Assembly (NCBI GenBank): GCA_001801025.1
Contig: MGWO01000007.1
Coordinates: forward strand, 372,001 to 436,000
DNA length: 64,000 nucleotides
Direction of reading: 5' to 3'
Source: Gallionellales bacterium GWA2_54_124
GTDB lineage: Bacteria > Pseudomonadota > Gammaproteobacteria > Burkholderiales > Gallionellaceae
The translations under genes were made by a program, and so were the position numbers. Under the pieces are notes generated by a model. It saw nothing but the letters and a program-made list of their open reading frames with translations. It did not search any database and was not told where the DNA came from. The first letter of the stretch is position 1, and each line of letters begins with the position of its first letter. Positions 1-64,000 of this stretch are shown piece by piece.

Positions 1-312
1 TGCGGATTCCTCGTCTTGTCCGGTGATGACGATGATCTTGCTGTGCGGCTTTTTGGTCAGCAGGGCGTCGATCAGGAACAGCCCCTCAGAGATACGGTTT
101 GCTGCAGGTGGCAGACCCAAATCGACCAGTGCCAGTAACGGTTGCGGAGAAATTTTCAGTGCTTGTGAGCGGTCGAGTGCGCAAATCACCTGATAACCAT
201 CCTCTGTCATGGCATAGGTCAGATAATTAGCCAGCGCTTCATCATCTTCGACGATCAGAAGCGACGGCGCGCTGGGGGAAATGACTGACTGAAGTGCGCT
301 CCGAGGGCTCAT
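1..312 (-). CDS. Response regulator, N-terminal receiver domain (partial, cut by window edge)
   Basis: The visible 104 codons start at the ATG at 312, which overlaps the stop of the upstream pseudopilin gene by four bases (ATGA). The protein has a receiver fold: after a short leader comes LLIVEDDEALANY with the acidic pocket, then LVDLGLPP with the phospho-acceptor Asp, then IIVITGQDEES. The LGLPP and SEGL words around the acceptor resemble the NtrC-type regulators of the PrsR (PEP-CTERM box) group, so a sigma-54 activator is likely. The rest of the protein is outside the window, so the output domain is unseen. As the last visible gene of the pilus operon it may control that operon; this is inference. 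Confidence 0.75.
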   Translation of the reverse strand, partial: MSPRSALQSVISPSAPSLLIVEDDEALANYLTYAMTEDGYQVICALDRSQALKISPQPLLALVDLGLPPAANRISEGLFLIDALLTKKPHSKIIVITGQDEESA

Positions 313-1094
313 GGTAATTTCCCGGCTTGTACCATGCGGTTGAACAGAATGTTGGGGGAAAGCCAAACGACCTGGTCGTCAAAATAACCCCCCGTTTCAT
401 TTGCAGAAGTCAGGGGGCGACTGACAAAGTTGTCGTCAATGTTGCTGTTTTCTCCTTCATTGGTAGTAGTCGCGGGAACAGGCAAAATTCTTTGGCCAGA
501 TGGTAAATATGCGCCAAGTCCGTTAATTCCGTGGGAAACAATCACGGCAGGTACAAAGGTTGAGAGAGTGCTGCCACCGGCGCTCGATAGGATCGTCAAT
601 CCGCCACATGAACACAGCGCAAAGCTGGAATATTGCAGGTCGCTTGTTAATGTGCAAAGGTGAGTGTGGTCGCAGGTGTAAGAAGTATTGTTGTCGTTAC
701 CGTAGCTGTGCGAGCTGATGGTATCAGCATAAATATTGGTGACCTGATAGCTGAAACGCCGACCCCAGGCATCCGTTTCACTGACACCCAAAGTTGCCCA
801 TGGCAGAATTCCCCCTGAAATGCTAGTTGTTGTGCAGGTTCCTGCTTCTTGACCTGCACCTGTCGTGCCACTGGCAATAGTCGGATCAGCAGGGCAGGGC
901 AGCCGGCCGTAGGCAAGTGCAAATCCTATCAGTGCTTCGCGCGCATCGTTAAGTTTACTTGCTGTATCTTCGATCTTTCTCTGATCTTGTTGTGCAGAAA
1001 GTAGCGTCAGCCCGGTGCCAAGTATTAGCGCCATGATGAACATCACAATGGCAATTTCGACGAGGGTAAAACCGATTTGTGTGCGTGTTTTCAT
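309..1094 (-). CDS. Pseudopilin-like type II secretion/MSHA protein
   Basis: The protein starts with a short basic leader and a class III prepilin site, QIGFTLVEIAIVMFIM, with Gly-Phe cleavage and Glu at position 5 of the mature form. The hydrophobic helix that follows anchors it in the inner membrane before assembly. A region at about residues 45-75 reads AREALIGFALAYGRLPCPA, a word shared with the larger neighbour upstream. The remainder is Ser/Thr/Asn-rich with several Cys pairs. I chose the ATG at 1094, which gives a typical short prepilin leader and lies 8 bases after the previous stop; a TTG at 1112 would also be in frame. It probably acts as a minor (pseudo)pilin of the MSHA-like apparatus encoded upstream; substrate unknown. 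Confidence 0.75.
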   Translation of the reverse strand: MKTRTQIGFTLVEIAIVMFIMALILGTGLTLLSAQQDQRKIEDTASKLNDAREALIGFALAYGRLPCPADPTIASGTTGAGQEAGTCTTTSISGGILPWATLGVSETDAWGRRFSYQVTNIYADTISSHSYGNDNNTSYTCDHTHLCTLTSDLQYSSFALCSCGGLTILSSAGGSTLSTFVPAVIVSHGINGLGAYLPSGQRILPVPATTTNEGENSNIDDNFVSRPLTSANETGGYFDDQVVWLSPNILFNRMVQAGKLP

Positions 1095-1102
1095 GATCTT
1101 GG

Positions 1103-2677
1103 TTAAGGACAACCTGTCGCTGTTCCCTTAACTACTGGCAACGACAGGTCTTCCTTTATGCAATAAACAACGTCATTGAAAGAGGTGCTGGCCGGGACGG
1201 AGGTGTTTTCAGTCTGATAGTTCTCGTACCCGGTAGGATGGACGGAATCAATGTTGGTGTTATTACGACCTTCTAGATAGGCAGAAATTAAGCTTTTGTC
1301 AGTGCGTATTTGACCGGCAAGTCTTTCGCCGGCGAATATGACTACGGCCGCGTAATTGCCTGAGTTGTTTACACTGACACAACGATGACCGATATTAATG
1401 GAGCAGGCGTTAGTGACGGAAGTTGTAGGCTGGTAATTTTCGCTAATGGCATAAAACAGATGCTCTTTCCAGTTGTACCACCAATGATAGATGCTCGCCC
1501 ACCCGCTCGCGCAGTATGCTGGTGAAGTAGGTGTTGCAGTTGGGTCGTCATCTTTCAGCAAAAAAATATCGGGTGATGTGCCGGAAATAGTGTTGCCTGT
1601 TTGTCCGCGAGCGGTATTGACCTTGTACGGAACACGCCCGGCTAAAAGGCCATCACTATCATTATATTTTGTGTTGTCGGTATAGTCTGAAATGGCAATC
1701 TGAGCCGGCCACGGCAAGCTTTTATTGGCGGCCATATTATTCGTTGTGGCATATTTTTTGATGCATTCAGCTGTGCTTCTGGTCATTGCGTCGAGGGTAT
1801 TGAGAAAGTCCCTGCGTTTTTTCATCGCGTTCCAGATATCCTGTTTTGTGATGAAAATCATCTGGTCGTTAACGGTTTGAATTATTTTGCCATTGGTATC
1901 ACGATCTTGATGCTGTTGAATAAATTTTCCTGTGGCAATGTCTGCGTTGTTGATTTTATGAGCGGTGTCATTATCCAAATAGCTGGCTGCTGTGTAATTG
2001 CCGCCGCAAGATGACGTGCCCGATATCACAGTATGACTTTGCCCTAAGGCTACACCGGGCGCGAAAATGACTGCCACCGCCTGATTGTCTGAGGGGGTCA
2101 GCAATAGAGTGCCATTTGTAGTGCCATTAGGGGTATAAACTCGTAGTACTCCATTGGTATCCCAATTCATCAAACCGGTTTTCGGATTGTTTTTATAATT
2201 GCCTGAAACCGCATACCAAAGGCATTCATTATCTCCTCCCCGTAATGGAGGAAGCTCAAGGGTTTTCCACGGTAGCTTACCGATCACACTGATATCTTTG
2301 GCGCCGCAAACACCTGCTGCTGCTCCTTCACCGCCGATGTCCGTCCCAGAGGTGTCAGGGCAGGGCAAATAGCCGTGCACTTCGCCGGGGTGAGTGTCTC
2401 CATAGGTAATCGCATATCCGATCAGCGCTTCTTTGGCCTGTGCGAGCGCGGCAGCGGTGATTTTGTCGCGGTCGATCTGGACGTTGTTGTTCAGCGCCTT
2501 GACGGTCACAGTGGCGGCAGTGGTTGCCAGTACCGTGATAAACAGCAAGAGTGCAAAACCTTGTTGTTTTGAGCGGATTTTCTTTGCTGAATTTCCACCG
2601 CACCCCGAATGGGGGAGTCGGGGGCTGAAATGACCTGCTACCAATTCCCGCTTTCCACTCTGCGTTTTTATGTTCAT
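1103..2677 (-). CDS. Large pseudopilin-like protein of the MSHA-like operon
   Basis: The 524-residue protein has a basic N-terminus followed by QQGFALLLFITVLATTAATV, which fits a prepilin-like signal (Gly-Phe junction and hydrophobic helix) but lacks the usual Glu at position 5. Residues about 85-115 contain AKEALIGYAITYGD and then LPCPD, the word it shares with the smaller pseudopilin downstream. The body is long, Asn/Thr-rich and holds many Cys, suggesting disulfides outside the cell. Its size is far above ordinary minor pilins (150-250 aa), so it may be an adhesin-like tip pilin; that is inference. The start ATG (2677) overlaps the stop of the upstream gene as ATGA. Confidence 0.7.
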   Translation of the reverse strand: MNIKTQSGKRELVAGHFSPRLPHSGCGGNSAKKIRSKQQGFALLLFITVLATTAATVTVKALNNNVQIDRDKITAAALAQAKEALIGYAITYGDTHPGEVHGYLPCPDTSGTDIGGEGAAAGVCGAKDISVIGKLPWKTLELPPLRGGDNECLWYAVSGNYKNNPKTGLMNWDTNGVLRVYTPNGTTNGTLLLTPSDNQAVAVIFAPGVALGQSHTVISGTSSCGGNYTAASYLDNDTAHKINNADIATGKFIQQHQDRDTNGKIIQTVNDQMIFITKQDIWNAMKKRRDFLNTLDAMTRSTAECIKKYATTNNMAANKSLPWPAQIAISDYTDNTKYNDSDGLLAGRVPYKVNTARGQTGNTISGTSPDIFLLKDDDPTATPTSPAYCASGWASIYHWWYNWKEHLFYAISENYQPTTSVTNACSINIGHRCVSVNNSGNYAAVVIFAGERLAGQIRTDKSLISAYLEGRNNTNIDSVHPTGYENYQTENTSVPASTSFNDVVYCIKEDLSLPVVKGTATGCP

Positions 2678-3039
2678 GGTTTTACCCGTACGGATTTTTC
2701 AGGCAGGCGCAAGGTCCGCTGACCTGAATTGATGTCGAGCGATTCGCCGACCTTGATGACTTTTCCTTCGATCAGGACGTGATCCGTATGAATAACCAGC
2801 GTCGGGATGACAGGGTCGGGCGGCACCTGTGTGGCGGCGTGCCCGTTGATCCATGCCACGCTTTTGCCAGCCGCGCGTAAGGTGATGCCGTTCAATGTGT
2901 AGATCGCTGTTTGTGCAATGCCGCTGCGTGCCGCGATCAGCGCTGCCCGTTCGGCCGGCGAATAAAACAAGGTGCCGAGCGTCTCCGCCTGCGCCGTGCC
3001 GAAAAGTAGCAACATATTGATGAATAATATTTTTCTCAT
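2674..3039 (-). CDS. mshK: MshK-like small exported pilus assembly protein
   Basis: It is about 121 residues with an N-terminal signal peptide (MRKILFINMLLLFGTAQA). The mature part holds a short segment reading YTLNGITLRAAGKSVAWING and then VIKVGESLDI, the pattern of small periplasmic GspB/MshK-type proteins that couple assembly platform and secretin. I chose the ATG at 3039 because GGGGAG lies at good distance upstream; the longer open frame to 3066 is translated heptad-repeat DNA (see the repeat at 3044-3078). Position between MshJ-like and pseudopilin genes supports the assignment, but sequence similarity alone is weak. Confidence 0.6.
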   Translation of the reverse strand: MRKILFINMLLLFGTAQAETLGTLFYSPAERAALIAARSGIAQTAIYTLNGITLRAAGKSVAWINGHAATQVPPDPVIPTLVIHTDHVLIEGKVIKVGESLDINSGQRTLRLPEKSVRVKP

Positions 3040-3043
3040 GATT

Positions 3044-3078
3044 TCTCCCCACTCCCCACTCCCCACTTACCACTTACG
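3044..3078. repeat. Heptad-phased tandem repeat between mshJ and mshK
   Basis: Five consecutive 7-bp units (TCTCCCC, ACTCCCC twice, ACTTACC, ACTTACG) run without phase break. The last unit contains the stop codon of the mshJ-like gene, and on the minus strand the first units give the purine-rich ribosome binding site of the mshK-like gene. The same style of heptad appears in the hairpin spacers at 17986, 25924, 30317 and 52226. Confidence 0.8.
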
Positions 3079-3667
3079 GTTTTAAAGGCAGTGAATAAAC
3101 CTGCACGGTGCATTTAATTTGCAGGCCGGCCAGCACTTCCGCTTCACGCGCTATCTGGCACGTCTCCACGCGGTAGGGGGTTTTCCAGTCAGCTTTAAGT
3201 TTATTCATAAAATCAATCAGTTCAATTTCATGTATGCCGGCGATTTCCAGCGCAAGATCGTGGTGAGAGACGTTGTTCTGATAGCTGAGAGGCGAGTCGG
3301 GCAGTTGCGGATTGATTGGCTGAGGTGGGGCGAGCGTGTAGCGCAGTGTGGGCGGCAGGCGCGTGTCGCGGTAAATACTGTCCAGACGCTGCACCCAGCC
3401 ATCGCGATCCGGCTCGCCGATGAAACCCAGTTCACTGAGTTTTTTGTATTTCGCGGCGAGCTTTTTGATGCTGTCCAGATCAAAGGTCAGTTTCCTGATT
3501 TCCTCGCGCGTGTCAGATAAGCGCTTCTCGGTCGTCAGGATGCGCTGCGCTTTTTCGATGCGATAACGATCGAGGCCGGCGATGACAATAAAGGTCAGGA
3601 TGACGGACAGCGCAAACAGAATCAGCGCGACTCGGGCAGGTTTGAGAACGATACCGTAGGCGCTCAT
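3074..3667 (-). CDS. mshJ: MshJ/PilO-like pilus assembly protein
   Basis: The 197-residue protein has one N-terminal membrane helix (ARVALILFALSVILTFIVIAG), then a coiled-coil stretch of about 45 residues rich in Lys/Glu/Arg, then a small periplasmic domain. This is the architecture of PilO/GspM/MshJ, which link the cytoplasmic actin-like protein to the secretin. The ATG at 3667 overlaps the stop of the MshI-like gene (ATGA); a longer frame to 3715 lies inside that gene and is not needed. The stop codon falls in a heptad repeat. Confidence 0.7.
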   Translation of the reverse strand: MSAYGIVLKPARVALILFALSVILTFIVIAGLDRYRIEKAQRILTTEKRLSDTREEIRKLTFDLDSIKKLAAKYKKLSELGFIGEPDRDGWVQRLDSIYRDTRLPPTLRYTLAPPQPINPQLPDSPLSYQNNVSHHDLALEIAGIHEIELIDFMNKLKADWKTPYRVETCQIAREAEVLAGLQIKCTVQVYSLPLKP

Positions 3668-5157
3668 GGCAGCTCCCGGGTTTGTAGGGCGCGCCAGGGA
3701 ATGCTCATGCACCACAGATTTTCAGTCTGGGTGCTGTCCATGCCAAAGCCGCCCTTGAGCGTGTTGATCAAAGAGAAGGCGGCCGGATCCTGCATCAACT
3801 GCACGCCATCGCGCGCTTTAAGTGAGGTTGAAATGCGCTTTTTGATTTCTATTTGCGCTTCAGGAGAGAGCGTCTCCGTCAGTAAAATTGAAAACTGCAA
3901 TTCGGTATAGCGCGGCGGGGTGTCTTCTGTCTCATCTGTGACCGCAGGCGTGCTGCCGCCTGTTGAGAGATCGATTTTACGTTTGAGCAACGGCACTTCA
4001 ATCACGGTTTGCCCCTGACAGTAGCGCTCGCCGGATTTTGGAAAACGGTAGCTTAAGGTTTTGATGCGCACCTGCGGCAAACTGGCAATCGCACCGGCGG
4101 TAAATTGCAGTAGGGATTCAGGTGAGGGAGAGGCGTCGAGCTCCAGTGCCGAAAAACGGGTCGCCTGTCGTACCAGTGCGGGATCCATTCCGGTTGCGCT
4201 GATGCGGGCGGCGAGTTGTTCGCGCTCATCGGTCGCTTTTTGCAGGTCGCGGCTCAACGTCTGCTCGCGCCCGAACAGGTCGATGAGGGTGCGAAAATTG
4301 GCCTGCCCGAATACGATAACCGCCAGCAGGCTAAGTCCCATGCCGGCATAGGCTGCATGGCGCAGATTTTTCGCCAGATGACTCGCGCGCAATTGCAGCG
4401 GAGCCAGTTGACCGCGCGGGGAGGTGGCTGCCAGCTCGAACAAGGGGTGCAGATAGGCGGCATCCCCTTTGGGGGACAACTGATCCGGCAGCGGCATCAG
4501 GGTGAGTCCGGCACGGGTAAGATAGCTTTCGATCGAACGTGTGTCGGCTAAATACAGTACGGGAGGCATCGCCTCGCGTTCAAAAAAACGCTTATTTTCA
4601 AGATGTTGTCGGGTGCGCAATATCTCGTTGGCGTCGCTGTCATTCTCGTGATCGCTGTCTTCACTGTAGCGATGGACGCAGCGCGTGAGTACCGGAATGC
4701 CGTCTTGGAGCACCACGATGCGCAGAAAATGTACGCTGGGCATCGCCAGTATCACATCTTTGATGGACAGGTGGCGTGTCATCAGGGTGAGCAGCAGTGA
4801 GATGCCCCAGACTCCGGCGATGGTCATGTCGTGCTTTTCAAGTTCGCTGGTGACCGCTTCTGCTGTCGTTAAGCCGTTGAGCGCTGCAGTCACGGGGTTG
4901 AGCCAGTTGCCGTTGAGGACGGCCGCGGCGCAATACTGGCTGTGCGGGAAGGCGGCGGCCAGACGTCTCGCAATAAAACTGCTGCGGTCGCGCCCGAACA
5001 GCATCGGCAGTTTAAAGGTGTCCAGCGTTTCTTCAGGCAGATTGGCGATCACCCAGAGGCGATCGCTGTGATCCGGCTTGTCGATAGAATGCCAAACGCC
5101 GTTTTCGCGTCTGAAGTAGCGCGGACCTGATGAATTGATAAACAGGACGGTTTTCAT
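3664..5157 (-). CDS. mshI: MshI-like (PilM/PilN fusion type) biogenesis protein
   Basis: The 497-residue protein has a cytoplasmic N-terminal half of about 270 residues resembling the degenerate actin-like fold of PilM/GspL. One transmembrane helix follows at about 275-295 (AAYAGMGLSLLAVIVFGQANF), then a coiled coil (GREQTLSRDLQKATDEREQL) and a PilN-like periplasmic domain. MshI combines these parts in other MSHA systems, although it is usually nearer 300 residues, so this one is long. It would bridge the MshE ATPase and the periplasmic MshJ/MshL. Start and stop both overlap neighbours by ATGA, indicating translational coupling. Confidence 0.65.
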   Translation of the reverse strand: MKTVLFINSSGPRYFRRENGVWHSIDKPDHSDRLWVIANLPEETLDTFKLPMLFGRDRSSFIARRLAAAFPHSQYCAAAVLNGNWLNPVTAALNGLTTAEAVTSELEKHDMTIAGVWGISLLLTLMTRHLSIKDVILAMPSVHFLRIVVLQDGIPVLTRCVHRYSEDSDHENDSDANEILRTRQHLENKRFFEREAMPPVLYLADTRSIESYLTRAGLTLMPLPDQLSPKGDAAYLHPLFELAATSPRGQLAPLQLRASHLAKNLRHAAYAGMGLSLLAVIVFGQANFRTLIDLFGREQTLSRDLQKATDEREQLAARISATGMDPALVRQATRFSALELDASPSPESLLQFTAGAIASLPQVRIKTLSYRFPKSGERYCQGQTVIEVPLLKRKIDLSTGGSTPAVTDETEDTPPRYTELQFSILLTETLSPEAQIEIKKRISTSLKARDGVQLMQDPAAFSLINTLKGGFGMDSTQTENLWCMSIPWRALQTRELP

Positions 5158-6356
5158 GTCAGTTTGAGCTTGGCGATGGTGTCGTAAATGGGCCCCAGCA
5201 CCGCCATCATGATCCAGCCCAGAATGATGCCGAGCACGATGGTGAGTGTGGGTTCAATGAGTGCTTGGATGCGGCTGATCGAGTCGTTGATGTCGCGGTT
5301 GTAAAAGTACGAGATGTTTTTCAGCGAACCTGCCAGATCCCCCGTTTCCTCGCCGACCCGGATCATGCGGATCACCAGTGGGGGGAATAGCTTCTGGGCG
5401 GAAAAACCACGGCTGATCGGTGCGCCGTTGGCGATGTCGGTGCGCGCCAGATCCAGCGCTTCCTGAACGACAATGTTGCCTGAGATGTTGCGGCAGTAAA
5501 CCAGACCATCCAGCACGGGAATGCCGGTGCGATAAGTCAAACCCAGCGTGTCGCTGATGCGGGCCAGAATGATTTTTTTGATGATGGTGCCGACATAGGG
5601 GACGCGCAATTGCGCGGCGTGCATCATGCGCCTGAAGCGATAGTTCACTTTCGACAGCATTAGTATCAGCAGGATGGTGACGAAGGGCGCGGGCACGAGG
5701 ATCCACCAGTATCGGACGAATTTATCCGACACCCAGAGCAGGACGACGGTTTGCAGCGGGATGGTGCCGCCCATGTTGGCGACGAATCCCAGAATTTGCG
5801 GCACCAGATAGGTCATCAAGAATACCACGACGGAACCGACCACCAGCGTGACGAAGGCGGGATAGGTCAGCAGCTGGCGGGTTTTGGAGACGAGTTCATC
5901 CTGCCACTTCAAGGAGGCGACGATTTCCTGCAGCACATAGGGCAGCTGCCCGGTTCCTTCGCCTGCTCTGACCAGATTGACCACGAGTTCCGGGAAGATG
6001 CCTGGATTGGCGGCGAAGGCTTCGGAGATCGTTGATCCTGAGTCGATTTTTTCATACAGGTTGGCGCACAGCGCCTTGATGTGCGGCGTCTCGGACGTTT
6101 CGCGCAAATCGGACAGGATGGCTTGGATCGGTACACCTGCGCGCAGCAGCATTTCCAGCTGAAACAAAAACTGAATCAGATCGCGCCGCGAGAGCTTGTG
6201 GACGGCGTGTTTACGGCTTTTGTTCGAACTTGCCCGTATCAGCTCCAGATCATTTTTTTTCAGTTGTGAGGCCAGATCGAATTCATTGAGCGCGTCTGTC
6301 TCGCCTTTGCTGACACGGCCTTTTAAATCGACGGCGCGGTAGCGGTAGAGTGGCAT
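5154..6356 (-). CDS. mshG: Type II secretion/MSHA inner-membrane platform protein (GspF/MshG)
   Basis: The 400-residue length and layout are those of the GspF/PilC/MshG family. The N-terminal segment reads MPLYRYRAVDLKGRVSKGE. Two GspF domains follow (about 65-190 and 270-390), each beginning with a short helical bundle and ending in membrane helices (LVTLVVGSVVVFLMTYLVPQ and TLTIVLGIILGWIMMAVLGP). The conserved phrases GVPI, LLRAGVPIQAIL and RVGEETGDL are present. It forms the platform on which the MshE ATPase acts. The start shares one base with the mshE stop (TAATG), so the two are translated together. Confidence 0.9.
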   Translation of the reverse strand: MPLYRYRAVDLKGRVSKGETDALNEFDLASQLKKNDLELIRASSNKSRKHAVHKLSRRDLIQFLFQLEMLLRAGVPIQAILSDLRETSETPHIKALCANLYEKIDSGSTISEAFAANPGIFPELVVNLVRAGEGTGQLPYVLQEIVASLKWQDELVSKTRQLLTYPAFVTLVVGSVVVFLMTYLVPQILGFVANMGGTIPLQTVVLLWVSDKFVRYWWILVPAPFVTILLILMLSKVNYRFRRMMHAAQLRVPYVGTIIKKIILARISDTLGLTYRTGIPVLDGLVYCRNISGNIVVQEALDLARTDIANGAPISRGFSAQKLFPPLVIRMIRVGEETGDLAGSLKNISYFYNRDINDSISRIQALIEPTLTIVLGIILGWIMMAVLGPIYDTIAKLKLT

Positions 6357-8092
6357 TATTCATCCATCCTGTCGCTGAAATCGACGACGCGGCGCACTTC
6401 CTGCAAGGAGGTGAGGCCTTCGCGCACACGGCGGATACCGTCTTCGGCGAGCGGCACGAACTGGTGAGCCAGCGCGTAGTCGGTTAATTCTTTGAGGCCG
6501 GCGCGACGGGTGACCAGCTCGACGATGCCGCGATCAAAACGCAGCAGCTCCATGATGGCAAGGCGGCCCTTGTAGCCCTGATCTTCGCAGTCGGCGCAGC
6601 CCGCCGGCTGGTAAATCATGATCTCCAGATTAAGGTCAATTCCCATGATGCGGCGTTCTGTGTCATCCGGGGCATAGCCGACTTTGCACAGCGGACACAG
6701 GCGGCGCACCAGCCGCTGGGCGATGATGCCGATGAGATTGGAGGCGAACATATCATCCACTATCCCCAAGTCGTGCAGTCTTGAGACTGAGCCTATTGCC
6801 GAATTGGTGTGCAGGGTCGAGAACACCTGATGGCCTGTCATCGCGGCGCGCAGCGCCATTTCGGCGGTGTCGTGGTCGCGGATTTCGCCCACCAGTATGA
6901 TGTCCGGATCCTGACGCATCAGGGAGCGTATTCCGTTGGAAAAGTCGAGCTTGACGGTCTCGGCGATCGAGGTTTGCCGGGTGAGCGGCATCGGGTATTC
7001 CACCGGGTCTTCCAGCGTCATGATGTTCACCGCATCATTATTGAGGTGGCTCAGGATGGAATACAGCGTGGTGGTTTTGCCGGAACCCGTTGGGCCTGTC
7101 ACCAGCAGGATGCCTTCGGGGCGCTCCAGCATGCGTTCGAGCAAGGCTAATTGAGTCTCGGTCATGCCCAGTTTGTCGAGACTGACGATGCCCATTTTGC
7201 GGTCCAGAATGCGCAGCACAAAATTCTCGCCGTGTATGGTCGGGTGGGAGGCTGCGCGAAAATCGATCTGCCGGCCGAACAGCGACAGTGAAACCCGTCC
7301 GTCCTGCGGCGCGCGCGTTTCGGCGATGTTCATGCCGGACAGGACTTTCAGCCGTACCAGTATCGCCATCCAGTGCGTTTTGGACAGCGAGCGCACCGGC
7401 CTTAACACCCCGTCGATGCGGTAGCGCACGCGCAAAAACTGTTCTTCGGGTTCGAAGTGGATGTCCGATGAACTGCGGCTGACGGCATCCGACAAAATCG
7501 CATCGGTCAGGCGCACAATCGGGTGGCTGTAGGATACGCCCGCCTGCATCAGCGCGTTGATGTCCAGCTCACCGCTCTCCAGCTCGAACAGGATGCCTTC
7601 GATGGAGAGTTCGTGATCGTAAAATTTGTCGATCGCCGCCAGCACTTCGGCGCTCGGTGCGATGCGCCAGGCCGGAATGATGCGTCGCCCTGCGAGCATG
7701 CTGGCCTGCACGAGAAACGGCGAAATCGCATCGCGCGCCAGAATGTCGTCAGGATTGGCCGCAACGATCACCAGATGGCCGGCATTGGCGTCGAAGCTGA
7801 TTGGAAACAGGGTGTATTTGATGGCGACAGGCTTGGGGATCAGGGCGAGTGCCGCGGCGTTGGCGACATTGCCTGCCAGATCAATCGATTTGTAGCCGGC
7901 CGCCTCGGAGACGGCTTCCCGCATCGCCTGTTCGGAGATGAAATGTAAATCCAGCAATTCCTCGCCCAGCGGCTTGTTGTCGGATTTTTGCTTTTGCAAG
8001 GCGATACGCAGCTGGTCGTCGGTGAGGTGACCGCGTGATATCAATACCTCGCCGATACGCTGGTGAGCACCTTGTTGGATTTGGCTATTCAT
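6356..8092 (-). CDS. mshE: MSHA/type II secretion assembly ATPase (GspE/MshE)
   Basis: The 578-residue AAA-type secretion ATPase begins with an N1/MshEN domain of about 150 residues, a c-di-GMP-binding module in characterised MshE proteins. The core carries Walker A GPTGSGKTTTL at about residue 330, the Asp box and Walker B within MRQDPDIILVGEIRD, the His box GHQVFSTLHTNSA, and a four-Cys zinc site (CPLC and CADC). It would power pilus extension at the inner membrane together with MshG and MshM. No clear ribosome binding site precedes the ATG at 8092. With the many c-di-GMP proteins elsewhere in the window, MshE is a plausible effector; that link is inference. Confidence 0.92.
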   Translation of the reverse strand: MNSQIQQGAHQRIGEVLISRGHLTDDQLRIALQKQKSDNKPLGEELLDLHFISEQAMREAVSEAAGYKSIDLAGNVANAAALALIPKPVAIKYTLFPISFDANAGHLVIVAANPDDILARDAISPFLVQASMLAGRRIIPAWRIAPSAEVLAAIDKFYDHELSIEGILFELESGELDINALMQAGVSYSHPIVRLTDAILSDAVSRSSSDIHFEPEEQFLRVRYRIDGVLRPVRSLSKTHWMAILVRLKVLSGMNIAETRAPQDGRVSLSLFGRQIDFRAASHPTIHGENFVLRILDRKMGIVSLDKLGMTETQLALLERMLERPEGILLVTGPTGSGKTTTLYSILSHLNNDAVNIMTLEDPVEYPMPLTRQTSIAETVKLDFSNGIRSLMRQDPDIILVGEIRDHDTAEMALRAAMTGHQVFSTLHTNSAIGSVSRLHDLGIVDDMFASNLIGIIAQRLVRRLCPLCKVGYAPDDTERRIMGIDLNLEIMIYQPAGCADCEDQGYKGRLAIMELLRFDRGIVELVTRRAGLKELTDYALAHQFVPLAEDGIRRVREGLTSLQEVRRVVDFSDRMDE

Positions 8093-8130
8093 CGCAAGTT
8101 AACTACCTGTCGTGATTGCAAAGACGTCGA

Positions 8131-9114
8131 TTAACGGCTGCCGTTCAATTCTTGTATCCGGCGCTCAATCTGATCCCGATCCAAAGTTGGATCCTTTGCC
8201 AGCGTGAGGGATTTTTCATAATAGGGCAGGGCCGCGGCAGGTTGATGCAGGCGATCGAGTGAAACCGCAAGGTTGTAGGCGTAGAGCGCGTTGTCAGGTG
8301 ACAGATTAAAGGCCTTGAAATAGGCTTGCTGCGCCTCTCCCCAGCGTAACTGGCGCGCCAGTACACCGCCCAGCGCATAGTGAAATTCGGGAGCGGTCGG
8401 TTTTAAATCAATCAACTCATGCAGCTGACTTTCAGCCGTCACCGGGTCTGCGTGCATGGTCAGGCTGGCAAGACCGGCTGCAGCGGCTGCATTGCCCAGA
8501 TCTTCACGCAATACCTGACGGTAGTATTCAGTGGCGCGGCCGGTTTGATTCCTGCGCTGGGCAATTACGGCGAGTCCCAGCAGCGCATCTTTTTCCTGCG
8601 GATGTTGCGCCAGCACAGTCAGATAATAGTGTTCCGCATGATCCATATTTCCTTCGGTGAGTGCAAGATAGCCGGCCTTCAGAGGATCGGTCGCAGTGCT
8701 GGCAAGGAGGCCGCTTTTTGCAGCCTTGCGTGCCGGTTTGTGTTTTTTTCGCTCGGGTTTTTTCGTGTCGACTGGATGCGTCCACGAATTATTTTTATAG
8801 GTCAGACTGTCCGCGCCACTCGCGGTTGGCGGGAGCGCGGCCAGCGTACTTTCTTGTGCAACAGTTGCTGATGCGGCAGACGGTGCCGCAGCTATCTGGT
8901 CAGCTGGCGGATGTGCTATGGGAATATATTGATTTTGATGGTAAAAATACCAGGTGAACGCGAGGCTGAATATGGCGAGTGCCGAGATGCTGTAGGTCAA
9001 CAGAAGATGGGTGCGAGAGTGTTCGATTGTCGCGCCTGACTCCGCCTGGGGCGCGGGGTTGGGTTTGCTCTCATCGCCCTGCGCGCGCTTTAACGCATCA
9101 AATAGCAGACTCAT
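8131..9114 (-). CDS. mshN: MshN-like TPR protein
   Basis: The cytoplasmic start MSLLFDALKRAQGDE is typical of MshN and related GspA-linked proteins. One transmembrane helix follows (LLLTYSISALAIFSLAFTWYF), then a Pro/Ala-rich linker and a periplasmic C-terminal half of TPR helices from about residue 145 onward (KAGYLALTEGNMDHAEHYY; ALLGLAVIAQRRN; FNLSPDNALYAYNLAVSLDR). It probably scaffolds the secretin. I chose the ATG at 9114, which overlaps the mshL stop as ATGA; the longer frame to 9150 lies in mshL coding sequence. Confidence 0.8.
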   Translation of the reverse strand: MSLLFDALKRAQGDESKPNPAPQAESGATIEHSRTHLLLTYSISALAIFSLAFTWYFYHQNQYIPIAHPPADQIAAAPSAASATVAQESTLAALPPTASGADSLTYKNNSWTHPVDTKKPERKKHKPARKAAKSGLLASTATDPLKAGYLALTEGNMDHAEHYYLTVLAQHPQEKDALLGLAVIAQRRNQTGRATEYYRQVLREDLGNAAAAAGLASLTMHADPVTAESQLHELIDLKPTAPEFHYALGGVLARQLRWGEAQQAYFKAFNLSPDNALYAYNLAVSLDRLHQPAAALPYYEKSLTLAKDPTLDRDQIERRIQELNGSR

Positions 9115-10907
9115 GGCTTCACCTCGGATTTTTGGATTGTTTTTTGCCATTCAGGCGTGCTGGCGGGTGCCTTGAACTGGCGCACCAGATCGTACTGATT
9201 CTGCTGATTCAGGATGAGCGGGCGCAGGAAAACTACCAGCTCGGACTTGGTGTTTTTGTCGTTGCGCGCCTTGAACAGTTGTCCAAAGCCCGGAATGCTG
9301 CCCAGTCCCGGTATCTGGTTGGTGTCGCCTGCGCGCGTGTCCTGCATCAGTCCACCGAGTACGGCGATGTCGCCGTTGCGCACCCTCATGATCGATTCCA
9401 TCTCACGGGTCTGGATTTGCGGGATTCGATTGAGTATCGGCGGATTATTTTGCGCCAGCACGGGATTGGGGTCGTTCGCATAGCTCAAGATGCGGGTGAT
9501 CGTTGGTCGCAAATTGAGCGTGACTTCGCTGTCGCCGCCGATCTGTGGCGTGATATACATCATAAAGCCGACCGGGACCGTGTGAACGGTGGTGGTGTAA
9601 GTTGGCAGCGTGAGCGGGGCGCCTGTCGAACCGATCGTGCCTGCTGTCACTTCGATGGTGAAATAGACCGATTCATCCACCACTTTGACTAGCCCCGTCT
9701 GGTTGTTTAATACCGACAGTTTCGGGCTGGACAGCACATGCAGTTTGCCGAAGGTCTCCAGCAATTTTATCGAACCGCTCAGATCAAACGCGCCTCCTCT
9801 GGCTCTGGCCATATTGTTGTAGCTGATGGTGCCCATTGCAGTCAGTGCCCCGACCGGCGATACCTGCGTGAGGCTAAGACCCAGTGTGCGCAGCAGCGAC
9901 CAGTCTATGCCCTGCTGGTACTGGTCAGAGAGCGTGACTTCGACGATGGTGGCTTCGAGCATGACCTGGCGGCGCGCGTTGTTCATCACCTTGTCGATGA
10001 ATTCACGGATGGACGCGTGCTGGCGGGATGTGGCGCGCACGCTGATGATGCCGGTCTCCGGGTTGGCAATCACATAGGCCGCTTCCCGGTAAGTGACGCG
10101 GCGGGCGCGGCTGGTGTTCTGCGTTTGTATCTGCGCGGGCAGGGTGGAGACGGCGCTGCGGGTGTTTCTGCCGGTGGCATCGGTCGCAGTCGTGCCGGTT
10201 TGCGGGGTGATTTGCTGCTGGTTATTTTGCTCAGTGACGGTCTCGCTCGATCCTTCCGGCAGCTTTTTGTCGGTTTCACGCAACAGATCTTTGATGTTTT
10301 CGGTCAGCGTATCCCAAAATTGATTGTCGGAAATATTGTCAATGCTGGAGTTTGATCCATTGCTGCCGCCGCCTGTTCCCTGACCTTTTCCGATCACCGC
10401 AATGCTGGTGGACATATTGATGCTGTTTTTGGCGTTGCGCGCAACGTTGGGATATTCGATCTGGTAATTTTTCAAAAAAGGGCTGTCCGGCATGATCGCG
10501 AGATTGCTGCCGTTAAGCTCGTAGCGCATATCCACCTGCCGGGCAATCGCATCGAGAATTTCCGGCAGGGTGCGATCGAGCAGATTCATGGTGACTGTGC
10601 CGGTGATGCCGGGGTGGATTTCGATGTTGAGTTTTGCATCGCGCGCCAGCGCGAAGAGGATTTCCTGCGCCAGCACGCCGTTGACCACGATGCTGTAGCG
10701 CTCGGTGGCTTTCGTTTTTTTGGGCGGTGGCGGCAGCGGTGCCGTCTCGTTCAGCGGAGGAATAGTGCCGGGAGTTTCAGCCGGCAGGGAAATGTGCTGC
10801 GCGGATGGCACCATTGCCGCAGGAAGGTTGCTGCATCCTCCCAGCGGGGTGCCGAGTGCGGCTAGCATCAGCATATTTTTCTTCATATTGTTCAGAGCGA
10901 AATGCAT
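9111..10907 (-). CDS. mshL: MSHA-type outer-membrane secretin lipoprotein MshL
   Basis: The 598-residue protein starts with a lipoprotein signal ending in LGGC, so it is probably lipid-anchored to the outer membrane. A secretin/TonB N-terminal (STN) domain follows at about 70-145 (VLAQEILFALARDAKLNIE ... ILDAIARQVDMRY). A Gly/Ser/Asn-rich linker leads to the secretin core from about 330, with PVGFMMYITPQIGGDSEVTL and VLGGLMQDT typical of the family. It forms the pore for the pilus. The ATG at 10907 has a strong GGAGGA upstream; a second ATG at 10886 has none. Ends with ATGA coupling to mshN. Confidence 0.92.
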   Translation of the reverse strand: MHFALNNMKKNMLMLAALGTPLGGCSNLPAAMVPSAQHISLPAETPGTIPPLNETAPLPPPPKKTKATERYSIVVNGVLAQEILFALARDAKLNIEIHPGITGTVTMNLLDRTLPEILDAIARQVDMRYELNGSNLAIMPDSPFLKNYQIEYPNVARNAKNSINMSTSIAVIGKGQGTGGGSNGSNSSIDNISDNQFWDTLTENIKDLLRETDKKLPEGSSETVTEQNNQQQITPQTGTTATDATGRNTRSAVSTLPAQIQTQNTSRARRVTYREAAYVIANPETGIISVRATSRQHASIREFIDKVMNNARRQVMLEATIVEVTLSDQYQQGIDWSLLRTLGLSLTQVSPVGALTAMGTISYNNMARARGGAFDLSGSIKLLETFGKLHVLSSPKLSVLNNQTGLVKVVDESVYFTIEVTAGTIGSTGAPLTLPTYTTTVHTVPVGFMMYITPQIGGDSEVTLNLRPTITRILSYANDPNPVLAQNNPPILNRIPQIQTREMESIMRVRNGDIAVLGGLMQDTRAGDTNQIPGLGSIPGFGQLFKARNDKNTKSELVVFLRPLILNQQNQYDLVRQFKAPASTPEWQKTIQKSEVKP

Positions 10908-11058
10908 TGCCCGTTCCTCCCGAGTGCGACTGTTTGGCTGACGTGCAGTCTTTCACCTGAGCTGGACAGGGTCAATATGCCTAAAGGTCTATGTAATTAG
11001 TCTGATAGGGAAGTTGCGGGTGGCAGAATAGGATTTTTCTGCTGCGGATCAGGAACGC

Positions 11059-11943
11059 TTATTTGAAGTGCCAGATGAGCAGAGTGGTGCTTAGCAGCAG
11101 CGCGGTCGCAGCAGGCCAAATGTACTTACTCAAACTGGACGATGAGAAGTTCGTACCGACATCGCCGATCGCGATTTTTACGTGGTGTGCGCTGACCTGT
11201 TTTTTCCCTTCAGCATAGGCGGCGAGCAGCGACTTATCTGCGATCAGGTTGAGGCGGCGTGCCCGTCCGTTGGCATCATTGAGCAGTCGTTTCATGGCGG
11301 CAGCGGAAAACAGCGGGCCTTCATGCCATCCTGCGATGCGAAGGCGGTGATTCAGATAGCGGGCAGCTTCGATGCGGGGCATATTTTTCAGCCTGAACCG
11401 GTACACCACGCGGTCACGCACCTGCCGCATGGCGGGCGTCGCAAGCAGGGTGTCAAGTTCAGGTTGGCCGCACAGGATGATCTGCACCAGTTTGCAATGA
11501 TCGGTTTCAAGGTTGGAGAGTCGTCTGATTTCTTCGATTGCATCGCCCGGCATGGTGTGCGCTTCGTCTATCAGTACCATCACCTGACGACCATTGACGT
11601 GTCGCCTGATCAGTTCATGCTGCAGCGATTCAAGTCCTGTCCCGGTGCTGGTCAATCCCAGATCACGTGCGATGACGTCGATGATTTCGTCGCGCGAAAA
11701 GGCAGGATTGGGCAGGTATACTGTATCGACAGTGTCAGGCAGGCGCGAGAGCAGAACGCGGGTCAGCAATGTTTTTCCGCTGCCGACTTCGCCGGTTAAC
11801 AGCACGATCCCCTCGCGCTGCACGCAGGCATACAAGAGCTCTTCGATAAACAGGCTGCCGCCGTCAAAGAAAAATTCCGGATCGGGGGTGATGGAAAACG
11901 GTGGCAGGCTAAGGCCGAAATAATCGAGATAGAGTGAGGACAT
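11059..11943 (-). CDS. mshM: MshM/ExeA-family AAA ATPase
   Basis: The 294-residue protein begins YFGLSLPPFSITPDPEFFF, the hallmark of the ExeA/MshM family, followed by Walker A GEVGSGKTLL at about residue 50 and Walker B VMVLIDEAH at about 120. A single C-terminal membrane helix (YIWPAATALLLSTTLLIWHF) anchors it in the inner membrane. In related systems it assists insertion or assembly of the secretin. It is the first gene of the pilus operon here and is separated from mshL by 151 bases in which I recognise no strong terminator. Confidence 0.88.
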   Translation of the reverse strand: MSSLYLDYFGLSLPPFSITPDPEFFFDGGSLFIEELLYACVQREGIVLLTGEVGSGKTLLTRVLLSRLPDTVDTVYLPNPAFSRDEIIDVIARDLGLTSTGTGLESLQHELIRRHVNGRQVMVLIDEAHTMPGDAIEEIRRLSNLETDHCKLVQIILCGQPELDTLLATPAMRQVRDRVVYRFRLKNMPRIEAARYLNHRLRIAGWHEGPLFSAAAMKRLLNDANGRARRLNLIADKSLLAAYAEGKKQVSAHHVKIAIGDVGTNFSSSSLSKYIWPAATALLLSTTLLIWHFK

Positions 11944-12072
11944 GGGGCATCGTATGGCCCCTGTTTCTTCGCTGTCAATTGGCCAAAGTATATAGGCAGT
12001 TGGTTTTGTCTCTTGCCCGCTGCCGCTATTTGCGCTCTAATACGGCTCGTTTTTAACTGTATTAAGCTCAAA

Positions 12073-12669
12073 ATGAAATTTTTAGAATCATTATTCGAAG
12101 GTAGTTTGTGGAACAGCCGTTTTGTCATTCTGGCCGCTGTCATTGGCAGTCTGGTGGCAGGATTCGTGATTTTTTACATGGCCACAGTCGACGTGTATTT
12201 CCTGTTCAAGCACGCGCTGCATTATGCGGATGCAAGTCTGTCGGATGAAGCGCGCAAGGCTTTGCATGACAGTACGGTATCCCACATCGTTGAGGTGGTC
12301 GACGGCTATCTGCTGGCAACCGTGATGCTGATTTTCTCCCTCGGTTTGTATGAACTGTTCATCAGCGACATCGATCAGGCGCACGGCAGCAAGGCGTCGA
12401 GCAAGATTCTGGTGATCAATAATCTGGATGACCTGAAAGGCCGTTTGGCTAAGGTGATTTTGATGATCATGATCGTGACCCTGTTTGAAGAGGCGTTGCA
12501 CATGAAGCTTGAAGCACCGATAGATCTGGTTTATCTGGGAGCGAGTATCACGCTGATCGCTCTGGCGTTGTATTTCAGTCATGCGGCAGAGCACGGTGCA
12601 GTCAGCCATGACGAGCCGGCTTCAGACGAAGAAGACGCGCCTGCGGCCCCTAAGAAGCACGGTCACTGA
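12073..12669 (+). CDS. YqhA/UPF0114-family inner membrane protein
   Basis: The 198-residue membrane protein starts MKFLESLFEGSLWNSRF, a typical UPF0114 opening. It has about four hydrophobic segments (AVIGSLVAGFVIFYMATVDV; DGYLLATVMLIFSLGLYEL; VILMIMIVTLFEEAL; ITLIALALYFSHAAEH) and the family words GLYELF and VIL. The C-terminus is acidic with a His-ending tail (PKKHGH). Function is not established for the family. The ATG at 12073 is chosen because residues upstream of it are not membrane-like or conserved. Its stop overlaps the next start (TGATG), so it is co-translated with a thioredoxin-like protein. Confidence 0.85.
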   Translation: MKFLESLFEGSLWNSRFVILAAVIGSLVAGFVIFYMATVDVYFLFKHALHYADASLSDEARKALHDSTVSHIVEVVDGYLLATVMLIFSLGLYELFISDIDQAHGSKASSKILVINNLDDLKGRLAKVILMIMIVTLFEEALHMKLEAPIDLVYLGASITLIALALYFSHAAEHGAVSHDEPASDEEDAPAAPKKHGH

Positions 12670-13130
12670 TGTTAAGAGCCTTATTTGCCTTGATGGCGGT
12701 GTTACTGGCATTGTCCAGCCATGCCGGTGATTTCACGCTGACGGATCAGCAGGGCAAGGTTCACCATTTGTCGGATTATCGCGGGAAATGGGTGCTGGTG
12801 AATTATTGGGCGACCTGGTGCCCGCCGTGTCTTGCTGAGATTCCTGAACTCAATGCGCTGCACGCTGCGCATAAGAACACGGATCTTGTCGTGATCGGCA
12901 TTGCGATGGATTACAGTTCAGCCAAGGTGGTGGCGGATTTTGTCAGGAAGCACGGCATCAGTTATCCCGTCGTGCTGGGTAATCGTAAAGTTATCGCGCA
13001 AATCGGCGAGCTCGATGTGCTGCCGACCAGCTACCTGTACAGCCCGTCAGGCGAGCAGGTCAGTATGCAAGCCGGTGAAGTCACACGCGAATCCGTCGAG
13101 CACTATATCAAGAGCAAGAAACTCAACTAA
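12669..13130 (+). CDS. TlpA-like periplasmic thioredoxin
   Basis: The 153-residue protein has a signal peptide (MLRALFALMAVLLALSSHAG) and a thioredoxin fold of the TlpA/ResA/DsbE group. The active site is WATWCPPC at about residue 50 (CxxC with two Pro), and the cis-Pro segment reads LDVLPTSYL. Proteins of this type reduce disulfides in the periplasm, for example during cytochrome c maturation or oxidative defence; the substrate cannot be told here. The stop overlaps the stop of the convergent transglycosylase gene by three bases. Confidence 0.9.
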   Translation: MLRALFALMAVLLALSSHAGDFTLTDQQGKVHHLSDYRGKWVLVNYWATWCPPCLAEIPELNALHAAHKNTDLVVIGIAMDYSSAKVVADFVRKHGISYPVVLGNRKVIAQIGELDVLPTSYLYSPSGEQVSMQAGEVTRESVEHYIKSKKLN

Positions 13131-13801
13131 GGTTGGGCGCTGGCGACGTTGCGTTGCGGTGCGAGCCAGTGTCCGTGCCAGGCTGCGCGCACCATGTTGG
13201 GGTATTCAGGTCGTCCTAAACTGCCGTTGTAACGTCCCAAAGCCCGGAACAGGTCGCCTTTTTCGATATCCAGATAGTGGCGCAATATCGTACAACCGTA
13301 GCGCAGGTTGACGCGCAGGTGGAACAGGTCTTGTTCTGCCGTGCCGATTTCACGCACCCAGAACGGCATCACCTGCATATAGCCGCGTGCACCGGCAGAT
13401 GAGACCGCATATTTTTTAAACCCACTCTCTACCTCGATCAAACCGAGCACCAGTTGCGGGTCGAGTCCTGCGCGGGTGGCCTCGTAATGCACCGTGTTCA
13501 AAAAATCGCTGCGAAACTGCTTATCCGGCAGGCGTTTTTCTAAACGGTGCGACATGTCGTTGAGCCAGCGGTCAGCCTCGTATTGGCTGGCAAAGGCAAG
13601 CTTGGGTGCGGCCATATCCGATACGCTGTGTTGCAATACCGCACGTACGCTGGCCGACAAGGGGGAGGCGACCTGCGCACCCGCAAAGGCGCTCGTGGTG
13701 AACAACAGGAACAAGCTGCAAGCTGCGAGGGACAAGCGCAAAGCTGGATAGCAGCTTTTACTTGCGTCTTGTACTTCGCACCTTGTCTCTGTTTTTTTCA
13801 T
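13127..13801 (-). CDS. Lytic transglycosylase (SLT domain)
   Basis: The 224-residue exported protein carries an SLT domain. The catalytic Glu lies in [16 protein letters not shown] (about residue 125), followed by [12 protein letters not shown] and [13 protein letters not shown]. It would cleave glycan strands of peptidoglycan in the periplasm. The N-terminus is odd: residues about 4-31 are encoded by heptad-phased hairpin DNA (13709-13790), which gives a long n-region [15 protein letters not shown] before the hydrophobic core. The ATG at 13801 overlaps the proS stop as ATGA, so the gene is downstream of proS in one operon. Confidence 0.88.
13709..13790. repeat. Heptad-phased hairpin inside transglycosylase signal-peptide region
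   Basis: Read on the plus strand, successive 7-bp units end in AAG or GAG on the left (GAACAAG, CTGCAAG, CTGCGAG, GGACAAG, CGCAAAG) and in CTTG-type words on the right (TTACTTG, CGTCTTG, TACTTCG, CACCTTG). The two halves can fold on each other. The element lies wholly in coding sequence. Confidence 0.7.
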
Positions 13802-15507
13802 AGTTTGGATTGTAGGAATTCCAGTGTGCTTTGCAAGGGGATGGACAGGGCTGCGTCATCTCGGCGTCCCTGATATTCGATCATCCCTTCCTTCAAACCT
13901 CGGTCGCCGATTACAAGGCGATGCGGAATGCCGATCAGTTCCATGTCGGCAAACATTACGCCCGGACGCTCGTCGCGGTCGTCGAACAACACCTCGATCC
14001 CCGATGCTTTTAATTCGGCATATAGCTGTTCTGCCGCTGCACGCACAGACTCGCTCTTGTTCATGCCGATGGGTACGAGGGCGACTTGAAAGGGGGCGAT
14101 GGCAGCCGGCAATGTGATGCCGCGCGGGTCGTGGTTCTGTTCGATGGCGGCCGCTACGATGCGCGATACGCCGATGCCGTAGCAGCCCATTTCAAGTGTC
14201 TGTGCTTTTCCTTGTGCATCGAGGAAGGTGGCTTTCATGTCGGCGGCATATTTGGTGCGCAACTGGAAAATGTGACCGACTTCGATGCCGCGGCAAATTT
14301 CCAGTGTGCCTTTACCATCCGGTGAAATATCGCCCGTGACGACATTGCGGACATCGGCCACCAGATCGGCTTCCGGTAAATCGCGTCCCCAGTTGATCCC
14401 TGCGGTGTGGAACTTGGGCGTATTGGCGCCGGCAACGAAATCGCTCATGACGGCAACGGCATTGTCGGCAATCACGCGCACCTGAGTCCGGTCGATGTCG
14501 ACGGGGCCTAAAAAGCCGGGCGGGCAATTGAAGAAGGCGCGAATTTCATCTTCGCGGGCGAAACGGAAGTCGGCAAGCCCTGGCAGCTTGGCAGTCTTAA
14601 TTTCATTGAGACTATGGTCGCCGCGCAACAGAACGATGTGCAGCTGGTCGGATGCCACCAGTGCCAGCAGTTTGACGGTGCGCTGCAAGGGGATGTTCAA
14701 CAGTTCGGCGACCTGCTCGCAGGTAGTCTGTTTTGGGGTGTCCACATTGCGTAATGCTTCGGCGGGCGCTGCGCGTGGCGTGTCCGGCGTTACCGCTTCG
14801 GCCAGTTCCACGTTGGCGGCGTAGCTGGAGTTCGGGCAATAGGCCAGTGCATCTTCGCCTGAATCGGCCAGCACGTGAAACTCATGTGAACCGCTACCGC
14901 CGATTGCGCCGGTGTCGGCGGCGACCGCGCGGAATTTCAGTCCCAGGCGCGTGAAGATGCGGCTGTAAGTCTGGTACATCACGGCATAAGTTTGCTCCAA
15001 ACTGTCGAAGTCTGCATGGAACGAATAGGCGTCCTTCATCAAAAATTCCCGTGCGCGCATCACGCCGAAACGGGGGCGCACTTCATCCCGGAATTTAGTC
15101 TGGATCTGGTAGAAATTGACCGGCAGCTGACGGTAGCTGCGAATTTCGCGGCGCGCGATGTCGGTGATGACTTCCTCGTGGGTCGGGCCGAAACAGAACT
15201 GATTGTTGTGGCGATCTTTGATTTTTAGCATCTGCGGGCCGAAGATTTCCCAGCGCCCGGTTTCATCCCATAACTCTGCCGGTTGCACGGCCGGCATTAA
15301 CAGCTCGATTGCGCCGCTATTGTTCATCTCTTCGCGCACGATGGCTTCCACTTTGCGCAACGCACGCAGTCCAAGCGGCATCCAGGTGTACAGGCCGCTG
15401 GCCAGCTTTCTGATATAGCCTGCCCGCATCATCAGGATGTGGCTGGGCAGTTCCGCTTCGGACGGTGCTTCTTTGAGTGTGGAGATAAAAAATTGTGAGA
15501 CGCGCAT
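13798..15507 (-). CDS. proS: Prolyl-tRNA synthetase
   Basis: A class II synthetase of 569 residues, the usual length of the bacterial type with an editing insertion. Motif 2 region [21 protein letters not shown] and motif 3 region [14 protein letters not shown] are clear. The INS editing domain lies between (about 220-385), and the anticodon-binding domain is at the C-terminus ([20 protein letters not shown]). It charges tRNA-Pro in the cytoplasm. I chose the ATG at 15507 ([20 protein letters not shown]), which matches the family start; the open frame to 15570 adds non-conserved residues. Confidence 0.97.
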
Positions 15508-15706
15508 GATGGCAAAGGTAAAAAGTTGTAATGAGATGGTAATTTTACAGGGAATAGGCAGGCTGCGCATTCACATGTCGCAGCTTTGTCTTCAGCATAT
15601 CGGCACAATTGCCCGGACTAGGTAAGTCTATGGTGTATATTCGCTTTTCAATAAAGGGGAAATGTGAAAGAATCCGTATATTGAAATTAACCTGATAGAG
15701 TGAAAA

Positions 15707-16231
15707 ATGATAGACCGAGACGGCTACCGCCCGAATGTCGGCATCATTATCACGAATGACAAAAATCAAGTATTCTGGGGGAAGCGGATTAGGCAGCATG
15801 CCTGGCAGTTTCCGCAAGGCGGGATACAGCACGGGGAAAATCCTGAGCAGGCGATGTATCGCGAGTTGTACGAAGAAGTCGGCCTGATGCCTGAACATGT
15901 GGAGATACTCGGGCGCACCCGTGAATGGATGCGCTATGAAGTCCCGCAGAGCTGGAGTCGGAGAGAATCGCGAGGCGGTTATCGCGGGCAGAAGCAGATT
16001 TGGTTTTTGTTGCGTTTAGTAGGACGTGATTGTGATGTTTGTTTGCGTGCATGCGCGCATCCTGAATTTGATGCATGGCGCTGGAATGATTACTGGCTGG
16101 ATATTCAGGCCGTGATTGAATTTAAGCGTGAAGTTTATACCAAGGCGTTGAATGAATTGGTTCGTTACTTGCCCGAACCGAAAATTAAGTGTGTCTGTTC
16201 GCCGCACGCGCATGATTTCGTACGTGCATAG
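15707..16231 (+). CDS. rppH: RNA pyrophosphohydrolase (Nudix)
   Basis: The 174-residue protein begins [18 protein letters not shown], the conserved RppH opening. The Nudix box runs from [20 protein letters not shown] and ends in VGL (about residues 38-60). The later words [12 protein letters not shown] and [11 protein letters not shown] are also conserved. It removes pyrophosphate from the 5' end of mRNAs, starting their decay. The gene is divergent from proS with 199 bases between the two starts. Confidence 0.96.
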
Positions 16232-16265
16232 ATATTTTTTTAATATATAGTTTGGGAGCGGAAGC

Positions 16266-16862
16266 ATGATTAGAGAATATTCCGGGTTGCAATCACATCC
16301 GTTGAAAACGGGTTCGTCATTTGTGCGTCCCGTGCAGGCGTTCCCTGAGCGCGTCAAGCTGAGTGATCCTGCTGCGTCCGTTATGACGGATTTAACCCGT
16401 ATCTCCGTGATCAGCGTGCGCGCTAAGACCTCAATGGAACGCGCCAATGCCAAGATGATCCGTTACGGCATCCGGATGTTGCTGGTGCTGGACGATAATG
16501 ATCAGGTGGCCGGTTTGCTGACAGCCTCCGATGTGCTAGGCGAAAAACCGATGCGTTTTTTGCAAAATATGGGAGGAACGCACGCCGATATCATGGTGCG
16601 CGACATCATGAGTACGCAGCGTGAATTGAGTGCAATGAAGATTGAGGATGTGCAGAAGGCTAAAGTGGGTGACATCGTTGCCAGTTTGAAGAAATCCAAC
16701 CGGCAGCATGCACTGGTGGTTACTGAAGGGCCGGATGGCAAGCAAACCGTGTGCGGCTTGTTCTCGATTACGCAGATTGCCCGCTTGCTCGGGGCGCAGG
16801 TGCAGAGTTTCGAATTAGCGCGTACCTTTGAAGAAATTGAAGCGGCTATCAGCCACGGTTAA
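16266..16862 (+). CDS. CBS-domain protein
   Basis: The 198-residue cytoplasmic protein has two CBS motifs, at about residues 38-90 (ISVRAKTSMERANAKMI and MLLVLDDNDQVAGLLTASDV) and 110-180 (KVGDIVASLKKSNRQHALVV and GLFSITQIARLLG). Such pairs bind adenosine nucleotides or similar ligands. No catalytic domain is attached. A GGGAGCGG box precedes the ATG. A candidate terminator follows. Confidence 0.85.
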   Translation: MIREYSGLQSHPLKTGSSFVRPVQAFPERVKLSDPAASVMTDLTRISVISVRAKTSMERANAKMIRYGIRMLLVLDDNDQVAGLLTASDVLGEKPMRFLQNMGGTHADIMVRDIMSTQRELSAMKIEDVQKAKVGDIVASLKKSNRQHALVVTEGPDGKQTVCGLFSITQIARLLGAQVQSFELARTFEEIEAAISHG

Positions 16863-16884
16863 GTTCTAATCCACTATATAAAAT

Positions 16885-16927
16885 CGGCCATGAGATTTCT
16901 TAGCTGAATCTTATGTGCCGGTTTTTT
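16885..16927 (+). terminator. Candidate intrinsic terminator after CBS gene
   Basis: The sequence CGGCCATGAGATT pairs with AATCTTATG-T-GCCG, one bulged base and one G-T pair, around a nine-base loop, and is followed by TTTTTT. Confidence 0.65.
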
Positions 16928-16971
16928 GTTATATCCCGAGTACTTAAATTGAAAATTCAGAAGGACTGTTA

Positions 16972-17982
16972 ATGAGTTCATTATCGAAACGTGTTGTGCT
17001 TCTTGTTTTATTGTCGGCTGTCGCCGGATGTTCTACGATCAAAGATGCAAAAAATACCGTAGGTGAGTGGTTGGGAGGCGGTAGCGGTACGATTGAAACT
17101 GCCAAAATTGTAGCGCCGGTCAGCACGCCTGGACTTAAGTACGGTGCTACCCTGCGCGTGCTTAACTATGTCGATCAGCGTAAAGTCAGCAATCCGCGCT
17201 ATCTCGGTCAAATGACCACGCAGGTCGGCGGCATGAGCGGCAAGGAATTAATTCTCGATCAGGATGTCGCCACCCTTGCCACAGCTGCAATAAAGCGCCG
17301 TTTCGATGCGGAAGGTTTTCAGGTTATGGAAGGCTCAAGTGCCGCGAATGCCATCTTTGAGGTCACGGGTGTTGTGAAAGAATTAACACTCAACGTTAAG
17401 GAACGCGATGATGTCACGATTGCGATCGAGACGACAGTGAAGGAAGTTGCAACCAGCAAAGTGATCTGGTCTGGGCTGGTCAACGAGAAACACAACCGTT
17501 TTGCAGGGGTGTCCGGCAATAATAAAGACGATGTGATGGCTTATTTGAACAGGGAATTAAAGGTTGCCAGTACCAAGACGGTTGAGGCCATTAGTTCATC
17601 CCTGATGGCGGGGCGTCCGGACCTATTTAATCTGACGCCCGGCAGTAAGCCGGTTCCCGGTGTGACGGTTTATGTTGCGCCATCCTTGTCTAAGGCCGCT
17701 CCTGTATCCTCTACCATGCAGAGCGTGCAGGGCGATGTACAGCCTTCGACGTACCGCCCGCATGCCAGTGAAGCGAATGGTTTGTTGCTGGTGAATACCA
17801 ATCCGCCGCGCGCCAAGGTGTATCTCGATGGCGTGTATTACGGTATGTCACCGTTGCGTCTGGAGATGGAGCCTGGCATTCATGCGATCAGCGTGAAACT
17901 TGCGGGCTACAATATGGTGACTGAAAAGGTGTCTGTACGGCGCGGTGATAACACCGAAATCGAACTGAATCTGGAACACTAA
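16972..17982 (+). CDS. Outer-membrane lipoprotein with C-terminal PEGA domain
   Basis: The 336-residue protein has a lipoprotein signal with lipobox SAVAGC (Cys20). The middle (about 55-220) is an alpha/beta domain of the kind found in YajG/CsgG-like lipoproteins (ATLRVLNYVDQRKVSNPRY; ATAAIKRRFDAEGFQVM); the exact family is uncertain. The last 70 residues form a PEGA motif (GLLLVNTNPPRAKVYLDG then SPLRLEMEPGIHAISVKLAG), a surface beta-domain often linked to S-layer or envelope proteins. Role is probably envelope structure or trafficking. The gene stands alone with a strong terminator after it. Confidence 0.75.
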   Translation: MSSLSKRVVLLVLLSAVAGCSTIKDAKNTVGEWLGGGSGTIETAKIVAPVSTPGLKYGATLRVLNYVDQRKVSNPRYLGQMTTQVGGMSGKELILDQDVATLATAAIKRRFDAEGFQVMEGSSAANAIFEVTGVVKELTLNVKERDDVTIAIETTVKEVATSKVIWSGLVNEKHNRFAGVSGNNKDDVMAYLNRELKVASTKTVEAISSSLMAGRPDLFNLTPGSKPVPGVTVYVAPSLSKAAPVSSTMQSVQGDVQPSTYRPHASEANGLLLVNTNPPRAKVYLDGVYYGMSPLRLEMEPGIHAISVKLAGYNMVTEKVSVRRGDNTEIELNLEH

Positions 17983-17985
17983 AGG

Positions 17986-18058
17986 CAGTGAGTAGTGAGT
18001 CGTAAGTTAAAAAACCCGCTTCGGCAGGTTTTTTTATTGCATCACTTACGGCTCTCCG
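17986..18058. repeat. Heptad-phased inverted repeat flanking the terminator
   Basis: Left units CAGTGAG, TAGTGAG and TCGTAAG (17986-18006) face right units CTTACGG and CTCTCCG (18045-18058). GAGTCGTAAGT at 17997-18007 pairs with ACTTACGGCTC at 18044-18054 with one wobble. The intrinsic terminator sits in the loop. Confidence 0.7.
18008..18037. terminator. Bidirectional intrinsic terminator between PEGA lipoprotein gene and dut
   Basis: A-run, stem AACCCGC, TTCG loop, GCAGGTT (one mismatch), then seven T. It serves both convergent genes. Confidence 0.85.
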
Positions 18059-18061
18059 TTT

Positions 18062-18517
18062 TTAGTGCTTGCCGGTGCTGCCGAAGCCACCGGTGCCGCG
18101 CTCGCTTAAGGGGAAATCCTCGACGAGGTTGAACTGTGCTTGGACGACCGGCACGATAACCAGTTGTGCCATGCGCTCCATCGGCATCAGCGTGAATGGG
18201 ATCTGGCTTCGGTTCCAAAGCGATACGAAAATCTGTCCCTGATAGTCAGAATCGATCAGTCCGACCAGATTGCCCAGCACAATGCCGTGTTTGTGACCGA
18301 GTCCCGAGCGCGGCAGGATCATCGCGGCAAACCCGGGGTTAGCCAGATGAATTGCGATGCCGCTCGGGATCAGTTCGCATTGTTTGGGCTGGATGACCAG
18401 CGCGTGTTCGATGCAGGCGCGCAAGTCGATTCCGGCAGAGCCGCCGGTTGCATAAGTCGGCATATTTTGATGCAGGCGGGAATCGAGAATTTTAACGTCG
18501 ACTTTCGGATGTTTCAT
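18062..18517 (-). CDS. dut: Deoxyuridine 5'-triphosphate nucleotidohydrolase (dUTPase)
   Basis: The 151-residue protein carries the five trimeric dUTPase motifs: [29 protein letters not shown] with the catalytic Asp, MERMAQLVI and the C-terminal [10 protein letters not shown]. It hydrolyses dUTP to dUMP and pyrophosphate, keeping uracil out of DNA and feeding thymidylate synthesis. The ATG at 18517 overlaps the coaBC stop (ATGA), the usual coaBC-dut pairing. Confidence 0.97.
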
Positions 18518-19701
18518 GAAAAATCTCCTTCGTAATGTTGCGCGATATACTGCATCAGCTGTCTTGCCAGTGTGAGTTTGTCAGCGCGTGGCAAGGGGTG
18601 CATGCCCGCATCGTCAAACAGGATCAGTTCGTTTTCGTCGCTGCCGATGGCCTGCTGCGCGATATTTCCGATCAGCAGAGGCAGTCTTTTAGCGAGGCGT
18701 TTTTGCTCTGCATACTCGGCCAGATTTTCGCTCTCGGCGGCAAATCCCACGCAGTAGGGCGGATTCGCGAGCGCTGCGACTGAGGCCAGAATATCCGGAT
18801 TGGGCAGCAGTTCCAGCGTGAGCGGTGCTGCACTTTTCTTGATTTTCTGCTCGCTCACTTGCGCTACGCGATAATCTGCGACGGCAGCAACCGCAATGAA
18901 GATATCGCAGGCGGCGACATGCTGTTTGACGGCGCTGTACATCTGCGCCGCACTTTGCACGTCGATCCGCTGCGCGTTGTGCGGCGTGGCAAGTGCGGTC
19001 GGGCCTGACACCAGCACAACCTCAGCACCCATTTCCAGTGCCGCCTGACAGATGGCATAGCCCATCTTGCCCGAACTGCGATTGGTGATGCCGCGCACCG
19101 CGTCGATCGCTTCATAGGTCGGCCCAGCGGTCATCAGGATTTTTTTACCTGCGAGCAGTTTGGGAATAAAGGAGGCTGAGATGAGCTGTGCCAGTTGCAA
19201 CGGCTCCAGCATGCGCCCCAGCCCCTCCTCGCCGCAGGCCTGCATCCCGTTGGCGGGCCCCAGTATCTGTACGCCGTCGCTGATCAGGCGCGCAATGTTG
19301 CGCTGCGTTGCCGGATTTTGCCACATTTCGCGGTTCATCGCAGGGGCGATCAGCAGCGGGCAGTTGCGCGCGAGACATAATGTGGAGAGCAAATCATCGG
19401 CCAGTCCGTTGGCAAGTTTGGCGATAAAATCGGCGCTGGCGGGGGCGATCACGATCGCATCGGCGGCCCGGCTCAGATTGATATGCGCCATGCTGTTGGA
19501 TTCACGCGCATCCCACTGGTCGGTATAGATCGGTTTGCCGGACAATCCCTGCAGGGTGGTCGGCGTAATGAAGTGACAGGCAGCTTCCGTCATCGCCACT
19601 TGCACCGAGTAACCGAGTTTCATTAGCAGACGCAGTAATTCGGCTGACTTATAAGCTGCAATACCGCCGGTGATGCCGAGCACAATGTGTTGTTTATTCA
19701 T
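18514..19701 (-). CDS. coaBC: Bifunctional phosphopantothenoylcysteine decarboxylase/phosphopantothenate-cysteine ligase
   Basis: The 395-residue protein starts [20 protein letters not shown], the flavin-binding opening of CoaC; the active-site region APAMNREMW follows at about residue 120. The CoaB half begins at [20 protein letters not shown] (about 190) and includes SSGKMGYAI. Together they make two steps of coenzyme A synthesis. I chose the ATG at 19701; the open frame extends to 19974 but the added residues are not family-like. Translationally coupled to dut. Confidence 0.97.
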
Positions 19702-19735
19702 GCCGCGCATCTTACAGCATCGGAATCCCTGCTGA

Positions 19736-20980
19736 CTAGCTGCCGCTCTTGGCTGTTTTGCTGTCTGCGCTGACCGAGCCCTTTTGTTGCAGGCAGTTTT
19801 TGTAGCGGCTGTTGACGCGATTGGCGAACCACTCGGTGGTGAGCTTGCGTTTGATTTTAGGGCTCTTAAGATCGATTTGCGGCAGGGCGATGCGCGGCTG
19901 AGTGCCATTTTGATCGGCGAGTGAATACAGCCGCTGATAGAGCGGCGTTTTGCTGAAGGAGGAGAGTTTTTCAAGGCGTAAATCGCGCTGGATTTCCCCT
20001 TCGCTCATTTTGAGTGCCCGGCTGAGGGTGAGCAGTGCTTTAAGCGTTGAGCTGGCCTCCGTGTTGCCGTCCTTGTAGCGCAAAAGATCGCCATCCGGCG
20101 CGAGTGGCTGGCCGCTGATGCGTGACAGTGCACGCTGGAAGGCGGCGTTGCGGCTGCTGTAGCGGCCAGCGTTGAAGTCGGCAAACCGGTACAGCATGTC
20201 GGTGTAAGGCGCGGGGTAATCGAGCAAGATGGCGCTGCCGAAATAGACGCCGCCGCGCCGGCTGAAAACCTCGTTGCGCAGGTTGCCGTGCAAGGGGTAG
20301 GGGTAGGGGCGCGCACGGACATGGCTTTCGGCAAATTCGACGCTGACCTGCATCGGGCCGCCGGTGTGGACCGGATTGTAGTTGGGAAATAATTCACGCC
20401 CTGCCGGCAGCATGGCGATAATTTCTTCGATCAGGTCGCTGAGCTCCTTTTCTGTTTTAAGTGCATCGATGCGTTGGCTGAAACTGCGGCCATCGCGAGA
20501 ATTGCTGGATAGCATCCAGTCGATGACGGTTTGCGGAATACTGTATTTTTCACTGCGCTGTGCGATTTCACGGCGGATGATGGCAGGCAGGCCCGGGACG
20601 ACGGGGTCCGCCTGAAAGCTCGATTCCTGTTCGATGACCGCCATGGTGGCGCAAAAATATTCCGGGGTAGGGGGAATTTGCAGCGCTTTATATGCGCTTT
20701 GCAAATCGTCTGCCCAGCCGGCCTTGTCCTTGAGTTTTGCGGGCAACAGCTTCATCAGGAGCTCATGAATATCTTTTTCGGATGAAGGCGGCGCTTTTGC
20801 AGCGGGTGCCGCCACAGGGGGCGGGGCGGGTGTCTTTTTAGGCACCGGCGCGACAGGAGTCGGTTTAATTTTGGCAGGCTGGTTTTTAACGACCGGCGCT
20901 GGTGGTTCGACGACAGGCTCCGGCGTGCTGGCGCAGCCCGACAGGGTTACGAGTATCAGCAGGCGGCGAAGGTTGTTCAT
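19736..20980 (-). CDS. DUF1615-family lipoprotein
   Basis: The 414-residue lipoprotein has a lipobox at VTLSGC (Cys16), a Pro/Ala-rich spacer of about 50 residues, then a DUF1615 domain. Conserved phrases include AVIEQESSFQADP, NPVHTGGPMQVSV, FADFNAGRYSSRNAAFQ and DGDLLRYKDG. The EQESSF word and GGPMQVSV segment recall a lytic-transglycosylase-like fold, but activity is not established. Its ribosome binding site AGGAGG lies in the 3' arm of the hairpin at 20987-21015, directly downstream of purB. Confidence 0.82.
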   Translation of the reverse strand: MNNLRRLLILVTLSGCASTPEPVVEPPAPVVKNQPAKIKPTPVAPVPKKTPAPPPVAAPAAKAPPSSEKDIHELLMKLLPAKLKDKAGWADDLQSAYKALQIPPTPEYFCATMAVIEQESSFQADPVVPGLPAIIRREIAQRSEKYSIPQTVIDWMLSSNSRDGRSFSQRIDALKTEKELSDLIEEIIAMLPAGRELFPNYNPVHTGGPMQVSVEFAESHVRARPYPYPLHGNLRNEVFSRRGGVYFGSAILLDYPAPYTDMLYRFADFNAGRYSSRNAAFQRALSRISGQPLAPDGDLLRYKDGNTEASSTLKALLTLSRALKMSEGEIQRDLRLEKLSSFSKTPLYQRLYSLADQNGTQPRIALPQIDLKSPKIKRKLTTEWFANRVNSRYKNCLQQKGSVSADSKTAKSGS

Positions 20981-20986
20981 GTGAAG

Positions 20987-21015
20987 AGCGCCTCCTGAGT
21001 GACTCAGGAGGCGCT
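20987..21015 (-). promoter_or_regulatory. Perfect hairpin burying the DUF1615 ribosome binding site
   Basis: A 13-bp perfect stem (AGCGCCTCCTGAG with CTCAGGAGGCGCT) and a three-base loop lie between the purB stop and the next start. On the minus strand the 3' arm contains AGGAGG ten bases before the ATG, and the 5' arm contains the complementary CCTCCT. It has no good T-run, so it may act as an RBS-sequestering stem, as a weak terminator, or as an mRNA stabiliser. Confidence 0.7.
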
Positions 21016-21021
21016 AAAACG

Positions 21022-22425
<1,404 letters not shown>

Positions 22426-22460
22426 TTACGCGAATCAGCCGGTCGAGGCTAAGGGATATC

Positions 22461-23555
22461 TTAAACCGGCTGTCCTGTTTCGATGATCGCTCCACCTAAA
22501 CAGACCTCGTCTTCATACAGCACGACAGACTGGCCGGGCGTGACCGCCCATTGCGGCTGATCGAAGGAAATAGCGCAGGACGCTGCTGTCTGATGGGTGA
22601 GCCGGCAGGGGGCATCCGCCTGACGGTAACGGGTCTTTGCGGCGTAAGGCGTGTTGATTTCCGGTGCGCTGCCGCTGATCCAGTGCGCATCCAGTGCGGT
22701 CAGTGTGTGACTCAGCAGTGCAGGGTGATCATGGCCTTGGACTACGATCAGGCGGTTGTTCTTCATGTCTTTTTCCGCGACAAACCAGGGCTCGCCGCTG
22801 GAGTTTTTTTCGCCGCCTATGCCTAATCCTTGTCGCTGGCCCAGCGTGTAAAAAGACAGCCCGATGTGACGGCCCACCAGTTTTCCTTCGGGCGTGCGCA
22901 TCTCGCCGGGTTGGGTGGGCAGATAGCCGCTCAAAAATTCGCGGAAAGGCCGCTCTCCGATGAAGCAGATACCGGTGCTGTCCTTTTTGGCAAAGTTGCA
23001 CAGGCCATGCTGCTCGGCAATTTTGCGGATCTCGGATTTGAGCAGATGGCCCAGCGGGAACATGGCGCGCGACAGCTGCGTCTGATTGAGGCGATGCAGA
23101 AAATAGCTCTGGTCCTTGCTGCCGTCGGCAGCTTTGAGCAGCTGGAACAGCCCGTTAACTTCGCGCACCTGTGCGTAATGACCGGTGGCGATGGTGTCCG
23201 CCCCGAGTTCAATCGCATGATCGAGAAAGGCTTTGAATTTGATTTCCGCGTTGCACAAAATGTCCGGATTCGGCGTGCGGCCGGCTTGATATTCGCGCAG
23301 GAATGAGCTGAATACGCGGTCTTTGTATTCTTTGGCGAAATTGACCGCCTCAATCGGAATGCCGATGGTATCGGCGACCGATACGGCGTCCAGCAGATCC
23401 TGGCGCGAAGAGCAGTATTCGCTGTTGTCGTCGTCTTCCCAGTTTTTCATGAACAGACCCACGACATCAAACCCCTGCTGCTTGAGCAGCAGTGCCGTGA
23501 CCGAAGAGTCTACGCCGCCGGACATGCCGACGACGACGCGTTTGTTTTTATTCAT
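22461..23555 (-). CDS. mnmA: tRNA-specific 2-thiouridylase
   Basis: The 364-residue protein has the PP-loop [18 protein letters not shown] at its N-terminus and the two catalytic Cys in [12 protein letters not shown] and [12 protein letters not shown]. It thiolates U34 of tRNA-Lys, Glu and Gln. I chose the ATG at 23555 ([14 protein letters not shown]), which overlaps the end of the Nudix gene by eight bases; the open frame to 23660 is inside that gene. The nudJ-mnmA order is a common gammaproteobacterial/betaproteobacterial arrangement. Confidence 0.97.
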
Positions 23556-23994
23556 AGTGCACCAGTAGTTCAAGCGGATAGCGTTTTTCTGCCAGATAAT
23601 CTTCACAGCAGCGCAATACCAGCGGGCTGCGGTGACGCATCTTTGTGTCGCGAATTTCATCTATCGTAAGCCACACGGCGCGCACGATGCCTTCGTCCAG
23701 TTTGAGTTCCGGATGGTGGGCTGTGATCGTGCCGCTAAAGGCAAAACGCAGATAGGTCGTATCCGATTCGGGCGCTCGCCAGCTGTAAATGCCGGTCAGA
23801 TGCTCTGGCGCGAAGTCGTAGGCAGATTCCTCCAGTGCCTCGCGTATTGTCGCGTGTATGAGGGTTTCGCCCGGCTCCCAGTGTCCGGCCGGCTGGTTAA
23901 AACGCAGGCCTTGTGAGGTTTCCTCTTCGACCAGTAAAAACTTGGCATCGCGTTCTATGACGGCCGCGACAGTGACGTTGGGTTTCCAGATCAT
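23548..23994 (-). CDS. nudJ: NudJ-type Nudix hydrolase
   Basis: The 148-residue protein starts [20 protein letters not shown]. The Nudix box is [20 protein letters not shown] at about residues 37-60. The coupling to mnmA and the length match NudJ, a phosphatase acting on nucleoside and thiamine-pyrimidine phosphates. Assignment to NudJ rests on motif and neighbourhood. Confidence 0.85.
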
Positions 23995-24052
23995 TTCGAT
24001 GTGTGGCAGTGTTGCAAGTCATCGAATGGTATCACTGAACCGCTGTAAAACA

Positions 24053-24080
24053 AAAAAGGCAGAGTTTCCTCTGCCTTTTT
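24053..24080. terminator. Strong bidirectional hairpin terminator
   Basis: A perfect 12-bp stem (AAAAAGGCAGAG with CTCTGCCTTTTT) with a TTTC loop. It lies upstream of nudJ and about 190 bases downstream of the small basic gene on the same strand. Between 24081 and 24273 I see no supportable gene; only a short open tail without a start codon. Confidence 0.85.
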
Positions 24081-24273
24081 AATTAAAACTACTTCTTGGC
24101 TTCTCTATTTGCCCATACAGATAACAGTTTGCCTATTGTGCTCCTATTTTAGTTGATCAACTGTACGTGTTGCCGACACACGGGTGTCGAGGCATAAACG
24201 TTCGTTTATTCAATTCATTGACTGGAGTTCACTCATAGTCGTTATGCTTTAACTGTGGTCAGGAGCCAATTTG

Positions 24274-24525
24274 TTACTTGGCCTTGCGTGCAGAGTCCTC
24301 AATTTTCAGACCGGTGCGTTTGATGCGGGCGATGGCCTTAATCACATCGGAAACAGCAATATTATTTGCAGTAGCGGCATTTTCAATCGCTGCAATCGCA
24401 TCTGCAATCCCGGCGCTCTGTTTGGTGATTTTAACTTCCTTGTCAACGCTAGCCTGTTCTTTTAATTTTTGAATTTTTGCTTCTAACGCTTTGATAATTT
24501 CTTCTTTGGATCTGCGAGCTGCCAT
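24274..24525 (-). CDS. Small basic helical protein of unknown function
   Basis: The 83-residue protein is Lys/Ala-rich and strongly helical. The N-terminus MAARRSKEEIIKALEAKIQKL predicts a coiled coil, then KITKQSAGIADAIAAIENAA and VIKAIARIKRTGLKIED. Charge and length resemble small nucleoid-associated proteins, but I recognise no family motif. A clear purine-rich ribosome binding site (CCGAAGGAAAT) precedes the ATG. The gene stands alone between two terminators, beside the tRNA-Leu gene. Existence is likely; function unknown. Confidence 0.6.
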   Translation of the reverse strand: MAARRSKEEIIKALEAKIQKLKEQASVDKEVKITKQSAGIADAIAAIENAATANNIAVSDVIKAIARIKRTGLKIEDSARKAK

Positions 24526-24666
24526 TTGAATTTCCTTCGGTTAATTGATCATTGAAATTGCTTTGAACAGCGTTGATTTTATAGTGGAATATCATTGTTG
24601 TACAAGCGAATTTGCAAACAAAGAATATTAGGGTGTGCTTTGCAGAGAGGGTGTCTAGCTACAGTC

Positions 24667-24699
24667 AAAGAAAAAGCCACTTAAAAAATTAAGTGGCTT
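24667..24699 (-). terminator. Intrinsic terminator of tRNA-Leu
   Basis: On the minus strand AAGCCACTTAA pairs perfectly with TTAAGTGGCTT around a four-base loop, then TTTTTCTTT. It begins nine bases after the tRNA CCA end. Confidence 0.9.
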
Positions 24700-24707
24700 G
24701 AATTCTT

Positions 24708-24794
24708 TGGTGCCGGGGGGGGGAATCGAACCCCCACGCCCTTTCAGGCACCGGATTTTGAGTCCGGCACGTCTACCAGTTCCATCACCCCGGC
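24708..24794 (-). tRNA. leuX: tRNA-Leu (anticodon CAA)
   Basis: The 87-base gene folds into a class II tRNA. The acceptor stem GCCGGGG pairs with CCCCGGC and CCA is encoded. The anticodon stem CCGGA/TCCGG encloses the loop CTCAAAA, giving CAA, which reads UUG. The variable arm TGCCTGAAAGGGCG is long, as in tRNA-Leu. The T arm GGGGGTTCGATTCCCCC is perfect. Confidence 0.95.
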
Positions 24795-24872
24795 AAGAGA
24801 GGTGCGCATTATCCATGAAACTGTTTCGCAGATCAACTACAATCGCGCCTTTGTGAAAATGATGAGCTGTTG

Positions 24873-25943
24873 ATGCGTACCGATGAATTTGATTTTGTCT
24901 TGCCGGAGGGCTTGATTGCGCAGCATCCGCCCGAAAAACGCGGTGCAAGCCGGCTGTTGTGTGTGCACGACGGTATTTTAGAAGATAGCCAGTTTGTTGA
25001 TTTATTACAGAAGGTTGCGCCGGGAGATTTGCTGGTATTGAACGATACGCGGGTGATTCGTGCACGCCTGTTCGGTATTAAGCGTAGCGGTGGCAAGATC
25101 GAGGTGATGGTCGAACGCGTGTTGAACAGTCACGAGGTGCTGGCACAAGTGCGCGCCAGTAAATCGCCGCCAGCGGGCAGCTATCTGCTTTTGTCGACGG
25201 ACGGTGCGCCGCAAGAGGGGAGCGCACCCGATGCGGGCTTGAGTGTTGAAGTGCTGGGGAGAGCTGGCGAATTTTATCATTTACGCTTTTGCGCTGAAGA
25301 GCCTGTGCTGGAACTGCTGGAGCGTTACGGGCGTCTGCCACTGCCGCCTTATATAACGCACGCAGCCGAAGAGGAAGACGAGACGCGCTATCAAACCGTG
25401 TTTGCGCGGCAATCGGGCGCGGTGGCAGCGCCCACGGCAGGCCTGCATTTTGATGACGCGATGCTGCAAGCCTTGCAGGATAAAGGCGTAAAAATTGCGT
25501 ATGTGACTTTGCATGTCGGGGCGGGTACGTTTCAGCCAGTGCGCGCCGAATGGTTGTCGGAGCATGTCATGCACAGTGAGTGTTACCAGATTTCGCAGGC
25601 GACGGTGGATGCGATTGAGCAGACACATGAAGCAGGCGGGCGGGTCGTCGCGGTGGGAACCACCAGTTTGCGCGCGCTTGAGAGCGCTGCGGCGTCAGGT
25701 GAATTGCAATCGGGTGCAGGTGAGACGCGGATTTTTATCACGCCGGGCTATCGTTTTCGGGTGGTGGATGTCTTGCTGACCAATTTTCACCTGCCAAAAT
25801 CGACGCTGCTGATGCTGGTGAGCGCATTCGGCGGTATGAACGAAATGCGGGCGGCTTATCTTCATGCGGTGGCGCAGCAGTATCGCTTTTTCAGTTATGG
25901 CGATGCGATGCTGATCGAAAAATCGGTAAGTAGTGAGTCGTGA
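24873..25943 (+). CDS. queA: S-adenosylmethionine:tRNA ribosyltransferase-isomerase
   Basis: The 356-residue protein begins [20 protein letters not shown], the canonical QueA start. Conserved stretches [25 protein letters not shown] and [19 protein letters not shown] are present. It adds the epoxycyclopentane ring to preQ1 in tRNA, the penultimate queuosine step. The ATG at 24873 follows an in-frame TTG. The last codons and the stop (GAG TCG TGA) are made of heptad repeat units. tgt follows 77 bases later. Confidence 0.97.
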
Positions 25944-25980
25944 GTGGATGCTGGCTTTTACTTTTCACTTGTAACTTACA
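25924..25980. repeat. Heptad-phased inverted repeat over the queA stop codon
   Basis: Left units CGGTAAG, TAGTGAG and TCGTGAG run through the queA 3' end; right units ACTTTTC, ACTTGTA and ACTTACA follow. GTAAGT at 25926 pairs with ACTTAC at 25974. Units match those at 17986 and 3044. Confidence 0.75.
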
Positions 25981-26005
25981 GAATATCTGAAATATTGCTA
26001 ATTAA

Positions 26006-27139
<1,134 letters not shown>

Positions 27140-27191
27140 CAGGCTTCGTGCTAGAATGCGTCCCTTTTGAATTATTTGTGGAGTCAAAATA

Positions 27192-27515
27192 ATGTTTATC
27201 AGTAATGCATATGCAGAAGCAGCAGGCGCGGCACCCGGCGGGTTTATGGAATATTTGCCATTGGTGGCGTTAGTTGCCGTGTTTTATTTCCTGGTATTGC
27301 GCCCGCAGCAGACGCGTGCCAAAGAGCATAAGGCGATGGTTGAAGCGTTGCAGCGCGGCGATGAAGTGGTCACAATCGGCGGCGAATTGGGTCGCGTTAC
27401 CAAAGTATTCGAAGCTTATGTCGGCGTCGAACTGGCGGAAAATCTGGAAGTGACCGTACAAAAAATAGCGATTCAGGCTGTATTGCCTAAAGGCACTATC
27501 AAATCCATCAAGTAA
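27192..27515 (+). CDS. yajC: Preprotein translocase subunit YajC
   Basis: The 107-residue protein has one membrane helix (YLPLVALVAVFYFLVLRPQQ) with the invariant FLVLRPQQ, followed by the cytoplasmic domain with LQRGDEVVTIGGELGRV. It is a small partner of SecDF-YajC at the Sec translocon. A GTGGAG box precedes the ATG. Confidence 0.97.
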   Translation: MFISNAYAEAAGAAPGGFMEYLPLVALVAVFYFLVLRPQQTRAKEHKAMVEALQRGDEVVTIGGELGRVTKVFEAYVGVELAENLEVTVQKIAIQAVLPKGTIKSIK

Positions 27516-27558
27516 TCAATCAGGTGCGCGCCGGCGTGCTGCATGTTTTGAGGTCGTT

Positions 27559-29370
27559 ATGAACCGTTACCCGCTGTGGAAATATTTGCTGATTCTGGCC
27601 GTTTTACTGGTCGGCCTGATTTACACCCTGCCGAATTTTTTTGGTGAATCGCCTGCCGTACAAATTTTGCCACTGCGTGCCAGTATGAAAGCCGATATTG
27701 CGCTGTTAGGCCGCGTCGAGGCAGCGCTCAAGGCGGGTAATCTCAACACCGAGATGGTTGCGCTCGATGGCAACAGTATCAAGGCGCGTTTTGCCGATAC
27801 AGATTTGCAGCTCAAAGCCAAGGATTTGCTGAAAGCTCAGTTAGGCGAGGACTATGTCGTTGCATTGAATTTGCTGCCGCGTTCGCCACAGTGGCTGACC
27901 GATATGCATGCACTGCCGATGTATCTGGGGCTGGATTTGCGCGGCGGTGTGCATTTTCTGTTGCAAGTGGACATGAAGGCGGCGCTGGATAAGGCGCTGG
28001 AAGCGGCAAGCGGGGATATTCGCAGTGCGTTGCGTGAAGAAAATGTAGCCTATTCGGGGGTGAGTCGCGAGGGGAATACCCTGCTGGTAAAATTCCGCGA
28101 TGCGGCAGCCAGAACGAAGGGCGAGGCGCAATTGAAACAGCGATTTTCCGATTATGCTCTGGTCGAAAAGGAGCTAAACGGCGAATTTCTGTTGCAGGCA
28201 ACCTTGACCCCTGAAGCGGAGCACCGCATAGGAGAGTCGGCTGTGCAGCAGAATTTACTGACCTTGCGTAACCGCGTCAATGAGCTCGGCGTGGCAGAGC
28301 CGGTGATTCAGCAGCAGGGCGCAGACCGCGTAGTGGTGCAGTTGCCGGGTGTGCAGGATACGGCGCGAGCCAAGGATATTCTGGGTCGCACCGCGACGCT
28401 CGAAGTTCGCATGGTGGACGATGAACATCAAATAGGTGCAGGAGGCGTTGCACCGTTCGGCACTGAAATGTTTAAGGATAGAGAGGGCGTTGCTATTCTG
28501 GTCAAGAAACAGGTGATGCTGACCGGTGAGCGGATCAACGACGCGCAACCCGGCTTTGACAATCAGAACAATGAAGCGGCCGTTCACATCAATCTGGACG
28601 GCGTGGGCGCGCGTAAATTTAAAGATGCTACCCGCGAGAATGTCGGTAAGCGTATGGCGATCATTCTGTTCGAGAAGGGCCGTGGCGAAATCGTGACCGC
28701 GCCTGTGATCCGCGAGGAAATCGGCGGCGGACGCGTGCAGATCAGCGGCAGGATGACCACCGAAGAGGCACAGGATACGGCGTTGCTGCTGCGTGCAGGT
28801 GCCCTGGCGGCACCGATGGAAATCGTCGAAGAACGTACGGTGGGTCCCAGCCTCGGTGCGGATAACATCGCACGCGGTTTTAATTCAACCAAAATCGGTT
28901 TTATGCTGATCGCGGTGTTCATGGTGGCTTATTACCTGATGTTCGGTACGATCTCTGTGCTGGCATTGGCAGCAAATTTGCTGTTGCTGATTGCGTTGCT
29001 GTCGATGATGCAGGCGACCTTGACTCTGCCGGGTATGGCGGGTATCGCGCTTACCCTCGGTATGGCGATTGATTCGAACGTACTGATCAATGAACGCATC
29101 CGGGAAGAATTGCGCAATGGCATCTCGCCGCAGGCGGCGATTCATGCGGGTTACGATAACGCATTCGCCACCATCGTGGACTCGAATATCACTAATCTGA
29201 TCGCAGGGATTGCATTGTTCCTGTTCGGTTCAGGCCCGATCAAGGGTTTTGCGGTGGTGTTGTGCCTTGGGATACTGACGTCGATGTTCAGTTCAGTGCT
29301 GGTGTCCCGCGCTATCGTGAATCTGGTTTATGGTCGCCGCGCACGTCTGGCTGGCGTGTCGATCGGTTAA
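27559..29370 (+). CDS. secD: Protein translocase subunit SecD
   Basis: The 603-residue protein has an N-terminal membrane helix, the periplasmic P1 region beginning YLGLDLRGGVHFLLQVDM, and five further membrane helices in the C-terminal 170 residues, including GMAGIALTLGMAIDSNVLINERIRE split over the fourth helix. It uses the proton gradient to assist late steps of export, together with SecF and YajC. Confidence 0.98.
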   Translation: MNRYPLWKYLLILAVLLVGLIYTLPNFFGESPAVQILPLRASMKADIALLGRVEAALKAGNLNTEMVALDGNSIKARFADTDLQLKAKDLLKAQLGEDYVVALNLLPRSPQWLTDMHALPMYLGLDLRGGVHFLLQVDMKAALDKALEAASGDIRSALREENVAYSGVSREGNTLLVKFRDAAARTKGEAQLKQRFSDYALVEKELNGEFLLQATLTPEAEHRIGESAVQQNLLTLRNRVNELGVAEPVIQQQGADRVVVQLPGVQDTARAKDILGRTATLEVRMVDDEHQIGAGGVAPFGTEMFKDREGVAILVKKQVMLTGERINDAQPGFDNQNNEAAVHINLDGVGARKFKDATRENVGKRMAIILFEKGRGEIVTAPVIREEIGGGRVQISGRMTTEEAQDTALLLRAGALAAPMEIVEERTVGPSLGADNIARGFNSTKIGFMLIAVFMVAYYLMFGTISVLALAANLLLLIALLSMMQATLTLPGMAGIALTLGMAIDSNVLINERIREELRNGISPQAAIHAGYDNAFATIVDSNITNLIAGIALFLFGSGPIKGFAVVLCLGILTSMFSSVLVSRAIVNLVYGRRARLAGVSIG

Positions 29371-29378
29371 GGAAAAAT

Positions 29379-30311
29379 ATGGAACTCTTCAAAATCAAGC
29401 GCGACATCCCGTTCATGAGCTATGGACGCTACACCACGGCGATCTCTTTAGTGACTTTTTTGTTTGCGGTGCTGTTTCTTGTGACCCGCGGTTTAAATTT
29501 CGGCGTGGATTTTACCGGCGGTACCGTGATGGAAGTGCATTATGCACAGCCGGCTGATCTTGTGAAGGTGCGCGAACAGTTAGCCGGGGCAAAATTGCCT
29601 GACGCACTGGTGCAGAACTTTGGTTCCAGTCACGACGTGCTGATCCAGATTCCTTTAAAGCAGAACGTGGCAGGCGCCAAACTCTCCGAGCAGGTGATGG
29701 GTGCGTTGCACAGTCAGGATGCCAGCGTTGAAATGCGTCGTGTTGAATTCGTTGGTCCGCAGGTAGGAAAAGATCTGATCGAAAACGGTGCGATGGCGCT
29801 GCTGCTGGTTTCCTTAGGTATCGTGGGTTATTTGTGGGTGCGTTTCGAATGGAAGTTCGGGCTGTCGGCAATCATCGCCAACTTGCACGATGTGGTAATT
29901 ATTCTGGGTTTCTTTGCCTTCTTTCAGTGGGAATTTTCCTTATCTGTGTTGGCGGCCGTATTAGCCGTGCTGGGCTATTCGGTGAACGAATCGGTGGTGG
30001 TGTTCGACCGCATCCGTGAAAATTTCCGCAAAATGCGTCGTGCGGAAGTGACCGAGATCATCGACAATGCGATTACACGTACCATGTCTCGCACTATCAT
30101 TACGCATGGCTGTACACAGATGATGGTCGGCGCAATGCTGTTTCTGGGCGGCGAGACGCTGCATTACTTCGCGATGGCGCTGACAATCGGTATCCTGTTC
30201 AGTATTTATTCGTCAGTGCTGGTCGCAAGTCCGATTCTGATGTGGCTGGGCGTGTCGCGTGAAGACTTTATCAAGCCTGAAAAGGTTGAGTCTGAAGAAG
30301 TGCTGCCGTAA
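29379..30311 (+). CDS. secF: Protein translocase subunit SecF
   Basis: The 310-residue protein starts MELFKIKRDIPFMSYGRY; I chose this ATG at 29379, eight bases after the secD stop with GGAAAA just upstream. The first helix is followed by the periplasmic domain opened by LNFGVDFTGGTVMEV; the five C-terminal helices include VNESVVVFDRIREN and TLIT-like TMSRTIITHGCTQMM. Works with SecD and YajC. Confidence 0.98.
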   Translation: MELFKIKRDIPFMSYGRYTTAISLVTFLFAVLFLVTRGLNFGVDFTGGTVMEVHYAQPADLVKVREQLAGAKLPDALVQNFGSSHDVLIQIPLKQNVAGAKLSEQVMGALHSQDASVEMRRVEFVGPQVGKDLIENGAMALLLVSLGIVGYLWVRFEWKFGLSAIIANLHDVVIILGFFAFFQWEFSLSVLAAVLAVLGYSVNESVVVFDRIRENFRKMRRAEVTEIIDNAITRTMSRTIITHGCTQMMVGAMLFLGGETLHYFAMALTIGILFSIYSSVLVASPILMWLGVSREDFIKPEKVESEEVLP

Positions 30312-30316
30312 AAGCC

Positions 30317-30388
30317 GGTGAAGAGGGAGGGGTAAGCGTAAAACCGTTGAGCTGCAGTTATCCATCTCCCTACTCCCTTACGCCTGAT
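30317..30388. repeat. Heptad-phased inverted repeat after secF
   Basis: Left units GTGAAGA, GGGAGGG and GTAAGCG face right units CATCTCC, CTACTCC and CTTACGC. The match between arms is imperfect, but the 7-bp phase and the vocabulary agree with the elements at 3044 and 25924. Confidence 0.55.
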
Positions 30389-30407
30389 TTTATAGAATGG
30401 AATTTCT

Positions 30408-31043
30408 TTGTTAACTACCCTTATTGATCTAGTCCTACACCTCGATACTCACCTGATGGCGCTGGTGCAGGATTATGGGGTGTGGGTGTACGCGATCCTG
30501 TTTGCAATTATTTTCGCTGAGACGGGGCTGGTGTTTGCGCCCTTTTTGCCGGGCGACTCACTGCTCTTTGTGGCCGGTGCCTTGTGCGGGCTGGATGCAC
30601 TGCAATTGTACTGGCTGATGCCGCTCTTGATGCTGGCGGCCTTTAGCGGTGATAACACCAACTACTGGGTGGGGCGCCTGATCGGTATGCGTGTGTTTCA
30701 GCGTTTCGAGGGGCGGTTGCTCAAACGGGAGCATCTGGACAAGACGCATTCTTTTTATGAAAAACATGGCGGCAAGACTATCCTGTTTGCACGCTTTATG
30801 CCGATCATCCGTACCTTCGCGCCTTTTGTTGCGGGCATCGCGCTGATGCGTTACCGTCTGTTCGTACTGTATAGTGCAGCGGGCAGTATTGGATGGATAG
30901 GGAGTCTGACACTGGCAGGATTTTTCTTCGGCAATATACCTGTGGTTAAAAATAACCTGACATTGATCATTTTAGGGGTGATTTTCCTGTCATTCCTGCC
31001 CGCATTGATTCAGTACGTTCAGCATAAAAATTCAAAGATCTGA
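30408..31043 (+). CDS. DedA-family membrane protein
   Basis: The 211-residue protein has the DedA/SNARE-associated domain: FAETGLVFAPFLPGDSLLFVAGAL, then DNTNYWVGRLIGMRVF and the amphipathic FYEKHGGKTILFARFMPIIRTFAPFVAG. Members act in lipid (undecaprenyl phosphate or phosphatidylethanolamine) turnover across the inner membrane. There is no ATG at the right place; the start is a TTG at 30408, which keeps the conserved LHLDTHL segment. The next Met would remove it. Confidence 0.9.
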   Translation: MLTTLIDLVLHLDTHLMALVQDYGVWVYAILFAIIFAETGLVFAPFLPGDSLLFVAGALCGLDALQLYWLMPLLMLAAFSGDNTNYWVGRLIGMRVFQRFEGRLLKREHLDKTHSFYEKHGGKTILFARFMPIIRTFAPFVAGIALMRYRLFVLYSAAGSIGWIGSLTLAGFFFGNIPVVKNNLTLIILGVIFLSFLPALIQYVQHKNSKI

Positions 31044-31107
31044 TCGCAGATGCGCTGTCTGAGTGCAGCCGGTTGACCAGCGCCTGTTTTAATTTTAGGA
31101 GGGTGTG

Positions 31108-32517
31108 ATGGAAGACCGGATGCTGCAGGAAAATCAGCAGTTGCAGGACGAAATCATGGCGGCAAAGCGCCAGTTGTCCGAACTGCGTCAGGAGTTATGC
31201 GTTGCATCGATGCGGCATGACCCGCAAATAAATATCCGATACCTATCTCATCTGTCTATTTGTGACCGTTCATTGTTTATAGAGCGACTCGTCCAGGATA
31301 TTTCGCGTGCGCAGCGCGACAAACGGATGGTGGCTGTTTTGAGGTTCAGTCTTGAACCTTATTGTCAAATTAAGGACGAATACGGTCAGTCTATGGCAGG
31401 TTTGCTGCTCTGCACGGTCGCTGAGCGATTAAAGCTGCAGGCAAGGGCGGGCGATACCGTGGGTCATATGGGCGAGAATGAGCTTGGACTTATCATGCCT
31501 GCGCTTGATAATGCACAGGCCGCTGCTGATTTTTCTGTACGCATGGCGAACTCGTTTGCTCATACACCGTTAAAATTTGGCGATCGAGAAGTTTTCGTTC
31601 ATGCCTGTATTGGCATTGCGCTATATCCGCTTGATGGTGTGAGTGCTGAGATTGTGTTGAAGCACGCTGAGACTGCGTTATGTCATGCCAAAGAAGAGGG
31701 CCTTTGCAGCATGCAATATTACTCTAGCCGAATGAGCGATGCGGCTGGTTTGACGTTTGAAGATGTGATGCAGCGAGCACTTGAGTGTGGTGAATTTGTT
31801 GTGTATTACGCACCGGTGCGCGGTCTGGCCGACGGGCGTATTTGCGCAATGGATGCGCTGATTTACTGGCAAAGTCCCGAGCAAGGCATGCTGTCTCCAA
31901 GTGAATTCATGCCACAATTAGAGAAAACGGGGTTGATTGTGCCTGTTGGCGCGTGGCTGCTCGATACAGTCTGTCGGCAGATTGCGCTCTGGCAGAATGA
32001 TGGACTCGATTCACCGGCAGTTTCGATTAGTCTGTCTGCATTGCAAATTCGGCAGAGCGATTTTGCCAGCCTGCTTCAGACTGTTCTGCAAAAGTATGGC
32101 CTCTCACGCAATGCCGCTGTGCTGGAATTGGATGTGGGCGAAAGTGTGCTGATGCAAGATCTCGATACGACGGCAGGGCTGCTCAAAACCCTGAAAGAAA
32201 TAGGTGTCCAGATAGGCGTTGCAGATTTTGGTACCGGGCATTCCTGTTTGAACTATTTGAAATATTTATCCCTGGATACGCTGAAAATCGATTCTGTTTT
32301 TCTACGGAATTTGCCGGATTCTCGGGAAAATGCGGCCATTATAAAGGCCATGATCACGCTGGGTCTGGGGCTGGGCTTGAAAGTGGTTGCTACGGGCGTA
32401 GAGTCAGCGGTTCAATTAGTCTGGCTGAGTGATGCAAGATGTCAGGGGGCACAGGGAGATTTTATCGGGCCGCCAGCGCTGCCTGACGCAATTGCAGAGA
32501 TTTTGAAATCTGTTTAA
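31108..32517 (+). CDS. Degenerate GGDEF-EAL protein (predicted inactive)
   Basis: The 469-residue protein begins with a short coiled coil (LQDEIMAAKRQLSELRQEL), then a GGDEF-like domain (about 50-205) and an EAL-like domain (about 215-465). The GGDEF active-site loop reads GENEL. In the EAL domain the signature is MDALIYW (no Glu in EAL), the Asn of the second strand is replaced (SISLSAL), the metal pair DDFGTG has become ADFGTG, and EGVE reads TGVE. The EAL changes remove metal ligands, so neither synthesis nor hydrolysis of c-di-GMP is expected; a binding or scaffolding role is likelier. AGGAGGG precedes the ATG at 31108. Confidence 0.85.
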   Translation: MEDRMLQENQQLQDEIMAAKRQLSELRQELCVASMRHDPQINIRYLSHLSICDRSLFIERLVQDISRAQRDKRMVAVLRFSLEPYCQIKDEYGQSMAGLLLCTVAERLKLQARAGDTVGHMGENELGLIMPALDNAQAAADFSVRMANSFAHTPLKFGDREVFVHACIGIALYPLDGVSAEIVLKHAETALCHAKEEGLCSMQYYSSRMSDAAGLTFEDVMQRALECGEFVVYYAPVRGLADGRICAMDALIYWQSPEQGMLSPSEFMPQLEKTGLIVPVGAWLLDTVCRQIALWQNDGLDSPAVSISLSALQIRQSDFASLLQTVLQKYGLSRNAAVLELDVGESVLMQDLDTTAGLLKTLKEIGVQIGVADFGTGHSCLNYLKYLSLDTLKIDSVFLRNLPDSRENAAIIKAMITLGLGLGLKVVATGVESAVQLVWLSDARCQGAQGDFIGPPALPDAIAEILKSV

Positions 32518-32553
32518 TTCGCCCTGTGTAACACATCCTGACATGTTTTTTCG

Positions 32554-32559
32554 TATAAT
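32554..32559 (+). promoter_or_regulatory. Candidate -10 element for the HD-GYP gene
   Basis: TATAAT lies about 50 bases before the preferred start at 32610. No good -35 at 17 bases was found. If real, the GTG at 32562 cannot be the start. Confidence 0.35.
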
Positions 32560-32609
32560 GCGTGAGCGTATTATCTGTATTTTTGAATGTCGGGGCAGGA
32601 CTCGCGCGC

Positions 32610-33701
32610 ATGAAAGGCAAGCAAATGCAATTGAATGTAATCATTGTCGATGACACGCCTATCAATGTCACACTGATATCGCACTTGATTGGGCGTCTTG
32701 AGGATTGCGTGGCTAAAGGTTTTACAATTCCACAGGAAGGATTGGCCTGGTGTCTTGCAAATGTTCCTGATCTTGTGATCGTTGACTACATGATGCCGGA
32801 ACTGGACGGGATCGAGTTTGTCCGGCAATTCAGGGCAGGTGAAGGGCGTGCGGATATTCCTGTATTGATGGTGACGGCGAATGATCAGATTGCCGTTCGC
32901 CATCAAGCGCTAGAGGCTGGCGCCAACGATTTTCTGACTAAACCTATCGATAAGGCCGAGTTCATGGCGCGCACGCGCAACATGCTGTCTTTGCGCCGCA
33001 GCCAGCGTAAGCTGGAAGATCGTGCCGCATGGCTGGATGAGGAGGTTAAGAAAGCGACCGCGCTAATTCTGGCTCGTGAACGTGAAACTGTCATTCGCTT
33101 GTCTAAGGCCGCAGACTCGCGCGATCCTGAGACGGGAGCGCATATTTTGCGTATGTCGCATTTTTCAAAACTGATTGCGAAACAGCTGGGTTTGTCTGAA
33201 GCCGAGCAGGAGATGATATTAGAGGCTGCGCCTATGCACGATATCGGCAAAGTAGGCATTCCTGACAATATTCTGCTCAAACCCGGTCGTCTGGATGTCG
33301 CTGAATTTGAAATTATGAAACGGCATTCAATTCTGGGTTATGACATTCTCAACGGTAGCCAGTCTGAAATGTTGCAGGCGGCTGCGCAAATTGCACTGAG
33401 TCATCATGAGAAATTTGATGGGAGTGGTTATCCGCGCGGACTGATCGGTGAGGAGATCCCGTTATTTGCACGTATTTGTGCTGTCGGTGATGTCTTTGAT
33501 GCGCTGACATCGGAGCGACCCTATAAGAAAGCCTGGGACGATGAACGTGCGATTGCGCTACTGCGTGATGGGATGGGCAGCCATTTCGATCCGGCCTGTG
33601 TGGAGGCATTTTTGTCCGACTGGGACGGCGTGATGACCATCCGCAAGCGTTTTCAGGATGACAAATCCGAACAGGAGTCACATCAATTGGGTGAGTATTG
33701 A
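32610..33701 (+). CDS. HD-GYP response regulator (RpfG-like)
   Basis: The 363-residue protein has an N-terminal receiver domain (IIVDDTPIN with acidic pocket; LVIVDYMMPELDGIEFV with acceptor Asp; TKPIDKAEF with Lys), a coiled linker, and an HD-GYP domain (AADSRDPETGAHILRM, MHDIGKVGIPD, HHEKFDGSGYPRGL, CAVGDVFDALTS). The HD and GYP residues are intact, so it should hydrolyse c-di-GMP. Start chosen at 32610 with AGGA upstream; an ATG at 32625 also fits. It lies between the inactive GGDEF-EAL gene and the peroxidase-kinase pair. Confidence 0.93.
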   Translation: MKGKQMQLNVIIVDDTPINVTLISHLIGRLEDCVAKGFTIPQEGLAWCLANVPDLVIVDYMMPELDGIEFVRQFRAGEGRADIPVLMVTANDQIAVRHQALEAGANDFLTKPIDKAEFMARTRNMLSLRRSQRKLEDRAAWLDEEVKKATALILARERETVIRLSKAADSRDPETGAHILRMSHFSKLIAKQLGLSEAEQEMILEAAPMHDIGKVGIPDNILLKPGRLDVAEFEIMKRHSILGYDILNGSQSEMLQAAAQIALSHHEKFDGSGYPRGLIGEEIPLFARICAVGDVFDALTSERPYKKAWDDERAIALLRDGMGSHFDPACVEAFLSDWDGVMTIRKRFQDDKSEQESHQLGEY

Positions 33702-33780
33702 TTCGTGGGCTTGATTTTATGGCAATGTGACCGGTCGGTATGCGCCTCATGAATGTCGCCGCTAAATAATGGTGTATCTT

Positions 33781-34824
33781 ATGCGTTTTCATCAGCGTTT
33801 TTTTTATATTCTTGCGATCCTCCTGCTTGCCGGTTCTGCCTACTGGTATTTTTCACTGACAACGCATGTGCCTGATCAGGATAGCTGGCGTATGCCGGTT
33901 GTGAGCGTAGATGAACCGATTACGCCGCTCCCGTTAACACTCAATCTCGATCCAAATAAAGTTGCGTTGGGCAAGCGATTGTTCAATGACCCGCGATTGT
34001 CGGCCGATAACACGATTTCATGCGCAAGCTGTCATGATCTGGAGCGCGGAGGCGTAGACGGGCGTCCGCGTGCACTTGGCATTGGCGGTGCTGTGGGTGG
34101 TATCAACGTGCCCACCGTATTTAACAGCGGATTCAATTTTCGTCAGTTTTGGGACGGGCGTGCCGCCTCTTTGGAAGATCAGATCGACGGTCCTGTGCAG
34201 CACCCCAAGGAAATGGGTTCTACGTGGCCAAAAGTTGTTGAGAATCTGAAAGGCGACTCTGCATATCAGTCTGATTTTAAACAAATTTACCCGGAAGGTA
34301 TCACGCCTGCGACCATTAAGGATGCGATTGCCTCGTTCGAGCGATCGCTCTATACGCCTAATTCTAAATTTGATCGATATTTGCGCGGGGAAAAAAATTC
34401 CCTTGATGGTGAAGAGGTGGCCGGTTATCACTTATTCAAGGAAATAGGATGTATTGCGTGTCATCAGGGCGTCAATGTGGGCGGTAATATGTATGAAAAA
34501 ATTGGTCTGGTGGAAAATTACTTTGAGCAGCGCGGCAATATAGAACAGGTGGATTTAGGCCGTTTCAATATCACCAAGAATGAAGAGCATCGTTACGAGT
34601 TTCGTGTGCCGTCGTTGCGCAATGTCGCGCTGACCGCACCGTATTTTCATGATGCATCAGCCGTTGATCTGAAAAAGGCGGTCGCTATTATGGGGAAATT
34701 CCAGTTGGGTGTTGATCTTAAGCCGGATGAAATTGATCGTATCGTCAAGTTTTTGAACACACTGACAGGTGAATATGAAGGGCGCTCGTTGTCTCAGGCT
34801 GAAACGACTGGGCATGAAAAATGA
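33781..34824 (+). CDS. Di-haem cytochrome c peroxidase (CcpA/MauG family)
   Basis: The protein of about 347 residues has an uncleaved-looking N-terminal membrane helix (FFYILAILLLAGSAYWYF) and two c-type haem sites, CASCH near residue 81-85 and CIACH near 224-228 (counting from the ATG at 33781). The PTVFNSGFNFRQFWDGRA and TAPYFHDASAVDLKKAV segments are standard for the family. It should reduce hydrogen peroxide in the periplasm using a c-type electron donor. An upstream in-frame ATG at 33769 is possible. Its stop overlaps the next gene by ATGA, coupling it to a hybrid kinase. Confidence 0.93.
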   Translation: MRFHQRFFYILAILLLAGSAYWYFSLTTHVPDQDSWRMPVVSVDEPITPLPLTLNLDPNKVALGKRLFNDPRLSADNTISCASCHDLERGGVDGRPRALGIGGAVGGINVPTVFNSGFNFRQFWDGRAASLEDQIDGPVQHPKEMGSTWPKVVENLKGDSAYQSDFKQIYPEGITPATIKDAIASFERSLYTPNSKFDRYLRGEKNSLDGEEVAGYHLFKEIGCIACHQGVNVGGNMYEKIGLVENYFEQRGNIEQVDLGRFNITKNEEHRYEFRVPSLRNVALTAPYFHDASAVDLKKAVAIMGKFQLGVDLKPDEIDRIVKFLNTLTGEYEGRSLSQAETTGHEK

Positions 34825-37800
34825 AGCGCTCAATTAAACAAAACGTCTGGCAGGTATGCATCGCCTTTGCGGCAATTGCCGGATTGCTGGTGTTGTTTGT
34901 CAAGGCGCAGGCAGTCGATCCTGATATCCATAATCAGGTCGTAAGTGACATCGTAGAACTGCAAAAACGTGATACGGAGCTGGGTGAAGCCGTACTGCAA
35001 TTGCATTACCGGCTTGCCAATAACTATGATGCAGTCACCGCGTTGATGCAGAGAGTGGGTACCCTCGCAGACAGAATCGAGGCGCATCAGAACAAGGGTT
35101 GGCTGCCAGATAGTCCTGAGGCGCGACGTGAACTGGCCGAGTTGCGGGTGCAAATTGAACGGCGCCGCAATTGGCTCGACGAGTTTAAATCCGGCAATGC
35201 GGTGATGAAAAATTCGCTGATTTATTTGCCCAGTATGGTGAGCAATGTCTTGGCTTTGTTGCCGCATGAGACTGAGGCGACGCTGGAGAAATTTGAATTT
35301 CTGTTGCGGGATGCGCTGCTGGTCAGCGTTAAGGGGGATGAAGCGTCGATTGCCCAGCTGGCTTTAGATATCAATCGTGCCGAGCAGGCTATTCCCGGAC
35401 TGCCGGTCAAGGCGCAGGGAGTCGCTGTCTACGTGGTACGTCACGCCCAAACATTATTGAGCGTAGACCGGATCATGCCGGGATTGCTAGCCGATTTGAG
35501 CGCCTATAAAGGGGAACATCTGGCGGCTGGTCTGGATAGATTGTATCAGGCGCACTATGAACAGCAGCAGCGGACGGCAGATATTTACCGCTTGTTTCTG
35601 CTGCTTGCGGCATTGTTGATGCTTGCGTATTCGATATTCGTTTATTTTCGCTTGAAGGTACAGCGGCAACAACTGGAACACGCGCTGGCCGAGATTTCCA
35701 ATCAGCAGCATGCCCTGAACGAACACGCCATTGTCAGTATCACCGATGTTAAGGGCAATATTACCTATGTTAATGACAAGTTTATTGAGATCAGCGGTTA
35801 TTCGACCGATGAGTTGATCGGTAAAAATCATCGCATGGTCAAGTCGGGTGAGCACGATCAGGAATTTTTCCGTGACCTGTGGCATACGGTCGCGAATGGC
35901 AATGTCTGGCACGGGCAGGTCAAGAACCGTGCGAAGAATGGCCGTTACTACTGGGTGGAGGCGACCGTGGTGCCTTTCATGGATCAGGAGGGCAAGCCCT
36001 ATCAGTATGTTTCAATGCGCACCGATATCACACGGCAAAAGGCGATGGAATTGCAGGTTCAGAGCGAGCGCCGCCTGCTTAAAAACGTCATGGATACTCT
36101 CGGTGAAGGTGTGTACATGCTGGATCAGGAGGGGAACTGCACTTACATGAATACCGAGGCGGAGGAGATTGTCGGCTGGACTATCGAGGAGGTGGTGGGG
36201 CGCAATCTGCATGATATTCTTCATGCGCAACGACCCGATGGCACGCGGGTAACTGCAGATCAGTGCCCGATCCGGCAAAGTACGCTTAACAAAAAAGTGT
36301 ATCGCTCGGAAGCGGAGTACTTTCAACATAAGAATGGCACGTTGTTTCCGATTGCGATTGTGGCGTCCCCCATGATCGAGGGTAATATCGTTACAGGTTC
36401 GGTTGCCGCTTTTCAGGATATTTCCGAACGTAAATTTACCGAGCGGGAATTGCTGCGCGCCAAGGAAACGGCAGAGGCAGCCAGTCGTGCAAAAGGAGAT
36501 TTTCTGGCGACGATGAGTCACGAGATTCGCACGCCGATGAACGGCATCATCGGCATGACTGAGCTTGCCCTCGATACCGAGATGAGCGCAGAACAGCGAG
36601 AGTATTTGAATATGGTGAAGTCCTCTGCGGATACACTGCTAAACATCATCAACGATATTCTGGACTTTTCCAAGATCGAATCCGGGAAAATGGAACTCGA
36701 ATTGGTCGAGTTTGATGTGCGTAATTTATTTGTCAGTACAGAGAAGACGCTGGCCATTCGCGCGGCACAGAAAGGAATTGAGCTGCTTTACGATGTGGAC
36801 AATGCGATTCCTGATCTGCTTGTAGGCGATCCGGGACGCCTGCGTCAGGTGTTGACCAACCTGCTGGGCAATGCCATTAAGTTTAGCGAACACGGTGCGA
36901 TTACGTTACGCATGAAGTTGCTGACGCAGTCCGTTGAAGGGTTGTGCGTCCGCATCGAAGTAGCTGATCAGGGGATAGGCATTCCCGCCGATAAACTTGC
37001 GCATATTTTCGAGGCGTTTACACAGGCTGATACCTCGACAACACGTAAATATGGCGGGACCGGCTTAGGGTTGGCCATTTCCAGCAAACTGGTTGCTGCG
37101 ATGGGCGGAGACTTGAGTGTGGAGAGTCAGGTTGGCGTAGGCAGTGTGTTTGGCTTTACGGTCACGCTGCCGGCTGCTAAAAATCAGCTGCCGGAGGCTG
37201 TCTGCGATGAACTGGCAGGTTTGTCGGTGTTGATAGTTGATGACAATGCGACGAACTGCCAGCTGCTGTCTCAACAGATCAAAAGATGGGGGATGCGTCC
37301 TATTGTGGCAGGTAGTGCGACTGAAGGTATCGCGATGCTGCGTGAAGCTCAGCAGGAAAATACGCCATTTGACCTTCTGCTGCTCGATGCCGTGATGTCA
37401 GATGCGGATGGGTTTGATTTTGCAACTCAGCTGCAATCAATGCCTCAAAAGCCGGCTGCGCTTGTGATGATGCTTTCCTCTGCCAGTTTACGCGCGGATG
37501 CAGAAAGGTGCCGTCAGTCGGGGATAGCCAATTACCTGAGCAAACCGATAGACCGTTGGGAGTTGATGAATACAATCAAGGCTGCGCTCGGAGTGCAGGT
37601 CGAGGATGTTTCCGTTGCGCCAGCGCAGCTTGCGTCAGAGCACAGTCTGAATATTTTGTTAGCCGAAGATAACCGGGTCAATCAAAAATTGGCGATCACA
37701 CTGTTGCAAAAATGGGGGCATAGCGTCGTGCTGGCTAATAATGGTATCGAGGCCGTCGAGCACGCGGGACGCGTTGATTTCGATGTGATTCTGATGGATT

Positions 37801-38363
37801 TGCAGATGCCTGAAATGAGCGGAATGGAAGCGACCCGGCTGATTCGTGAACAAGATCAGTTGCGTGGCCGTCATAGCCGCATCGTCGCCATGACCGCAAA
37901 CGCAATGAGTGAGGACAGGCAGCGTTGTCTGGATGCGGGCATGGATGACTATATTGCCAAGCCGCTTAACACTGAGAAATTGCGCGCCTTGCTGGACGGG
38001 ATTGAGAGTGCGGATGTGGCCGTGAAGGCGCCGGTGTATGATTACAGGGCTGCTTTAAACACTGCCGATGCATGGGTTGTTGAAACGATCGGTCAGGCGT
38101 TTCTGGATGACTGTGATCCTCAGATGGCCGCAATTGATTCTGCTATTAAGTCAGGGGATAGGGTCTTGCTGATGCGCGGCGCACATACTTTGCGCGGTCT
38201 GGTTGGCAATTTTAATGCGCGTAAAATTGAGGAAATCTCGGCTCAAATTGAGCAGTTAGCCAATGTGGATGATTTGCTGAGTGCATCCGGATATTTCGAG
38301 CAGCTTCAGGTTGAGATGGCGTTGTTCAAATCGTCGCTGATTGACTATCTGGAAAATAAATAA
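34821..38363 (+). CDS. Hybrid histidine kinase: sensor-PAS-PAS-HisKA-HATPase-REC-REC-HPt
   Basis: The 1180-residue inner-membrane kinase has TM1 at about 10-29, a periplasmic helical sensor of about 225 residues, and TM2 at about 258-277. Then come PAS domains (about 290-406 and 420-540), HisKA with MSHEIRTPMNGIIGM (phospho-His near 567), HATPase (about 670-783), two receivers with Asp near 856 and 993, and a C-terminal HPt with His near 1122 (MRGAHTLRGL). This is a complete BarA/ArcB-type phosphorelay chain without an output domain, so a separate regulator is needed; the HD-GYP protein two genes upstream is a candidate. Coupling to a peroxidase gene suggests that it senses redox or peroxide stress; that is inference. 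Confidence 0.92.
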   Translation: MKRSIKQNVWQVCIAFAAIAGLLVLFVKAQAVDPDIHNQVVSDIVELQKRDTELGEAVLQLHYRLANNYDAVTALMQRVGTLADRIEAHQNKGWLPDSPEARRELAELRVQIERRRNWLDEFKSGNAVMKNSLIYLPSMVSNVLALLPHETEATLEKFEFLLRDALLVSVKGDEASIAQLALDINRAEQAIPGLPVKAQGVAVYVVRHAQTLLSVDRIMPGLLADLSAYKGEHLAAGLDRLYQAHYEQQQRTADIYRLFLLLAALLMLAYSIFVYFRLKVQRQQLEHALAEISNQQHALNEHAIVSITDVKGNITYVNDKFIEISGYSTDELIGKNHRMVKSGEHDQEFFRDLWHTVANGNVWHGQVKNRAKNGRYYWVEATVVPFMDQEGKPYQYVSMRTDITRQKAMELQVQSERRLLKNVMDTLGEGVYMLDQEGNCTYMNTEAEEIVGWTIEEVVGRNLHDILHAQRPDGTRVTADQCPIRQSTLNKKVYRSEAEYFQHKNGTLFPIAIVASPMIEGNIVTGSVAAFQDISERKFTERELLRAKETAEAASRAKGDFLATMSHEIRTPMNGIIGMTELALDTEMSAEQREYLNMVKSSADTLLNIINDILDFSKIESGKMELELVEFDVRNLFVSTEKTLAIRAAQKGIELLYDVDNAIPDLLVGDPGRLRQVLTNLLGNAIKFSEHGAITLRMKLLTQSVEGLCVRIEVADQGIGIPADKLAHIFEAFTQADTSTTRKYGGTGLGLAISSKLVAAMGGDLSVESQVGVGSVFGFTVTLPAAKNQLPEAVCDELAGLSVLIVDDNATNCQLLSQQIKRWGMRPIVAGSATEGIAMLREAQQENTPFDLLLLDAVMSDADGFDFATQLQSMPQKPAALVMMLSSASLRADAERCRQSGIANYLSKPIDRWELMNTIKAALGVQVEDVSVAPAQLASEHSLNILLAEDNRVNQKLAITLLQKWGHSVVLANNGIEAVEHAGRVDFDVILMDLQMPEMSGMEATRLIREQDQLRGRHSRIVAMTANAMSEDRQRCLDAGMDDYIAKPLNTEKLRALLDGIESADVAVKAPVYDYRAALNTADAWVVETIGQAFLDDCDPQMAAIDSAIKSGDRVLLMRGAHTLRGLVGNFNARKIEEISAQIEQLANVDDLLSASGYFEQLQVEMALFKSSLIDYLENK

Positions 38364-38447
38364 TTACGTCACTATTTCTAATGGATTGAACGCCGAAGCG
38401 AAAGTCGGGTCATATTGCCGGTATGATTATTTATAGGAGCAATAAAA

Positions 38448-38999
38448 ATGAAAAAAAGTCTGTTTGCGTTGAGCCTCTTGTCCTTGTGCGGTTCTGCTTA
38501 TTCTTCTGAGTTGGTTGATACGGCTAGAGTGATCTCTAGTACACCCGTCTTTGAACGGGTTAATGAGCCGCGTCGTGAATGCTGGAATGAAAATGTGCAG
38601 AGCGCGCCTAAAGAGCGCTCGATTGGCGGTGCGGTGTTAGGCGGGATTGCCGGCGGTATTCTGGGCAATCAGGTGGGTGGCGGCAACGGTCAAACCGTCG
38701 CGACGGCGGCGGGTGCTATAGCGGGTGCAGTGGTTGGCGACCGGATTGCCAATCCTGATCAGCCGGCACGAACCGAGCAGGGGCAGCGGTGTCGCGATGT
38801 CGATAATTATCGCGATGTAATCAAAGGCTATACCGTGACTTACCGTTATAACGGGCAGGAAGCGACCACGACTTTGCCCTATCAGCCCGGGAATACGATC
38901 AAAGTGGGTATTAGCGTGATTGAGGATCAGACTCGATCAGGTCGAAATCAGGGCGGACAATACAATGACAGGTATTACCGTCAGGGCGAACGTAACTAA
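38448..38999 (+). CDS. Glycine-zipper 2TM outer-membrane protein
   Basis: The 183-residue exported protein has a signal peptide ending CGSAYS and a glycine-zipper segment GGAVLGGIAGGILGNQVGGG followed by AGAIAGAVVGDRIA (about 63-100). The C-terminal part reads GYTVTYRYNGQEATTTLPY, as in the 17-kDa surface antigen/SlyB group. The protein probably sits in the outer membrane. A strong terminator follows. Confidence 0.85.
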   Translation: MKKSLFALSLLSLCGSAYSSELVDTARVISSTPVFERVNEPRRECWNENVQSAPKERSIGGAVLGGIAGGILGNQVGGGNGQTVATAAGAIAGAVVGDRIANPDQPARTEQGQRCRDVDNYRDVIKGYTVTYRYNGQEATTTLPYQPGNTIKVGISVIEDQTRSGRNQGGQYNDRYYRQGERN

Positions 39000-39017
39000 G
39001 CTCTCATTGATTTCGCG

Positions 39018-39046
39018 TAAAAAAGCCCGGCATGCCGGGCTTTTTG
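39018..39046 (+). terminator. Intrinsic terminator after glycine-zipper gene
   Basis: AGCCCGGC AT GCCGGGCT is a perfect palindrome, preceded by A-run and followed by TTTTT. Confidence 0.92.
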
Positions 39047-39137
39047 TGCAATTGACTGTCAGATCGGCCGAATCTGCCAATCATATAGTACTTCAGCTTA
39101 TGTCCGACTTTTGTTTCACTGTTACATTACGGGTAAA

Positions 39138-39911
39138 TTAACCAAATCTACCCGTAATGTAATCTTCAGTTTCTTTGCGTTTTGGATTGGTGAACACGGT
39201 GCTGGTGTCGCCAAATTCAATCAGGTCGCCCAGATACATATAGGCCGTGTAGTCCGATACGCGGGCGGCCTGTTGCATGTTGTGGGTGACGATGACGATC
39301 GTGAAGTCTTCCTTCAGTTCGTCGATCAGTTTTTCGATGTGAGCGGTAGAAATTGGATCAAGCGCCGAGGTCGGTTCATCGAGTAGCAGTACTTCGGGTT
39401 TGACGGCAATTGCGCGCGCAATGCACAGACGCTGTTGCTGACCGCCGGACAGGCTCATACCGCTTTGTTTTAACTTGTCTTTGACTTCAGTCCAAAGTGC
39501 GGCTTTCTTCAATGCCCACTCTACACGTTCATCCATCTCATTGTTGGAGAGGCTTTCGTAGAGTTTTACGCCGAAGGCGATATTGTCATAAATCGACATC
39601 GGGAACGGGGTAGGTTTTTGAAACACCATGCCGACTTTGGCGCGCAATTTGTTGAGATCCTGCCCCTTGTCCAGAATATTGCAACCGTCGAGCATGATAG
39701 AGCCGGTCGCCGTTTGATGCGGGTAGAGCTGGTACATACGGTTGAAGGTACGCAGCAGTGTGGATTTTCCGCAGCCGGACGGGCCGATGAAGGCAGTCAC
39801 TTTTTTGTCGGCAATGGTCAGATTGATATCTTTGAGCGCGCGCGCTTTGCCGTAAAAAAAGTTCAGATCTTTGACGATGACTCTTGGAGTTACATTGGTT
39901 TCAGTGTTCAT
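39138..39911 (-). CDS. pstB: Phosphate ABC transporter ATP-binding protein
   Basis: The 257-residue ATPase has Walker [12 protein letters not shown], the PstB word FNRMYQL, signature [17 protein letters not shown], Walker [14 protein letters not shown] and the H-loop VTHNM. It energises high-affinity phosphate uptake by PstCA and PstS. The operon order on the minus strand is pstS, pstC, pstA, pstB; phoU is not in the window. Confidence 0.98.
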
Positions 39912-39924
39912 TTGCTAGGCCTTT

Positions 39925-40773
39925 TTAATGTGCGGAAGCACTTTGACGGAACAGTACACGCGCCAGAATATTAAGCGTCAGTACACTAAAGGTAATCAGC
40001 AGGGCGCCGGCCCAGGCAAGATTCTGCCAGTCGGTATAGGGACTCATGGCGAACTGGAAGATCACGACAGGTAAATTCGCCATAGGCTGATTCATGTCGT
40101 TGCTCCAGAACTGATTGTTAAGTGCGGTGAACAGCAGTGGCGCAGTCTCGCCACTGATGCGCGCAATCGCCAGCATGATGCCGGTGATGATGCCGGCGCG
40201 GGCAGCACGCAGTGTCACAAAATTGATGATCTTCCATTGCGGTGCGCCTAAGGCTGCTGCCGCTTCACGCAAAGTTGAGGGCACCAGACGCAACATGTTC
40301 TCAGTCGTGCGGATGACGATGGGGATCACGATAATGGCCAGTGCCAGCGTGCCCGCCCAGCCGGAGAAATGTTTGACATGCACAACATACACTTCGTAGA
40401 CGAACAGGCCGATCACGATGGAGGGTGCTGACAGTAAAATGTCGTTGATGAAGCGTGTGATGGGCGCCAGCCAGCCGCGCTGACCGAACTCAGCCAGATA
40501 GGTGCCTGCGAGTATGCCGATCGGTGTGCCGATCAGGGTGCCGATCACCGTCATCATCAATGAACCGAAGATGGCGTTGAACAGGCCGCCATTACTGCCC
40601 GGAGGAGGTGTCATCTGGGTAAATACGGACGAAGTGAGTGCGGGCAGGCCGTGGTCGAGCAGGGTCCACAGAATCCAGCACAGCCAGAACAGGCCAAAGC
40701 CCATGGCTAATACCGATACGGTCAGCCCGGCCCAGTTGACGATTTTACGTCGGGTATATAGATCTAACATCAT
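39925..40773 (-). CDS. pstA: Phosphate ABC transporter permease PstA
   Basis: The 282-residue permease has about six membrane helices and the EAA-type loop [20 protein letters not shown]. The Gly/Pro-rich [17 protein letters not shown] is typical of PstA. It pairs with PstC to form the channel. Two adjacent ATG codons (40773 and 40770) could start it; it follows pstC by two bases. Confidence 0.97.
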
Positions 40774-40775
40774 GA

Positions 40776-41738
40776 TTAAGAAGCCTTTCCTTCGCGTTGC
40801 CCCAGCTTGTAGAGCATGTAACGTGCGAGCGACAATACGACAAAAGTGATAAAGAACAGAATCAGGCCCAGCTCGATCAGCGATGAGGTGTAGAGTTCGC
40901 CGAAGGCTTCAGTAAATTCGTTAGCTAGCGCAGATGAGATGCTGTTGCCTGGATTAAGCAGCGACTTGGTCAGCTCGTGTGCATTACCGATGACAAAGGT
41001 GACCGCCATGGTTTCACCTAGTGCTCGCCCCAGTCCCAGCATGATGCCGCCGGCGACGCCGACCTTTGTGTAGGGTAATACGATCTTCAGCATGACTTCC
41101 CAGGTCGTCGAGCCCAGGCCGTATGCGGATTCTTTGAGCATCGTGGGGACGACATCGAATACATCGCGCATCACGGAGGCGATGAACGGGATCACCATAA
41201 TGGCCAGAATAATGCTGGCGGTCAGAATGCCGATACCCATAGGCGGGCCTGAGAAGAACGGGCCGATGTAGGGCAGGGTGCCGACATGCTGATTGAGCCA
41301 GGGCTCTACGTGATCGGCGAACAGCGGCGCGAACACGAACAGTCCCCACATGCCGTAGATGATGCTGGGAATACCCGCCAGCAGTTCAATCGCGACCCCT
41401 AACGGGCGGCGCAGCACGCGCGGGGAGAGCTCCGTCAGAAACAGCGCGATACCAAAGCTCACCGGGATGGCGATGATGAGTGCGATGATAGAGGTGATGA
41501 GTGTGCCGACGATGGGAATCAGCGCACCAAATTTATCGTTGACCGGATCCCAGTCTGGGCTGGTCAGAAAACCGAAACCGAAAGCGTGAATGGCGGGCAT
41601 GCTGCCGATCACGAGTGAAGCGAGTATCGCTGCGAGCAAGGCCAGCACGCAAAAGGCGGCCAGACGAGTCAGATTACGAAACAGCATGTCGTAAATGGAT
41701 TGCCGTTTGAGGCGTGCTTCGTGTAATAACATCGGCAT
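40776..41738 (-). CDS. pstC: Phosphate ABC transporter permease PstC
   Basis: The 320-residue permease has six or more membrane helices, the PstC words [19 protein letters not shown] and [17 protein letters not shown], and the EAA-type loop [21 protein letters not shown]. Functions with PstA in phosphate import. It lies 96 bases after pstS, with a hairpin in the gap. Confidence 0.97.
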
Positions 41739-41781
41739 AGTAATGAGCTTTAAATTAAAAAAACGGACTGCTTATAAAGTT

Positions 41782-41809
41782 AAAACACGAGGAGCGATTG
41801 CCCCTCGTG
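41782..41809 (-). terminator. Hairpin between pstS and pstC (attenuator candidate)
   Basis: CACGAGG pairs with CCTCGTG, extended by two more pairs after a mismatch. On the minus strand it is followed by TTTTAACTTT. Partial termination here would give more PstS than PstCAB, as expected for a binding protein. Confidence 0.7.
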
Positions 41810-41834
41810 ATCGTGTCAGCCACGTTCCATTTGC

Positions 41835-42878
41835 TTACTTCCAGAGGGCATTGCCTTTTGCGTCCTTGATCTGCACTTTCCATGCGTCGCGAATCAGCTT
41901 AACCACGTCATCCGGCAGGGTCACGTAATCAAGATCGGATGCGAGCTTGTCGCCTTTGGTGTAAGCCCAGTCAAAGAACTTCAGTGTGGCCAAACCTGAT
42001 TCAGGTTTGTCTTGCAGCTTGTGCATCAGGATGAAAGTCGCGCCGCTGATAGGCCATGTTGCCTTGCCTGGTTCGTCGGTCAGGATTTCATAAAATCCCG
42101 GTGCCTTTTTCCAGTCAGCGCCCGCAGCTGCGGCCTTGAAGCTCTTTTCATCCGCTGCAACGTAGCCGCCGTCACGGTTCTTCATTTGTACGGCATACAT
42201 CTTGTTTTGCAATGCGTAAGCGTATTCGACGTAACCGATAGAGCCTTTGATACGCTGAACGTAGGATGCCACGCCTTCATTACCCTTGCCGCCCGTGCCA
42301 GCCTTCCAGGACACTGCAGTTCCTTCGCCGACAGAAGCCTTCCAGTCAGCGCTGACTTTAGACAGGTAGTTGGTGAAAATAAAGCTGGTGCCGGAACCAT
42401 CAGAACGGTGTACAACGGTGATGATGTCATCTGGCAGCTTGAGGTCTTTGTTCAGCGCCACAATTGCAGGATCATTCCATTTGGTGATCCTGCCAAGATA
42501 AATGTCAGCCAGCGTTTTGCCATCCAGCTTCAGCTTGTTGTTGTCAACGCCAACGATGTTCACGACCGGAACAACGCCGCCGATGATCGTTGGGAACTGC
42601 ATCAGGCCTTCTTTATTCAGCTCTTCAGGTGTCAGCGGTTTGTCAGATGCGCCGAAATCGACAGTCTTGGCTGTGATTTGCTTGATGCCGCCGCCCGAAC
42701 CGATGGACTGGTAGTTCATGTTGGTGCCGGATTGCGCTTTGTAGGCTTCAGCCCATTTTGCATAGGCCGGATACGGGAAAGTCGCACCCGCGCCGGTGAT
42801 GTCGGTTGCAAAAGATACGCTGGCGTAAGCGAGGGTGGTAGCTGCGGCTACGGCGATAATAAGTTGCTTGAACTTCAT
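41835..42878 (-). CDS. pstS: Periplasmic phosphate-binding protein
   Basis: The 347-residue protein has a signal peptide ending SVSFA, then ITGAGATFPYPAYAKWAEAY, the phosphate-binding words GSGGGIKQI and VVHRSDGSGTSFIFTNYL, and the C-terminal FFDWAYTKGDKLA. It delivers phosphate to PstCA. A GGAGAA box lies before the ATG, and a Pho box lies about 88 bases upstream. Confidence 0.98.
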   Translation of the reverse strand: MKFKQLIIAVAAATTLAYASVSFATDITGAGATFPYPAYAKWAEAYKAQSGTNMNYQSIGSGGGIKQITAKTVDFGASDKPLTPEELNKEGLMQFPTIIGGVVPVVNIVGVDNNKLKLDGKTLADIYLGRITKWNDPAIVALNKDLKLPDDIITVVHRSDGSGTSFIFTNYLSKVSADWKASVGEGTAVSWKAGTGGKGNEGVASYVQRIKGSIGYVEYAYALQNKMYAVQMKNRDGGYVAADEKSFKAAAAGADWKKAPGFYEILTDEPGKATWPISGATFILMHKLQDKPESGLATLKFFDWAYTKGDKLASDLDYVTLPDDVVKLIRDAWKVQIKDAKGNALWK

Positions 42879-42923
42879 AGGATTCTCCAGATGGATTATT
42901 CGGTTGTACCGGTTGCGGCTGTT

Positions 42924-42941
42924 AATGCCCTATCGGGCATT
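42924..42941 (-). other. Small hairpin in the pstS leader
   Basis: AATGCCC and GGGCATT pair around a TATC loop between the Pho box and the pstS start. Confidence 0.5.
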
Positions 42942-42965
42942 TGTGCTTTGTGCCGTCCTCAATAA

Positions 42966-42984
42966 TATGAAAGTAATATGACAA
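42966..42984 (-). promoter_or_regulatory. Pho box upstream of pstS
   Basis: On the minus strand the sequence TTGTCATATTACTTTCATA has two 7-base half-sites (TTGTCAT and CTTTCAT) spaced 11 bases apart. It matches the PhoB consensus CTGTCATA-N4-CTGTCAT closely. PhoB-dependent induction of pstSCAB under phosphate limitation is therefore predicted. Confidence 0.8.
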
Positions 42985-43005
42985 TATTATTACATCGCCT
43001 GATGA

Positions 43006-44325
43006 TTAATGGTTAGATTTTCTGCTGCCTGACAGGCTGTCTCTGGATTTTTTCAGTTCGGCATGGCGCAGGCCGATGAAAGTTAACCAGCCGACGATGA
43101 TCAGGCCTATGGTAAATGCGGCATAGGCGACGGGCCACGGGATGCCTTGGGTCATCATCGAATATTCGGACATGCCGCCGATGCCGGCCAGTACATTGAG
43201 CGGCATAAACACGACGCTGATAATCGTCAGACGTTTGATGTCTTTATTCTGGTTAATGTTAATCGAGCTGTCGGTCGCATCCATCAGAAAGTTGATCTTA
43301 TTGAACAGGAAGGCAGTATGCCCGTCGAGGGATTCAATATCGCGCAAAATTTCGCGCACGTTTTCGTGTTGCGCTTCGGATAGGAATTTAGCGCGCATCA
43401 AAAAAGACAGGGCGCGCCGGGTGTCCAGCACGTTGCGGCGTATGCGCCCGTTCAAATCTTCTTCTTCTGCGATGGAGGCTAAGATGACGGCGGCCTCATC
43501 GTCGGTGATGTGCGATCTTAGTACTTGTTTGCCGACGACGCCAAGATCGGCATATACGTCTTCGAGGGCATTGGCCGAGTACTCGACATCCGCTGCATAA
43601 AGATCGAGCAGCACATCTTTGGCTTCTGATACGTAACCCGATTGCGCGCGCGCTCGTAAGCGCTGCAGGCGGAAAACGGGGAGCTCTTCGCTGCGCACCG
43701 AAAATAGCGTGCCTTTGTGCAGGATGAATGCCACTGCAACGTTGCGAGATTCGTCTTCACGGTCAAGCAGGAAGTCGGAGTGCAGGTGCACTTCGTCGCC
43801 TTCTTCGATATAGAAGCGTGCGCTGGTTTCCAGATCCGTTAAATCTTTAGGATTGGGCAGGTCGACTTCGAACAGTTCGCGCGCCCAGGCTATCTGTTCG
43901 TCGTCGGGTGCGACCAGATCAATCCAGATCGGATTGGCGCGAGCTAAATCTGCGCGGCTGGCGATCGGGATTTGACGTAATCGCCCTTCATATAAGTCAA
44001 ATACGCGTATGGTGGTGCTGCGGTCTTGAGGTTTTGCTTCGTCGACCAGTTCCGAACGCACGTCATCTGAGATGACCAGCAATATTTCCTCTTTGCGTTC
44101 TTCTGTGATCAGTTGCCAGATGATTTCGCGATCAGCATGAGGAACGGCTTCGAGAATTTGTGCAACGGCTTCGGCGTCGTGTTGCTCAAGGCGGGTGCGC
44201 AGTTCCGCCAGATTTTGTTTGTGTGCCAGTGTTTCAATCAGCTTGTGTTTGTGGAGCAGACGGTTTACCTGCCACAGGTTTTTTTGCGTGGCGCCAGGGT
44301 CGTTCGCTTTATCGATTTCCTGCAT
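43006..44325 (-). CDS. corA: CorA-like Mg2+/Co2+ transporter with MgtE_N-like N-terminal domain
   Basis: The 439-residue protein has an N-terminal helical segment (about 35-115: LAELRTRLEQHDAEAVAQIL; RKEEILLVISDDVRSELV) that resembles the MgtE N domain, followed by a CorA cytoplasmic domain (IWIDLVAPDDEQIAWARELF; FYIEEGDEVHLHSDFLL). The two C-terminal helices are NVLAGIGGMSEYSMM and YAAFTIGLIIVGWLTFIGL. The CorA selectivity motif GMN at the end of the first helix reads GMS here. Transport of divalent metal is likely, but selectivity may differ. The gene is upstream of pstS on the same strand, with 127 bases between. Confidence 0.8.
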   Translation of the reverse strand: MQEIDKANDPGATQKNLWQVNRLLHKHKLIETLAHKQNLAELRTRLEQHDAEAVAQILEAVPHADREIIWQLITEERKEEILLVISDDVRSELVDEAKPQDRSTTIRVFDLYEGRLRQIPIASRADLARANPIWIDLVAPDDEQIAWARELFEVDLPNPKDLTDLETSARFYIEEGDEVHLHSDFLLDREDESRNVAVAFILHKGTLFSVRSEELPVFRLQRLRARAQSGYVSEAKDVLLDLYAADVEYSANALEDVYADLGVVGKQVLRSHITDDEAAVILASIAEEEDLNGRIRRNVLDTRRALSFLMRAKFLSEAQHENVREILRDIESLDGHTAFLFNKINFLMDATDSSININQNKDIKRLTIISVVFMPLNVLAGIGGMSEYSMMTQGIPWPVAYAAFTIGLIIVGWLTFIGLRHAELKKSRDSLSGSRKSNH

Positions 44326-44456
44326 GATTGTGCCCGTTCATCAATTTGAACGCGATTCTAGCTTAATTTCGTTTTAAATTTTGCGCAGAATTTTGCTGTG
44401 AATCTATATCAAGCCTTCACTTGTCGTTAAAGTTGAGCAGGGAAATAAAATTAAGG

Positions 44457-44485
44457 TTGAATATTTTTGATTCCGCCTGTAGAAT
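44457..44485 (+). promoter_or_regulatory. Sigma-70 promoter of rpmBG
   Basis: TTGAAT at 44457 and TAGAAT at 44480, with a 17-base spacer; predicted start near 44492, 28 bases before rpmB. Confidence 0.7.
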
Positions 44486-44519
44486 CCGCGCTCTTTTGAA
44501 AATCGGTTGGAGTAGAACC

Positions 44520-44756
44520 ATGGCACGAGTATGTCAAGTGACGGGCAAGGGCCCGATGAGCGGGAATAACGTTTCCCATGCGAACAACAGAACCAAGCGT
44601 CGCTTCTTGCCTAATCTGCAACGTCGCCGTTTTTGGGTTGAAGCAGAAAATCGCTGGGTCAGCTTGCGCTTGACCAATGCTGGTTTGCGTACCATCGACA
44701 AGAATGGTATCGAATCCGTGTTGGCAGATATGCGCGCACGCGGCGAAAAAATCTAA
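44520..44756 (+). CDS. rpmB: 50S ribosomal protein L28
   Basis: The 78-residue protein begins [20 protein letters not shown] and contains [15 protein letters not shown], both conserved in L28. The open frame extends upstream to 44421, but the ATG at 44520 preceded by GGAG is the family start. Twelve bases separate it from rpmG. Confidence 0.98.
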
Positions 44757-44768
44757 GGAGTATAGAAA

Positions 44769-44924
44769 ATGCGCGAAAAAATCAAACTTGAGTCTAGTGC
44801 TGGCACCGGCCATTTTTACACGACAGACAAGAACAAACGCACCACACCGGGCAAGATCGAGATGAAGAAATACGATCCAGTGGTTCGTAAGCATGTTATG
44901 TACAAGGAAACCAAGCTGAAGTAA
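44769..44924 (+). CDS. rpmG: 50S ribosomal protein L33
   Basis: A 51-residue protein starting [19 protein letters not shown] and ending VMYKETKLK, with the conserved [17 protein letters not shown]. It lacks the zinc-binding Cys pairs, so it is the C-minus form. A GGAG box lies before the ATG. It is the standard partner of rpmB. Confidence 0.98.
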
Positions 44925-44945
44925 TTCAGAAGGGCTTCAAGGTGC

Positions 44946-44973
44946 AAAAAAACCCGCTCAGGCGGGTTTTTTA
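44946..44973 (+). terminator. Intrinsic terminator of rpmBG
   Basis: A-run, AACCCGC, loop TCAG, GCGGGTT, then T-run. Confidence 0.92.
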
Positions 44974-45065
44974 TTGCCTGTCATTTGTTCTGCAATCTAC
45001 CTGTAATACATGTCCTTTACTCTGGCATGGAATTAGCGGATTTATCAATTTGACAGGAGCATCTC

Positions 45066-45350
45066 ATGAGATTTTTTACCGATCATTTTTTCACCGAAGC
45101 GCAGAAAAGCGAAATGCTAGGTAGTGCTTACGGTCAGTATGTTAAAAATCAGCAGTTGGAAAGACAAATTGAAGAGACGCGTCAGTTGCGTCAGCGTGAG
45201 CTGGCGCAACAGGAGCATGAGCGTCTGGCCAGGCAATACGATTTTAATAGAAAAACGCGCTTTGTCGGCTTTGTTGCGCTGACACTTATTCTGTTGTTTG
45301 TTACGCTAACCGGCGGGGTTGGGTCTTTGATCGTATCCGGCACGATCTAG
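45066..45350 (+). CDS. Small membrane protein with coiled coil
   Basis: The 94-residue protein has a charged Gln/Glu/Arg-rich middle (about 30-62, QLERQIEETRQLRQRELAQQ) predicted to form a coiled coil, and one C-terminal membrane helix (FVGFVALTLILLFVTLTGG). I recognise no family. GACAGGAGC lies eight bases before the ATG, supporting expression. It probably anchors in the inner membrane with the coiled coil in the cytoplasm. Confidence 0.65.
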   Translation: MRFFTDHFFTEAQKSEMLGSAYGQYVKNQQLERQIEETRQLRQRELAQQEHERLARQYDFNRKTRFVGFVALTLILLFVTLTGGVGSLIVSGTI

Positions 45351-45525
45351 CCGGCGCGTTAGTCCGTTGTTGAGGAGCAAATGTCGGCATCGACGAGCAG
45401 GCTGGCTTAAGCTGGTTCTCGCCGCTGGATAATTTGATCTGAGTGAATACCGTCGCTTTTAATTCTGTTAAAAAATCGGCTAATCTCAGTATCAACGCTG
45501 ATTTGTTGCAGCAATCCCAATCCCC

Positions 45526-45719
45526 GTGCGGGCGGAAATAATGGGATTGGCAGCCAGAAGGCTCAATCCGATGTTTAACATCAATGACAATGCAGTCGTA
45601 ATGTCCGCTGCTCAACTGGCCGGTGTTTCTCTTCGCGATCTGGGTGGAAAAGTCGTCGCGCTCAAAAACAGCGAGATGAAATTGTTGCCGCGCTGGATTT
45701 GCTGTTAACCGGGATTTAA
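45526..45719 (+). pseudogene. Possible frameshifted remnant of a small gene
   Basis: In the gene-poor stretch 45351-45776 one frame reads MFNINDNAVVMSAAQLAGVS then LRDLGGKVVAL before drifting; the adjacent frame continues plausibly as KQRDEIVAALDLLLTGI with a stop at 45717-45719. Joining them needs one shift near 45665. No family is recognised and the case rests on reading sense only. Confidence 0.3.
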
Positions 45720-45776
45720 TGACAGCGATCCTCGAGTTATCGCAGGCGGCTGAGGCGGTCAGCGGGCGGCTTTTCT

Positions 45777-46124
45777 TCAGCCATGAACCCAGGCTATGGC
45801 GTCTTCGTAATCGTTAAACACGCGGATATCGGCATCGATGAACAGGCGGCTGAGCCAGGCATTCCAGGTTAACCATTGGTCGTCGGTGATGACGGCGATT
45901 TTGGAGAAATCATGGTTGTGCTGGCGGCTGAAGAATTTGATCTCTTCCCATGCGACATCGACGCTGTAGTCCAGCATGCCGCGCAAATCGAATAACAAAT
46001 TGAGCGCGCCAGGTGATTGCAATTTATAAAGGGATTGTTCTTCAAACACTTTGAAATCGGCAAGGGTGAATTCGCCCAGTACGGCAGCGTTGACGAGGTT
46101 GTCGGTTTGTTCGATGGTAATCAC
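45777..46124 (-). CDS. SpoIIAA-like STAS-domain protein
   Basis: The 115-residue cytoplasmic protein has a SpoIIAA-like fold: an early strand (MITIEQTDNLVNAAVLGEFT), then LNLLFDLRGMLDYSVDVAWE, KIAVITDD and a C-terminal helix ending YEDAIAWVHG. Such single-domain proteins are widespread and of unclear role. A GGAATTATT box precedes the ATG. It lies 15 bases after the DMT transporter stop region on the same strand, so it is the upstream gene of that pair. Confidence 0.8.
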   Translation of the reverse strand: MITIEQTDNLVNAAVLGEFTLADFKVFEEQSLYKLQSPGALNLLFDLRGMLDYSVDVAWEEIKFFSRQHNHDFSKIAVITDDQWLTWNAWLSRLFIDADIRVFNDYEDAIAWVHG

Positions 46125-46139
46125 AATAATTCCTTTTTA

Positions 46140-46988
46140 TTAGGTCAGCGAGTGTTTAGGAGACAGGCTTAAGCTTAGCACACCGCTGGCAATGATGAGT
46201 ATTATCCCGAGCCAGCTTGTCGCGGGTAACGACTCATCCCACAGCAGTATGCCGAACAAGCTTGCAAAAACAATTGTGCTGTACGCCATGCTGCTGACCA
46301 CCAGCGTGCGGCCGACACGGTAGGCGCGGGTCATGGCAATTTGTGCCAGTGTTGCGGAGAGTGCCAGTCCCAGCAATATGCCGAAGCTGCGTACGGTGAT
46401 TGAATGAATCGTATCGAACAGCATGACAGCCCCGCTGCCCAGTGTTGCGATCAGGCTGAAATAAAACACGGTGCGCGTATCAGGTTCGCCAAACAAGCCC
46501 AGCTGTTTGACGTTGAGGAAGGCAATTGCTGCCAAAAAACCGGAAGTCAGCCCCATGAGTCCGGTGGGTAATTGATTGTGCTGCAGTGTCGGGTGTAGCA
46601 GCAAGACCACTCCGGCGAATCCCAAAGTGATACCTGTCGTTAGCGGCAGATGGAACTTGTCTTTGAAAACCAGCATGGTGAGTAAAGTCAAAAACATCGG
46701 TGCGGTGTAGTTGAGTGTGATGGCGGTGGCCAGTGGCAGCACGGTGATGCAATAGAAGAACAGCAGCATGGCGGTCGTTCCCGATAGTCCGCGCCACAAG
46801 TGGTTGCGCCAGTATCGGGTGTTCAAGCCTATGTGTTGCGACCGCATGATCAGGTAAACAATCAGAAGCCCTAAGGCCGAGCGGTAGAACACCAGTTCGA
46901 TGTGAGAAAAATACGCGGCGCCGAGCTTGACGAAGACGCCCATGCAGGCGAACAGTAATCCTGCGACCAGCATCCACAAAGCGCCCAT
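46140..46988 (-). CDS. EamA-family drug/metabolite transporter (DMT)
   Basis: The 282-residue protein has ten hydrophobic segments in two EamA repeats: the first ends TAITLNYTAPMFLTLLTMLV, the second SSMAYSTIVFASLFGILLWD and SWLGIILIIASGVLSLSL. Both carry the Glu-free core typical of DMT exporters. Substrate unknown. Confidence 0.88.
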   Translation of the reverse strand: MGALWMLVAGLLFACMGVFVKLGAAYFSHIELVFYRSALGLLIVYLIMRSQHIGLNTRYWRNHLWRGLSGTTAMLLFFYCITVLPLATAITLNYTAPMFLTLLTMLVFKDKFHLPLTTGITLGFAGVVLLLHPTLQHNQLPTGLMGLTSGFLAAIAFLNVKQLGLFGEPDTRTVFYFSLIATLGSGAVMLFDTIHSITVRSFGILLGLALSATLAQIAMTRAYRVGRTLVVSSMAYSTIVFASLFGILLWDESLPATSWLGIILIIASGVLSLSLSPKHSLT

Positions 46989-47026
46989 GCAAAGTTACTC
47001 CGTAGAATCAGGTGGAAAAGCAGTTG

Positions 47027-47177
47027 TCACGCGGAGGCGCGGAGAACGTAGAGAAAAACAAATGCAAGCCCAAGCTAAATCCAGATACTGAACTCGAATA
47101 CCGGATTCAAACCTGCCCTGCCTAATAATAAGTAAGTTTTTTGTTTTTATTAGGTTTTCTCCGCATTCTCCGCGTGA
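47027..47177. repeat. MITE-like palindromic element, copy A
   Basis: A 151-bp intergenic element with about 21-bp terminal inverted repeats: TCACGCGGAGGCGCGGAGAA at the left and its near complement (ending CTCCGCGTGA) at the right, with three central differences. The interior is A+T-rich and has no open frame. A second copy with perfect arms lies at 60524-60672. Confidence 0.85.
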
Positions 47178-47186
47178 GATGATTTT

Positions 47187-48278
47187 TTATAGGTGCTGCG
47201 CCAGGTTACGGCGCAGGTACTCGTGAAAGTGCAGCATGCCGTCTTCAGTCGGGGACTGATACGGGCCGTGTTCTTCAATGCCGCGCTCATACAGCGAGCG
47301 GCGTCCTTGATTCATGCGCAGGCAGATAATGTCATCTTCGATGGCTGTTTCGTTGTACGCACGCTGCTCGGCTTCGACATAGTCGCGCTCGAATAAAACG
47401 ATGTCTTCCAGATAATAGAATTCGACGATGTTGGTGCACGCCTCCGCACCGCGCGGTACCAGTGTGCTGATGACTAACGTGCCCGGATACCACTCGACCA
47501 TGATGTTCGGATAGTAGGTCAGCCAGATTGCGCCGTATTTGGGCAGTTTTCCGCCGTGATAGCGGAGCACTTGTTCCTGCCAGTCGCCATAGGCTGCGCT
47601 GCCGACCTTTTTTAAAGCATTCTTGATGCCGACGGTCTGTACGCTGTACTGTTCGCCAAACTCCCATTTCAGATCGTCGCAGTCGACGAAATTACCGAGT
47701 CCCGGGTGAAACGGCACCACGTGGTAGTCTTCAAGATACACTTCGATGAAGGTCTTCCAGTTGAAAGCATATTCGTCTACTTGCACGCGATCGAGCATAT
47801 AACCTGAAAAGTCCAGATCGTCCATGACGCCAACTCGGGCCAGATCGCGCGCGATGTCGCGTTCGCCTGAAAACAGCATGCCGTTCCAGTTTTGCAGCGG
47901 CGATTTGTTCAGATGTAAGCAGGGGTTTTCAGGAAAATGGGGGGCGCCCAGCAATTCGCCATCAGTCTTGTAGGTCCAGCGATGCAGCGGGCAGACGATG
48001 TGTTGTGCATTGCCACGACCAGATAGCATGGTGGCTTGACGGTGACGGCAGATGTTGGACAGCAGTTCCACGCCGTGCGGATTGCGAACCAGCATTTGCG
48101 CCTCGTCGCGCAGTACCTGATAGTCGCCGAGGTTCGGTACCATCAATTCGTGGCCAACATACTTGGGGCCGTGCTCAAACAGCACGCGTTGTTCCAACTC
48201 CAGAATCTTCGGATCGAAGTACCAGCCGAGTGGCGGTTGAACCTGGGAGGGACTAAGTTGAGTGACGATATTGGACAA
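47187..48278 (-). CDS. Rieske [2Fe-2S] ring-hydroxylating oxygenase, alpha subunit
   Basis: The 363-residue protein has the Rieske site CRHRQATML and CPLHRWTYKTDG (CxH...CxxH) at about residues 75-105, and the mononuclear iron site EDYHVVPFHPG (two His; Asp later) at about 180. Family: aromatic-ring hydroxylating/choline-monooxygenase-like. No reductase is nearby. The start is a TTG at 48278; no ATG exists upstream before an in-frame stop. Divergent from xseB. Confidence 0.85.
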   Translation of the reverse strand: MSNIVTQLSPSQVQPPLGWYFDPKILELEQRVLFEHGPKYVGHELMVPNLGDYQVLRDEAQMLVRNPHGVELLSNICRHRQATMLSGRGNAQHIVCPLHRWTYKTDGELLGAPHFPENPCLHLNKSPLQNWNGMLFSGERDIARDLARVGVMDDLDFSGYMLDRVQVDEYAFNWKTFIEVYLEDYHVVPFHPGLGNFVDCDDLKWEFGEQYSVQTVGIKNALKKVGSAAYGDWQEQVLRYHGGKLPKYGAIWLTYYPNIMVEWYPGTLVISTLVPRGAEACTNIVEFYYLEDIVLFERDYVEAEQRAYNETAIEDDIICLRMNQGRRSLYERGIEEHGPYQSPTEDGMLHFHEYLRRNLAQHL

Positions 48279-48417
48279 ACCTGCGCTATCCTTGCAAAGG
48301 GTGAATGGTTGAGACTCAGGTGCAATTTTCTCTCAAATCAGGGGTGAGGGCAACAAAAATTGGCTCAGAGCGGGTGCGTTGGGTAAAATGGTGCACTTTC
48401 CTTTGCAGAATACTGAA

Positions 48418-48651
48418 ATGACCGGAAAAACTCACAAGGCGCAGGGTTACGAATCAGCGATGGCTGAACTCGAAGAAATTGTCGCGGACATGGAGGCGGG
48501 GAAGCTGTCGCTGGAAGACTCGTTGACGGCTTATAAGCGGGGAGCAGCGTTGCTGACATTTTGTCGCACTCGCCTGGAAGACGCGCAGCAGCAGGTGCGT
48601 GTGCTCGAAGAGGGAATCTTGAAAGAACTACCTGCAGGAGAGGCTCAATGA
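48418..48651 (+). CDS. xseB: Exodeoxyribonuclease VII small subunit
   Basis: The 77-residue helical protein contains AMAELEEIVADMEAGKLSLE followed by LTAYKRGAALLTFC, the XseB core. It associates with XseA (not in window). I chose the ATG at 48418; the frame extends to 48379. Its stop overlaps ispA as ATGA. Confidence 0.93.
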   Translation: MTGKTHKAQGYESAMAELEEIVADMEAGKLSLEDSLTAYKRGAALLTFCRTRLEDAQQQVRVLEEGILKELPAGEAQ

Positions 48652-49541
48652 TGTCAGCTGATTTTTCAAGTTGGGCCGCAGAACGGCAAGCCGCGTTCGA
48701 GGAGATATTGCGCCATGTATTACCTCAATCCGATGTGTCGCCGCAACGTCTGCATCAGGCGATGCGCTACGCCGTGCTCGATGGAGGCAAGCGCGTGCGT
48801 CCCCTGCTGGCTTTCGCAGCCGGCGAGATGACAGGCGCGGATGTTGCGCGTGTGAACATTGTCGCAGCCTCGGTGGAACTGATCCATGCCTATTCACTGG
48901 TGCACGACGATATGCCGTGCATGGATGATGATGTGCTGCGCCGGGGTAAGCCTACCTGTCATGTGCAGTATGACGAAGCGACCGCCTTGCTGGTCGGCGA
49001 TAGTCTGCAAACGCTGGCCTTTCAGTTGCTCACCGAGCATCGTTTGAGCGACGGGCCGCAGCAGCAGATGGCCATGATTCGTTTGCTGGCAAGTGCATCC
49101 GGTTCGCGGGGCATGGCAGGCGGTCAGGCGATTGATCTGGACAGTATCGGCAAGTCGTTGACGCTGCCGGAACTGGAAAATATGCATATCCATAAAACGG
49201 GTGCGTTGATACGCGCAGCCGTTTTGCTGGGCGCTCAATGCGGAACGGTGTCCCCTGTGCAGTTAGCCCGTCTTGACCATTATGCCAAATGCGTGGGGCT
49301 CGCGTTTCAGGTGGTCGACGATGTGCTCGATTCGGAAGCCGATACCGCGACCTTGGGAAAAACCGCGGGCAAGGATGCCGATAACGACAAGCCCACTTAC
49401 GTGACCCTGCTGGGTGTGGCTGCCGCCCGCGAGATGGCAAATAATCTGCATCGGGAGGCGCTCGAAAGTCTGGCAGAGTTTGGTGATGCGGCTCAACGTC
49501 TGCGTGAGCTGGCCGATTTCATCGTGTTGCGTAAATTCTGA
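48648..49541 (+). CDS. ispA: Farnesyl diphosphate synthase
   Basis: The 297-residue enzyme has the first Asp-rich motif [12 protein letters not shown] (about residue 82), GGKRVRPLL, and the second motif [11 protein letters not shown] (about 225). It condenses IPP with DMAPP and GPP to FPP for quinones and undecaprenyl phosphate. The ATG at 48648 overlaps the xseB stop; a second ATG follows immediately. It ends in TGATG with dxs. Confidence 0.97.
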
Positions 49542-51382
49542 TGTATTCCCTGCTCGACACCATCAATACTCCCGAGGCTTTGCGCGCCCTGAGCCGCGAA
49601 CAGCTGCCGCAACTGGCGCGTGAGTTGCGTGAATTTCTGGTTGAATCGGTCAGTAAAACGGGCGGACATTTGTCTTCTAATTTGGGTACGGTTGAACTTA
49701 CCATCGCGCTGCATACGGTGTTCAACACACCCGAAGATCGTCTGGTATGGGATGTCGGTCATCAGACCTATGTGCATAAAATTCTGACCGGACGGCGCGC
49801 CGCGATGAGCGGTCTGCGCATGGAGGGCGGTATCGCAGGTTTTCCGAAGCGCGAGGAAAGCCCGTACGACACCTTCGGTACCGGACATTCGAGCACCTCG
49901 ATTTCCGCGGCCCTAGGGATGGCGGTGGCCGCGCAATTGTCAGGCTCCGCCAGACGTTCGGTGGCAATCATCGGCGACGGTGCGATGACCGGCGGGATGG
50001 CATTTGAGGCGCTTAACAACGCGGGGGCGATGAATGCCAACCTGCTGGTGATACTCAACGATAACGATATGTCTATTTCGCGTCCGGTTGGCGCGCTGAA
50101 TAATTATCTTGCCAAGCTGATGTCGGGACGTTTTTACGCGGCGATGCGGCGCGGCAGCGAGAAGGTGTTAAAGGGTATGCCGCCCGTGCTGGAATTTGCC
50201 AAGCGTGCGGAAGAGCATGTCAAAGGGATGGTGATTCCCGGTACGATGTTCGAGGAATTCGGTTTCAACTATATCGGACCGATCGATGGTCATGATCTGA
50301 ATGCGCTGATCGACACCCTGAACAATATCCGTCAGCTGGAAGGACCGCAGTTTTTGCATGTCGTCACGCAAAAAGGCAAAGGGTATACGCTGGCCGAAGA
50401 GGATTGTCTGCTGTATCACGGTGTGAGCAAATTTGATCGCACCAACGGCATTGTGCCTAAGCCTTCGGGCAATCCTTCATACACTCAGGTGTTCGGTCAG
50501 TGGTTGTGCGATGTCGCAGCCGAGAATGCGCGGGTTGTCGGCATTACGCCTGCGATGTGTGAAGGTTCCGGTATGGGGGAATTCGCCGAAAAATATCCCG
50601 AGCGTTATTTCGATGTGGGGATAGCCGAACAGCATGCGTTAACCTTTGCGGCCGGACTTGCCTGCGACGGTTACAAGCCGGTGGTGGCGATCTATTCTAC
50701 TTTTCTGCAACGCGCTTATGATCAGCTGATACACGATATTGCGATTCAGAAGTTGCCCGTTGTACTGGCGATTGATCGTGGCGGACTGGTGGGGGCGGAT
50801 GGCGCGACGCACGCCGGCAGTTTTGATTTGTCCTTCTTGCGCTGTATTCCGAATATGACGGTGATGGCCCCGGCTGATGAGAACGAGTGCCGTCAGATGC
50901 TCTATACCGCCATGACACTCGATACGCCGACTGCGGTGCGCTATCCGCGCGGTGTGGGGCCGGGTGTTGCGGTATGCAACGAGATGCAGGCCTTGCCGGT
51001 CGGTAAAGCCGAAGTGCGCCGTGAAGGTGTGCGCGTCGCGATCCTCGCGTTCGGCTCGATGCTGGCGCCAGCCTTGATTGCCGGCGAGCAGTTGGATGCG
51101 ACAGTCGTCAATATGCGTTTCGTTAAACCGCTGGATGCCGAACTGGTGCGCCGTATGGCTGGTACGCATGATTTGCTGGTCACGGTGGAAGAAAACACTG
51201 TGCAGGGCGGAGCGGGCGGTGCGGTTGCAGAGTGCTTGGCTGAGGCGGGTATCGCGGTACCCTTGCTGCATTTGGGCTTGCCGGATCGCTTTATCGATCA
51301 GGGCGATCCTGTCAAAATGCTGGCCGATTGCGGGCTGGATGGCGCAGGGATCATTCTTGCGATCAATAAATTGACCAAGTAA
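49541..51382 (+). CDS. dxs: 1-deoxy-D-xylulose-5-phosphate synthase
   Basis: The 613-residue thiamine diphosphate enzyme has [17 protein letters not shown], the ThDP/Mg site [18 protein letters not shown]...NDND, the transketolase Glu region [16 protein letters not shown] and C-terminal [13 protein letters not shown]. It makes DXP, the entry to the non-mevalonate isoprenoid route, so dxs-ispA form an isoprenoid operon. Confidence 0.98.
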
Positions 51383-51437
51383 TTTTGTCGGGATTGGTTA
51401 TAATCCCGACTATTCAGTCACTGGAAAGAAAATAATT

Positions 51438-52235
51438 ATGAATAACACGGCCCCTATTCCTGATGTGCAAAGTTCGGCCGATTTGCGTCATATCGCAATT
51501 AATCGTGTCGGTATTAAAGGCATCCGTCATCCGGTCAAGGTTCAGGACAAGAGCGTCGGTGTGCAGCACACCATCGCAACCTTTAACATGTACGTGCACC
51601 TGCCGCACAATTTCAAGGGCACGCACATGTCGCGCTTTGTCGAGATTCTCAACCGCCATGAGCGCGAGATTTCTGTCGAGTCGTACGAGAGTATCTTGCG
51701 CGAAATGGTGGTGCTGCTCGAAGCCGAATCCGGTTACATCGAGATGAATTTCCCGTATTTCGTCAACAAGACCGCACCCGTTTCGGGCGTGCAAAGTCTG
51801 CTTGATTACGATGTGACCTTGATCGGTGAAATGAAGGATGGCAATGCCAGCGTGACGATGAAAGTGCTGGTGCCGGTCACGAGTCTGTGTCCGTGTTCGA
51901 AAAAGATTTCTGAGCGCGGGGCGCACAATCAGCGCTCCCATGTGACCATCACCATCCGCACCAACAGCTTTGTCTGGATTGAAGACGTGGTGCGGATCGC
52001 CGAGGAGCAAGCCTCTTGCGAGCTGTACGGACTGCTCAAACGTCCCGATGAAAAATACGTCACCGAACGCGCCTACGACAATCCAAAATTTGTCGAGGAC
52101 ATGGTGCGCGACGTGGCCGCCGTGCTCAATGCCGACAAGCGTGTCGATGCGTATATCGTTGAATCTGAAAATTTCGAGTCTATCCATAATCATTCGGCCT
52201 ATGCCTTGATCGAACGGGACAAAAAGCAGGATTGA
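51438..52235 (+). CDS. folE2: GTP cyclohydrolase IB (FolE2)
   Basis: The 265-residue protein has the FolE2 active-site Cys region [19 protein letters not shown] and [13 protein letters not shown]. FolE2 opens GTP to dihydroneopterin triphosphate with various metals, an alternative to FolE under zinc limitation. The last codons (AAG CAG GAT TGA) lie in the heptad repeat element. Confidence 0.96.
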
Positions 52236-52305
52236 TGAAGTAGGATTGAGGATCAAGTAAAACTGCGCTCTGTTTTTCACTCAATCCTCAATCCTCAATC
52301 CTGCA
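52226..52305. repeat. Heptad-phased hairpin over the folE2 stop codon
   Basis: Right arm is three tandem TCAATCC units (52281-52301). Left arm has AGCAGGA, TTGATGA, AGTAGGA, TTGAGGA. GCAGGATTGA pairs with TCAATCCTGC and AGGATTGAGGAT with ATCCTCAATCCT, giving a near-complete long stem. Confidence 0.85.
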
Positions 52306-52311
52306 TCTGAT

Positions 52312-53013
52312 ATGAAGCCCGTTGCCATCTTTCGCCACATCGCTCATGAAGGGCCGGGTTTTCTGGCCGGGTTTCTGTGTGCCAGAGATATCCCGTGGCA
52401 GCTGATTGCCCTAGATGAAGGTGAGGCGGTGCCTAATGTATCAGCGGATTATTCCGGACTGGTCTTCATGGGCGGGCCGATGAGCGTTAACGATGATCTG
52501 CCGTGGATTGCACAGGAGCTCGATTTGATACGCGACGCTGTGGCGCGCAATATTCCTGTGTTGGGGCATTGTCTGGGCGGGCAGCTTATATCAAAGGCGC
52601 TGGGCGGCGTTGTATCGAAAAATCCGGTTGTGGAAATAGGCTGGGGTGCGGTGGCGGTGGACGATACCGAATCTGCGCGCCGCTGGTTGGGCGAACTGCG
52701 TGGTTTCGATGCCTTTCACTGGCATGGTGAAACGTTCAGCCTGCCGGCTGGCGCCACCCGCTTATTGAGCGGCGCCTATTGTGCCAATCAGGGCTATACA
52801 CTGGGCCCGCATCTTGCCTTGCAGTGTCATATCGAAATGACGGCTGAATTGATTGCCAGCTGGTGCGAGGCGGGGGCTGCAGAAATCAAGGCTAATTTCG
52901 GCGGTCCCGCCGTGCAATCGTCAGAACTCATGCAGCAACGGGCGAATTTGCCGCAATTGCACACGGTGGCGGAGCGGCTCTATACGCAATGGATCAGCGC
53001 GCTCGCTGGCTGA
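52312..53013 (+). CDS. Class I glutamine amidotransferase-like protein
   Basis: The 233-residue protein has the nucleophile elbow LGHCLGGQLIS (Cys about 84), and the His-Glu pair in LALQCHIEM (about 170), with FHWHGETFSLP before it. This is a stand-alone GuaA-like GATase; such enzymes act on glutamine or gamma-glutamyl compounds. No ribosome binding site is clear; the repeat at 52226 ends seven bases before the start. Confidence 0.85.
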   Translation: MKPVAIFRHIAHEGPGFLAGFLCARDIPWQLIALDEGEAVPNVSADYSGLVFMGGPMSVNDDLPWIAQELDLIRDAVARNIPVLGHCLGGQLISKALGGVVSKNPVVEIGWGAVAVDDTESARRWLGELRGFDAFHWHGETFSLPAGATRLLSGAYCANQGYTLGPHLALQCHIEMTAELIASWCEAGAAEIKANFGGPAVQSSELMQQRANLPQLHTVAERLYTQWISALAG

Positions 53014-53031
53014 TTACACCCTGCCTGATAT

Positions 53032-54354
53032 ATGAATACACTCTCAATGTTGCGCAGCGGCAAACTGGCAGGCATCACACGACTCGATTTGTCGTGCGGG
53101 CTGAGCGAATTTCCGCCCGAGATTTTTGAGCTGGCCGATACGCTCGAAATTCTGAATCTGTCCGGCAATGCCTTGTCGTCGCTGCCGGATGATCTGCCTC
53201 GACTTAAAAAACTCCGTGTGATCTTTTGTTCCGATAACCAGTTTACCGAAGTGCCTGAGGTGCTGGGGCGCTGTGACGGTTTGGAGATGGTGGGGTTCAA
53301 AGCCAATCAAATTAGCCATCTGTCTGCCGCATCGCTCACCCGTGCGCTGCGCTGGCTCATTTTGACCGATAACCAGTTGAGCACATTGCCAGCGGAATTG
53401 GGGCGGTGTACGAAATTACAAAAATTGATGCTGGCGGGAAACCGTCTGCAAAGTCTGCCCGAGACGATGTCCGCCTGCCGGCAGCTCGAATTGCTGCGCA
53501 TTTCTGCTAACTGTTTTGAATCCTTGCCTGCATGGTTGCTGTCCTTACCTCGTTTGGCCTGGCTCGCTTTTGCCGGTAACCCGTTTTCGGATGGAGTAGA
53601 AACTGAATACGCGATTGAACAGATGAAGCCGGAGATTTACTGGCACGACCTTGAAATACTGCAAAAATTGGGTGAAGGCGCATCCGGCGTGATTCATCAG
53701 GCAACCTGGCATAAGGCACCGGTAAGTTCTGTGGCCGTGAAACTTTTTAAAGGCGCAGTCACGAGTGACGGTTTACCCAGCAGTGAGAAGGCCGCCTGTA
53801 TCGCGGCAGGCGATCACGCCAATCTTATTTCGGCGCTGGGTAAGGTCGGCGGACATTCTGAAGGCGCGAAAGGCTTGGTGATGCCCTTGATTGATGCCAG
53901 CTTCAAAAATCTTGCCGGTCCGCCGAGTCTGCTGTCATGTACCCGTGATATTTATCCTGATGGTATGCATTTCGCATTGGATGAAGCCATCTCTATGGCG
54001 CTGGGTATCGCGGCGGCAGTAGCGTACTTGCACGCGAGGGGTATCCTGCACGGCGATTTATACGCGCACAATATGTTATCGAACGGGCGCGGGGCGTGTT
54101 TTCTGGGGGACTTTGGCGCCGCGTCTTTTATGCCGTCGGGCGAGGTGCGCTGCGCGCTGCAGCGCATTGAAGTGCGTGCGTTTTCCTGTTATCTGGCGGA
54201 GTTGCTCGAGCGCTGCACGCCGCATCCGCGTCTCGATGCGCTCAGGGCGTTGCAAGGCCGCTGTACGCAGGAAACTGTGCAAAACCGGCCGCTTTTTGAC
54301 GAAATCGTGCAGGATCTGGCAGGCTTGCAGATGCAACGCCCTCAGAGTAAATAA
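53032..54354 (+). CDS. Leucine-rich repeat protein kinase
   Basis: The 440-residue protein has six to seven LRRs (about 15-195; e.g. LEILNLSGNALSSLPDDLPR and LRWLILTDNQLSTLPAELG) joined to a Ser/Thr-kinase-like domain (about 205-430). The Gly loop LGEGASGV, the VAVKLFK lysine, catalytic HGDLYAHN and Mg-binding GDFGAAS are present, so it should be active. No membrane helix, so cytoplasmic. Nineteen bases after the amidotransferase gene, 135 before the SNF2 helicase. Confidence 0.88.
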   Translation: MNTLSMLRSGKLAGITRLDLSCGLSEFPPEIFELADTLEILNLSGNALSSLPDDLPRLKKLRVIFCSDNQFTEVPEVLGRCDGLEMVGFKANQISHLSAASLTRALRWLILTDNQLSTLPAELGRCTKLQKLMLAGNRLQSLPETMSACRQLELLRISANCFESLPAWLLSLPRLAWLAFAGNPFSDGVETEYAIEQMKPEIYWHDLEILQKLGEGASGVIHQATWHKAPVSSVAVKLFKGAVTSDGLPSSEKAACIAAGDHANLISALGKVGGHSEGAKGLVMPLIDASFKNLAGPPSLLSCTRDIYPDGMHFALDEAISMALGIAAAVAYLHARGILHGDLYAHNMLSNGRGACFLGDFGAASFMPSGEVRCALQRIEVRAFSCYLAELLERCTPHPRLDALRALQGRCTQETVQNRPLFDEIVQDLAGLQMQRPQSK

Positions 54355-54489
54355 CTCGCCGCCCGTTCGCGCAGGTCAGGCTGACTGCGTGCAGGTTCAG
54401 TAATATCTTTATCAGCCTTACCCCGAACCGTGCAGCACGCTATAATCGCCGATTGTTTTTTTGCGCGGTTTTAAACCCCGCGGTCCTCT

Positions 54490-57400
54490 ATGTCACTTGC
54501 CAAGACCTATACGCTCGCCGATGTCACTCGCTGGTATTCCATGCAGGAGTTGCACAAAGCTAAGGCATACCTGAATTCGATAACTCAGCTGACAGTTCAG
54601 CCTGACAGAATGACTGCGCAGGTCAAAGGTACGGCAAAGCTTCCCTATTCGGTTGATATTCTATTCGCTGACGATACCCCGAACATGCCGGGTGTGAAGC
54701 CTGCCTGCAGCTGTCCGGTCGGATATAAATGCAAGCACACGGCAGCAGTCCTGTTGGCGGCTTTGTCGCTGCCGCGTGCACCTGTGGTTAATCCGGCATT
54801 GCTGGACTGGGTAGAGGCATTCCGCAAAGCGCAGGCGGTGCCCGCTAAAAGAAAGCCAAAACCAGTTCAGCGCACGGAACGTTTATGCTATGTATTGCAA
54901 AAAACGATGTATTCGGATGGCTATTTTATCGGTACCTATAAAGCGAAGATGTCCGCTGATGGTGCGATACCTGCCCAGTTAGAAGAGTGGAACAATATCG
55001 AGCGTGCCCTGATTAAGCCGCCGCTGTTTGTCGTTGATGAGGATTTGCCGGTTTTGCGCCTGTTATTCAGGCAGCGCGAGAAGTTTGACGGCAATATCCT
55101 GCTGGGTAAACAGGGTAACGAGATTTTGCTGAGCGTGATTGAGAGCGGGCGATTTTTCTGCATGGAAAGAGTTGCGGGCAGTCGTTATGTGCTGTCTGCG
55201 CCAATTCGTTTAAAACAGGGGGCGATGAGGGAGGCTAAGTTAGACTGGGGTGCCGATGAATCAGGTCGCATGGTACCCAGAATTATTCGCAGTGGTGCAC
55301 CGGTTGTCGTGTTGCCGCTGCCGGATGCAACCTGGTATCTGGATACAGGCGCGGGCGAGATCGGTCTGCTCAAATTGTCTCAGACACCGCCGCAAATCGC
55401 CCAGTTGCTCAGCATGCCGCCGCTGCGTGAAATTGACGTGCCCGTAGTGTCGGACATGTTGCGTGAAATGGTGCCTGACTTACCTGCACCGACCACAGCC
55501 CGTCTGCGCGCGCTAGATACCACGCTAGTTCCCCTGTTGTTGCTCGATACGTCGTTGCCTGCCTATATGGGGCGTTTTCGCGGCTACGGCTTCGGTACTC
55601 AGGTGCGCGACTGGGCCTGCGTGGAATTTCGCTATGGCGAGGCCGTTTTGCGGCCCGATCATCCCGGTGAATTTGTTTCATTGACTAATGGCGAAACCGT
55701 GCGGGTTAAGCGGGACCAAAAACTTGAGCAGCGCTATATTCAGTCGCTGGGGCGTTACGGACTGGAGGAAATGTCGCGGTTCGGCATGGCGGGTGCGATC
55801 CCGGATCAGACGATGTATGGTCTTGAGAGTGAAAAATCCTGGCCTCAGTTTATGAAGCTTGCGCTGACTGACATGAAGGCGGCCGGCTGGGATATCGTCA
55901 TTCCACAGGGATTCCGGCACCATGTGCTGGAAGTGGAAGCCTGGGTCGGGGAGTTCGATGAGCAGGAAGACGGCTGGTTTAGTCTGAACATGGGCATCGT
56001 GGTCAACGGCCAGCGGCTGGCATTAGCACCCATGCTGCATGAGTTGTTCAAGGTCGATCCGCGCTGGCTGGATGCGATTTTGCTCGACCGTATGAAGGAC
56101 AGCGAACCGATCGAACTGCAATTGCCGGAAGGCGGACGGGTCAATGTGCCGGCAGAGCGCATCAAACCGCTGGCGCGCACGCTGATTGAGTTGTTTGATG
56201 GTAAAGCGCCGGGTGATGAGCTGCGTCTGTCACGTTACGACGTTGCGCGCATCGATGCGCTGGCCGGCATGGAACGCTGGCAGTTCAAGGGCGTGGATGC
56301 GGTGGCGAGTCTTGCCGAAAAACTCAAGAATACCAACGGAATTCAGGCGGTTGAGCCGCCCGTCGGATTTGCGCTGCAACTGCGCCACTATCAACTCGAA
56401 GGTCTTGCCTGGCTGCAGTTTCTGCGTGGGCAGGGATTGGCCGGTATTCTGGCCGACGATATGGGCTTAGGTAAAACGGCGCAGACGCTCGCGCATCTGC
56501 TGCTGGAAAAACAGTCGGGTCGTATGGACAGGCCCTCGCTGGTGGTATTGCCGACGTCACTGATTTTTAACTGGAAGCGTGAAGCTGAGCGTTTTGCCCC
56601 TGAACTGAAGATGTTATCCTTGCACGGTAAGGAAAGGGCTGAGCATTTTCCGCTGATCGCCGAACACGATGTGATTCTCACCACTTACCCGTTGTTATGG
56701 CGTGATGAGGCGGCCTTGCTCGAACACAACTATCACCTGTTAATTCTGGATGAGGCGCAAACCGTCAAGAATGTCTCAAGTCAAGCCGCACAAGTGGTGC
56801 GCCGTCTGAATGCCCGGCATCGCTTGTGTTTGACCGGCACGCCGCTTGAAAACCATCTGGGCGAGTTGTGGGCGCAGTTCGACTTTTTATTGCCGGGCTT
56901 GCTGGGCGATGCGAAGAGCTTTACTAAGACATGGCGCACGCCGATCGAAAAACACGGCAACCGCATGCGACGTGATTTGCTGGCGCAACGCGTGCGCCCT
57001 TTCATTATGCGCCGTCGCAAGGAAGACGTAGCGACCGAATTGCCGCCTAAGACCCTGATTGTGCGTACCGTCGAATTGTCGGGGACGCAGCGCGATCTGT
57101 ATGAGACGGTGCGTATCGCGATGGATCAGAGAGTGCGTGAGGAAATCGCCGAAAAAGGCTTCGCGCGTAGCCACATCATTATTCTGGACGCGCTGCTTAA
57201 ATTGCGTCAGGTCTGCTGCGATCCGCGTCTGCTCAAATTGACCAGCGCAAAAAAGGTCAAGGAGCACGCCAAGCTTGACCTGCTGATGGAGATGTTGCCA
57301 GAACTGGTCAGTGAAGGCCGGCGCATTCTGGTGTTTTCGCAATTTACTTCGATGCTGGAGCTGATTGAGGGGGAACTGACTAAGGAAAAACTGACCTATG

Positions 57401-57792
57401 TGAAACTCACGGGCGATACGCAAAATCGTGAAGAGGTGGTGCGCCAGTTTCAGGATGGTGAAGTGCCGATTTTCCTGATCAGCCTGAAAGCGGGCGGGGT
57501 GGGGCTAAATCTGACGTCGGCGGATACCGTCATACACTATGATCCGTGGTGGAATCCGGCCGTAGAGAATCAGGCGACCGATCGCGCGCACCGGCTGGGG
57601 CAGACCAAGAACGTGTTCGTTTATAAGCTGGTGGTGGCGGGCAGCATTGAGGAAAAGATTCTTGCCCTGCAGGAGAAAAAGGCAGAGTTAGCTGCGGGTA
57701 TTTTGTCCGAGGACAGTGCGGGGCTTACGAAGTTTGGCGAGGCGGATATTGCTGCTTTGCTGGCACCGTTGCCGAAAGATGAAGAAGAGTAA
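54490..57792 (+). CDS. SWIM zinc-finger SNF2-type helicase/ATPase
   Basis: The 1100-residue protein has a SWIM zinc finger CSCPVGYKCKHTAAVL near the N-terminus (about residue 75), a long unassigned middle, and a SNF2 motor from about 630: motif I DDMGLGKTAQTL, motif II LDEAQT (Gln in place of His), TGTPLENHLGELW, and motif VI QATDRAHRLGQ. It should translocate on double-stranded DNA. This family is common in chromosomes, so a housekeeping role is possible as well as defence. Confidence 0.92.
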   Translation: MSLAKTYTLADVTRWYSMQELHKAKAYLNSITQLTVQPDRMTAQVKGTAKLPYSVDILFADDTPNMPGVKPACSCPVGYKCKHTAAVLLAALSLPRAPVVNPALLDWVEAFRKAQAVPAKRKPKPVQRTERLCYVLQKTMYSDGYFIGTYKAKMSADGAIPAQLEEWNNIERALIKPPLFVVDEDLPVLRLLFRQREKFDGNILLGKQGNEILLSVIESGRFFCMERVAGSRYVLSAPIRLKQGAMREAKLDWGADESGRMVPRIIRSGAPVVVLPLPDATWYLDTGAGEIGLLKLSQTPPQIAQLLSMPPLREIDVPVVSDMLREMVPDLPAPTTARLRALDTTLVPLLLLDTSLPAYMGRFRGYGFGTQVRDWACVEFRYGEAVLRPDHPGEFVSLTNGETVRVKRDQKLEQRYIQSLGRYGLEEMSRFGMAGAIPDQTMYGLESEKSWPQFMKLALTDMKAAGWDIVIPQGFRHHVLEVEAWVGEFDEQEDGWFSLNMGIVVNGQRLALAPMLHELFKVDPRWLDAILLDRMKDSEPIELQLPEGGRVNVPAERIKPLARTLIELFDGKAPGDELRLSRYDVARIDALAGMERWQFKGVDAVASLAEKLKNTNGIQAVEPPVGFALQLRHYQLEGLAWLQFLRGQGLAGILADDMGLGKTAQTLAHLLLEKQSGRMDRPSLVVLPTSLIFNWKREAERFAPELKMLSLHGKERAEHFPLIAEHDVILTTYPLLWRDEAALLEHNYHLLILDEAQTVKNVSSQAAQVVRRLNARHRLCLTGTPLENHLGELWAQFDFLLPGLLGDAKSFTKTWRTPIEKHGNRMRRDLLAQRVRPFIMRRRKEDVATELPPKTLIVRTVELSGTQRDLYETVRIAMDQRVREEIAEKGFARSHIIILDALLKLRQVCCDPRLLKLTSAKKVKEHAKLDLLMEMLPELVSEGRRILVFSQFTSMLELIEGELTKEKLTYVKLTGDTQNREEVVRQFQDGEVPIFLISLKAGGVGLNLTSADTVIHYDPWWNPAVENQATDRAHRLGQTKNVFVYKLVVAGSIEEKILALQEKKAELAAGILSEDSAGLTKFGEADIAALLAPLPKDEEE

Positions 57793-57811
57793 CAGGGAGA
57801 ATTGCGCTAAT

Positions 57812-57840
57812 GTAGCCCGGATGGAATGCAATCCGAGAGG
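57812..57840. repeat. REP-like palindrome after the helicase gene
   Basis: GTAGCCCGGATGGAATGCAA followed by TCCGAG: CGGAT and ATCCG arms around a short core. The GTAGCCCGGAT head matches a repeated extragenic element seen in many proteobacteria. The remainder of 57793-57967 shows nothing else. Confidence 0.65.
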
Positions 57841-57967
57841 TTTCGTGCAGAATTCCCTACAACTGCTCCCAGTGTTGATGGCGTGCTTGCCAGACAATCG
57901 GCAATCTTGAGCAATTTCAAATTCAGTCTGTCCGCCGGTTTTGTATAACCAGCGGATTCCAGAATGC

Positions 57968-58654
57968 TTATAAATTGCCGACTGTAACGCTTAGCACGTC
58001 GCTCCAGAGTCCTACCTGTTCGTCGCTCAGTCGATAGATTGCCTTATATTGCCAAACGGAGATGCTGTCCGGCAACGGGCTATTGTCGGTAACACTTGCT
58101 GTCGTGCTGATGGTGAAAAATACAAAGCCTTTGCCGTCACCCCGGTCGGCCCATATTTCCAGCGCGTGAGCATCGCCTTTGGTCCAACTGATAACTGCAT
58201 GTCCCCCCTTGTTTTTTGCGCTCAAAGCCGGTTTCCAGTTATCACTCACGATAACATGCCTGGCACCGATCAACCGCAGATCCTGACCGATAGCCTCAGT
58301 GTAGTTCTTGTTCGCCTTAATTGCTGCGATCAGCTTGGACAGGCGTGGAATCACGCCGGGCGTGAGGGGCGGCGGAATTTCTGCATCTTCGGGGGTCGAA
58401 ACCGGCCAGTCATTGCTGCCTGTGCCGCCATCTCTTATCTGATCCTTGCAGGCAGTCCAGTTATGCCGGTGACTTTCAGCCATTTGATGCCTTTTGAGCA
58501 CATAGCGGAAGCCGACCGCATCGGCTTTCAGCTGCACCATATCGCCATCGCTGATATTTAACGGCACTGTGTATTTGGGTAAAGTCACGGCCATATGTTC
58601 GAGCAGATCGGCTTTGCTATTGTCATCTTTGGGCATGTAAGCGGCATTAGACAT
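57968..58654 (-). CDS. Unknown protein with Fn3-like C-terminus
   Basis: The 228-residue protein begins MSNAAYMPKDDNSKADLLEH with a helical N-terminal half (MAESHRHNWTACKDQIRDGG). The C-terminal 90 residues read as a beta sandwich of Fn3 type: HAVISWTKGDAHALEIWADR, then WQYKAIYRLSDEQVGLWSD and VLSVTVG. No signal peptide or membrane helix. AGGAAT precedes the ATG. I know of similar unnamed proteins in environmental bacteria with the same small N-terminal plus Fn3 layout; function unknown. Confidence 0.7.
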   Translation of the reverse strand: MSNAAYMPKDDNSKADLLEHMAVTLPKYTVPLNISDGDMVQLKADAVGFRYVLKRHQMAESHRHNWTACKDQIRDGGTGSNDWPVSTPEDAEIPPPLTPGVIPRLSKLIAAIKANKNYTEAIGQDLRLIGARHVIVSDNWKPALSAKNKGGHAVISWTKGDAHALEIWADRGDGKGFVFFTISTTASVTDNSPLPDSISVWQYKAIYRLSDEQVGLWSDVLSVTVGNL

Positions 58655-58677
58655 GATGAAAATTCCTTTTCAGAGAT

Positions 58678-58845
58678 TTAAAGGGCCTTGCAATCGGTGG
58701 TAAATACTATCTTTTTAAAATCAGACGACTTTCCGTCTGCCTTTCGCTTTACATACTCTGCGTCACGCTTCTCAAGTATTGCGACGGGCTCCTTGGGTGC
58801 TTTGTCATGCATTTGGCGTGTTGAGTCGTGCTCCTTGTATTTCAT
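58678..58845 (-). CDS. Small charged ORF upstream of the Fn3-like gene
   Basis: An ATG at 58845 opens 55 codons: MKYKEHDSTRQMHDKAPKEP and further Lys/Glu/Asp-rich residues, ending CKAL. It is 23 bases upstream of the Fn3-like gene. Its 5' half overlaps the heptad-phased repeat tract. A ribosome binding site is not evident, so coding status is doubtful. Confidence 0.3.
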   Translation of the reverse strand: MKYKEHDSTRQMHDKAPKEPVAILEKRDAEYVKRKADGKSSDFKKIVFTTDCKAL

Positions 58846-59000
58846 GTCCATGTCGGATGTGCTGAGTTGTGATTCTCAGGTGTTGCGTCATCCTTCTCAA
58901 GTGCGGCGACGTGCGTCTCATGTCCATCGTCGTGCGTCTGAGGTGCCATGTTTGTGGCTAATGTCTTGCTTCGCGCATCCGGCATGTTGCGTCGTGCTAC
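58800..59000. repeat. Degenerate 7/21-bp phased repeat tract
   Basis: Units of 21 bp starting TCTCAGG, TCTCAAG, TCTCATG and TCTGAGG recur (58876-58960), each made of three 7-bp words ending in CG-rich triplets. Read on the minus strand an open frame (58842-59039) gives a degenerate heptapeptide repeat (PQTHDDG, HETHVAA, PENHNSA) that stops and restarts in another frame. From 59001 to 59360 I see no supportable gene. Confidence 0.5.
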
Positions 59001-59360
59001 TCGCGTCTTACGAAGAACAGCGAGAGACTTGCACTGCATGTCTGCTGTCTTGTGTGGCCCGGCAAAAAATTCGCCGCTATTACAGAAGTGTTATTGCCTT
59101 GTATCGAAAGCGTGATGCCGGATTACGTAAATAATTGCTGCAGGAGAATCACGCTGCAGGCAGAGTGCATCTTCCTCTATTCTTTTGATTGCAGCTATAT
59201 GCCAAAAGACCTAGACCGAAAGGCCTATAATTTTCGGGCATGGCAATAATTCCTCTTTGGCGCGGAAGTGATTTTGCGGCTTAATGATAAGGCGACGCTT
59301 TGTATGAAACATTGTGCAGGCAGTTTGGGCGATATAATGGCGACAGAATCAATCCGGTAA

Positions 59361-59591
59361 ATAACCACTTATTTCTATCCCGATTTTGTGGCGGAACTCA
59401 CCGATGGTCGTGTTTTGGCCGTCGAGTACAAAGGCGAACCCTATAAAACCAACGATGATTCCCGCGAGAAAAAACAGGTAGGCGCACGCTGGGAGCAGTC
59501 CAGTAGTGGTCGATGCTTATTCTTGTTTGCCGTGGCTGAAGATGAATCCGGGCGAACCGTCTATCAGCAACTGGCGGAAAAGCTGATGTGA
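59361..59591 (+). pseudogene. 3' remnant of a type III restriction-like nuclease subunit
   Basis: An open frame without a usable start follows a stop at 59358. It reads TYFYPDFVAELTDGRVLAVE then YKGEPYKT, DDSREKKQVGARWEQ and VYQQLAEKLM. This is the C-terminal PD-(D/E)xK nuclease portion of Res/type III restriction subunits (PDF...VEYKG). Helicase and methylase parts are absent, so it is a decayed fragment of an old restriction locus. Confidence 0.8.
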
Positions 59592-59623
59592 TGATTGAAT
59601 AGGCAAATAAACAGTTATTTTAC

Positions 59624-60457
59624 CTACCATGATGTCAGGAATTTTCCGAACCGGTCGTGCAGGCTCAGGACGATTTCGAACAGGATCAGTCCGATCACAT
59701 ACCATTCGAGCTTATGCAATTGCTTGTTGTCCCACACATCAGCCAGCGTTTGTGCGGTATCGGAGATCAGTCCCAGCTTGCGATTTAAGGCTGATTGTCT
59801 TTCCTGTAACTCAAATTCATCCTCGAGACTGGCGTACAGACCGCCCAAGTGGGGAAAATTCCACAGCGTTTCAGGTTTGTCACCGATTTCGGCGCGGCCC
59901 ACCATGCGATGCTGGATCAGCAGCATGTGACCGATCTTGGAGAGTAGGTTTTTAGCCCCCGCGCTGACCCGGCCATGCAACGCCAGTTCCTGCGCTAACG
60001 GCTCAATCTTGTCGAATTCCCCGGCGACTTTGTTTTCATACAGCGTGAGCACCAGATTTTTGCTCAGTGCATCGGCGATGATTTGCAGCTTTTCTAACGT
60101 AATGGTGTCAAGCGAGACGGCGCCGCTTTGTACACCGATGTTGTCTCTGCCGCTGTGGATTTCCATCTCCTCGGTTTCGGGAGAAGACGCGGGGGTGGTG
60201 AGCAGTGTTTTGAGGGTGTCGATAAAGCGCACCTCATCGACGATAGGCACGCCGAATAAGACCACGACGCCGTAGCGAAACAGCACCGCGATGCCGCCTT
60301 CGCTGTCTATTTCCAGTGTCAGTGGCGTAGTCGCCAGGCAATCGGCGATCTTGAAGGATTTCAGATCCAGACGATCGCCTAGCAACAGGGCGCGTGCCTT
60401 GAGATCCTGCCGGGAGTTGAGTTTGAGTTCCATATTCATTGACAGCCGGATGGTCAT
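59624..60457 (-). CDS. RMD1/DUF155-family protein
   Basis: The 277-residue protein carries the DUF155 fold: ALLLGDRLDLKSFKIADCLA, IAVLFRYGVVVLFGV, SKIGHMLLIQHRMVGRAEIG, then LEDEFELQERQSALNRKLGLI, and one C-terminal membrane helix (WYVIGLILFEIVLSL). Eukaryotic RMD1 relatives have roles in sporulation or mitochondria; bacterial function is unknown. Several ATGs are close (60457, 60439). Confidence 0.85.
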   Translation of the reverse strand: MTIRLSMNMELKLNSRQDLKARALLLGDRLDLKSFKIADCLATTPLTLEIDSEGGIAVLFRYGVVVLFGVPIVDEVRFIDTLKTLLTTPASSPETEEMEIHSGRDNIGVQSGAVSLDTITLEKLQIIADALSKNLVLTLYENKVAGEFDKIEPLAQELALHGRVSAGAKNLLSKIGHMLLIQHRMVGRAEIGDKPETLWNFPHLGGLYASLEDEFELQERQSALNRKLGLISDTAQTLADVWDNKQLHKLEWYVIGLILFEIVLSLHDRFGKFLTSW

Positions 60458-60523
60458 ACCAGCGCGTATTGTACCTCTGTCGTAATTGTCTCATTAAGGT
60501 TTGAATAAAAACCTCAAACCGAC

Positions 60524-60672
60524 TCACGCGGAGGCGCGGAGAAAACCATAAAACCTAACTCAAGCACGAATGCGCGAACTAATAACAAACTGGCAGTTGT
60601 GCTTTAAAGTTTACTGAAATTAATCCAGCTATATTTTGATTTATTTTGGGTTTTCTCCGCGCCTCCGCGTGA
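60524..60672. repeat. MITE-like palindromic element, copy B
   Basis: 149 bp with perfect 24-bp terminal inverted repeats (left arm starts TCACGCGGAGGCGCGGAG; right arm ends GCCTCCGCGTGA). Interior is A+T-rich with no open frame. Same ends as 47027-47177. It fills much of the gene-free interval 60458-60840. Confidence 0.9.
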
Positions 60673-60763
60673 ACATTGCTTTTTAATCCCATTGAATGAC
60701 TGCCTGCAGTTTGTTGCGATATAGCCAAATTGTACCTTTGAACAGCATGCGGGAAATTATGGC

Positions 60764-60797
60764 TATAATGGCCGCGTTTCAGTTTGATGCTGAAACG
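60764..60797 (+). promoter_or_regulatory. -10 box and 5' hairpin of the psiF-like gene
   Basis: TATAAT at 60764 predicts transcription from about 60776. CGTTTCAG (60775-60782) pairs with CTGAAACG (60790-60797), so the mRNA would begin with an 8-bp stem. No convincing -35 at 17 bases, and no Pho box seen. Confidence 0.5.
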
Positions 60798-60840
60798 TCC
60801 CGATCCGGGGGGATACAATCGACTAATCAAGGAGATACTC

Positions 60841-61170
60841 ATGAAAAAATTGATCGCAGTAGCTTGTTTGGGATTATTTGTGACCGTATCAGCACCTGTT
60901 TTTGCAGGTGCGCAACAGGAAAAAATGAAAGGATGCAATGCGGAGGCGAAAGCGGAGGCGCTCAAAGGTGATGAGCGCAAGGCTTTCATGAGCAAGTGTC
61001 TGAAAAAGGACTATACCCTCAAAGCAGACGCAGGCGCTAAGCCGGAAGAGAAGGCCGCACCAGTCAAGCAACAGGATAAAATGAAAAATTGTAATGCAGA
61101 TGCGAAGACCCGTGCACTCAAGGGTGACGAGCGTAAGGCCTTCATGAAGACTTGCCTGAAAGGCGAGTAA
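60841..61170 (+). CDS. psiF: PsiF-repeat periplasmic protein
   Basis: The 109-residue protein has a signal peptide ending APVFAGA and two PsiF repeats. Each has a CNAEAKAEALKGDERKAFMS-like core ending in a Cys (KCL or TCL), giving a Cys pair per repeat. Family members are phosphate-starvation-inducible in E. coli. AAGGAGAT lies six bases before the ATG at 60841. It has its own terminator. Confidence 0.9.
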   Translation: MKKLIAVACLGLFVTVSAPVFAGAQQEKMKGCNAEAKAEALKGDERKAFMSKCLKKDYTLKADAGAKPEEKAAPVKQQDKMKNCNADAKTRALKGDERKAFMKTCLKGE

Positions 61171-61177
61171 TCGCAAT

Positions 61178-61206
61178 AAAAAAGCGCACTTAGTGCGCTT
61201 TTTTAT
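61178..61206. terminator. Bidirectional terminator between psiF and the GGDEF gene
   Basis: AAGCGCACT and AGTGCGCTT pair perfectly; A-run before, T-run after; both convergent genes end here. Confidence 0.92.
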
Positions 61207-61220
61207 TTTGGGAGTCCCGA

Positions 61221-62009
61221 TTAATCCGGGTAGTGTAATTTCTGATTAAAAACGACGAGATTCCGGCCACGTTCTTTTGCCTGATACATGGCCTTATCGG
61301 CTTGCAAGATTGCTGTTTCCGCTGTGGTTGAATGCCCTGTAAATACGGAAACACCAATACTGGCTGTGCAGTGATGTTCGATGCTGTGCAGTTGCGTATT
61401 TTGATGCGGTGTCGTTTCCAGAAAGTAGGGGGCGGATAAAATATCGCGAATTTTTTCGGCGATAATTCCTGCCTGAACGGCCGATTCACTTTCATTTTCG
61501 GTGAGGTCGCTGAGCAAAATAATGAACTCATCTCCCCCGAATCTCGCTACGGTGTCGATTTCGCGCACACAGGCCTTAAGTCTGTGCGCTGCCTCAACCA
61601 AAAGCTGGTCGCCTATCACATGCCCGTAGGTATCGTTGAGCGGTTTGAAATTATCAAGGTCGAGGAACATCAATGCGTTGTAGTGACTATTGCGGCGACT
61701 CGATGCAATGGCGCGGTTTAAGTGCTCATTGAGCAGACGACGGTTGGGGAGTTTGGTTAGCGTGTCATAGAACGCCAGATTGCGTATCGTTTCATCCGTG
61801 CGTTTTCGCTCGGTGATATCCTGCATGATGGCAACAAAATGCAGGATCGAGCCGTTTCCGGAGATCACGGGTGTGATATGGAGCGACTCGTCATAGTGTG
61901 AGCCATCCTTGCGCCGGTTAAGCATTTCGGAATTCCATGCCAGCCCTGACAGTATGGTTTGCCACATGTCTTGATAGAAACTGTCCGGATGATGTCCGGA
62001 TTTAACCAA
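61221..62009 (-). pseudogene. PAS(C-term)-GGDEF part of an interrupted diguanylate cyclase
   Basis: The frame after the stop at 62010-62012 continues the PAS fold (LVKSGHHPDSFYQDMWQTIL; RRKDGSHYDES), a PAC segment (IMQDITERKRTDET) and a full GGDEF domain (LPNRRLLNEHL; DLDNFKPLNDTYGHVIGD; ARFGGDEFIILL; ADKAMYQAKERGRNLV). The catalytic GGDEF is intact. The first codon after the stop is TTG, so independent translation is possible but there is no ribosome binding site in front of it. Confidence 0.75.
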
Positions 62010-62576
62010 TTATCCCGGTTTTTTGCCGATTGCTTCTTCCAGTGTATATCCGGTTAGCCGGGTGAACGCCGGATTAACCCATTCGATATGTGCATGCTGA
62101 TCGGTGATAACGATCCCGTTGGCGACCGCATTTAAGGCGACTTCGGAGAGACGCAGGCGAGATTCGAGCTGGATGCGTACCAGTGCGTAGCGTATGGCCC
62201 GGCCTAGTGCATCGTGATCAAAGTGGCCTTTGACGAGATAGTCCTGAGCGCCTGCTTGCAGTGCGGCATTAGCCAGATCGTAGTCATCATGACCTGTCAA
62301 AACTACGATAGGCGTGCCCGGATGTGCACTACGCATGGCATGTACGGTATCCATGCCGGCAGAATCAGGTAAGGACAGATCGAGAAGAATGATATCCGGC
62401 TTCGATTTTTGTGCGGAAACAAGGCCACCGGCCAATGTTTTCGCCCAGATCACGGCTTCCTTGTCATTTTTGGCGCAGAGTCCGGACAATCGCACATGTG
62501 CACGGATTAATCCAAAATCACCGGGATCGTCTTCGACGGCCAGAATGGACAGCGGTTTTAAAGGTAGTATATTCAT
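62010..62576 (-). pseudogene. REC-PAS(N-term) part of the interrupted diguanylate cyclase
   Basis: The 188-codon part has a receiver domain (ILAVEDDPGDFGLIRAHV; DIILLDLSLPDSAGMD; VVLTGHDD; YLVKGH) and then the first half of a PAS domain (LNAVANGIVITDQHAHIEWV; NPAFTRLTGYTLEEAIGKKP). It ends at TAA inside the PAS, directly before the frame above. The ATG at 62576 overlaps the stop of the next RR gene upstream (ATGA). It could still make a truncated REC-PAS. Confidence 0.75.
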
Positions 62577-63040
62577 AGCATATCGGTATTGCCAGCCATG
62601 GTTGTGAACGGGAGAATCCAGCGTTCGGCAAGCAGGCGGATGGAAGCGCTTAATTCGTGAATATCCATCGGTTTGCTGACATAGTCGGCAGCGCCCAGTT
62701 CATTGGCAGCGATGATATCGCTGTGTGCATAGGAGGTTGAGAGGATGACGACGGGAATGTCACGCAGGGTTGCATCTTTTTTGATTTCAGCCAGACATTC
62801 AAGCCCATTCATGCGTGGCATGTTCAGATCGAGTAGAACCAGATTGGGGCGTGGTGCATTGGCAAAACTACCCGTTTGCTTGCGTAAAAATGCCAGCGCT
62901 TCGTAGCCGTCAAATGCCTGACGCATATCGGCCTTAATCTGATTTTGTTTCAGTGCCCATTTAACCAGCTGCGCATCCGTTTTTTCATCCTCCACCAGCA
63001 AAATAATAAATGGCCGGTCGGTAGTGCTTTTGTCGTTCAT
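62573..63040 (-). CDS. Single-domain response regulator (Rcp1-like)
   Basis: The 155-residue protein is a stand-alone receiver of the Rcp1/CheY-like class that partners phytochrome-like kinases: ILLVEDEKTDAQLVKWALKQ, NLVLLDLNMPRMNGLECL with acceptor Asp, VILSTS and YVSKPMDIHEL with the Lys. GAGGAAATAG precedes the ATG. It should carry phosphate from the histidine kinase upstream to the next regulator. Confidence 0.93.
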   Translation of the reverse strand: MNDKSTTDRPFIILLVEDEKTDAQLVKWALKQNQIKADMRQAFDGYEALAFLRKQTGSFANAPRPNLVLLDLNMPRMNGLECLAEIKKDATLRDIPVVILSTSYAHSDIIAANELGAADYVSKPMDIHELSASIRLLAERWILPFTTMAGNTDML

Positions 63041-63056
63041 TCTATTTCCTCATTCA

Positions 63057-63263
63057 TTATGAACGTATCGATTGAAAGTGGTATTCGGCACTGCTGGCGC
63101 GATTGTCAGCGACATTGAACGGGATGCCGATCAGATATCCGATGGGCAGAAAATGGCAGGGGTATTTAAAGCTTAGTTGCATATCGTTCCAGTGCGGCGC
63201 GAAGACAGGGCGTGTGCTGGACAGCAGCCAAAGGGGGAAGACGAAAAGTTTTATATTAGGCAT
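63057..63263 (-). CDS. Small ORF between histidine kinase and Rcp1-like gene
   Basis: A 68-codon frame begins three bases after the kinase stop and ends 16 bases before the next start, filling the gap. The residues (MPNIKLFVFPLWLLSSTRPV and FKYPCHFLPIGYLIGIPF) are hydrophobic and aromatic. No ribosome binding site and no recognisable family; coding status is uncertain. Confidence 0.35.
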   Translation of the reverse strand: MPNIKLFVFPLWLLSSTRPVFAPHWNDMQLSFKYPCHFLPIGYLIGIPFNVADNRASSAEYHFQSIRS

Positions 63264-63266
63264 TGT

Positions 63267-64000
63267 TTATAAGTCAGTGAGTGGCAGAACGACAAAAAAA
63301 TTGCAGCCCATTCCTTCTCCTGAAGATTCTACCCAGATTCGTCCGCCGTGATGTTCGGTAATTTTACGGCATAAGGCCAGACCAATACCGGTGCCCTGAT
63401 ACACTTCGCGGGACTGTAAACGCTGAAAGACCTGAAACAGACGTTTGATTTGTCCCGGCGCTATGCCAATGCCGTTATCGCTGATACATAAATGCCATTC
63501 ATGGTTGAGTCGTGCGCTCTTGAGGTTGATTTCTGGGGGGCGTCCGGCGATCCGGTATTTGACGGCGTTGCCGATCAGGTTTTGCAATAGCCGGGTGATT
63601 TCATCACCGTTGGCAAATAAGGCGGGCCAGTCGCCGCCGGAGGTGATTGTCGCCCGTGCCTCGCTGATGGCTGGTTGTAAAAACAGCAGGGCTTCATCAA
63701 GCAGGGTGCGGCTTTCATGCCATGCTTTATCTTCATTCATACGCCCGACACGTGAATATTCGAGCAGGGCGATGAGCATCTGATCAATGCGTTTTGCGCC
63801 TTCGACTGCATACTGGATGTAATCGCGATTCTCATCGTTCAATTGATCCGCCAGGCTGATTTCCAGCAGTTGCAGATAGCTTGAAATCATGCGCAGCGGC
63901 TGGCGCATATCGTGAGAAATGGCATAGCTAAATTGCTCAAGCTCAATGTTGGAGCGCAGCAGTTCCGTTTCGGCCTGCTTGCGGTCTGAAATGTCATAGA
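63267..64000 (-). CDS. Sensor histidine kinase, C-terminal part (partial, cut by window edge)
   Basis: The visible part has the end of a PAS/PAC linker, then the HisKA H-box ELEQFSYAISHDMRQPLRM, and a HATPase domain with N box LLQNLIGNAVKYRI, G1 ISDNGIGIAP and G2 GTGIGLALCRKITEHHGGRI. The SHDMRQPLR H-box is that of bacteriophytochrome-type kinases, which fits with the Rcp1-like regulator next door. The sensor domain lies beyond the window. Confidence 0.9.
   Translation of the reverse strand, partial: YDISDRKQAETELLRSNIELEQFSYAISHDMRQPLRMISSYLQLLEISLADQLNDENRDYIQYAVEGAKRIDQMLIALLEYSRVGRMNEDKAWHESRTLLDEALLFLQPAISEARATITSGGDWPALFANGDEITRLLQNLIGNAVKYRIAGRPPEINLKSARLNHEWHLCISDNGIGIAPGQIKRLFQVFQRLQSREVYQGTGIGLALCRKITEHHGGRIWVESSGEGMGCNFFVVLPLTDL

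Follow-up and report, generated by a model that had tools for sequence, protein, structure and literature searches.

The window analysed here, meaning the whole 64,000-nucleotide stretch of DNA, carries at positions 3044-3078 five 7-bp units in phase, which read TCTCCCC ACTCCCC ACTCCCC ACTTACC ACTTACG on the plus strand and CGTAAGT GGTAAGT GGGGAGT GGGGAGT GGGGAGA on the minus strand, which is the coding strand of the msh genes. Both the sequence and the autocorrelation at lag 7 bear out the preliminary description of these units; the segment has the top lag-7 score in the window (21.0), and one other segment, at 52280-52302, scores at least 12. The array is a lone heptad arm on the minus strand, with no inverted partner beside it. 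It lies between an mshJ-like gene (3074-3715, minus; 213 amino acids from the first possible start) and an mshK-like gene (2674-3039, minus; 121 amino acids). The mshJ-like protein ends in SLPLKP, and the TAA stop codon of its gene (3074-3076, minus) is within the first unit, CGTAAGT. Five bases 5' of the mshK-like ATG (3039-3037) is a Shine-Dalgarno-like GGGGAG (3045-3050, minus), which is also part of the array. It had been proposed that the repeat supplies both the stop codon of mshJ and the ribosome binding site of mshK, and in this species both are indeed drawn from it. The two gene names are positional only, as they rest on neighbours that match T2SSE plus MshEN (an MshE-like ATPase) and T2SSF; MshJ and MshK had zero matches to Pfam and NCBIfam models. 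The arm contains three GGGG runs and otherwise GG pairs. G-quadruplexes seem unlikely as a general cause, since most units in the fetched arrays have GG only. A separate observation is a match to a Y1 transposase (PF01797) near the msh cluster, some 3.3 kb before position 1 of the window (G000:C7:368380-368706, G000 being this genome).

We compared the mshJ junction in the best 12 of 35 genomes with an MshJ match, where clear orthologues have E <1e-39; the 23 weaker matches were left out of the scoring, and several of the 18 of these for which the junction was extracted are in the other orientation. Among the best 12, seven genomes have same-strand heptad arrays at the mshJ end, and the units differ: GGTAAGT/GGGGAGT in this genome, GTTAGTC in G084, GTTAGTC with ATTAGTT and GGTAGTT in G066, GGAGTGG and GAAGTGG in G067, GGAGTGG in the congener (G048), AAAGTGG in G061 and TGAGTGG in G087. 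As judged by eye, G060 has a fragment at most, G070 has other sequence, and heptads are absent from the junction in G012, G062 and G020. In relatives with both an array and a visible mshK start, the Shine-Dalgarno-like stretch lies outside the array, again by eye. The stop codon and Shine-Dalgarno sequence are best explained as side effects of where the arm is placed, without a conserved regulatory role.

Recurrence of the same words had been reported at 17986, 25924 and 30317. Arrays do lie at the first two places, but the third is not an array. Three AGT units occupy 17987-18007 (plus), 4 bp past the stop of the gene at 16972-17982, and behind them a GC hairpin and its T run resemble, by eye, a terminator. 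The second place is a hairpin, with a G-rich arm of three GT units at 25925-25945 (plus), inside which the gene at 24873-25943 terminates, and an arm of three AC units at 25960-25980 (plus); the orthologous spacer of G048 (L317) has long heptad arms too. A hairpin of another heptad family, GGATTGA...(TCAATCC)3, is at 52240-52302 (plus), with a predicted fold of -23.8 kcal/mol over 52240-52310. Its orthologous spacer in G048 (L208) is below the heptad threshold and has GGGAAGG-like units by eye. As a bare word, ACTTACC is found at 9 places in the window, where 2.26 are expected, and only two of the 9 are in arrays.

A comparison of lag-7 autocorrelation in intergenic DNA with shuffled controls had been named beforehand as a check on the idea of a dispersed family. 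We ran it on 464 kb of this genome (2,904,277 bases, 14 contigs), namely the window and twenty evenly spaced stretches, and on 360 kb of G048, and the claim survived. Intergenic lag-7 segments number 12 in G000, against a shuffled mean of 0.4 and a maximum of 2 in 20 shuffles, and 25 in the 360 kb of G048, also against 0.4. In a heptad-poor relative, G044, there are 3 against 0.4, no more than at lags 6 and 12. In spacers of G000 the other lags gave 6 segments (lag 14), 5 (lag 11) and 0-2 (remaining lags from 4 to 13); in G048 lag 14 gave 14 segments, and none of the other lags below 14 exceeded 4. An earlier count with a threshold of 10 agrees, with 9, 21 and 3 intergenic segments in G000, G048 and G044. 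At that threshold genic segments number 2 in G000, so the signal there is mainly between genes, and 18 in G048, some of which are perhaps miscalled spacers; eight genic segments of G048 scoring at least 12 sit at least 90 nt within called genes. Genes were called by a simple in-house script, so distances to gene edges are approximate.

Pattern counts extend the comparison. Exact matches to the three-unit pattern ACTYMCNACTYMCNACTYMC number 34 in this genome, against 2 for the backward pattern; allowing up to two mismatches raises these counts to 123 and 19, with long arrays matching repeatedly. The strict pattern is matched in 8 of 60 family genomes, this one included, and a looser ACT pattern has from 0 to 324 matches in 15 genomes. 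The backward pattern is an unclean null in heptad-rich relatives (for the ACT pattern, 129 against 126 in G048 and 0 against 53 in G012); we take its matches to be other heptad families, which are seen in G048. A GGATTC-type family has 6 matches in this genome and 144 in G048. Together, the lag comparison and the pattern counts point to an excess that is specific to period 7 and lacking in some relatives.

Array stretches were picked among the listed places with up to two mismatches, four of which were left out of the fetched DNA. In the 620,634 bases of G000 that were fetched, many in stretches chosen for their arrays, there are 50 distinct array places, and the dispersed, heptad-phased and often hairpin-forming family that had been suggested is thus present. 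Chance was rejected, as 70 ACT array rows (two of them second phases of another row) compare with 1-9 in ten local shuffles of a set that includes the array-chosen stretches. A different reading is that these are ordinary spacer microsatellites, with slippage favouring 7 bp and arrays surviving in spacers only as genes purge frameshifts. It is in keeping with the period-7 excess in spacers, while multiples of 3 are prominent among the lags in genes, and 7 nt is perhaps the length that contacts the polymerase, an idea relayed in PMC4679880. However, without a palindromic element it does not predict the G-first inverted pairs and in-frame enzyme hairpins described below. It is already disfavoured, and we consider it quite improbable.

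In a complete element the G-rich heptad arm comes first and is separated from the C-rich one by a loop, mostly of 8 to 30 bases; single arms are common. The unit consensus is GGTRAGT, in which the second G and AGT are nearly constant; because detection requires AGT, only the second G counts as an independent observation. Inverted partners within 60 bp accompany 43 of the 70 ACT arrays in G000 (28 distinct hairpins) and 35 of 56 arrays (38 places) in G048 (21 distinct hairpins), where about 2% would be expected from array density. All 78 of these partnered arrays, in 49 hairpins, have the G-rich (AGT) arm first, and their arms are variable and unequal. Non-AGT families follow the same order, with G-first and C-first counts of 2 and 0 in G000, 8 and 0 in G048 and 2 and 0 in G044. 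In named loci from many phyla (at least 118), the paired arrays among the matches listed are 43 G-first against 4, with 199 of 246 arrays unpaired, and the non-AGT families, again among matches listed, are 9 G-first to 2. The G strand also tends to lead away from the gene edge: in G000, 46 of 52 spacer arrays have it so and 6 are opposite (median distance 4.5 bp), and in G048 the counts are 36 and 11 of 48, with one tie (median 6.5 bp). For lone arms the G end is at the gene edge in 25 against 2 cases in G000 and, less strictly, in 15 against 8 in G048. An effect of start or stop codons on the G-first order is disfavoured, because pairs inside the LeuRS, PdxA and MurB genes are also G-first (17 pairs in 15 gene rows, none C-first).

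Predicted hairpins are more stable than shuffles, at -22.3 versus -11.4 kcal/mol in G000 and -32.8 versus -18.3 in G048, but 3' arms exchanged between loci fold equally well (-22.0 and -34.8). Pairing between the arms of one locus does not significantly exceed pairing between loci in G000 (0.699 versus 0.670, reached by 53 of 500 shuffles) or in G048 (0.736 versus 0.703, 45 of 500), and we therefore rejected the idea that the hairpin is kept by base pairing. Mixed named taxa gave 0.636 versus 0.528 (0 of 500), which says little as species are mixed. By eye the two arms of a hairpin look like one family, and yet in the AGT family they show no clear pairing excess, which suggests a common beginning followed by divergence. 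Likeness among units is 0.59-0.74 within one array and 0.42-0.46 between different arrays. A greater likeness of neighbouring units, the mark that slippage should leave, is clear in G048 (0 of 300 shuffles) and weak in G000 (23 of 300), where non-adjacent units (0.620) are slightly more alike than adjacent ones (0.593).

The preliminary description had the family spreading into gene ends. A recent spread is not borne out by the comparison, in which array spacers are mostly common to G000 and its congener and it is their units that differ. Among evenly spaced orthologous spacers, ACT arrays are in both genomes in 3 cases, in G000 only in 1, in G048 only in 2 and in neither in 26, i.e., a G048 array in 3 of 4 versus 2 of 28 (Fisher p 0.008). 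When array-chosen loci are added, the counts become 12, 2, 4 and 50 (12 of 14 versus 4 of 54); 10 of these 14 G000 spacers were chosen for arrays and 4 were unselected, with repeated target places counted once. For heptads of any kind the evenly spaced counts are 4, 3, 2 and 23 (4 of 7 versus 2 of 25, p 0.012), and with array-chosen loci 14, 4, 4 and 46 (14 of 18 versus 4 of 50). Array-bearing spacers common to both genomes carry changed units. Some show one arm almost the same in both and the other grown. In the L284/L318 spacer, for example, the G arm starts alike, and the AC arm has about three units in one species, whereas the other species has six ACTTACC and a further unit. The spacer before a gene with a MKKIVILISGRGSNMQ start, which we take to be purN-like, has a hairpin in G000 (L289), in G048 (L310) and in the metagenome bin FK4.bin2 (L127). 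No close empty site that could reveal a target duplication was found in this comparison.

Between species, the anchor positions (the second G and AGT) agree at 0.88-0.94, other array positions at 0.66-0.78 and positions outside arrays at 0.81-0.82. This bears on the possibility that the arrays are functional sites, acting in operon mRNA (through hairpin stability, CsrA or S1) or read by a protein that recognizes GnnAGT every 7 bp. Better conservation of the anchors than of the remaining positions is what such a role would give, as are folds stronger than those of shuffles and arrays within a few bases of gene ends. However, the alignment itself may favour the anchors, swapped 3' arms fold as well and the arms lack clear covariation. 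Moreover, the mshJ units vary among species and are missing in some, and the copies inside genes have no obvious operon role. We regard functional sites as an improbable account.

The family is not limited to gene ends, because copies also occur in frame inside enzymes, as heptad hairpins in MurB, PdxA, LeuRS and MutL. Seven long open frames of G000 carry ACT arrays in frame; by Pfam names they are an Eco57I-type methylase, LeuRS, an AAA_33 protein, PdxA, MutL, an NAD-dependent epimerase and a MurB-Ddl protein. We sought four of the seven in 13 relatives (rows representing 13 species; G020 was dropped from the PdxA and MurB counts for a wrong frame, and LeuRS of G070 was not used), and judged heptad types and arm likeness at the enzyme loops by eye. 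The MurB loop after YEIGYRSV has a lag-7 segment in 10 of 13 rows, with four heptad types: AGT (G000, G087, G067, G059 and G070), GGATCGA/GGATTGA (G084 and G066), GTGAAAC (G061) and GGGAAGA (G012 and G048). The loop is empty in G044, and the inserts of G060 and G062 show no clear heptads. Solved MurB structures are shorter between the aligned stretches (6 residues in 1hsk versus 27 here; 12 in 3tx1 versus 33), and solved PdxA relatives are likewise shorter at the heptad loop. In PdxA, 7 of 13 rows have a heptad segment at one loop, and two more are visible by eye below threshold; the type is AGT, except for GGGAAGA in G066. The site is short in G060 and empty in G012, G044 and G062.

LeuRS has a segment at site A in 5 of 13 rows, of two types, and at site B in 2 of 13, with three further rows having the same allele. 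Since flanking codons at these sites differ between species too, exchange between species is possible. In the epimerase, a heptad segment is found only in G000 and G048 among the 7 rows aligned, and the types differ. In G000 (L301:713-2662, minus), G087 and G084 (L350, L351), murB and ddl form one open frame of about 650-740 amino acids, and the joint holds GGATTGA-type units; the MurB frame stops short of ddl in nine further rows. As the fusion runs through a heptad-like stretch in three species, the repeats may remodel and join proteins.

Such insertions raise the possibility of mobile palindromes of the MITE or Rickettsia palindromic element (RPE) type, in which a transposase acting in trans would insert each hairpin as a whole, the heptads being its degenerate ends. 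The palindromic shape, the single fixed orientation, the dispersed copies and the insertions in both spacers and coding frames would all fit, and RPEs are described as inserting in frame at an unusually high frequency (PMC10969869). However, the loops of the fetched arrays have no common core by eye, and sites are shared more than recent jumping would lead one to expect. Moreover, two candidate motors were rejected, because neither is associated with heptad content among 17 genomes. The Y1 transposase (PF01797) is in 14 of the 17, and is absent from G060 (24 ACT matches), G028 (7) and G044 (0) and present in G062 and G020, which have 0 ACT matches each. Reverse transcriptase (PF00078) is in 8 of 17 and absent from the heptad-rich G000, G048 and G061. 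Mobile palindromes seem to us rather unlikely.

What we observe is period 7, G-first geometry, sharing of sites, units that differ in sequence and number between species at one site, and insertions in frame. The explanation that we favour, with about even confidence, is that palindromic heptad elements are passed on at fixed sites while slippage renews their units, and that the array at 3044-3078 is one arm of such an element, perhaps a survivor. Inheritance would be at operon spacers, gene ends and some enzyme loops. A first seeding might have occurred by insertion or copying of a hairpin, after which units would be gained, lost and homogenised by slippage in 7-bp steps, one arm at a time; losses at mshJ could then have left the single arm. 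Slippage in sevens explains the change in length and the likeness within arrays, but not the strict strand order, which is a constraint that any mechanism must meet. Conservation of the anchors could reflect selection for the motif, and this counts against the slippage reading. For one MurB loop to hold several heptad families, both arms would have to drift jointly, or there would have to be replacement or exchange between species. Because the families are few substitutions apart, drift in place, interspecies exchange and fresh insertion are all possible. A further mechanism, which we consider very improbable, is that both 3' ends at a break gain G-rich 7-nt repeats, like telomeres, and join, and that the hairpin later breaks again where it did before and is rebuilt with other units. 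If true, it would explain period 7 whatever the letters, a G strand that runs from flank to centre on both sides in spacers and genes alike, the lack of clear covariation of the arms, their growth one at a time and the differing families at one site.

The STRR of filamentous cyanobacteria are, by description, tandem heptanucleotides, as are the arrays described here. The view that variable-unit heptads would be unusual outside cyanobacteria does not hold, given the GGGNATC repeats of Xanthomonas and the heptamers common in surveyed genomes (PMC4692102, PMC4679880). The former source describes G-rich heptads, GGGNATC or GGGGA(C/T)T, in Xanthomonas and Nostoc. Their arrays, for which four units is the commonest length, are found on the coding strand no more than 50 bp from stop codons or, on the opposite strand, upstream of ORFs; some overlap stop codons, some are inverted pairs, and three heptanucleotides in Calothrix are mentioned (PMC4692102). 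The latter relays that heptanucleotides are the most abundant class in most surveyed genomes and that four Burkholderia are among the ten genomes richest in 5-11-nt repeats (PMC4679880). It also reports intergenic, gene-adjacent direct repeats of TAACTGA in Beggiatoaceae, patchy among taxa, as well as indels in 7-nt increments between close strains and a mixture with other heptamers in Microcystis (PMC4679880).

Our arrays share with the Xanthomonas and Nostoc repeats the position rule, the overlap with stop codons and some inverted pairs. They differ in their units, which are GGTRAGT (at mshJ GGTAAGT/GGGGAGT) and further families rather than GGGNATC. Also unlike those repeats, in so far as PMC4692102 describes them, inverted pairs are common here, there are in-frame copies in enzymes, and units change at orthologous sites. 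Similarly, the 7-mers here are, like TAACTGA, intergenic, beside genes and patchy among taxa, but TAACTGA is one fixed unit, mostly just upstream of starts in the main genome and suggested to mark regulator sites (PMC4679880). Palindromes in frame in metabolic genes are shared with the Rickettsia palindromic elements, but RPEs are sequence families of about 150 bp that encode a conserved peptide (PMC10969869), whereas the elements here have in common only period 7 and a G-rich first arm, with four types in the MurB loop alone. The heptamer class is already known (PMC4692102, PMC4679880, and through them a 2007 survey of long repeats), as are the position rule for G-rich heptads and stop-codon overlap (PMC4692102). 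What goes beyond this is the G-first pairing, the lack of clear arm covariation, the shared sites with changed units, the varied mshJ heptads and the in-frame enzyme hairpins. We found no paper on in-frame heptad hairpins or on heptads combined with an RPE-like habit, in a search that mostly lay outside the subscription literature. Heptamer repeats are over-represented in bacteria (PMC4692102, PMC4679880), and the sources consulted give no settled cause. One genus here combines conserved sites with changing units, strict strand geometry and natural in-frame inserts in the essential enzymes MurB, PdxA and LeuRS.

Some smaller observations concern the coding sequences. A third LeuRS site, at about residues 585-680 (L345-L348), has differing palindrome-like inserts in four species, and in G048 it contains CCCTCCCCTTGAAGGGGAGGG with a GTCGCACTTCGTGCGGC hairpin. 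The epimerase gene has, next to its heptads, a second stretch (L282, about 2066-2130) that encodes approximately TMFLGEDSCGL; in G059 and G067 short pieces matching it lie on several contigs, and it is perhaps another dispersed element that inserts in frame. The MutL linker of G000 (L281:772-2688) has both GGATTCA-type and AGT-type heptads, and a mismatch-repair gene is thus itself altered by the repeats. Finally, in the gene before an mraY-like gene (L302/L306), presumably murF-like, the frame seems by eye to traverse a whole heptad hairpin in two species, in which case the repeat would supply the C-terminal tail of the protein.
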